Shown piece by piece: positions 1-24,019 of a stretch of DNA of 24,019 nt. The stretch is from a virus. How positions within the stretch are numbered: position 1 is the stretch's first letter; every line of letters starts with the position of its first letter. The DNA is taken from positions 1-24,019 of IMG/VR virus record IMGVR_UViG_3300046010_004814; one strand, written 5' to 3'. The notes beneath the pieces were generated by a model, which worked only from the letters and a program-made list of their open reading frames with translations, ran no database searches and was not told the origin of the DNA. The translations under genes were made by a program, and so were the position numbers.

Positions 1-58
1 TAGGGGGACCCGGTCGCCTGCTCTGTGCGAATGTCCGCAAGTTTCGTTGAGGTTTTTC

Positions 59-532
59 GTGGGAAAACGAGGACCGCCGCCAGCACCTGCCGCCGTCAAG
101 CGCCTGCTCGGCAACCCCGGCAAACGCAAGATCCGGCCTGACCTGCCGGCCCCGTTTGGCACACCGCCAATGCCGAAGCGGCTGATGGTCGAGCCGGTGG
201 CGGTCGCCAAGTGGAACGAACTTGTACCAATCTTGGTGCAGCTCGGGACGCTGACCATGGCCGATGGCGAAGCCTTGGCCACTTTGTGCGAGGTGTACGC
301 TGCAACGCAGGCGTGCCTGCTCGAGCTGCGGGCGAGCGGGCCGGTGATGCGGACTGACTTAGGTGGCGTCAAACCGAATCCCGCAGGCCCGCTATATCGC
401 AGTTTAGTGGCGCTGCAGGCGTCGCTAATGGGCGAGTTTGGCCTTACCCCAAGCAGTAGGACACGGCTAGGTGGCCAGGAAGAAAAGCCGACCGACGAAG
501 TCGAAGAGTTCTTCAAGCTCCACGGTGCTTGA
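59..532 (+). CDS. terS: Phage terminase small subunit (P27-like)
   Basis: Small subunit of the packaging motor, which recognises phage DNA and hands it to the large subunit. The N-terminus GKRGPPPAPAAVKRLLGNPG is the basic, proline-rich start typical of P27-family small terminases, and it lies directly before a large-terminase gene. I chose GTG at 59 over TTG at 47 because GAGG at 49-52 is spaced 6 nt from it and MGKRG is the usual family start; the protein is then 157 residues. The C-terminus is acidic (EEKPTDEVEEFF). The end overlaps the proposed start of terL by 62 nt if terL begins at 471. The family call rests on pattern and gene order. Confidence 0.85.
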   Translation: MGKRGPPPAPAAVKRLLGNPGKRKIRPDLPAPFGTPPMPKRLMVEPVAVAKWNELVPILVQLGTLTMADGEALATLCEVYAATQACLLELRASGPVMRTDLGGVKPNPAGPLYRSLVALQASLMGEFGLTPSSRTRLGGQEEKPTDEVEEFFKLHGA

Positions 533-1625
533 TCTCTGCAAAGAGGGCCAGGCCAAGTACGAGCGTGTAGTGCACTTCTTCGAGAAGATCCTGCGCCACA
601 GCAAGGGGCAGAACGCCGGCAAGCCGTTCACGCTCTTGCCGTGGCAGCACCGCGTCATGCGTGAGCTGTTTGGCCGGCTGAACCCAGACGGCACGCGGAA
701 ACACCGCGTTGGGTACATCGAGCTGCCAAAGAAGCAAGGCAAGAGCACGACGCTCGCCGGCATCGCTCTCTACATGACGGCCTTTGACTCCGAGCCTGGT
801 GCCGAAGTCTACGGTGCGGCCTGCGACCGCGAGCAGGCTGGCATCATCTACCGGGAAGCGGCGTCGATGGTGCGGGCTTCGCCTGCGTTGTCTCGTCACC
901 TTGAGGTGATCGACAGCCGCAAGACGATCGTGCATAAGGCGAGCAATTCGTTCTACCGGGTGCTCTCTGCCGATGCGTTTCGTGCCGAGGGGCTGAACAT
1001 CCACGCTCTGCTGTTTGACGAGCTGCACGCCCAGCGTGACCGCCGCCTGTGGGACGCTCTCCGCTACGGCGGTGCAGCTCGTCGGCAGCCGCTCATTCTC
1101 TCTATCACCACTGCCGGCTTTGACCGGAAGTCGATCTGTTGGGAGCAGCACGCCTACGCTGAGAGGTGCATTGCGGACCCCAAGGTAGACCCAGCCTTCT
1201 TTGGGTGCATCTACGCCGCGTCGCCACAGGACGATTGGAAAGACCCAGAGACGTGGCACAAGGCCAACCCGTCGCTGGGCCAGACAATCACACTTGAGTC
1301 ATTTGCCGCCGATGCCCGAGAGGCCGAGCAGAGCCCAAGCAAGCTCAACTCGTTTTTGAGATACCGGGGTTGCGCCCCCTGGCCTAGCGGCTGGGGGGCG
1401 CGACCCAAAGACGGCTCAACGTATGGACAACACAGGACGTGCGGTGGCTCTCGCCTGACAACTGGGCCAAGTGCGGCAAGCCGCTGGCCGGCGATCTCGA
1501 GCAGCGGGAGTGGTTCGCGGGCCTCGACTTGGCGACTACGTACGACCTGTCGGCATTCGTCATGGTTAGCCAGGCCGAGGATGGCACGTTCGACGTGTTG
1601 CCGTATTTCTGGGTGCCACAAGTGA
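471..1625 (+). CDS. terL: Terminase large subunit, N-terminal ATPase part (interrupted gene)
   Basis: ATPase half of the packaging motor. Visible motifs are a Walker A-like KKQGKST at about residues 87-93, Walker B LLFDE at about 180-184 and a coupling-motif-like SITTAG at 211-216. Homology runs to residue 299 (Arg, CGG at 1365-1367), in the sequence LNSFLRYR. The frame then enters a hairpin insert and continues through 85 unrelated residues to a stop at 1626. The family-typical continuation LNVWTTQDVRWL lies in the -1 frame from 1415. Without recoding, the product would be a 384-residue ATPase without nuclease. Start GTG 471 gives a basic, Ser-rich N-terminus; GTG 525 is an alternative with only 8 nt overlap with terS. 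Together with the downstream part, minus 47 nt, the protein is 533 residues, a normal length. Confidence 0.85.
   Translation: MARKKSRPTKSKSSSSSTVLDLCKEGQAKYERVVHFFEKILRHSKGQNAGKPFTLLPWQHRVMRELFGRLNPDGTRKHRVGYIELPKKQGKSTTLAGIALYMTAFDSEPGAEVYGAACDREQAGIIYREAASMVRASPALSRHLEVIDSRKTIVHKASNSFYRVLSADAFRAEGLNIHALLFDELHAQRDRRLWDALRYGGAARRQPLILSITTAGFDRKSICWEQHAYAERCIADPKVDPAFFGCIYAASPQDDWKDPETWHKANPSLGQTITLESFAADAREAEQSPSKLNSFLRYRGCAPWPSGWGARPKDGSTYGQHRTCGGSRLTTGPSAASRWPAISSSGSGSRASTWRLRTTCRHSSWLARPRMARSTCCRISGCHK
1367..1414 (+). other. 47-nt hairpin insert in terL, candidate translational-bypass element
   Basis: Bases 1368-1414 separate two exactly abutting parts of the terminase. Arm 1367-1384 pairs with 1389-1406: 18 pairs including three G-U wobbles, with loop TAGC (1385-1388). 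The sequence AAAGA (1407-1411) follows, then CGG (1412-1414). The last upstream codon, 1365-1367, is also CGG, so take-off and landing codons match with 44 nt between them. The insert length is not a multiple of three. No ordinary X-XXY-YYZ slippery heptamer is visible, and a plain -1 shift would leave about 16 foreign residues. T4 gene 60 has a similar architecture: GGA/GGA, a 50-nt gap and a hairpin. Alternatives are an inactivating insertion of a REP-like palindrome, or RNA-level removal. Confidence 0.6.
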
Positions 1626-2119
1626 ACGCCGCCGAGCGGGCACAGCGAGACAAGATCGATTACCTCGGGTGGATTCGTGACGGGTACATCCGGGTGACTG
1701 ACGGCAACGTCACGGACTACGACGTGATCCGGCGAGACATCGTAGAGCTGGCACAGCAATTCAACATCCGGCAGGTGGCGATCGACCGCTGGAACGCAAC
1801 GCAGCTCGCCACGCAACTGCAAGGCGAGGGCGTAAATGTGACAGGATTTGGACAGGGCTATGGCTCAATGAGCAGCCCGTCGAAGCAGCTGGAGAACCTG
1901 GTGCTGTCCGAGCGGATTCGGCACGCCAATCATCCGGTGCTGTCGTGGATGGCTGGCAACGTGGCGGTGCAGAGCGATCACCAGGGCAACATCAAACCCA
2001 GCAAGGCCAAGAGCACAGAACGCATTGACGGCATCGTGTCGCTCGTGATGGCGATTGGCCTTCACGCCGTGGCCACTGCAAAGCCGGCCGAGCAATCGTG
2101 GGACATCATCACCCTATGA
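1415..2119 (+). CDS. terL: Terminase large subunit, C-terminal nuclease part
   Basis: Continues the terminase in the -1 frame relative to 471-1367. It begins at LNVWTTQDVRWL, which aligns directly after RYR of the upstream part, and carries the RNase-H-fold nuclease. Likely metal-binding acids are in GLDLATTYDLSAF, in VAIDRWNA and in STERIDGIVSLVMAI. The frame is open from 1388; the first possible internal start is GTG 1439, with no convincing ribosome-binding site. Independent translation would also lose LNVWTTQD. This supports production as a fusion with the ATPase half or, if the insert is inactivating, a broken gene. The stop overlaps the portal start as ATGA. Confidence 0.82.
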   Translation, partial: LNVWTTQDVRWLSPDNWAKCGKPLAGDLEQREWFAGLDLATTYDLSAFVMVSQAEDGTFDVLPYFWVPQVNAAERAQRDKIDYLGWIRDGYIRVTDGNVTDYDVIRRDIVELAQQFNIRQVAIDRWNATQLATQLQGEGVNVTGFGQGYGSMSSPSKQLENLVLSERIRHANHPVLSWMAGNVAVQSDHQGNIKPSKAKSTERIDGIVSLVMAIGLHAVATAKPAEQSWDIITL

Positions 2120-3411
2120 GCGAAACCGCCACAGACGATTTCCGCATGTACGACCTGCGTGGCATCGACTGGTCCGGTGTTGGTGGCAACCGCACGGCTT
2201 CGGGCGTGCGTGTGACGGCCGACACGTCAATGGCCTGCTCGGCCTACACGGCGTGCATCCGTGTCATCTCGGATTCGGTGTCTAGCCTGCCGCTGCACCT
2301 GTTCGAGCGTCAGACAAACGGCGGCAAAAGGAAGGTTCCTGAGCATCCGCTGTACCGCATCCTGCACATGCAGCCCAACCCGTGGCAGACGGCGCAGGAG
2401 TTCCGTGATTGGATGACGGGCCTGTATCTGCACTACGGTGCGTCCTACGCCGAGATCCGCGCCGGTGCTCGAGGCCCGGTGTCGGAGTTGTGGCCGCTGC
2501 ATCCAAGTCGCATGGAAGTCGAGCGGCTGGAAAACGGGCGACTGCGGTACATCTACCGTGAGCCAGATGGCCGGCAGACGGTCTATCGCCAGGAACAAAT
2601 CTTCGCCCTGCGTTACACGACCGACGACGGCATCCACCCGATCCCGACCTATCGCCTGTTCGCCAATGCCATCGGCCTGGCTCAGGCGCTGGAGTCGCAC
2701 GGTGCCACGTACTTTGGCAACGGTGCCCGGCCCGGCATCGTGCTGGAGAGTGACAACCCGGTGCCTGTCGAGGCGGCCGAGCGTCTGCGTGAATCGTGGG
2801 AGCGGATGCACCGTGGCCCAGATCGTGCACACCGCACGGCAGTGCTGCCGGCTGGCGTGAAGGCCCACGAGCTCAGCGGTAGCAACGAGGCGGCACAGTT
2901 CCTCGAGACGCGGCAGTACCAAGTCATTGAGATTTGCCGTGCGTTTCGTGTGCCGCCCCACATGATTCAAGACCTGACGCGCAGCACGTACAGCAACATT
3001 GAGGTGCAGGGCACGGAGTTCGTGCAGCACTGCCTTCTTCCACACCTAAAGCGGTGGGAAGCAGCCATCAGCCGTGACCTGTTGGCCGAAGGCGACGATG
3101 AGCGGTACTTCGCTGAGCACAGCGTTAGCGGACTGCTGCGTGGCGACCATGCGAGTCGGTCGGCGTATTACGTCTCGGCACTGCAAAACGGGTGGATGTC
3201 GGTGAACGAGATCCGCGAGCTGGAAAACATGAACCCGCTTGGCAGCGAGGGCGACCAGCACTTTATCCAGATGAACATGACAACGCTGGAGAAGGCTGGC
3301 GAAGACCCGCCTGCACCGGAGCCGATGCCAGCGCCGCCGGTTGCCGAGGTGGAGGACAGCCCAGGAGACGACGTGGAAGACGACCAGGAGGATGTGACCG
3401 ATGGAAATTGA
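2116..3411 (+). CDS. Phage portal protein (HK97 family)
   Basis: Forms the dodecameric ring at the capsid vertex through which DNA enters and leaves. The 431-residue protein has the HK97-type portal layout: an early MACSAYTACIRVISDSVSSL segment, then LYLHYGASYAEI, PLHPSRMEVE and the stem/clip region, with FRVPPHMIQDLTRSTYSNIE near residue 280. The acidic, proline-rich C-terminal tail (PAPEPMPAPP, then D/E-rich) is common in these portals. ATG 2116 overlaps the terL stop in ATGA, so translation is probably coupled; an in-frame upstream start at 2098 would only add MGHHHP. The end overlaps the protease gene by 11 nt. Position between terminase and protease fits the family. Confidence 0.92.
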   Translation: MSETATDDFRMYDLRGIDWSGVGGNRTASGVRVTADTSMACSAYTACIRVISDSVSSLPLHLFERQTNGGKRKVPEHPLYRILHMQPNPWQTAQEFRDWMTGLYLHYGASYAEIRAGARGPVSELWPLHPSRMEVERLENGRLRYIYREPDGRQTVYRQEQIFALRYTTDDGIHPIPTYRLFANAIGLAQALESHGATYFGNGARPGIVLESDNPVPVEAAERLRESWERMHRGPDRAHRTAVLPAGVKAHELSGSNEAAQFLETRQYQVIEICRAFRVPPHMIQDLTRSTYSNIEVQGTEFVQHCLLPHLKRWEAAISRDLLAEGDDERYFAEHSVSGLLRGDHASRSAYYVSALQNGWMSVNEIRELENMNPLGSEGDQHFIQMNMTTLEKAGEDPPAPEPMPAPPVAEVEDSPGDDVEDDQEDVTDGN

Positions 3412-4042
3412 ACGCCGCGACTTTGCCTTTGAGGATGACAACGAGCTCGTTGTCGAAAGCCGCGCCGACGGGCGCACGTCCATCGTTGGGTATGCCGCCG
3501 TGTACAACCGGCTGAGTCTCGACCTTGGCGGATTCAAGGAAGAAATCCTACCCGGTGCGTTCGACAAGATTCTCGGCCGCCAGCGCGGCCGGCAGGACGT
3601 GGTGGCCCTGTTCAACCACGATTCCAACATCGTGCTGGGCCGCACATCGTCTGGCACGCTGGAACTATCCAGCGATGACAAGGGGCTGCGGTACGTGGTG
3701 ACGCCGCCCGTGAGCCGGGCCGACGTGCTTGAGCTCATCCAGCGGCGTGACGTGCGTGGCTCTTCGTTCGCCTTTACGGTGGACAAGAACGGCGAGTCGT
3801 TCCGCACAGGCGAAGACGGCAAGGCCGTGCGGCAGATCCGCGAAGTGAGCGGGCTGTACGACGTTGGCCCGGTGCTTGTGCCGGCGTATCCGCAGACGAG
3901 CGCCAGCGTCGCCATGCGTTCCTACGAGGCGTGGCTGGCCGAGCAGACGCAGGAGCCAGCAGCCCAGGCGGACTGCTCGCGTATGGCCCTGCGGGGCGTC
4001 GCCGCCGCCTGGGCTGCCCTTCTCAGGATTCGCAATGTCTGA
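3401..4042 (+). CDS. HK97-type prohead maturation protease (U35)
   Basis: Serine protease that cleaves the capsid delta domain during prohead maturation. The candidate catalytic His is H73 in LFNHDSN and the nucleophile Ser is within RGSSFAF (S121 or S122), followed by the family-typical EVSGLYDVGPVLVPAYPQT. The N-terminus GYAAVYNRLSLDLGGFKEEI and PGAFDKIL is also characteristic. The 213-residue length suits the family. ATG 3401 overlaps the end of the portal gene, and GGAGGATG upstream (about 3388-3395) provides the ribosome-binding site. The product acts on the capsid protein encoded at 4253. Confidence 0.92.
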   Translation: MEIERRDFAFEDDNELVVESRADGRTSIVGYAAVYNRLSLDLGGFKEEILPGAFDKILGRQRGRQDVVALFNHDSNIVLGRTSSGTLELSSDDKGLRYVVTPPVSRADVLELIQRRDVRGSSFAFTVDKNGESFRTGEDGKAVRQIREVSGLYDVGPVLVPAYPQTSASVAMRSYEAWLAEQTQEPAAQADCSRMALRGVAAAWAALLRIRNV

Positions 4043-4208
4043 CCGGCCACGCTGCCAGTGCGGCGAAGTTCTGCGGACTCGTTCCAGCCGGCCCTGCGGT
4101 GACGAGCGGCAGCGTTATCTGCGGTGCCCACGCTGCGGCGCTCGGGCGGTGGCGTTTGTAAAAACAACACATTCGCAAGTGCGGTTCTGCAAGGGTCCAC
4201 GTCCCTAG
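4035..4208 (+). CDS. Small zinc-ribbon protein (Com-like)
   Basis: A 57-residue basic protein with paired cysteines: C7 and C9 (CQCG), C21, C31 and C34 (CPRCG) and C52. This fits a small zinc ribbon. It starts at ATG 4035, eight bases before the protease stop, with AGGA at 4025-4028 six bases upstream. The layout recalls the Com protein of phage Mu, a small zinc finger that binds mRNA and controls translation of a neighbouring gene. That function is inferred from size, motif and overlap only. The gene lies between protease and major capsid, so it could act on capsid expression. It may also be a host-type adaptor of unknown role. Confidence 0.6.
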   Translation: MSDRPRCQCGEVLRTRSSRPCGDERQRYLRCPRCGARAVAFVKTTHSQVRFCKGPRP

Positions 4209-4252
4209 TGGCATGTTGCACTTCACGGCAATCACGCCGCTGGAGACAACAC

Positions 4253-5578
4253 ATGGACCGCCTCTCGACCCTTCGTGCCGAAGCCGCCGACGTTGCCGAG
4301 CGCCTCGAGTCGCTCGCTGCCCTCGACACCAGCGACAACGCTGCCGACACCAACGCCCGTGACCTTGAGCTCAAGGGTCTGACCGAGCGTGCCACGAAGC
4401 TCGCCGGCCAGATCGACTTCGAGACGAAGGTGGCCGAGTCGGCCAAGAACCTTCGCAGCGTTGCCGAGCGTTGCAGCCCGGCCCCCGAGGTGCGTGAGGA
4501 GCCCAAGGCGGCCCGCATTGATGCCGTCCGCGACAGCCGCACGCTGAAGGCGTTCCGGTCGCACGAGGACGCCTACCGCGTCGGCCGGTGGCTGCAGGCC
4601 ACGTTTGCCGGCGATTCCGAGGCCAAGCGGTGGTGCCATGACCACGGCGTCGAGGCCCGCACGATGGTCGGCGGCGTCAACTCGCTCGGCGGGTTCAGCG
4701 TGCCGGATGAACTGTCCAGCACGATCATCCGCAACGTCGAGACCTACGGCGTGGCTCCGACGGCCCTTCAGAACTTCAACATGTCGTCGGACGTGCTGTC
4801 GATCCCGAAGCGGATCAGCGGCGTGTCGGGTGCGTGGATGGGTGAAAACGCCGAGTTTTCTTACAGCGACATGACGGGCACTCAGGTGCAGCTGGTCGCC
4901 CAGAAGTTCGGCGTGGCCACCAAGGTTTCCAACGAGCTCTTCGCCGATGGCGTTGGCGTGGCGGACCTGATCGCGACCGAGCACTCGCTGGCTATCGCCA
5001 AGGCTCTTGACGAAGCGGTGTTCATCGGCGACGGAACCAGCACCTACGGCGGCCACTACGGCGTGACTGTCAAGCTGACCGACGCGGCCTACTCGGCTTC
5101 GCTCGTCACGGCGGCCGCCAACAACGGTGCCTTTGAGACGCTCGACAAGGAAGACTTCCTGTCGGCCATGGCGAAGCTGCCCCGCTACGCCCTGCCGGGC
5201 GCCCGCTGGTACATCTCGCCGGCCGGCTACCACGCTTCGATGCAGCGTCTGGATCTGGCCCAAGGCGGCAGCGTGAGCGTCGCCCAGGGCTTTGGCCTGA
5301 CGTTCCTTGGGTACCCGGTGGTTCTGGTTCACTCGATGAACAGCACGCTGGGTTCGGACTTGTCAAAGGTCAAGTGCCTCTTCGGCGATCTCGCCATGGC
5401 TGGTGCCCTCGGGCTTCGCCAGGGCTACCAGCTGCGGGTGAGCCAGGAGCGGTTCGTGGAGCTCGACCAGACGCTTGTTTCCGGTGTTGTGAGGGCTACG
5501 GCGAACTTCCACAGCCTTGGCTCGACCAGCGAAGTTGGCCCGGTTGTTGCCCTGCGTACACACTCTGCGAACGCCTGA
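4253..5578 (+). CDS. Major capsid protein (HK97 fold)
   Basis: Builds the icosahedral shell. The 441-residue protein begins with about 90 residues of predicted coiled-coil delta domain (LSTLRAEAADVAERLESLAA onwards), which serves as internal scaffold and is removed by the protease. The mature part follows, with landmarks GGVNSLGGFSVPDEL, WMGENAEFSYSDMTG, KVSNELFAD and GDGTSTYGGHYG. ATG 4253 is preceded by GGAG (4242-4245) at 7-nt spacing; an upstream in-frame start at 4124 would run through the small zinc-ribbon gene and is unlikely. Order portal-protease-capsid is the HK97 order. Confidence 0.93.
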   Translation: MDRLSTLRAEAADVAERLESLAALDTSDNAADTNARDLELKGLTERATKLAGQIDFETKVAESAKNLRSVAERCSPAPEVREEPKAARIDAVRDSRTLKAFRSHEDAYRVGRWLQATFAGDSEAKRWCHDHGVEARTMVGGVNSLGGFSVPDELSSTIIRNVETYGVAPTALQNFNMSSDVLSIPKRISGVSGAWMGENAEFSYSDMTGTQVQLVAQKFGVATKVSNELFADGVGVADLIATEHSLAIAKALDEAVFIGDGTSTYGGHYGVTVKLTDAAYSASLVTAAANNGAFETLDKEDFLSAMAKLPRYALPGARWYISPAGYHASMQRLDLAQGGSVSVAQGFGLTFLGYPVVLVHSMNSTLGSDLSKVKCLFGDLAMAGALGLRQGYQLRVSQERFVELDQTLVSGVVRATANFHSLGSTSEVGPVVALRTHSANA

Positions 5579-5607
5579 TTCCCACACCATCTAGGAGACC
5601 CTAAGAC

Positions 5608-6048
5608 ATGATTCCAGTTGCAGCTACCAAGAGCGTGGTGTCGGGCAAGAACTCGGTCTACACCTCGTCCCAGACGAATACCCTGACGATCGACACGCTG
5701 GGCTTTGACTACGCCAGCATCGACGTGATCTACGCATCGCAGGTTTCGACCTCGAGCGTGGCTCAGACGTTGACGCTTCGCCAGGGCGACGCCAGCAACG
5801 CAGTGACCGAGACTGTGACCGGGTTTACCGGTACGCTCGCCCCGGCGGCCTACGCTGGCCAAACCGTGACCAGCACGATGACGGTCAGCCGGATCGAAGT
5901 CGACCTGCGTGGGAAGAAGCGCTACATCGCGGTGGCCACGTCGCCCAACACGGACAACACCGTGGTGATCGCGGCCCGGCTCTCGCGTGCCGAGGAAGGC
6001 CCGTACGACGCCACCACGAAGGGTGTGCGGCTCAACACGGCCGGCTGA
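5608..6048 (+). CDS. Probable small head protein (decoration-like)
   Basis: A 146-residue, Ser/Thr-rich protein with alternating hydrophobic strands (NTLTIDTLGFDYASIDVIYA, QTLTLRQGD, IEVDLRGKKRYIAVATS, VVIAARLSRAE), suggesting an all-beta fold. It follows the capsid gene by 29 nt with a good Shine-Dalgarno (AGGAG, 5592-5596). Proteins in this slot are often capsid decoration or stabilising proteins, and in several phages an abundant virion protein. I do not recognise a named family; the role is inferred from position, size and predicted fold. It is the last gene before a terminator-like hairpin, consistent with a high-level capsid transcript. Confidence 0.65.
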   Translation: MIPVAATKSVVSGKNSVYTSSQTNTLTIDTLGFDYASIDVIYASQVSTSSVAQTLTLRQGDASNAVTETVTGFTGTLAPAAYAGQTVTSTMTVSRIEVDLRGKKRYIAVATSPNTDNTVVIAARLSRAEEGPYDATTKGVRLNTAG

Positions 6049-6070
6049 CGCTTGACAGCATGACGAACAT

Positions 6071-6114
6071 GAGCGGGCGGCTCACGCAACGTGGGCCGCC
6101 CGTTCTCGTTTTCG
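6071..6114 (+). terminator. Rho-independent terminator-like hairpin after capsid genes
   Basis: Arms 6071-6086 and 6090-6105 can form 16 pairs, two of them G-U, with a 3-nt loop. A T-rich run (TCGTTTTC, 6106-6113) follows. It lies in the 76-nt gap between the head protein gene and the glycosyltransferase gene. Partial termination would raise capsid transcript relative to downstream connector and tail genes. The U-tract is interrupted, so termination efficiency may be modest. Confidence 0.7.
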
Positions 6115-6124
6115 TGAGGTACGC

Positions 6125-6865
6125 ATGCTCGTTCAGGTTGGCGGCACGTCGGTCGATGTCCGAGTCGAGGCTGTCTTCTCCATGCCTCGGCTCGGCTTTA
6201 ACGACAACTTCTTCACGTGGGCTCAGGCGCTCATGCCGCTCGGCATCCGCCCCACGAAAGTTTCAGGGGCATTTTGGGACCAATGCCAAGAACGTGTTTT
6301 TGAGACGTTCATCGACAAATGTGAGTATTTATTGGCTGTCGATTACGACACGTTTTTTACCAAGGAAGACTTGGAACATCTTTTTTCGTTGGCTCTGGCG
6401 TTCCAGTGCGATGCGCTCACTGGCTTACAGACCAAGCGTGAGGACGGCAGGCCCATGCTCACGCTAAAAGGCACGCTTGGAAAAACCGCTAACGGCGAGC
6501 AGGCACACCTTCCTATGTCGTGGTTCGCAGAGCCTGTGCAGGAAGTCGATAGCGCTCATTTCGGGTGCACCATCATTTCGACAGCCGCCCTGAAGCGAAC
6601 GCCGAAGCCGTGGTTTCGCAGCGAGCCCGGCCCAGACAATTCGTGGAACGAAGGCAGGCTGGATGCTGATATTTGGTTTTGGAAGAACTTCCGTGAGCGC
6701 GGCGGCAACCGGCTGTATGTCACGCCCCGCGTCGTGCTGGGCCATGGAGAATACATGGTGACGTGGCCAGGCCGTGATCTAAGCAAGCCTGTTTTTCAGT
6801 GGGCCACCGAATACTGCAACACGGGCAAAAGACCGGAAACTGCATGGAGCGTGCCGCAATCATGA
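6125..6865 (+). CDS. Glycosyltransferase-like protein
   Basis: A 246-residue protein resembling GT-A (family 2-like) glycosyltransferases. EYLLAVDYDTFF (about residues 67-78) provides a DxD motif for metal and nucleotide-sugar binding, and DADIWFWKNFRERG near residue 180 resembles the acceptor-side acidic region. It starts at ATG 6125 behind GTGAGG. It lies inside the head operon after the terminator hairpin and is locally richer in A+T than its neighbours (about 6240-6420), which suggests separate acquisition. A likely role is modification of virion or host surface, but neither donor nor acceptor can be told from sequence. Alternative: a non-catalytic GT-A-fold protein. Confidence 0.65.
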   Translation: MLVQVGGTSVDVRVEAVFSMPRLGFNDNFFTWAQALMPLGIRPTKVSGAFWDQCQERVFETFIDKCEYLLAVDYDTFFTKEDLEHLFSLALAFQCDALTGLQTKREDGRPMLTLKGTLGKTANGEQAHLPMSWFAEPVQEVDSAHFGCTIISTAALKRTPKPWFRSEPGPDNSWNEGRLDADIWFWKNFRERGGNRLYVTPRVVLGHGEYMVTWPGRDLSKPVFQWATEYCNTGKRPETAWSVPQS

Positions 6866-7101
6866 AAATACGAATGGTGCAGAGCTACCGCGTCTATCGG
6901 CGTGGCCAAGTCTTGCCAGACGTGCCAGACGGGATGGCAAACGACTGGATCAAGCGCGGCCTGGCCGTTGAGGACAAGCAGCAGGAAATCGAGACGGCGG
7001 CCATAGAGCACCGGGCCGAGACAGCCGACGCCACGCCACGCAAACGAGGACGCCCACGTGCGATACCGAAGCCTGACGCGAACGACGGCACCGGCGGTTG
7101 A
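6862..7101 (+). CDS. Small structural-operon protein with AT-hook-like tail
   Basis: A 79-residue protein beginning MKIRMVQSYRVYRRGQVL, followed by PDGMANDWIKRGLAVED, a pattern seen in small unannotated proteins between capsid and connector genes of siphoviruses. The C-terminus contains KRGRPRAIPKP, an AT-hook-like core (GRP flanked by basic residues). ATG 6862 overlaps the glycosyltransferase stop in ATGA, so translation is coupled; longer in-frame starts upstream overlap that gene and lack a site. The end overlaps the next gene by 44 nt in another frame. Function unknown; DNA contact is possible if the hook is real. Confidence 0.6.
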   Translation: MKIRMVQSYRVYRRGQVLPDVPDGMANDWIKRGLAVEDKQQEIETAAIEHRAETADATPRKRGRPRAIPKPDANDGTGG

Positions 7102-7660
7102 GCCTGTCACGGTGACTGAGGCGAAGGCACACTGCCGCGTCGATACCTCTACAGACGATGCCTACATCGGCACGCTGATTACGGCGGCGCGTGAGTGGGT
7201 TGAGGAATACCTCGACCGGGCGTTGGTGCACCAGCAGTACGTCATGCGGCTGGATTCGTTTCCCTACGAGTTTGAGCTGCCACGCCCGCCAATGGCGACA
7301 AGCGGCACGACCACAGCCGTGGCTGTCACCTACACGCTGGGCGACGATTCCACGGCAACGCTATCGGCCACGCAGTACCGGGTTGACCGAAACTCGACGC
7401 CCGGCGTGGTGCGGCAGCTGCGTGCGAACACCTGGCCAGCGAACCTGGACGACCAGAACGCCGTGACCGTCACGTGGTGGGCCGGCTACGGGGCGAGCGG
7501 CACGAGCGTCCCTGCGGCGATCCGGCACGCCATCCTGATGCTGGTGGCTCACTGGTATGAAAGCCGGCAGGCTACCGTTGCCACTGGTGCCGTGCCACAG
7601 GATGTGCCGTATGGCGTCAAATCCCTGCTCGACTCGCAACGTTGGGGCTCCTACCGATGA
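7058..7660 (+). CDS. Head-tail connector protein (gp6-like)
   Basis: A 200-residue protein with the typical gp6-like start: VEPVTVTEAKAHCRVD, then DDAYIGTLITAAREWVEEYL and RALVHQQY. This N-terminal helical part docks under the portal. The C-terminal helix IRHAILMLVAHWYESRQA and the end VPYGVKSLLDSQRW are also characteristic. The connector ring extends the portal channel after packaging. Start GTG 7058 has GAGGA (7046-7050) at 7-nt spacing. It ends with an ATGA overlap to the next gene. Confidence 0.85.
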   Translation: MRYRSLTRTTAPAVEPVTVTEAKAHCRVDTSTDDAYIGTLITAAREWVEEYLDRALVHQQYVMRLDSFPYEFELPRPPMATSGTTTAVAVTYTLGDDSTATLSATQYRVDRNSTPGVVRQLRANTWPANLDDQNAVTVTWWAGYGASGTSVPAAIRHAILMLVAHWYESRQATVATGAVPQDVPYGVKSLLDSQRWGSYR

Positions 7661-8079
7661 GCAACGTATCCGGCACGATTTCCGTAAACGTCGAGTTCCG
7701 CGACACGACCACGTCTAGCGGCGTGCAGTCGCTGAAGACTGTCACGCTGCGAGACGCTACGGAGTACACGTCTGGGAAGGTAGCCATCATCACCGGCACG
7801 GCTGGCACGTCTGCCGTGAACCTGGGAACGCTCGGAACCACCACATACAGGAACGCCAGCGGCAGCGTCGTTTCATTTAGTGCGGTGACGCGGCTGGCGT
7901 TTTCATGGAGCGGCAGCGGCGAGCGTGCTTTGAACGACCAAGTCGACACGTTTTTCGTTCTGCGTTCTAAGGCTGGCAGCGTGGCCGTCACAGATGTGCC
8001 TGCTTTTACTGTTGGCCCTGAGATCAGCGATGGTCTGGGCACAGGCACATACACCATTGTGCTATACGGCCCGACATGA
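7657..8079 (+). CDS. Hypothetical virion protein, beta-rich
   Basis: A 140-residue protein, Ser/Thr/Val-rich with short strand-like repeats (GTISVNVEFRDTTTSSG, TVTLRDATEYTSGKVAII, TVGPEISDGLGTGTYTIVLY). ATG 7657 overlaps the connector stop in ATGA; an upstream start at 7642 adds only five residues. It sits between two connector genes, so a structural role at the neck is likely. I recognise no family. The mixed acidic and small-residue composition resembles the head protein at 5608, but I see no clear sequence match. Confidence 0.55.
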   Translation: MSNVSGTISVNVEFRDTTTSSGVQSLKTVTLRDATEYTSGKVAIITGTAGTSAVNLGTLGTTTYRNASGSVVSFSAVTRLAFSWSGSGERALNDQVDTFFVLRSKAGSVAVTDVPAFTVGPEISDGLGTGTYTIVLYGPT

Positions 8080-8393
8080 TTGACCCCGGCAAACTCCGCG
8101 AGCGGGTGACGGTGCAGCAATCGTCTGCGTCACGGAACAGCCTCGGCGAAGCGGTGCTGTCGTGGAGCGACTTCGCCACGGTGTGGGCGAGCGTGGAAGG
8201 CGTGAGCGCCCGTGAAGCCCTGGCGGCTGGCCAGCAGGACACCACGATTACGCACCGTGTGCGGCTGCGCTACCTGCCTGGCCTGACGCAGCGAGACCGT
8301 TTTTCGTGGCGGTCCCGCACGCTGAACATCGTTAGCCTGCTCGAGTACGACAACCGGGCCGAGCACGTTGCCATCTGCGAAGAGGTGACGTGA
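8076..8393 (+). CDS. Head-tail adaptor / closure protein
   Basis: A 105-residue protein with the characteristic head-closure pattern: MIDPGKLRERVTVQQ, then SLGEAVLSWSDFATVWASVE and SAREALAAGQQD, followed by ITHRVRLRYLPGLTQRDRFSW and LNIVSLLEYDNRAEHVAICEE. This family (SPP1 gp16 / HK97 gp7-like) plugs the portal after packaging. ATG 8076 overlaps the upstream stop (ATGA at 8076-8079), and the end overlaps the next gene by one base. Confidence 0.9.
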   Translation: MIDPGKLRERVTVQQSSASRNSLGEAVLSWSDFATVWASVEGVSAREALAAGQQDTTITHRVRLRYLPGLTQRDRFSWRSRTLNIVSLLEYDNRAEHVAICEEVT

Positions 8394-9037
8394 TGGCTGG
8401 CGGCGTGGACATTACGGTTGAGTTCCCCGAGCTTGCAGCCATTCGCACGGCGTTCACACGGCTGCCAAAAAACCTGTCTGCAAAATACATGGCTGCCGCA
8501 TTAGGCCAGGCTATCGACCCAGGCTTCAAGCTACTAAAGACGCTGACGCCGAAAGGACCGACCGGCAACCTGCGGCGAGCGATCCGCAAGAAAACAAAGC
8601 GGTACACAAAGACTGGCTCGGGCGTCGCGCTGGCGGGATTTACGGCCGCACCAAAACGCAAAGGCAGCGATGTCAAATCAAACGAGAAAGGCCAGCATCA
8701 AGGCTTTCTGGAGTTTGGCACAAAGCGTCGCAAGACCAAACGCAACATTGCCAGCAGTTTTCGACGCAGCGGCCCCGTCCGCATCGTCGTGGCAAAGCGT
8801 TCCGGCAAGGTGACAACGAAACCAAAGCCGCCCAAAGGATTTGTGCGAGTCGTCAAAAAAGGCGACACCGTGGATCTCGGTGAATTTCCGATCGGCGGTA
8901 AGGCTGGCGTGCCACCAATTCGCACCGCATTTGAGCGAACGCGCACGCAGATTTCCGCCAAGCTTAATTCCGAAATGACGAAGGCGCTTAACAACGCCAT
9001 CAAAGAAATGGCCAGCCCGTTTAGAAGAGGCCTGTAG
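8393..9037 (+). CDS. HK97 gp10-like tail completion protein
   Basis: A 214-residue basic protein (rich in Lys/Arg). It shows the gp10 pattern: an N-terminal segment VDITVEFPELAAIRTAFTRL, then LGQAIDPGFKLLKTLTPKGP and TGNLRRAI, a GFLEFGTKRR core, and a C-terminal PIRTAFERTRTQISAKLNSE with KALNNAIKEM. It joins tails to filled heads. I chose ATG 8393, which overlaps the adaptor stop and has AGAGG seven bases upstream. The central Lys-rich stretch around residues 80-150 is longer than in HK97. Order adaptor-gp10-tail terminator supports the call. Confidence 0.85.
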   Translation: MAGGVDITVEFPELAAIRTAFTRLPKNLSAKYMAAALGQAIDPGFKLLKTLTPKGPTGNLRRAIRKKTKRYTKTGSGVALAGFTAAPKRKGSDVKSNEKGQHQGFLEFGTKRRKTKRNIASSFRRSGPVRIVVAKRSGKVTTKPKPPKGFVRVVKKGDTVDLGEFPIGGKAGVPPIRTAFERTRTQISAKLNSEMTKALNNAIKEMASPFRRGL

Positions 9038-9039
9038 CC

Positions 9040-9456
9040 ATGCCGCTCAAATCCCCAGAGTCTGTGCTGCGCACTGCCTTAGTCACGGACGCCGGCGTGG
9101 CCCTGCTGCTGGGCTCTCGCATTTACCCCGTGCTTGCCCCTGCGTCAGCGGCTCTGCCGTTTGTCACCTGGCGACGGTCAGCGATTGAGCGGGAGCAGAC
9201 GCTTGGAACGCCTGCTGGCATGCCTCGGGTTAGCGTGGAATACAGCATCTACGGCACCACCTACGAAGAGGCCCGCCGCGTGTCTGACGCCATGCGGCTC
9301 GTTCTGGATGGATACGGCGGCAGTTCCGACAATACGGAAGTGAAGCAAGCGTCGTTGGAAGACGAATCTGACGACTTTGTCCAGCTGGCTGGAGCGGATC
9401 TCCCGCCGGTCTATCAGGTGACGCAGCGTTACGACGTTTGGTGGAGCGAGGGATAA
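9040..9456 (+). CDS. Tail terminator protein (DUF3168, gp17-like)
   Basis: A 138-residue protein with the DUF3168 pattern: SPESVLRTALVTDAGVALLL, then GSRIYPVLAP, LPFVTWRRSAIERE, RVSVEYSIYGTTYEEARRVS and, near the end, VYQVTQRYDVWW. This family caps the tail tube when it reaches the length set by the tape measure. It begins 2 nt after the gp10-like gene. Gene order before the tube proteins is standard. Confidence 0.88.
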   Translation: MPLKSPESVLRTALVTDAGVALLLGSRIYPVLAPASAALPFVTWRRSAIEREQTLGTPAGMPRVSVEYSIYGTTYEEARRVSDAMRLVLDGYGGSSDNTEVKQASLEDESDDFVQLAGADLPPVYQVTQRYDVWWSEG

Positions 9457-9459
9457 GAC

Positions 9460-9837
9460 ATGCCATACACGCCCCATGACGGTTCCGGCACCACGTTTTC
9501 ATTTGCCGGCAGCACGTATACCGTCACAAGCATCACGTACAGCATCACCGACCAAGCCGCCGCCGATCAGATCGACGTTTCACACCTCGGGCAAACCACA
9601 GGGGCTACGGTGCTCACGCTGGCCCGTCCGCTCAAGGGCTCGGCTGGAGACACCGGCAAAGAAGTGACCATCGAATACTTGGCAGCCTCGGGCACGCCGA
9701 TTGCGCAGGGCCAGACAGGCACGCTGGCAATCACTGGTGGCATCACGCTGAGCGTCACTTCCACTTGCAAGTCTTCCAGCGTCACGCTGACTGTGAATGA
9801 CGCTGTCCGTGGCTCTGCCGCCTTCCAGGTGCCGTAG
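9460..9837 (+). CDS. Probable major tail tube protein
   Basis: A 125-residue beta-rich protein. Tube-like features are ITYSITDQAAADQIDVSHLG, then LARPLKGSAGDTGKEVTIEY and GQTGTLAITGGITLSVTST. This resembles the N-terminal substrate strand, the acidic loop and the beta-hairpin of siphovirus tube proteins. It starts at ATG 9460, three bases after the terminator stop, with GAGGGA upstream. It is short for a tube protein, so it may be a core-only version. The gene at 9855 is an alternative candidate for the same role. Confidence 0.6.
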   Translation: MPYTPHDGSGTTFSFAGSTYTVTSITYSITDQAAADQIDVSHLGQTTGATVLTLARPLKGSAGDTGKEVTIEYLAASGTPIAQGQTGTLAITGGITLSVTSTCKSSSVTLTVNDAVRGSAAFQVP

Positions 9838-9854
9838 CCCACAGGGAGCCTCCC

Positions 9855-10175
9855 GTGGCTAGCTACAGCACAAACGTTGCGGTCAGTTGGAACGGCACAC
9901 CGTTTGTCGAAGTCACGGGACTTTCGTGGACATACGGCGGCGGTGCTGTCAAAGGCCGTAGCGTCATTTGGACCGACGAGGCTGGCACGTGCAGCGTCGA
10001 GTGCCTTGGCACTGCGAACACGGCCACCAGCAACTACGGCGTACGTGGCGACCTAGCGATTAGTGGCGGCGGCCAATCCTTGACCAACAAGGCAGTATGG
10101 GAGTCGCTGAGCGTGGCGAACGAAGTGAACGGCGTCACCCGGTTCACCGTCACATTCAAACTTCTGGACAACTGA
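9855..10175 (+). CDS. Tail protein, second tube-like candidate
   Basis: A 106-residue protein rich in Ser, Thr, Gly and aromatic residues: NVAVSWNGTPFVEVTGLSW, YGGGAVKGRSVIWTDEAG and VNGVTRFTVTFKLLDN. The fold looks all-beta, and it directly precedes the tail chaperone gene, the usual place of the major tail protein. Start GTG 9855 is preceded by AGGGAG at 9843-9848. Whether this or the 9460 protein is the tube subunit cannot be decided from sequence; both may be virion components. Confidence 0.55.
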   Translation: MASYSTNVAVSWNGTPFVEVTGLSWTYGGGAVKGRSVIWTDEAGTCSVECLGTANTATSNYGVRGDLAISGGGQSLTNKAVWESLSVANEVNGVTRFTVTFKLLDN

Positions 10176-10178
10176 CCA

Positions 10179-10532
10179 ATGGGACTCAAAGAACAGATCA
10201 AAGCAGCAAGCGTTCGCAAGCCGCTGAAAGTGCACGTGAAAGAATGGAACCTTGACGTGTACGTGCGAGTGCTAAGCGTGGGCGAGCGTGATGCTTGGGA
10301 GTTGGCTTGGCTCGACATCCGCAACAAGGGCGTTACGAAGTTTGACAACTTCAGGGCGTTCTACCTTGCTCGCACTCTCTGCGACGAACACGGCGTGCGA
10401 CTCTATCAAGACAACGAATTGGAAGAGGTGGCGGCGCTTGATGGTGCCGTGATGGGTGAACTGTTCGATGTGGCACAGAAGCACAACAAACTCACGGAGG
10501 CGGACGTAGTCGAACTAGCCGGCGAGCTTTAA
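10179..10532 (+). CDS. Tail assembly chaperone, upstream part (gpG-like)
   Basis: A 117-residue protein that coats the tape measure before tube polymerisation. Features are MGLKEQIKAASVRKPLKVHV, then LSVGERDAWELAWLDIRNKG and FRAFYLARTLCDE, with a helical acidic C-terminus ELFDVAQKHNKLTEADVVEL. It lies between tube genes and tape measure, the conserved position of the G/GT pair. Its last codons are GAG CTT TAA; the +1 frame from AAC (10531) continues into the downstream T-like part. Most product should end here, and a minority may be the 219-residue fusion. Confidence 0.82.
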   Translation: MGLKEQIKAASVRKPLKVHVKEWNLDVYVRVLSVGERDAWELAWLDIRNKGVTKFDNFRAFYLARTLCDEHGVRLYQDNELEEVAALDGAVMGELFDVAQKHNKLTEADVVELAGEL

Positions 10533-10533
10533 C
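10524..10533 (+). promoter_or_regulatory. Probable programmed +1 frameshift site (CTT TAA C)
   Basis: The upstream chaperone frame ends GAG CTT TAA, followed by C. A peptidyl-tRNA on CTT can slip forward one base to TTT, and reading then resumes at AAC (10531). This is the arrangement used by prfB, CTT TGA C, including the slow stop context with C after the stop. A weak purine motif (GCGAG, 10522-10526) stands in the place of the internal Shine-Dalgarno. The downstream frame lacks a start with a ribosome-binding site, which supports recoding. Confidence 0.65.
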
Positions 10534-10839
10534 GCCAGGCCATCGCGGCGGTTCCTGTTCATGCTGGCCGGGCATCTCGGGATGACGGTCGGCGAGCTCG
10601 AGCAGCGGATGGACAGCCGAGAGCTGAGCGAGTGGCTGGCGTTTGCCCGCTACTACCAGCCGCTCGACAACTCATGGGCACAGATGGGTGTGCTGGCCAG
10701 TGCCATGCTGGCCCCGTACTCACGGCGTGGCCACGTTCCAAAGCCGGCAGACTTCATCCCAACCGAAGCAGCTCCGCAACACCAGACGCAGATACTCGAC
10801 GTTCTTTCCCAAATGAAGCGCGACCTAGACGGCAGATGA
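10531..10839 (+). CDS. Tail assembly chaperone, downstream part (gpT-like, via +1 frameshift)
   Basis: Frame +1 to the gpG-like gene. Reading from AAC 10531 gives NARPSRRFLFMLAGHLGMTV, then GELEQRMDSRELSEWLAFAR, which is the start of DUF4035-like tail chaperone T segments (RPSxRF, LGMTVxEL, MxSxELxEW). This homology begins upstream of the first ATG (10561). That ATG has no Shine-Dalgarno, so separate initiation would remove the conserved RPSRRF. The part contributes 102 residues and ends one base before the tape measure gene. In lambda the GT fusion recruits tail tube protein. Confidence 0.75.
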   Translation, partial: NARPSRRFLFMLAGHLGMTVGELEQRMDSRELSEWLAFARYYQPLDNSWAQMGVLASAMLAPYSRRGHVPKPADFIPTEAAPQHQTQILDVLSQMKRDLDGR

Positions 10840-10840
10840 C

Positions 10841-12163
10841 ATGAGCACAGCACTTGGATTGGCAATGCAGATCAGTGCCAACACGGCACAGCTGGCCCAG
10901 GCTGTGGCCGATGTGAATGCCAAGCTCGATTCAATGGGCGAGGCTGGCAAGAAGGCGTCTAGCGACCTCAGCACGCTGAAGAACATTGAGATTGGCAAGC
11001 TGGCATTGGGTGGCATCAGGGCCGCAACGTCTGCGTTTACGAGCCTGGCGACTTCCGTTACCGGGGCAGTCACGTCAATCACATCGTTTGCGTTAAGCGT
11101 TGGCGAAGAGCTCGACGCCTTAAACGACGTGGCCAACCGCACAGGCGTTGGCGTTGAAGCCTTGCAGGCGTACGCCAGGGCTGCAGCCGACACGGGCGTA
11201 AGCGTGGAATCTTTTGCCAAGCAGATTCAAAAACTGACCATTAACATCGGTAAAGCCACGCTTGACGACAAAGCACAAAAAAACTTTGAAGCGCTTGGCA
11301 TTGTCTTCGAGGAACTTAAGGCCGCCACGCCTGAGCAGCAGTTTGAGCAGGTAGTGGATGCCATCTCTCGCATTGCAGATCCGGCAGAGAGGGCAGCTCA
11401 AGCCGTAAAGTTCTTTGGCAAGGGCGGCATTGAGCTTGGCGAGTTGTTCACGCTCGGCCCTGGTGCGCTCACGAGCATGCGTCAGGAAGCCATTGCGCTC
11501 GGCCAGGTGGTCGATGCCGATGCCGTCAAGGCAATCGACAACATGAACGACTCATTCGCCGCCGTGTTCGCCACGGTCAAGGGACTGACCGGCGCGATCC
11601 TCGGCGAGCTTGCGGGGCCAATTAGCCAGATCGCCCAAGACCTTCTTGGCGTGATTAGGCAGGCCGGGCCGCAGCAAATTGCCCAGCAGGTGGCTCAGGG
11701 CTTGCTCGATTTCATCAAGCTGGCTGGCAATTCGTTCTTCAAATTAGCCGAGTTCATCGAAGCGTTTATCAAGAAGTTTGCCCCGATCCTCGGGCTCGAC
11801 ATTCGCAGCGAAGCCGAAAAGGAATTGGAGGCGCTTCGCAACAAGGAGGCCGGCACAACTCGGACGGTGACTATAGGCGGCCGGTCTGTTGTGCAGTTCA
11901 CGCCAGGCGAGCTGAGCACAGAAGAAAAGCAGCGGCTGGGCGACCTTGAGCGGCAGGTGGCGGCTGAAGCATCTGGAAGCGTGCTGCGGCAGTTCCAGGC
12001 CAACTTTAACGCAGCCATCGACACGGCATCCCAATCTCTTCAGCAACGCATGGAGGCAAACGCTGCCGAAGCGGGTCCAAACGCAGCCGAGGAAAGACAG
12101 GTTTCACTGCTTGAGCAGATCAACCGCAACGGCCAAGTTGGCACCGTGGAGATCCTGAACTAG
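10841..12163 (+). CDS. Tail tape measure protein
   Basis: A 440-residue protein that sets tail length and is threaded into the cell at infection. It is mainly helical, with a hydrophobic stretch at about residues 53-90 (KLALGGIRAATSAFTSLATS onward). The tape-measure-like core is LNDVANRTGVGVEALQAYAR and ADPAERAAQAVKFFGKGG. The later region FIKLAGNSFFKLAEFIEAFI is amphipathic. Start ATG 10841 follows the chaperone stop by one base. The length is small for a siphovirus; at about 0.15 nm per residue it predicts a tail near 65 nm (general rule, inference). Confidence 0.85.
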   Translation: MSTALGLAMQISANTAQLAQAVADVNAKLDSMGEAGKKASSDLSTLKNIEIGKLALGGIRAATSAFTSLATSVTGAVTSITSFALSVGEELDALNDVANRTGVGVEALQAYARAAADTGVSVESFAKQIQKLTINIGKATLDDKAQKNFEALGIVFEELKAATPEQQFEQVVDAISRIADPAERAAQAVKFFGKGGIELGELFTLGPGALTSMRQEAIALGQVVDADAVKAIDNMNDSFAAVFATVKGLTGAILGELAGPISQIAQDLLGVIRQAGPQQIAQQVAQGLLDFIKLAGNSFFKLAEFIEAFIKKFAPILGLDIRSEAEKELEALRNKEAGTTRTVTIGGRSVVQFTPGELSTEEKQRLGDLERQVAAEASGSVLRQFQANFNAAIDTASQSLQQRMEANAAEAGPNAAEERQVSLLEQINRNGQVGTVEILN

Positions 12164-12165
12164 CC

Positions 12166-13050
12166 ATGGCCGTCATCGGATACCGCGAAGTTCTCCCGCG
12201 CACGTTCACGCATCGGTTTGGCGAAAGCCCGACCGCTGAGCGGAAATTCGTCGTAACGACTGACGCGCCGGAGTCGCACCAAACGCTGCTAAATGCGGTC
12301 GGGATTTTTCACGGTGCAAGCCACCCGGAATTCACCTACCTGCGTTGCACGGAAGGCAGCGTCACCGAGCCAGACCGGCAGCACGCCGAGATCACGTACC
12401 GCTACGAAGTGCCCAACGTAGGCACGGAAGACTACCAGCCCAACCCGCTGGCCCGCCGTGACGTGTGGTCGTTCTCCGTGTCAAGTGCCGCAGTGCCTGC
12501 CTTGTACTACTACCACGGCACTGGCAACGCCGATGTCCGCCCGCTCGTCAACGCTGCCGGCGACTACATCGAAGGACTGCAAGCCGTTGAGGGCGAGATT
12601 AAGGCGACGATCACCGGCAACCGCCCGACGTTTCCGCTGTCCATTGCTGGCAGCGTCACTAACTCCATCAACTCCGCGCCGTACCTTGGCGGCGCTGCAT
12701 ACACCTGGCTGTGCCAAGGCATCTCCGGCCAGCAGCAGCTCGAGGTGGTGAACGACGTTGAGGTGAAATACTGGAGCGTCAGCGTCGAGCTGGTGTATCG
12801 CTCGAGCACATGGGTAATGAAGATCCCGCACGTGGGCTGGCACTACATCACAGGCGGCAGCAAGACGAAATGCTGGGTGTACCAAGGCGAGGGCGGACAA
12901 AAGGAAAAGGTTGACGCCAGCGCGCCGCAACCGCTCACCGAATCCGGCAACATGAAATACCCAGGCAGCGAAGGCAACCCAGACCAGCTGCTGCGTCGCG
13001 TCCACCAGGCCATCGACTTCACAGGATACTTCGGCACCCCGCCGTTCTAA
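12166..13050 (+). CDS. Distal tail protein candidate
   Basis: A 294-residue protein following the tape measure by 2 nt, the slot where distal tail or baseplate-hub components lie. Composition is beta-rich with many aromatics: VIGYREVLPRTFTHRFGESP, ALYYYHGTGNADVRPL, YTWLCQGISGQQQLEVVND and WVMKIPHVGWHYITGG. No catalytic motif or named family is recognised. The C-terminal EGNPDQLLRRVHQAIDFTGY is well structured. Role as tail tip component is inferred from gene order. Confidence 0.6.
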   Translation: MAVIGYREVLPRTFTHRFGESPTAERKFVVTTDAPESHQTLLNAVGIFHGASHPEFTYLRCTEGSVTEPDRQHAEITYRYEVPNVGTEDYQPNPLARRDVWSFSVSSAAVPALYYYHGTGNADVRPLVNAAGDYIEGLQAVEGEIKATITGNRPTFPLSIAGSVTNSINSAPYLGGAAYTWLCQGISGQQQLEVVNDVEVKYWSVSVELVYRSSTWVMKIPHVGWHYITGGSKTKCWVYQGEGGQKEKVDASAPQPLTESGNMKYPGSEGNPDQLLRRVHQAIDFTGYFGTPPF

Positions 13051-13061
13051 GGAGCCAGCCC

Positions 13062-13430
13062 ATGCCAGACATCAACTACACCATCAACGCCCAGGTGCAA
13101 AAAGGCGCTCTTTCGCAGCAGTTCGCCGCGTCTGGCATCACTGCCGACATCGCCACGGCTGGAATGCTGGCCGTCACGCTGAACCTGACCACGAACGTGA
13201 CGCAGATCTCAACGGCCAACATGGGCAGCCTCGGCCTAGCGTTCGCCCGTTCGCTCGCCACCGAGACAACGCACACCGTCTCCTTTGGCCGTCTGGTCAG
13301 CGGCACTCTGCACGAAACCGTGCGGCTCAAGGCTGGCGAGGCTGCCATTCTTCGTCTGGCCTCTGGCGACTACGCAGCAAAGGCTGCCGTGGCAGGCTCC
13401 CGCCTGGTGCTCACTGTGCTCGAGGACTGA
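13062..13430 (+). CDS. Small tail-region virion protein
   Basis: A 122-residue protein, low in charge, with repeating beta-strand-like segments: MPDINYTINAQVQKGALSQQ, MLAVTLNLTTNVTQISTAN and RLVSGTLHETVRLKAGEAAI. It begins 11 nt after the upstream gene with a strong GGAG site at 13051-13054. A trimeric or ring-forming tail component is conceivable, but no family is recognised. It lies in a close tandem with 13433, suggesting they act together. Confidence 0.55.
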   Translation: MPDINYTINAQVQKGALSQQFAASGITADIATAGMLAVTLNLTTNVTQISTANMGSLGLAFARSLATETTHTVSFGRLVSGTLHETVRLKAGEAAILRLASGDYAAKAAVAGSRLVLTVLED

Positions 13431-13432
13431 CC

Positions 13433-13975
13433 ATGGCCCAGAAGCCAGACGGCAAGCCAGCCCGCACAGAGCGCGTCACGTTCACGAAGCCTGCCGCCGA
13501 GCGGATCGCCAAGGTGGTGCGAGCCGTCGAGGGCGGCGACCGTGACGCTGGCCCGCTGACATTTGGCAACCGTGGCGTGGGTGGTATCAGCGGCAAAGTG
13601 TTCCGCGTTTGCACGTTTACCGGCGCGTGGTCGATCAACGCCGAGAAAACGGTGACATTCAAGTATCAGACGGCTACGCCGAATACGGTTTCTGCCACCA
13701 ACCTGTTCTTCCCGCTGTCGGCACCAAGCACAACCACAGACTGCGCGATTGCCAAAGATGGCACCGCGTGGTTTCTCATCGACGTGCCCTTTGAAACGGC
13801 AACGGCGGTATTTGTTTCCGCCACGTCTTCCACAGCCGTTATGCGAGACGTGACGCTGTCGGCGTCTCTCAATACATCGGCATGCACGATAACGATAGGC
13901 AAGACGCTTGTAACCACTTCCGTTACGCTCGTGTCATCTACATTCACTTCCACCTTTGTGCGATTCAGGGTGTAG
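13433..13975 (+). CDS. Hypothetical tail-region protein, Thr/Val-rich
   Basis: A 180-residue protein. The first 60 residues are basic and helical (KPAAERIAKVVRAVEGGDRD); the rest is a Thr/Ser/Val-rich beta domain (SATNLFFPLSAPSTTTDCAI, TATAVFVSATSSTAVMRDVT). Two-part organisation with an N-terminal anchor and a beta domain recalls tail-tip or adhesin components, but this is inference. It starts 2 nt after the preceding stop and ends 2 nt before the Cys-rich gene, so it is part of one transcription unit. Confidence 0.55.
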   Translation: MAQKPDGKPARTERVTFTKPAAERIAKVVRAVEGGDRDAGPLTFGNRGVGGISGKVFRVCTFTGAWSINAEKTVTFKYQTATPNTVSATNLFFPLSAPSTTTDCAIAKDGTAWFLIDVPFETATAVFVSATSSTAVMRDVTLSASLNTSACTITIGKTLVTTSVTLVSSTFTSTFVRFRV

Positions 13976-13977
13976 CG

Positions 13978-14262
13978 ATGGCGTGTTGTTGTTCTGAAGG
14001 CAACGACGACGACTTGGGGGCGTGCTGCGGGCCAGACACATTTGTGTTGGCAGCAAATTGTTGCCCAGCTGAGGGGATAGTTATAGGCGAAACGCGCAGG
14101 CGTTGCAGAGATTCTACTCGTAAGGATTGTCGAGATTTTTGGGGCGGTCAGTTTTACCTAGGAAAAGTTTGTCCAGCTACGTCTAGCACCGAAAAATTTT
14201 GCAGCGGCTGCACAAATGGGTGCCTTGATTGCGGGCCATACCCCTGTAACCCATTACCATGA
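13978..14262 (+). CDS. Cysteine-rich protein with planctomycete-type motif
   Basis: A 94-residue protein with 15 cysteines (residues 3, 4, 5, 16, 17, 28, 29, 43, 51, 65, 75, 78, 82, 85 and 90). The central part CRDSTRKDC followed by WGGQFYLGKVC has the spacing C-x7-C-x4-GG-x4-G-x2-C, a pattern I associate with secreted planctomycete proteins (recollection, not searched). I see no signal peptide, so if disulfides form they would do so in the virion or after lysis; zinc binding is the alternative. Start ATG 13978 follows the previous stop by 2 nt. Codon use (many TGT, local A+T richness) differs from neighbours and suggests transfer from elsewhere. Confidence 0.65.
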   Translation: MACCCSEGNDDDLGACCGPDTFVLAANCCPAEGIVIGETRRRCRDSTRKDCRDFWGGQFYLGKVCPATSSTEKFCSGCTNGCLDCGPYPCNPLP

Positions 14263-14732
14263 TTACTTGCCACGTGCGGTATCTACAATTTGTGTGCTTG
14301 CAGCGCGGATACTCATTGGATGAGGTTATGCCGTGCGTTGTGTCGCGCGATGGCGACCAGTGGACCATTGACGTTGACCACCCAGCGTATCCACGCATGC
14401 GCAAGCCTGGGTATGTGCCGCCACCACTAATTCCGCACCCAGTACAGCCACAAAGCGGCCCAGGCACTGAACTGCGTTCGCTGTTGGCGGCGTTTGGAAT
14501 TACTTCTGAGGGCGACTGCCCATGTAACCGCAGGGCGATCTACATGGACCAGCAAGGCTGCGACTGGTGCGAAGCCAACATCGAAGAAATCGTCGGCTGG
14601 CTCCGCGAGTCGGCCGCCGAACGCGGCCTGCCGTTCCTTGACGCCGCCGCTAGGTTGCTGGTGCGACGGGCGATCAGCAACGCCCGCAAAGCGGAGGCCC
14701 GCCGTGCCAGAGGATCACAGCGTCACGATTGA
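14259..14732 (+). CDS. Hypothetical protein with CxC/CxxC zinc-like motif
   Basis: A 157-residue protein. An N-terminal domain of about 60 residues (YLQFVCLQRGYSLDEVMPCV, then DGDQWTIDVDHPAYPRM) is joined by a Pro-rich linker to a C-terminal domain. There CPCNRRAIYMDQQGCDWC (about residues 98-115) gives four cysteines placed like a zinc site. The remaining C-terminus is helical and basic (RRAISNARKAEARRARG). ATG 14259 overlaps the Cys-rich gene stop in ATGA, so the two are coupled. I recognise no family. Perhaps a virion or assembly protein given its position after the tail genes. Confidence 0.6.
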   Translation: MITCHVRYLQFVCLQRGYSLDEVMPCVVSRDGDQWTIDVDHPAYPRMRKPGYVPPPLIPHPVQPQSGPGTELRSLLAAFGITSEGDCPCNRRAIYMDQQGCDWCEANIEEIVGWLRESAAERGLPFLDAAARLLVRRAISNARKAEARRARGSQRHD

Positions 14733-14991
14733 CGGCCGCCGCTGGCTGCTGCGATTTACACGCCTGAAAGGCGATGCTGCCGGGTGGACGTTTTTCCCCA
14801 ACGCGGCACGGCCCCGAATCCTCATTGACGAGCGGCTCCGTGGCGGGGCTCGACTAGAGACGATCGTGCACGAGCTGCTGCACGCCAGCCTAGGTCCGAC
14901 GATCTCGGAGGAGAGCGTGACCGAGGCGGCGCGAGTCATCCGGCGGACGCTCACAACGCTGGGCTACAAGGAGGTGCAGCATGGCGGGTGA
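14704..14991 (+). CDS. Small HExxH zinc metallopeptidase-like protein
   Basis: A 95-residue protein with ETIVHELLHASLG: H56, E57 and H60 form an HExxH zinc site, and E69/E70 in ISEESV nine to ten residues on could give the third ligand, as in gluzincins. The fold would be minimal. Start GTG 14704 is preceded by GGAGG (14693-14697) at 6-nt spacing; the frame is open further upstream but runs through the preceding gene. It overlaps its neighbours on both sides (29 nt and 11 nt). Substrate unknown: a lysis factor, virion protease or wall-degrading enzyme are all possible. Confidence 0.7.
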   Translation: MPEDHSVTIDGRRWLLRFTRLKGDAAGWTFFPNAARPRILIDERLRGGARLETIVHELLHASLGPTISEESVTEAARVIRRTLTTLGYKEVQHGG

Positions 14992-15982
14992 CGCAATCAC
15001 GGAGATGGCCAAGCGGTTGGCTCGATTGCACCCAGATGCACCGTGCCAGACGCTCGCACGCCGCCTGGTCAAAGAGTGCAACGGTGCCATTACGCTGCAC
15101 CAGGCCCGCATGCGGATGCAGCGGCAGTTCGGGCAGCACGGGGCGAGGCACCGAAAGCGGATCAAGGCCGTGGCACCTCGAGCAGCTCGCAAGGCTGGCG
15201 AGATCTTGGCTATGCCGAAGTCGATGGCCGAGACGTGGACACCGCACCGCATGAACGTCATCGGCAACGTCGGCATTCTGTCAGACGTGCATGTGCCGTA
15301 TCACTCCGAGATCGCCGTGGCTGCGGCCGTTGGCTTTCTCAAATACCAAGAGCTATCGGGCCTGCTGCTCAATGGCGACATCGCCGACTTCTATGCCATT
15401 TCGAGGTACATGAAAGATCCCAAGCAGAGGGATTTCAAAGGCGAGCTCGAGGCGGTGCGGGACTTCCTCGCCTACCTGCGGCAGGAGTTCCCCGACATCC
15501 CCATCGTCTACAAGACTGGCAACCACGAAGAGCGATGGCAGCACTGGCTGTGGCAACACGCCGCCGAGATCTCCGACGATCCACGCATGAGCCTGACGGC
15601 CTGGCTCGGGTTCACTGAGAACAACATCGAGCTGGTTGAGGACAAGCGGCCCGTGCTGCTCGGCAAGTTGCCTGTGCTCCACGGCCACGAGCTGCCCAGC
15701 GGCATGGCCGCGCCGGTCAACGTGGCGCGTGGTGCGTTTATGAAGACGCTCTCGACTGTGATGGTGGGCCACTCGCACCGTACCAGCAACCATGCCGAAT
15801 CGGACATGTGGCACAAGGAAACGGGTTGCTGGTCTACCGGCTGCCTGTGCGATCTGCGTCCCGAGTACGCGAGAGTGAATCGTTGGAACTGGGGCTTCGC
15901 CACGGTGACGGTTCACAAGGGCGGGGCATTTGACGTTCACAACTATCGTGTGATGCAGGACGGCACAGTGAGAACGGCATAA
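14981..15982 (+). CDS. Calcineurin-like metallophosphoesterase
   Basis: A 333-residue protein with the complete phosphoesterase motif set: SDVHVPYH (D102, H104), NGDIADF (D133), GNHEER (N181, H182), LHGHE (H234/H236) and VGHSHRT (H264, H266). These coordinate two metals and hydrolyse phosphodiesters or phosphomonoesters; the natural substrate cannot be predicted. The N-terminal 60 residues are helical and basic and resemble a helix-turn-helix (CQTLARRLVKECNGAITLHQ), suggesting nucleic-acid binding. ATG 14981 has an excellent AAGGAGGTG site ending five bases upstream. Confidence 0.88.
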   Translation: MAGDAITEMAKRLARLHPDAPCQTLARRLVKECNGAITLHQARMRMQRQFGQHGARHRKRIKAVAPRAARKAGEILAMPKSMAETWTPHRMNVIGNVGILSDVHVPYHSEIAVAAAVGFLKYQELSGLLLNGDIADFYAISRYMKDPKQRDFKGELEAVRDFLAYLRQEFPDIPIVYKTGNHEERWQHWLWQHAAEISDDPRMSLTAWLGFTENNIELVEDKRPVLLGKLPVLHGHELPSGMAAPVNVARGAFMKTLSTVMVGHSHRTSNHAESDMWHKETGCWSTGCLCDLRPEYARVNRWNWGFATVTVHKGGAFDVHNYRVMQDGTVRTA

Positions 15983-15998
15983 ACAGAAAGGGAACCAA

Positions 15999-16454
15999 AT
16001 GACAGCAGCTTTTGAATTGGCGAACGAAGAACTGCGTGCGGCCGTGAAGTCTCGGCTGGACCACACGCCGGCCGATGATCCGAAGATGGTGGGCTACCAG
16101 CGCGAGCAGCGGCTGCTCGGCGACTCGCTCCTAGCGGATTACGTGCACCCGACGAGCCAGGCGTACTTCGACCTGCTCGACAGGATGAAGGCTCTTCACT
16201 CCAGCAAGAGCCGGGACTACGGGAGCGAACACGACCCGCTGGCCAACATTCGCAACGGTGCCCTGTTCGTGGGCATTGAGCCATGGAAGGGTGCCATGGT
16301 TCGATTGAGCGACAAGGTCACGCGCCTCGCCACGTTCAACCGCACGGGCCGCCTCGAGCACGAAGGCGTGGAAGACAACCTCATGGATCTGGCGTCCTAC
16401 GCACTGCTTGCCTTGCTGCTCTACCGGGAGGAGCACAGTGGGTCCGCTGACTGA
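15999..16454 (+). CDS. DUF1599/MazG-like nucleotide-associated protein
   Basis: A 151-residue helical protein with the DUF1599-type pattern: SSKSRDYGSEHDPLANIRNG, then GAMVRLSDKVTRLATF and EGVEDNLMDLASYALLALLL. The acidic DK and ExxxNLxDLxxYA residues fit an all-alpha NTP pyrophosphohydrolase metal site. This domain is linked in phages to nucleotide modification or dNTP pool control (established for related families, inferred here). I see no partner enzyme for DNA base modification in the window. ATG 15999 follows AAAGGGA. The end overlaps the next gene. Confidence 0.72.
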   Translation: MTAAFELANEELRAAVKSRLDHTPADDPKMVGYQREQRLLGDSLLADYVHPTSQAYFDLLDRMKALHSSKSRDYGSEHDPLANIRNGALFVGIEPWKGAMVRLSDKVTRLATFNRTGRLEHEGVEDNLMDLASYALLALLLYREEHSGSAD

Positions 16455-16632
16455 CGAATACTTGTTGCAATGCGAACAGGCGGCACGCCGTTTCCAGGGC
16501 GCTTGGACCGGCACGAGCGGCAGCCTCGCGGCCATGCTGATGCACACGTTGGGCGAGATTCAGCGGCTGAAGGTCGAGCTGGCCCGCAGGGAACAGCGCG
16601 ACGAAACAAACCGGGCCAGCGAGTTGAGGTAA
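16438..16632 (+). CDS. Small hypothetical phage protein
   Basis: A 64-residue protein: a helical N-terminus (LTDEYLLQCEQAARRFQGAW) and a charged C-terminal helix (EIQRLKVELARREQRDE) likely to form a coiled coil. Start GTG 16438 is preceded by GGGAGGAG and lies within the end of the DUF1599 gene (17 nt overlap), so translation is coupled. No family recognised. It is the last gene of the rightward late block; the convergent integrase ends 52 nt further on. Confidence 0.55.
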   Translation: MGPLTDEYLLQCEQAARRFQGAWTGTSGSLAAMLMHTLGEIQRLKVELARREQRDETNRASELR

Positions 16633-16684
16633 TGGCAGCGTTTCCCTCCCTTTCCGCAGCCGTCGCTTCCTCGCTGTGCCCGGT

Positions 16685-17578
16685 TCATCCGATGTCGAGT
16701 GGCGGCATCACGTCTACGCTGCTCTGTTCGCTGGGGCAAATCGCTGAATCGACGTATCGTTCCTGAAGCTTCGGGTCGCTGTGGTCGAGCACCTGGGTGG
16801 CCGCAGCGGTTCCGCCGGCCAACGCAGCGTAGGAAGCCCGCGTCCTCCGCAGCCCGTGGAAGCCTCGGTATTTCACGTCGGCCAGCCGGCAAAGCAGTTG
16901 AAGGCTCGTCCACAGGCTGGCGTGCTGTCGGTCCCATGGCCACACCAGTTCGTCAGGCTTGCCCTCTCGAGACGCCAGCATGTCAGCCAGCTGCTGGGTG
17001 AAATCCCGCTCGATGTCGTGCGTGCGGCCCTTGCGGGTGTCGCCGAGAAACCGGACGCGCCGCCGCACCAGATCCACCTCACGCCACCGTAGGGCGAGCA
17101 AGGCCGACAGGCGCTCTCCCGAGCAGTACGCCATGTAGATCAGCGTAGACCACCACCAGCACGACGGCTTGCCACCTGTGCGGCCCTTGCGGAGCCGCGC
17201 CCGTCTCACGAGTTTGGCCACGTCATCAGCCGTGTAGGCCCGGCCCGTTGGCAGGCTCTTGGCCACCTTGATCCTGGGAAGCTCTGGGAACTCTGCCGCC
17301 CATCGCTTGCGGGCTGCCAGATTCCACGCAGCCTGGATCATCACCTTGTCCTTCTGGACTGTGGCCGGCCGCACCTGCTTCCCACGGCAGGACTGCGTGG
17401 CACGGTCCCTGAGGTAGCGACTGATGACTAGGTCATCTAGGTCGGCCACTGTGGGCTCGTGTCCTAGAAACGCTCGTAGGCGTTCTAGGAGCATGCCGTA
17501 CAGCCTCATGGTCTTGGCGTCGAGGTTCCGCAGATCGCCGTATCGTTCAAACAGTTCCGCCAGCTTCATCGGTTCCAT
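16685..17578 (-). CDS. int: Tyrosine-recombinase integrase
   Basis: Catalyses site-specific integration and excision. In the 297-residue protein the catalytic residues are R156 (SGERLSALL), K183 (TRKGR), H241 and R244 (HGLRRT), H266 (LDHSDPK) and nucleophile Y275 (ERYVDS). The N-terminal core-binding domain spans about residues 1-110. I chose ATG 17578, with AAGGAG seven to twelve bases upstream on the minus strand; a start at 17647 would add 23 residues through promoter-like sequence. It is the only convincing gene on the minus strand and sits between late and early regions, marking the phage as temperate. Confidence 0.9.
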   Translation of the reverse strand: MEPMKLAELFERYGDLRNLDAKTMRLYGMLLERLRAFLGHEPTVADLDDLVISRYLRDRATQSCRGKQVRPATVQKDKVMIQAAWNLAARKRWAAEFPELPRIKVAKSLPTGRAYTADDVAKLVRRARLRKGRTGGKPSCWWWSTLIYMAYCSGERLSALLALRWREVDLVRRRVRFLGDTRKGRTHDIERDFTQQLADMLASREGKPDELVWPWDRQHASLWTSLQLLCRLADVKYRGFHGLRRTRASYAALAGGTAAATQVLDHSDPKLQERYVDSAICPSEQSSVDVMPPLDIG

Positions 17579-17600
17579 GCTGTCTCTCCTTTGGTGCGTG

Positions 17601-17620
17601 AGTGTACACCAGTATACAAC
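17601..17620. repeat. Two tandem decamers upstream of integrase
   Basis: AGTGTACACC and AGTATACAAC stand side by side and agree in 8 of 10 positions; each contains a near-palindrome (GTGTACAC, GTATAC). They lie 23-42 bases upstream of the integrase start. They could bind a recombination-directionality factor or regulator, or be integrase arm sites. On the minus strand TATACT (17611-17616) could act as a -10 of the integrase promoter, but no good -35 is visible. Confidence 0.35.
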
Positions 17621-17706
17621 CCTATAAGGGGAGCCGCCTCCACTCAAACATTGACCTTTGCCAATCGATCGTATGGGCGGTCGGAGGGCTGGGGCAAGCG
17701 GCGGAT

Positions 17707-17741
17707 TTGACGCCGCTATTTCCGGCGTTAGTATTGGGGCA
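17707..17741 (+). promoter_or_regulatory. Promoter P1 with inverted CGGCGTTAG operator
   Basis: TTGACG (17707-17712), 16-nt spacer, TAGTAT (17729-17734). The predicted start falls at about 17741, which is the A of the gene's ATG, so the mRNA may be leaderless. CGGCGTTAG (17723-17731), the reverse complement of the CTAACGCCG motif of P2 and P3, overlaps spacer and -10. An inverted GACGCCG (17709-17715) is also present. Confidence 0.55.
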
Positions 17742-17977
17742 TGGTTTTGGCACTACCCGAAGGCAAGAAGCTAATCTCCACCGCTGAGGCGGCAAAGATC
17801 CTTGGCGTGACCATGGGTCGCATGCGTCAACTGGCGATCGCTGGGCCGAAAAAAGGTGGCCTTCACTCCTGGCTGGCCGCGCCGACCGCCCGCGTCTTTG
17901 ACGAGGTCGAGGTCAAGAAGCGGGCAGGCTCGACGCAAAAGACCGGCCGGAAGGCTGGCGGCTTCAAGGCCAACTAG
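17741..17977 (+). CDS. Small helix-turn-helix protein (excisionase/regulator-like)
   Basis: A 78-residue protein. LISTAEAAKILGVTMGRMRQ (about residues 11-30) is a MerR/excisionase-type helix-turn-helix, followed by a wing-like region (HSWLAAPTARVFDEVEVKKR) and a basic tail. Proteins of this size next to an integrase can be excisionases, Cro-like regulators or repressors. ATG 17741 lacks a clear Shine-Dalgarno and coincides with the predicted P1 transcription start. It is transcribed divergently from int. It is one candidate for the factor binding the CTAACGCCG operators. Confidence 0.7.
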   Translation: MVLALPEGKKLISTAEAAKILGVTMGRMRQLAIAGPKKGGLHSWLAAPTARVFDEVEVKKRAGSTQKTGRKAGGFKAN

Positions 17978-18000
17978 CGTTTCCTGCGGGAAAACAGCAC

Positions 18001-18052
18001 AGAAAAAAATCTTTTTCTCACCTCTTGTATGTTCTAACGCCGACGCTAGAAT
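18001..18052 (+). promoter_or_regulatory. Promoter P2 with UP-like tract and palindromic operator
   Basis: TTGTAT (18025-18030), 16-nt spacer and TAGAAT (18047-18052), a near-consensus -10. An A/T tract (18001-18018, A-run then T-run) lies just upstream of -35, as an UP element does; it could also form a 7-bp stem. The spacer contains TTCTAACGCCGACGCTAGAA (18032-18051), an imperfect palindrome of half-site TTCTARCGYCG. A repressor bound here would block polymerase. It reads into the 18104 gene. Confidence 0.6.
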
Positions 18053-18056
18053 ACGG

Positions 18057-18081
18057 GCGTCGGGCACATGAGACCTGACGC
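18057..18081 (+). promoter_or_regulatory. 5' leader hairpin of the P2 transcript
   Basis: GCGTCGGG (18057-18064) pairs with CCTGACGC (18074-18081), 8 pairs with one G-U, loop of 9 nt. It would sit at the extreme 5' end of the P2 mRNA (start about 18059), where such hairpins often protect transcripts. The loop holds an in-frame ATG at 18068 without Shine-Dalgarno, which argues for the start at 18104. Confidence 0.35.
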
Positions 18082-18103
18082 AACGCAAACCGGGAGACGA
18101 AAG

Positions 18104-18367
18104 ATGGACGCCATGATCACCGAGACCAGCCGCCAGACCGCCCTCGGGAACGACTACCTGTACGTCGAGATGCAGTGCGGAAAGCACGCAGCGTTGGTGG
18201 TGGTTTGCCGTGGCGCAACCAACTACGTGCAAGTCGTGGTGCAGAACGCCATGAATCGTGCCTGGCGTGGAATGGGCAAGCGGTTTTCAACAGTTGAGGC
18301 TGCTATGGCCGCATACAAGACCGACGCCATCCGCAGCATGATTCAAACGGCCTGCGGGATCGCCTGA
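18104..18367 (+). CDS. Hypothetical early protein
   Basis: An 87-residue protein with a hydrophobic beta-like centre (YVEMQCGKHAALVVVCRGAT, then NYVQVVVQNAMNRAWRGM) and a C-terminal helix (FSTVEAAMAAYKTDAIRSMI). Start ATG 18104 is preceded by GGGAGA at 18092-18097; ATG 18068 is in frame but within the leader hairpin. It is the first gene under promoter P2. No family recognised. Position suggests an early regulator or host-interaction protein, without direct evidence. Confidence 0.6.
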   Translation: MDAMITETSRQTALGNDYLYVEMQCGKHAALVVVCRGATNYVQVVVQNAMNRAWRGMGKRFSTVEAAMAAYKTDAIRSMIQTACGIA

Positions 18368-18384
18368 CCAACTCACAAGGTGGG

Positions 18385-18420
18385 GCCACCCGGCCTGCCG
18401 CAAGCTGCGAAACGGGTGGC
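18385..18420 (+). repeat. Inverted repeat between two early genes
   Basis: GCCACCCG (18385-18392) pairs exactly with CGGGTGGC (18413-18420), enclosing 20 nt in which CGCA can further pair with TGCG. No T-run follows, so it is not a typical terminator. It could be a structured mRNA element or processing site between the 18104 and 18460 genes. Confidence 0.4.
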
Positions 18421-18459
18421 AATCGCACAACGGACTCTACGGCCAAGGAGGGCCACGCC

Positions 18460-18603
18460 ATGAAACGCCAGTGGAATGCCGCCATGAAATCCCTGCTTCT
18501 GATCCGCGTCGGCCAAGAGCTCGGCACGTCGAGCGAGTTAGCCCAGACGATCGCCCACTCGATTGACTTCGTTCTCGGCACGCTCGCCCGTTTTTTTAGT
18601 TGA
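18460..18603 (+). CDS. 47-residue small protein
   Basis: A short gene supported by a near-perfect AAGGAGG (18445-18451), eight bases from ATG 18460. The product begins MKRQWNAAMKSLLLIRVGQE, then LGTSSELAQTIAHSIDFVLG and LARFFS. It is helical and amphipathic; the C-terminal part SIDFVLGTLARFF could touch a membrane or partner protein. The stop TGA lies inside the -35 of promoter P3 (18600-18605), so gene end and promoter overlap. No family recognised. Confidence 0.55.
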   Translation: MKRQWNAAMKSLLLIRVGQELGTSSELAQTIAHSIDFVLGTLARFFS

Positions 18604-18652
18604 CAGTTCTAACGCCGCCGCTATGTTGCCACGATCTAACGCCGACGCTAAC
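18600..18652 (+). promoter_or_regulatory. Promoter P3 with two CTAACGCCG operators
   Basis: Consensus TTGACA (18600-18605), 16-nt spacer and TATGTT (18622-18627). Operator a, TTCTAACGCCGCCGCTATG (18607-18625), fills the spacer; operator b, ATCTAACGCCGACGCTAAC (18634-18652), begins at the predicted start. They are 27 bp apart. Placement is the same as in P2. It is the best candidate for the main rightward early promoter, reading toward recT and replication genes. Confidence 0.65.
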
Positions 18653-18697
18653 TACTGTACGAAAGTTCGAGTCCCCTCATTTTGACGATCTGCTCCC

Positions 18698-18725
18698 TTG
18701 ACTCTGGCCTATACGGCCGTACATT
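18698..18725 (+). promoter_or_regulatory. Possible promoter P4 with TACGGCCGTA palindrome
   Basis: TTGACT (18698-18703), 16-nt spacer and TACATT (18720-18725). The perfect 10-bp palindrome TACGGCCGTA (18712-18721) overlaps the spacer end and the -10. It differs from the CTAACGCCG operators, so a second regulator could act here. It would drive the gene at 18752. Confidence 0.4.
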
Positions 18726-18751
18726 GCCCCACCACACGAAAGGAAATCGCC

Positions 18752-18976
18752 ATGAACGCAGACGCACATCACGCCGAATACCTCGCCGCTGCCGCCGCCA
18801 TCCACGAACAGACGCCACGCACTCGATGCCAAGAGCCCGCCGTTGGCGACTTCATTAGCGGCGTCACAGAAGGCCGCCACTGGAGCGGCCACGTCGAGTG
18901 GGTTGAGCGCGGGTTCGCCTGCGTCAACGTCGGCGGCGCTTGGGTGAGCGTGCCGCTCTACGACATCACGCATTAG
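18752..18976 (+). CDS. Hypothetical early protein, 74 residues
   Basis: Begins MNADAHHAEYLAAAAAIHEQ, a helical segment, and continues with EPAVGDFISGVTEGRHWSGH, then VEWVERGFACVNVGGAWVSV, which looks like a small SH3-like beta barrel. ATG 18752 has AAAGGA (18739-18744) upstream; a longer frame from 18698 begins inside promoter P4 and is unlikely. No family recognised. The following 100 bases hold a 6-bp hairpin (CCCGGT/ACCGGG, 18980-18994) and no further convincing gene. Confidence 0.6.
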   Translation: MNADAHHAEYLAAAAAIHEQTPRTRCQEPAVGDFISGVTEGRHWSGHVEWVERGFACVNVGGAWVSVPLYDITH

Positions 18977-19077
18977 GAGCCCGGTGGAACCGGGATTGCC
19001 AAGGAAGGGACTCTGCCGCCGAGCCAGGATGGGGAAGCGGCTTTCACAAAAGGGACTGAAACGAAAGGACGCGACAG

Positions 19078-19740
19078 ATGAGCACGGATCTGACAACCGG
19101 CCTGCGGGTAAACACCGTGGGCGACTTGATGACGCTGGGCAAGATCGCCGCCTCGAGCGGGCTCGTGCCTAAGGACTACCAAAACCAGCCCGAGAAGTGC
19201 GCCGGGGCGATCGCCTTTGGTGCTGAGCTGGGCCTAGCCCCGATGCAGGCGTTGCAGTGCATTGCCAACATCAACGGCAGGCCGAGCATCTGGGGCGACT
19301 CGGCCAAGGCGCTCTGCCTGGCCTCGCCTGTGTGCGACGAGATTAGCGAGACGATCGAGGGCGAAGGCACGCCAAACCCCAAGGCCGTGTGTATCGCCAA
19401 GCGGCGTGGGCAGTCGCCCGTCCGCGTCGAGTTCAGCGTCGAGGACGCCAAGCGTGCCGGGCTGTGGGGCAAGCAAGGCCCGTGGACGCAGTACCCCAAG
19501 CGGATGCTGCAGCTGCGTGCCCGTGGCTTCGCCCTGCGTGATGCGTTCCCTGACATCCTGCGTGGCCTCGTGACGGCCGAAGAGGCGCAGGACTACCAGA
19601 CGGCCAGGCCGCAGCCTTCCGTCCGTGTGACGCAGCCAAAGCCTGCTGTGCAGCGGATTGAGCACGTCGAAGCCGAGGCCATCGACACCGACGTGGAGCA
19701 CTTCGACGCCGCCGAGATCGCAGCGGAGGCCAGAGCATGA
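19078..19740 (+). CDS. recT: RecT-like single-strand annealing protein
   Basis: A 220-residue protein with the RecT-like block CAGAIAFGAELGLAPMQALQ, followed by CIANINGRPSIWGDSAKALC, then RVEFSVEDAKRAGLWGKQGP and WTQYPKRMLQLRARGFALRD. Such proteins anneal complementary strands in phage recombination and replication. The acidic C-terminus (about residues 190-220) is typical of a partner-binding tail. ATG 19078 has AAAGGA upstream at 19065-19070. No separate RecE-type exonuclease is visible nearby; the HNH-helicase at 20403 is not its usual partner. The end overlaps the next gene as ATGA. Confidence 0.82.
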   Translation: MSTDLTTGLRVNTVGDLMTLGKIAASSGLVPKDYQNQPEKCAGAIAFGAELGLAPMQALQCIANINGRPSIWGDSAKALCLASPVCDEISETIEGEGTPNPKAVCIAKRRGQSPVRVEFSVEDAKRAGLWGKQGPWTQYPKRMLQLRARGFALRDAFPDILRGLVTAEEAQDYQTARPQPSVRVTQPKPAVQRIEHVEAEAIDTDVEHFDAAEIAAEARA

Positions 19741-19982
19741 ACGACGAACCAGACGAAGACCGCATGCAAGCCCAGCGCCGCCGCTGGAAAGAGCTTGACC
19801 ACGTCGCCGCCGAGATTGCATCGGAGCGGGCGACGATGCAGACCGACATCGGCAAGGTGCTCGAGGACGGCCCGCCCTCGCCGTTCATCGTGGATCGCGG
19901 GATCTACACCTCTCGGCGTGACCGCGAGGCGATCCAGCGAGAGGAAGACCGCATCACACGACTGGAGCAAATGGGCAGATAG
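19737..19982 (+). CDS. Small charged helical protein
   Basis: An 81-residue, strongly charged protein (MNDEPDEDRMQAQRRRWKEL, then HVAAEIASERATMQTDIGKV) ending in REEDRITRLEQMGR. Two predicted helices with coiled-coil character flank a Pro-rich middle (DGPPSPFIVDRGIY). It starts in the RecT gene's ATGA overlap, so it is probably co-translated. No family recognised; possibly an accessory to annealing. The 121-nt gap after it contains a 7-bp hairpin (20006-20027, loop 8 nt) and no gene. Confidence 0.55.
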   Translation: MNDEPDEDRMQAQRRRWKELDHVAAEIASERATMQTDIGKVLEDGPPSPFIVDRGIYTSRRDREAIQREEDRITRLEQMGR

Positions 19983-20103
19983 ATCACAGCCGGCACACCC
20001 TTGCTTGCGGCTTGCATCGGAGCCGCATGGGTCGCCTACCGGGAGTGGCGAGTAACCACCGGCGTAAGCCCACGAGACGGGCCAATACACGGAAAGGATT
20101 CCT

Positions 20104-20406
20104 ATGTCCGACTACTACGCTGAAACGCTCGACACGCTGCCGCTCTTTCGGCGGACAGATCCGGTGACGAGCAAGGCCGCAGCTGCTGACGCGAAGACGT
20201 TCCGAGGCGAGCACCACGCCGCGATCCTCGAGGCGCTGAGCCAAGGCCCGGCCGGGGCCAGTGGGATTGCGGCACGGTGTGGGCTGCTCGCGCACCAGGT
20301 CAACAAGCGGATCCACGAGCTCGCCAAGTGCGGGCGGATTGCGGAGACGGGCAACATCGTGACCAGCGCCAGCGGGCGAGGGGAACGGGAGTGGAGGGTG
20401 TCGTGA
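20104..20406 (+). CDS. Winged-helix DNA-binding protein
   Basis: A 100-residue protein with DPVTSKAAAADAKTFRGEHH, a segment common in small phage proteins, followed by a winged helix (HAAILEALSQGPAGASGIAA, then RCGLLAHQVNKRIHELAKCG, with wing IAETGNIVTSASGRGEREW). It probably binds DNA, with unknown target. Start ATG 20104 is preceded by AAGGA. The stop overlaps the GTG start of the helicase gene (GTGA, 20403-20406). Confidence 0.72.
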   Translation: MSDYYAETLDTLPLFRRTDPVTSKAAAADAKTFRGEHHAAILEALSQGPAGASGIAARCGLLAHQVNKRIHELAKCGRIAETGNIVTSASGRGEREWRVS

Positions 20407-22151
20407 GGTTGTTTACCAAGACACAAAAGCAGGCAGTCGAGCTTGTCACTGGGAAGACAGGGCAAGGCGATCACGTGATTCCTCACAGCAAAGGAGGGCA
20501 GACTAGCGTGGAAAACTGTCAGTTGATTTCAGGCGCAGCCAACGCAAAGAAGGGCTCTTTCTTTTTTAAGCCGCGACGCTGGCAAGAAGAATTCTTCCGC
20601 CAATGGATCGCGCGCACGATCAACACGTTTCTCTTGATCGTCATTCCCGGAGGCGGGAAGACAATGGCCGCCCTTGAGTCTGCGCGTCGATGGATGGCAG
20701 CAGGGTCAGACCGTCGCCTTATCGTTGTTGTGCCAACGGACAACCTTCGGGAGCAGTGGCAAGAAGAGGCTGTAAAGTTTGGTATCCAACTCCAGACCAA
20801 GGAGTTTGGCACGAACTTCAAGCACGGCTTTCAAGGCGGCGTTGTTTCTTACAGCCTCGTTGCCAGCCAGCCGCTGGTGTTTCGCAAGCTCTGCTCTGTA
20901 GCGCCGACAATGGTGATCTTTGATGAGATTCACCACTGCGGCGAGGAGGCCAGTTTTGGCCGAGGTGTCGGCCAGGCCTTTGAACTCGCGGCCGAGCGAC
21001 TGCTGCTATCTGGCACCGCATGGAGAAGCGATGGGACCGCTATCCCGTGGGTTCAATACGACGGCAATGGGTTTGCCGTAGCCGATTACTCGTACGACTA
21101 CCCGCACGCACTTACCGATGACGTTGTCCGGTTTCTGGTTTTTGACTACTCGCGCGGAACTATTACGCATGACCTGACTGGAGACAGTCAAACGCTTTCC
21201 AGTGAAAGCACAGAGGACGACGCCGCTCGACTGCTTCGAAGGCTGCTTGACGCTCGCGGCGAGTTTGTCCGCGAGCAGATACGACAGGCGCACCAGAGGC
21301 TTTTGGACGTGCGAGCATCTTTCCCGGACGCCGGGGCTCTGGCTGCCTGCATTGACCAGACGCACGCCGCCATGGTGGCAAATGTGATCTGCGAGGTAAC
21401 TGGTTGCGAGCCAAGCGTTATCGTTAGCGACGACAAAGTTGAGAACGATACTGTTCGTTCGTTTCGTGACAGCAAGAAGGAGTGGATCGTAGCGGTTCGC
21501 AAGGTAAGCGAAGGCACCGACATCAAGCGGCTTCAAGTTCTCTGCTACCTAACGAACACAACTGCGGAACTGTTTTTCCGGCAACTTGTCGGCCGCGTTT
21601 CTCGTTATCGAGGCAATGAGGACCGCGAGGCGTATGTCTATCTGCCTGCCGATCCTCGCTTGATTGCCTGCGCACAGAACATCGAAAACGCACAGGTGCA
21701 GGCGCTAAAGAACCAGCGAGATGCCGATGAGGTCGAGCGGGCTCCGCTGGATCGCCAAACCGGGTCGCTGTTTGATTCTTTCTCAACGGCCCATGACGGC
21801 ACCGACCTTGTCATGATCGGAAGCGAGGCTGTGTCAGAGGACGTAGCAAGGCAAATCTCGCAGATCGCAGAGGCTGAGGCGATCCCGATGCAGAAGGTGC
21901 TGGCCGTCATGCAGCGGCTTGGAGTTGGCGGCCAGCAGTCGAGCCCGCAGCCAGTGGCCGTTCGCAGTAAAGAAGAGGAAATGGATGACCTTCGCAAGAA
22001 GTGCAACAAGCAGGCTTTTCGGCTGTCCAAGTTGGCTAAGTGCAGGCCAGACGAAGTTAACGGAAAGTTCAAGCCGCAGAACCAAATGACGGAAGACGAA
22101 CTGCGCCGCAAGCTGCGGGCGATCCTGTCGGAGATCGCCAAGTATGCATGA
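20403..22151 (+). CDS. HNH-SF2 helicase fusion protein
   Basis: A 582-residue protein. Residues about 20-51 form an HNH-like motif: GDHVIPHSKGG (D23, H24), VENCQLI (N38) and ANAKKG (N47). The usual zinc cysteines before DH and near the end are missing. An SF2 helicase follows: motif I PGGGKT (82-87), motif II DEIH (174-177), motif III SGT (203-205) and motif VI QLVGRVSR (394-401). The C-terminal 80 residues are charged and helical. GTG 20403 overlaps the preceding stop; longer frames run through that gene. A DNA-processing or replication role fits the operon; restriction or defence roles are alternatives. Confidence 0.8.
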   Translation: MRLFTKTQKQAVELVTGKTGQGDHVIPHSKGGQTSVENCQLISGAANAKKGSFFFKPRRWQEEFFRQWIARTINTFLLIVIPGGGKTMAALESARRWMAAGSDRRLIVVVPTDNLREQWQEEAVKFGIQLQTKEFGTNFKHGFQGGVVSYSLVASQPLVFRKLCSVAPTMVIFDEIHHCGEEASFGRGVGQAFELAAERLLLSGTAWRSDGTAIPWVQYDGNGFAVADYSYDYPHALTDDVVRFLVFDYSRGTITHDLTGDSQTLSSESTEDDAARLLRRLLDARGEFVREQIRQAHQRLLDVRASFPDAGALAACIDQTHAAMVANVICEVTGCEPSVIVSDDKVENDTVRSFRDSKKEWIVAVRKVSEGTDIKRLQVLCYLTNTTAELFFRQLVGRVSRYRGNEDREAYVYLPADPRLIACAQNIENAQVQALKNQRDADEVERAPLDRQTGSLFDSFSTAHDGTDLVMIGSEAVSEDVARQISQIAEAEAIPMQKVLAVMQRLGVGGQQSSPQPVAVRSKEEEMDDLRKKCNKQAFRLSKLAKCRPDEVNGKFKPQNQMTEDELRRKLRAILSEIAKYA

Positions 22152-22734
22152 TCTCAATGAGATTGAGCGCGGCGAGTTGTGCCAGTCCACCATTGAGTCG
22201 CTATACGAGGCGACCGGAGGACTGCGGCAGTTCCCGGCCCTGCTGAAAAAGGTTATCGCCACTCGTGCGTGGGAGCGCCGCACAGTTCACGGAAAGGTGG
22301 TCGAGCTGTCTAGCCTTCGAGAACTGATTACGGCGAAGCCGGTTGGCGGGTGGGGAGAAGACCCGTCCAAGGTCGAGGCCGTGATCCGCGACGACCCGGA
22401 GGCGCTGTCCGCTTTTCGAGAGGCGATGGTTCAGCACGGAGGAGACCGCAAGTCAGATGCGATCAAGCGTAACAATGTAACAGTTGATCCAGAGAAGACC
22501 GGCAACTCGCGCGCCTACTCCATCGCCCGCGTGCAACGCGAGTGCGACTCTAAGACGGTGGCCGCCGTCATGTCTGGCGACCTGTCCCCCAACGCTGCGC
22601 TTGTAAAGGCTGGCGTGCGGGAGAACCGCCAGGTCTACATTCCGCGCGACCCTGCGGCGGCGGTCGAAAAGCTGCGGCGGCAGTTTGGCGACGAGTTCAT
22701 ACAAGCCATGAGGGAGGCTATCCATGGCCGGTGA
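22144..22734 (+). CDS. ParB-like phage DNA-binding protein
   Basis: A 196-residue protein. Residues 95-160 (GGDRKSDAIKRNN, then GNSRAYSIARVQRECDSKTV and SGDLSPNAALVKAGVRENR) match a pattern widespread in phage and plasmid ParB-like proteins with a helix-turn-helix in the SPNAALVKAG region. The end DPAAAVEKLRRQFGDEFIQA is also typical. The N-terminal 90 residues are helical. It overlaps the helicase gene by 8 nt and the next gene by 11 nt, placing it in the replication operon. Function in replication or partition is inferred. Confidence 0.65.
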   Translation: MHDLNEIERGELCQSTIESLYEATGGLRQFPALLKKVIATRAWERRTVHGKVVELSSLRELITAKPVGGWGEDPSKVEAVIRDDPEALSAFREAMVQHGGDRKSDAIKRNNVTVDPEKTGNSRAYSIARVQRECDSKTVAAVMSGDLSPNAALVKAGVRENRQVYIPRDPAAAVEKLRRQFGDEFIQAMREAIHGR

Positions 22735-23563
22735 ATGGATTCCCCTTGACTGCAACCTCGGCACGAAGCCCGAGGTGCTCGAGCTGGTGGACGAAACAGG
22801 GCTGCCCGTTGAGGTAGTCGCCTGGCGTCTCATTCAGTTGTGGTCGTGGGCAGCGCTCAACTCGTCGGACGGCACGATACGGGCGACGCCCAGGCGCGTT
22901 GCTGCCGTGGCTGGTGGTGACGAGGCGTTTTGGCTCGCCGTTGAGCGAGTCGGCTGGGTGTCGTTTTTGAACGGCAGCCTGACGATCGAGGGCTGGGAAC
23001 GCCGTTTTTCAGGGGCTGCAAAGGCACGTGCCATGCACGGCCGGCGGCAGGATTCGTACCGGAGGCGCTCCCGTGACGCTGAACCGTCACAGGGTGGTGG
23101 CGCACCGCCGTCACCAGAGGAGAAGAGAGGAGAGGAGAAGAGAGAAGAAATACAACCGGCTGCGCCGGTTCCGCCGAGCAAGCCGCCGAAGGCGTCTCGC
23201 TCGCCGGCAAAGCCTTCGCTCTCGTGGTCTGCTGACGCAGGCTGGCAGGGAATCACCGATGCCGACCGCCAGGGCTGGGCCGTCGCCTACCCGGCGGCAG
23301 TGGTGACGCAGGAGCTCGCTAAGGCGGAGGAGTGGCTGCGTGCCCACCCGTCTCGTGCCGTTCGCAAGAACTGGCGGAAGTTCCTGACGGGCTGGCTGAG
23401 CCGTTGCCAGGACAAGGGCGGCACCATCCGCGAGCAAGGACGCAGGCCAGAGGACAGGCCGCCCCCGAAGGCGTGGAAGGACGAGTACCGGCCCGCCCAA
23501 TACCGCACCCCGAAGGAAGTCGCCGCGCTTGCGGCAGGGTTGAAACTCACGGAGGACACATGA
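22724..23563 (+). CDS. Replication-initiator-like protein (phage O-like)
   Basis: A 279-residue protein. The N-terminal domain (WIPLDCNLGTKPEVLELVDE, VEVVAWRLIQLWSWAALNSS, then a WVSFLNGSLTIEGWERRF segment) looks like a winged-helix DNA-binding domain of phage replication proteins. A Pro/Lys/Glu linker follows, including the polypurine-coded EEKRGEEKREE. The C-terminal part (SADAGWQGITDADRQGWAVA, then RKNWRKFLTGWLSRCQDKGG) resembles the DnaC/helicase-loading side of such proteins. Start ATG 22724 has AGGGAGG (22711-22717) at 6-nt spacing. Classification is moderate; no origin iterons were identified. Confidence 0.65.
   Translation: MAGEWIPLDCNLGTKPEVLELVDETGLPVEVVAWRLIQLWSWAALNSSDGTIRATPRRVAAVAGGDEAFWLAVERVGWVSFLNGSLTIEGWERRFSGAAKARAMHGRRQDSYRRRSRDAEPSQGGGAPPSPEEKRGEEKREEIQPAAPVPPSKPPKASRSPAKPSLSWSADAGWQGITDADRQGWAVAYPAAVVTQELAKAEEWLRAHPSRAVRKNWRKFLTGWLSRCQDKGGTIREQGRRPEDRPPPKAWKDEYRPAQYRTPKEVAALAAGLKLTEDT
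23116..23150 (+). repeat. 35-nt uninterrupted polypurine tract
   Basis: Bases 23116-23150 are all A or G, with repeated AGAGG/AGGAG units. The tract codes for the charged linker of the initiator-like protein. It contains several Shine-Dalgarno-like sequences and could form a triplex. Lambda-type origins lie within the initiator gene, so an origin-related role is conceivable, but no iterons accompany it. Confidence 0.5.
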
Positions 23564-23781
23564 CCACGCAAACACCACGACCGCTGACCGAGAAGCAGCG
23601 CCAGGTGCTCGAGTTCATCCGCGCGAAATCTGGCATGTACGGCCCTGCCGTGCGAGAGATCGCAGCCGAGTTCGGCATCCGCTCGCCAAATGGCGTTGTC
23701 GCTCATCTGAATGCGTTGGAAAAGAAAGGCTACATCAGGCGTCGCCCAAAGGTGACTCGTGGAATTGAGGTGGTGGCATGA
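23560..23781 (+). CDS. LexA-type DNA-binding domain protein, no peptidase
   Basis: A 73-residue protein matching only the LexA N-terminal domain: LTEKQRQVLEFIRAKSGMYG, then PAVREIAAEFGIRSPNGVVA and HLNALEKKGYIRRRPK. The winged helix-turn-helix spans about residues 29-64. The S24 autocleavage domain is absent, so it cannot self-cleave. ATG 23560 overlaps the preceding stop (ATGA) and has GGAGGA upstream; longer frames lie inside the initiator gene. It may bind host SOS operators, phage operators, or act as an activator. Target sites cannot be assigned. Confidence 0.82.
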   Translation: MTTQTPRPLTEKQRQVLEFIRAKSGMYGPAVREIAAEFGIRSPNGVVAHLNALEKKGYIRRRPKVTRGIEVVA

Positions 23782-23993
23782 GCAGCGACAACCCAGACCA
23801 GCCGCCGGCACCTGGTGTGCTTGCACGCATGTGTGCTCGCGCGGCATGGCGAAACGACATTGACGACGACGTGCGGCTGCTTCTTGAGTGGGCAAGCGAC
23901 ACCATCAAGCTCAGCGAGATGCAGCGATGCTTGGCGCTATGCCGGGCGGAGCACCTTGAGGCCGTAAACCAAACGCTTAAAGGTGCACTATGA
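23778..23993 (+). CDS. Small hypothetical early protein
   Basis: A 71-residue, mostly helical and acidic protein (VLARMCARAAWRNDIDDDVR, then LLEWASDTIKLSEMQRCLAL). ATG 23778 overlaps the LexA-like gene stop as ATGA, and its own stop overlaps the next start in the same way. No family recognised. Tight coupling suggests a shared early operon. Confidence 0.55.
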   Translation: MSSDNPDQPPAPGVLARMCARAAWRNDIDDDVRLLLEWASDTIKLSEMQRCLALCRAEHLEAVNQTLKGAL

Positions 23994-24019
23994 GCGTGCG
24001 TGACTTCGTGATGCTGAGC
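23990..24019 (+). CDS. Start of an early gene cut by the window end
   Basis: ATG 23990 overlaps the preceding stop as ATGA and opens a frame MSVRDFVMLS that runs off the window. Ten residues are too few to assign a function. Included because the ATGA overlap follows the pattern of its upstream neighbours. Confidence 0.45.
   Translation, partial: MSVRDFVMLS

Follow-up and report, generated by a model that had tools for sequence, protein, structure and literature searches.

The window analysed here, the whole 24,019-nt stretch of an IMG/VR virus record, carries tailed-phage genes for head, packaging and tail, among them a terminase gene (terL) that is interrupted by a short insert. All features of this gene lie on the + strand: its first part (471-1367; GTG start, 299 codons, phrog_9) encodes the ATPase domain and the start of the nuclease domain, an element of 47 nt delimited by comparing the junction with relatives occupies 1368-1414, and the second part (1415-2119; assigned by profile matches and selection) resumes at a CTC (Leu) codon and encodes the nuclease domain. 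As the sequence-only reading had proposed, the gene is continuous only without 1368-1414, with the nuclease part in another frame from 1415 onwards. The Pfam TerL_nuclease profile is matched on both sides of the insert, at its positions 4-62 upstream and 65-281 downstream, and in uninterrupted relatives, which reach 96% identity, RYR is followed by LNVW with no gap (NSFLRYR/LNVWTTQD). Without skipping, the product would be the 384 residues predicted earlier, as the ORF at 471-1625 reads through the insert. Elsewhere in the window, a strong palindrome (GAGCGGGCGGCTCACGCAACGTGGGCCGCCCGTTC) at 6071-6105, between the genes at 5608-6048 and 6125-6865, recurs at 2166-2202 of a further locus (L189) and is terminator-like rather than a bypass element, and a single ORF at 20277-22148, whose GTG start may be too early, combines an HNH motif with ResIII/DEAD helicase matches.

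Most of the insert is taken up by a hairpin of 18 bp (1367-1406, loop TAGC at 1385-1388), defined by folding and covariation and followed by an unpaired tail, AAAGA (1407-1411), that differs among carriers. The proposed take-off codon, CGG (Arg) at 1365-1367, is repeated at 1412-1414, the proposed landing codon; hairpin and codon pair alike had been described beforehand and were confirmed. The region 1355-1425 has a folding energy of -46.5 kcal/mol, whereas its shuffled versions average -26.6 (z = -6.07), and none of 200 shuffles folds as well. In the upstream exon, CTCAA (1344-1348) and TTGAG (1356-1360) could form a 5' stem-loop (1344-1360), and TTGAG alternatively pairs with CTCAA at 1415-1419; all seven site-A carriers have the TTGAG motif, in place of which insert-free relatives have CTGCG or similar sequences. 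A 47-nt insert stands at the identical place in six other phage contigs, its stem bases differing but compensating, and these contigs, together with related inserts at six other sites, exclude chance.

The window insert belongs to a previously unreported hairpin family with at least seven sites and at least 50 phage sequence contexts; within the open-access literature, the scope of the search (subscription journals and bioRxiv preprints lay outside it), no report of a mobile bypassed-hairpin family in phages was found. The search of related phages suggested earlier thus brought up numerous carriers, and insert-free relatives are common. The junction was aligned in about 150 related loci, and pattern scans of IMG/VR then completed a set of 53 distinct terL contexts on IMG/VR contigs, distributed over six terL sites: A after RYR (7 contexts), B after RRLW (33), C after LLFDEL (4), D after RAEGL (7), F after IEVP (1, L260) and G after IEL (1, L308). 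A seventh site, E, lies in another gene, a homolog of window 6125-6865, and was seen in G018, L259, L261 and L227. Walker B is flanked by sites D, C and B, whereas F and G adjoin Walker A and A falls in the nuclease domain. The cores of the elements are related (GGGTTGNGCCC, GGCTTGNGCCC or GGCTTTCGCCC, plus complement); the elements have a common architecture, a hairpin of about 18-24 bp with an unpaired 3' tail, and are 47, 49, 50, 51 or 52 nt long, 50, 51 and 52 nt all occurring at site B alone. A covariance model built from 13 elements recovers carriers and found nothing strong in the insert-free phages searched.

Several searches beyond these carriers gave no further relatives of the element. 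No Rfam family, including group I and II introns and other ribozymes, matched the window or five other carriers, and 15 other strong hairpins in 1.9 Mb of phage sequence were not recognised as elements. The core pattern had 21 matches in GTDB genomes; the 15 inspected revealed no obvious bypass insert in a cellular gene, and as candidate host copies they were set aside because they look like terminators or chance. Scattering of the REP type, once considered for the hairpin, is contradicted within the window, where it occurs once.

Covariation supports the hairpin. At sites A, C and D taken together, 99.6% of cells are paired, with 21 changed on both sides, a result reached by none of 500 shuffles; site B hairpin covariation exceeds all shuffles on its own (0 of 500), the signal of site A alone being weaker. 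Departures from pairing at A, C and D are mostly G-U on the mRNA strand (27 cells, versus one unpaired), which points to a fold in mRNA rather than a DNA palindrome. These comparisons show, as far as sequence evidence reaches, that the hairpin forms in the mRNA sense and is under selection.

Beyond the insert, every terL carrier keeps an open frame of 234-452 codons, except in L260, where it runs into an intein and off the locus end, and at the site-D copy in L218, where it meets a second element after 134 codons. In L232 a landing-frame stop (TAA) immediately precedes the landing codon, and in L280, L290 and L303 one (TGA) immediately precedes the codon of resumption, so the landing frame cannot be entered earlier. 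Over the first eight codons after the insert, pN against pS is 0.000 against 0.552 at site A, 0.027 against 0.456 at B, 0.028 against 0.592 at C and 0.119 against 0.594 at D, whereas in the other frames pN equals or exceeds pS over the first 40 codons; selection on these first eight codons implies that protein is translated from the first codon after the insert. With insert lengths in all three phases, an open and selected downstream frame, stops immediately upstream and distant start codons, it is close to certain, on these comparative grounds, that the element is skipped or removed without trace.

The same observations weigh against three readings in which nothing is skipped, since programmed frameshifting, re-initiation and gene death do not fit the combination of lengths, stops, distant starts and selection. 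A split gene, whose second polypeptide would start independently at or after the insert, could draw on a GTG at codon 9 past the insert in the window and on a TTG inside the hairpin of some carriers, but an in-frame stop follows the hairpin TTG in the window, L200, L233 and L235, the first landing-frame ATG, GTG or TTG at site B lies 13-158 codons downstream despite purifying selection right after the insert, and division at C, D, F or G would cut the ATPase domain beside its catalytic motifs; we regard it as very improbable. Frameshifting through a translated hairpin would profit from the fact that 47 and 50 are both 2 modulo 3, so that one shift could serve both lengths, yet site B comprises all three phases and the stops in L232, L280, L290 and L303 close the landing frame, which makes it scarcely credible. 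Inactivation by a palindromic insert, named in the sequence-only reading as the main alternative, is refuted by the many carriers and by purifying selection on both gene parts; although every carrier is an environmental contig and none is cultivated, an inactive gene or an assembly error would have to account for 53 distinct contexts from many samples, for conserved hairpins and for selection on either side of the insert, and carries almost no weight.

The codons that frame the element bear on how it is skipped. At the sites other than B (A, C, D, E, F and G), all 20 distinct elements have, just before resumption, a codon that agrees with the take-off codon at its first two positions, and in 17 the third agrees as well, compared with 0 or 1 of 20 at ten other offsets. 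The three imperfect pairs differ in the third base only (CGG/CGA in L233, CTG/CTA in L225, TGG/TGC in G018), and the site-E copy of L259 is matched in full (TGG/TGG). The direct repeat comprises the in-phase codon and nothing more at A, C, F and G, and is one base longer at D; the tail just upstream of the landing codon differs among elements, and all seven junctions fall on a codon boundary. For A, C, D, F and G the codon match was built into the search expressions; all 53 contexts found without this condition were assigned, and none was lost. At site B the take-off codon is TGG, but AGA, CGC, CGA or TGA precedes resumption, agreement at the first two positions is limited to 2 of 21 distinct elements, and the middle G alone is common throughout. 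Matches in another register at B, tried by hand with CTC, CGC and later Leu codons, were rejected because none fits all variants.

A codon boundary and an in-phase match are what re-pairing of a peptidyl-tRNA needs and what cutting of RNA would not need, and from this we infer skipping on the ribosome rather than at the RNA level. The explanation we consider probable is that a mobile, non-coding hairpin of about 50 nt is tolerated in essential phage genes because the ribosome bypasses it. In the window, the ribosome would come to the hairpin's 5' base, where the take-off codon CGG stands, the peptidyl-tRNA would detach, the ribosome would pass the folded 47 nt, the tRNA would re-pair with the matching codon at the far end of the element, and translation would resume at CTC (Leu) in the new frame, giving a full-length terminase. 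Translational bypass, as first suggested for the window, is thus the best-supported mechanism, given the in-phase codon match at six of seven sites, lengths of 47-52 nt, a hairpin in the mRNA sense and a downstream part translated from its first codon; what did not survive is the notion of a single new case, replaced by a mobile family at seven sites.

The main objection to bypassing is the unmatched site B, which removal at the RNA level explains as easily and which holds our confidence in bypassing well short of certainty. In that case the hairpin would be a minimal intron, excised from the mRNA, whose flanks are joined again either by an unknown ribozyme or by a nuclease and a ligase of host or phage origin. 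Precise, phase-independent loss fits this equally well, site B would require no codon match, and the flanking exon sequence is unlike that of insert-free homologs and, at A, can pair across the insert; nevertheless, cutting of RNA would not be expected to leave every one of the seven sites on a codon boundary, nor codon repeats that are in phase and vary only at the third position, and Rfam families are unmatched, so that we judge RNA removal unlikely. About 50 nt is, to our knowledge, too small for any known self-splicing intron. A specific form, in which mobile minimal introns of about 50 nt without coding capacity sit in conserved motifs and are cut and joined by an unknown mechanism, would treat the matched codons as 3-bp target duplications and site B as showing that pairing is unneeded; we hold it to be quite unlikely.

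Flanking signals vary from site to site. No stop regularly follows the take-off codon, the zero-frame stop lying 1 to 225 codons away. Over 45 nt, the upstream exon is more stable in carriers than in insert-free homologs at A (p = 0.0025, significance being lost over 36 or 57 nt) and at D (p = 0.0002), not more stable at C and less stable at B, so that a general 5' stem-loop of the T4 kind, considered as a shared feature, is supported only at D and partly at A. At B (p = 1.8e-11) and C (p = 2.5e-05), as exemplified by L292 and L237, carriers have far less structure in the codons that follow the insert than insert-free homologs do. At B this extends to the flank before the insert, and the differences arise from other synonymous codons, such as AGG for Arg.

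The distribution of the elements among phages shows, by comparison of sequences, that they have moved both between phages and between sites. On a terL tree of 117 proteins, built quickly and containing some long branches, seven changes are required to explain the seven carriers at site A and 24 to explain those at site B, where starred branches force at least 15; carriers adjoin insert-free phages, and this scatter indicates movement. The hairpin cores of the window (site A) and L230 (site C) differ in one base of 40, each element having a tail and landing codon fitted to its own site. Moreover, three phages hold two elements: L218 has B and D in one terL (5401-5547), L227 has D in terL and E in another gene (923-958 and 5742-5778), and G018 has B in terL and E (16344-16403 and 21797-21859), the other terL carriers seen having one element in the gene.

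Another mobile element occurs at one of the conserved motifs. On the minus strand of L260, at about 1-1450, terL contains an intein with a LAGLIDADG_3 match directly after the Walker A sequence KKNGK, some 15 nt downstream of element F, a sign that these motifs are homing targets. Among 54 ORFs of the window and two carriers, searched for a homing endonuclease beside terL, there was one HNH match, and no endonuclease could be linked to terL; HNH genes lie near terL in L260 and L308. By analogy with an idea discussed for T4 gene 60, the element might guard its site against a homing endonuclease, but this is a guess.

As for the host, cultivated phages offer no relative at 60% identity or above. 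A terL search of the genomes of one phylum, Planctomycetota, to which the Phycisphaerae MAG G048 belongs, showed genomes (G372, G434, G392, G386) with terL 56-62% identical to that of the window, above any cultivated phage; with identity of up to 62% in the only phylum searched in this way, a planctomycetotal host is plausible.

Among known systems, the closest parallel is T4 gene 60, in which a gap of 50 nt is bypassed from a take-off codon at or next to a stem-loop to a matching landing codon (PMC5009743, PMC3014915, PMC11194080), sliding efficiency falls beyond 56 nt (PMC11194080), and the bypass is apparently unique among T4-like phages, according to a review (PMC3014915). The elements resemble it in a gap of about 50 nt in a phage gene, a stem-loop, matching codons and resumption in another frame, and their gaps stay near 50 nt and under the 56-nt limit. 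However, T4 has one site, a stop right after take-off, a required nascent peptide and a largely unfolded gap, whereas the present family has seven sites, no regular stop and a hairpin of 18-24 bp that fills the gap. The mitochondrial byp elements of Magnusiomyces capitatus, at 81 positions in 12 genes and with codons matched in most but not all (PMC5009743), are likewise numerous short inserts skipped in translation in several genes, mostly with matched codons, yet they concern yeast mitochondrial ribosomes, while the elements described here occur in bacterial viruses and nearly all in one gene; the likeness is one of description, and independent origin is assumed. A possible terminase bypass in Streptomyces phage Hau3 (PMC5009743) shares with the window a phage terminase gene and a proposed bypass, but would depend on the UUA codon, with no hairpin family or mobility reported there. 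Phage homing introns and inteins, too, occupy conserved motifs of essential genes in a scattered distribution; unlike them, the element is about 50 nt long and has no coding capacity and no ribozyme or intein fold.

Until now, programmed bypassing in bacteria has been known mainly from one natural case, T4 gene 60. Seven sites, dozens of natural variants and close insert-free relatives make comparative as well as experimental study possible and open to inquiry which codon pairs, hairpins, gap lengths and flanks work. The terL genes of such phages are likely annotated as truncated. If bypassing is the true mechanism, an essential packaging gene can depend on it, and selfish elements of this kind may occupy a niche in which neither ribozyme nor protein is required, the ribosome itself doing the joining.

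Follow-up and report, generated by a model that had tools for sequence, protein, structure and literature searches.

Results

The two parts of a tail assembly chaperone lie in different frames

We analyzed a 24,019-nt stretch of viral DNA (IMG/VR record IMGVR_UViG_3300046010_004814; referred to here as the window). The features considered are as follows.

10179–10532, plus strand: G-like tail assembly chaperone ORF of 117 aa, C-terminus ...VVELAGEL followed by a stop (phrog_344, E = 7e-24)
10485–10526, plus strand: stretch of about 45 nt with low synonymous variation, containing invariant CGGAGGCGGA (GGAGG at 10496–10500) and GTAGT
10519–10532, plus strand: sole entry interval for the +1 frame, CCG GCG AGC TTT AAC, bounded by a TAG and by the last base of the zero-frame stop
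10527–10533, plus strand: putative slip site CTT_TAA_C, CTT TAR in all 68 distinct sequences and in an open DNA scan
10531–10839, plus strand: T-like domain of 102 aa in the +1 frame (NARPSRRF...), C-terminal part of a predicted 219-aa G-T fusion

The T segment matches Pfam Phage_tail_T (2.7e-7) and phrog_337 (4e-16), a tape measure gene (10841–12163, PHROG match) lies downstream of G and T, and the gene 5' of G (9855–10175) occupies the position of a major tail protein gene, an assignment made by position only. The locus has the lambda-type G/G-T organization, with a G-like protein between tail tube (placed by position) and tape measure genes and, from our frame and selection analysis, a T domain located 3' in another frame and joined by frameshifting; G and T are two parts of a lambda-type tail assembly chaperone. 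Read directly, the 3' end of G is GCC GGC GAG CTT TAA, with CTT at 10527–10529, TAA at 10530–10532 and AAC at 10531–10533, in agreement with the initial annotation, which had the gene ending in GAG CTT TAA C. The +1 frame is closed by a TAG at 10516–10518, which confines the frame change to 10519–10532, and direct reading finds no NTG start codon in this interval; as originally described, the RPSRRF segment can be read in the +1 frame beginning with AAC 10531, ahead of any start codon with a ribosome-binding site.

A sequencing error or a decayed gene would also break the frame, and the window has a second apparent frame break, in terL. However, the same G/T break recurs in about 110 contigs from many metagenomes, with the G and T parts both under purifying selection, and this conservation refutes error or decay as the origin of the G/T break, leaving it practically no probability.

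The terL gene is apparently split into ORFs at 471–1625 and 1439–2119, the first carrying the ATPase domain and the start of the nuclease and the other-frame ORF the rest of the nuclease (TerL_nuclease, 1.3e-31); this break may be an error, a mutation or programmed. The window contains no tRNA genes, its integrase gives no plasmid match, and matches to the portal protein are broad and point to no host.

CTT TAR is invariant at the junction

In every one of the 68 distinct full-length G-T sequences, CTT precedes TAA (31) or TAG (37) and never TGA, so that the proposed site is retained in relatives with the two stops alternating, an exchange that occurs about three times on the tree. These sequences come from about 110 contigs, retrieved as 322 locus records, many of which overlap; the set was partly gathered with T-domain queries, and its final extraction required a TAR stop. 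They are mostly lake-derived and mostly from one clade, with L462 the sole clearly distant member of the +1 group. A first search had returned 80 IMG/VR relatives, every one with CTT TAA or CTT TAG. We also scanned the DNA of 2.9 million viral contigs separately, allowing any slip codon (NNN) and any TRR stop. Of the 98 stretches obtained, 80 could be read, and every one has CTT TAR (CTT TAA in 39, CTT TAG in 41).

On a tree built without the junction, the junction leucine codon undergoes no changes, vs. 5–20 at 16 other conserved leucine columns, and CTT makes up 14% of the leucine codons in the window. The absence of TGA from the junction is notable because TGA is the commonest stop in the window, terminating 26 of 37 ORFs (from a hand-chosen gene list). 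As judged from these comparisons, CTT TAR at the junction is more than a product of chance. One sub-lineage (L543, L545, L546, L547 and L549) has leucine as the second T residue (SLRPSRRF or SLSPCRRF) and keeps CTT TAG.

The slip site resembles that of prfB, while the complete signal does not

Release factor 2, encoded by prfB, is the subject of a bacterial autoregulatory +1 frameshift at CUU_UGA_C. The phage chaperone shares with prfB the CUU before the stop and entry into the +1 frame via the next three bases, the prfB-type arrangement of CUU (YUU) directly before a stop with the product in the +1 frame holding in 68 of 68 sequences; a C directly follows the stop in 64 of these, also as in prfB. 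Unlike prfB, the phage stop is UAA or UAG but never UGA, the product is not a release factor, and the site ends a functional ORF, so that both products matter and release-factor feedback is not expected. Dependence on both RF1 and RF2, proposed initially from the TAA, needs adjustment: with TAA and TAG alternating and TGA absent, the shared factor would be RF1, and the RF2 dependence of prfB is not retained.

The phage site also differs from prfB in lacking a Shine-Dalgarno sequence 3 nt upstream of CUU, which anti-Shine-Dalgarno pairing energies reveal to be absent in most variants. The best pairing within 8 nt is −2.4 kcal/mol for the window type and −2.1 to −6.9 kcal/mol for variants, compared to −10.3 kcal/mol for E. 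coli prfB, the comparison sequence for which was confirmed in prfB as annotated in 5375 E. coli genomes. The description of this site as prfB-like is therefore correct for the slippery codon and stop, but not for the signal as a whole, since the adjacent Shine-Dalgarno stimulator is missing. A review gives 3 nt as the Shine-Dalgarno spacing for +1 shifting, reports that CUU_U shifted far more readily than any other site tested with a UAG stop, and notes that termination is weakened by C after the stop (PMC5009743).

T is translated from the junction

The segment that precedes the first ATG of T, at 10561, encodes NARPSRRFLF. Across the 68 distinct sequences, T codons 2–10 have a pS of 0.46 and a pN/pS of 0.07, i.e., synonymous sites change freely while the residues are kept; such protein-level selection argues that T is translated from the junction and that ATG 10561 is not its start. 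A separate T protein, made by coupled or internal initiation at this ATG or at a non-standard start, would be consistent with the finding that 67 of the 68 sequences have ATG as T codon 11 and with the frequent annotation of a separate T gene in related phages, but it does not account for the conservation of residues 2–10, ahead of which there is no in-frame NTG, and it leaves both the invariant CTT and the missing TGA unexplained. The one exception, the distant relative L462, has CGG in place of the ATG and yet retains GAA CTT TAG. Initiation at 10561, named at the outset as one finding that would overturn a frameshift, is incompatible with these observations, and we consider a separate T extremely improbable.

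A constrained stretch precedes the slip site

G codons 102–116 exhibit a pS of 0.18, compared to 0.54–0.58 in the remainder of G (68 distinct sequences), with codons GAG 107, GCG 108, GTA 110, GAA 112 and GCC 114 invariant and an invariant GGAGG 26 nt 5' of CUU. Over this stretch L462 keeps 47 of 54 nt, compared to a DNA identity of 54% across the remainder of G and 68% across T. The −1 sister group shows a drop in synonymous variation only at its slip site and a few codons. A scan for the upstream core returned 110 stretches, and 88 of the 89 loci read have CTT TAR, the other being a chance match in an unrelated gene. By these sequence criteria the upstream stretch is real and tied to the slip site.

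The 10485–10526 stretch probably acts as a 5' stimulator or tuner of the shift; another cause of the constraint, at the protein level or for a different reason at the DNA level, is possible. That the roughly 45 nt represent a new kind of 5' +1 stimulator, one that acts beyond the usual Shine-Dalgarno distance, is a tentative proposal to which we assign well under even probability. In one form of this proposal, a small hairpin (GGC...GCC) may bring GGAGG near CUU; in another, by analogy, the stretch may fold behind the ribosome and pull the mRNA forward, as has been proposed for T4 gene 60. We detect no signal of RNA structure around the site (fold z of 0.21), and alignments provide no covariation support there.

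Relatives read outside the clade shift −1

Canonical lambda-type G/G-T chaperones shift −1 at X XXY YYZ. The window falls outside this slippery class, with an offset of +1 and no X XXY YYZ heptamer in 10519–10532. T occupies the −1 frame in the relatives read outside the clade, which comprise about 200 IMG/VR loci, two GTDB genomes and annotated phages, and most of these carry a heptamer, for example A AAA AAC or G GGA AAC; the annotated −1 phages are Dubu, phiSASD1, Rooney, REQ1 and Moraxella, Psychrobacter and Thermobifida phages, and a heptamer was not picked out in REQ1, Madraxi, CJIE4-3 and some actinophage-like loci with long overlaps. The two GTDB matches, the only ones found in GTDB genomes, are distant and both −1. 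The nearest −1 relatives end in EELAKN with GCA AAA AAC TRA, the site of the nearest sister group, or ELTGN with ACG GGA AAC TGA. Separate G and T genes are annotated in Moraxella phage Mcat32 (L086) and Psychrobacter phage Psymv2 (L087) despite an A AAA AAC in the overlap, and Campylobacter phage CJIE4-3 (L090) has T in the −1 frame with no obvious −1 heptamer in an overlap of 31 nt.

No gap is needed to align the predicted +1 product of the window, ELAGE-L-NARPSRRF, with ELTGN-L-TARPERLF, ELAKN-L-SIRPTRRF and ELAGE-M-RARPFRRF; the alignment covers −1 products of Dubu, a sister-group member (L505), Saccharopolyspora and Psychrobacter. This gapless match of +1 to −1 products argues that evolution preserved the fusion protein and altered how it is decoded. 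On comparative grounds, an ancient phage frameshift has almost certainly undergone a switch specific to this lineage, from −1 to a +1 shift that depends on the stop codon.

Because shifts of +1 and −2 lead to the same frame, a −2 shift as in Mu-like phages, with CTT TAA incidental, would also reach T. Such shifts reportedly occur in tail chaperones (Xu 2004). They are also discussed in PMC10274946. Here, however, re-pairing two bases back is possible for none of the tRNAs in the 14-nt entry interval (GGC GAG CTT), the preceding bases vary (GGCGAG, GGGGAG, GGTGAG, GGGAAT, GGCGAA) while CTTTAR is invariant, and translated fusions show that a −2 shift would make the product one residue longer than every −1 homologue. 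No homologue among the relatives compared has the fixed −2 slip site without CTT TAA that had been put forward as evidence against a +1 shift, and we regard a −2 shift as very unlikely.

Discussion

We conclude that G and T are, with high probability, joined by a stop-dependent +1 shift at CUU-UAA/UAG. The sequence comparisons show that the slip site is fixed, that T is translated from the junction, that the sequence upstream is constrained and that the product is colinear; we infer the movement of the tRNA, the efficiency of the shift and the role of the upstream stretch. In the mechanism that we propose, most ribosomes would translate 117 codons, terminate at UAA (or at UAG in relatives) and release gpG, while in a minority, with the stop in the A site, the P-site tRNA-Leu would re-pair one base forward, from CUU to UUU; AAC (AGC or AGT in UAG relatives) would then become the next codon, and translation would continue in the +1 frame to give a 219-aa gpG-T fusion, ...VVELAGEL-NARPSRRF..., with the approximately 45 nt upstream stimulating or tuning the event. 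The missing adjacent Shine-Dalgarno sequence fits a low-level shift, because chaperones need few gpGT per gpG.

The window resembles lambda-type G/G-T systems in its genes, their order, the fusion of domains and the presumed role, but differs in that its shift is +1 and stop-dependent, whereas it is −1 in the relatives that were read, most of which have canonical heptamers. Tail chaperone T is also in the +1 frame in cluster F1 mycobacteriophages (Fruitloop, Karhdo, Maravista) and in HF1-group haloviruses; Fruitloop (L542) has an annotated +1 shift, an overlap of 257 nt, a G that ends in GAG TGA and no evident CUU-stop site, and the haloviruses have a TTT-CGC motif and no CUU-stop site. The tail shaft gene of Listeria phage PSA shifts +1 just before the stop (PMC5009743), but on a proline codon and in a major tail protein rather than a chaperone. 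All RECODE entries in which CUU precedes a stop are prfB (PMC10274946), and our search of the open-access literature, which covered few subscription papers, turned up no description of CUU-stop shifting in a tail chaperone. Within that literature, the combination described here, i.e., the genes and purpose of lambda G/G-T with a prfB-type slip site that lacks two defining features of prfB, is new.

The chaperone frameshift is among the most widely conserved phage recoding events, and a clade that makes the same fusion with a changed direction and chemistry of shifting, a stop-dependent +1 in place of −1 tandem slippage, would be a natural experiment on the evolution of recoding signals. For annotation, neither standard searches for −1 sites nor the motif set of PRFect includes CUU-stop sites. 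If our interpretation is true, a CUU-before-stop shift operates in a second type of gene besides prfB, and a site with no adjacent Shine-Dalgarno sequence and a long constrained stretch upstream could therefore reveal a new stimulator.
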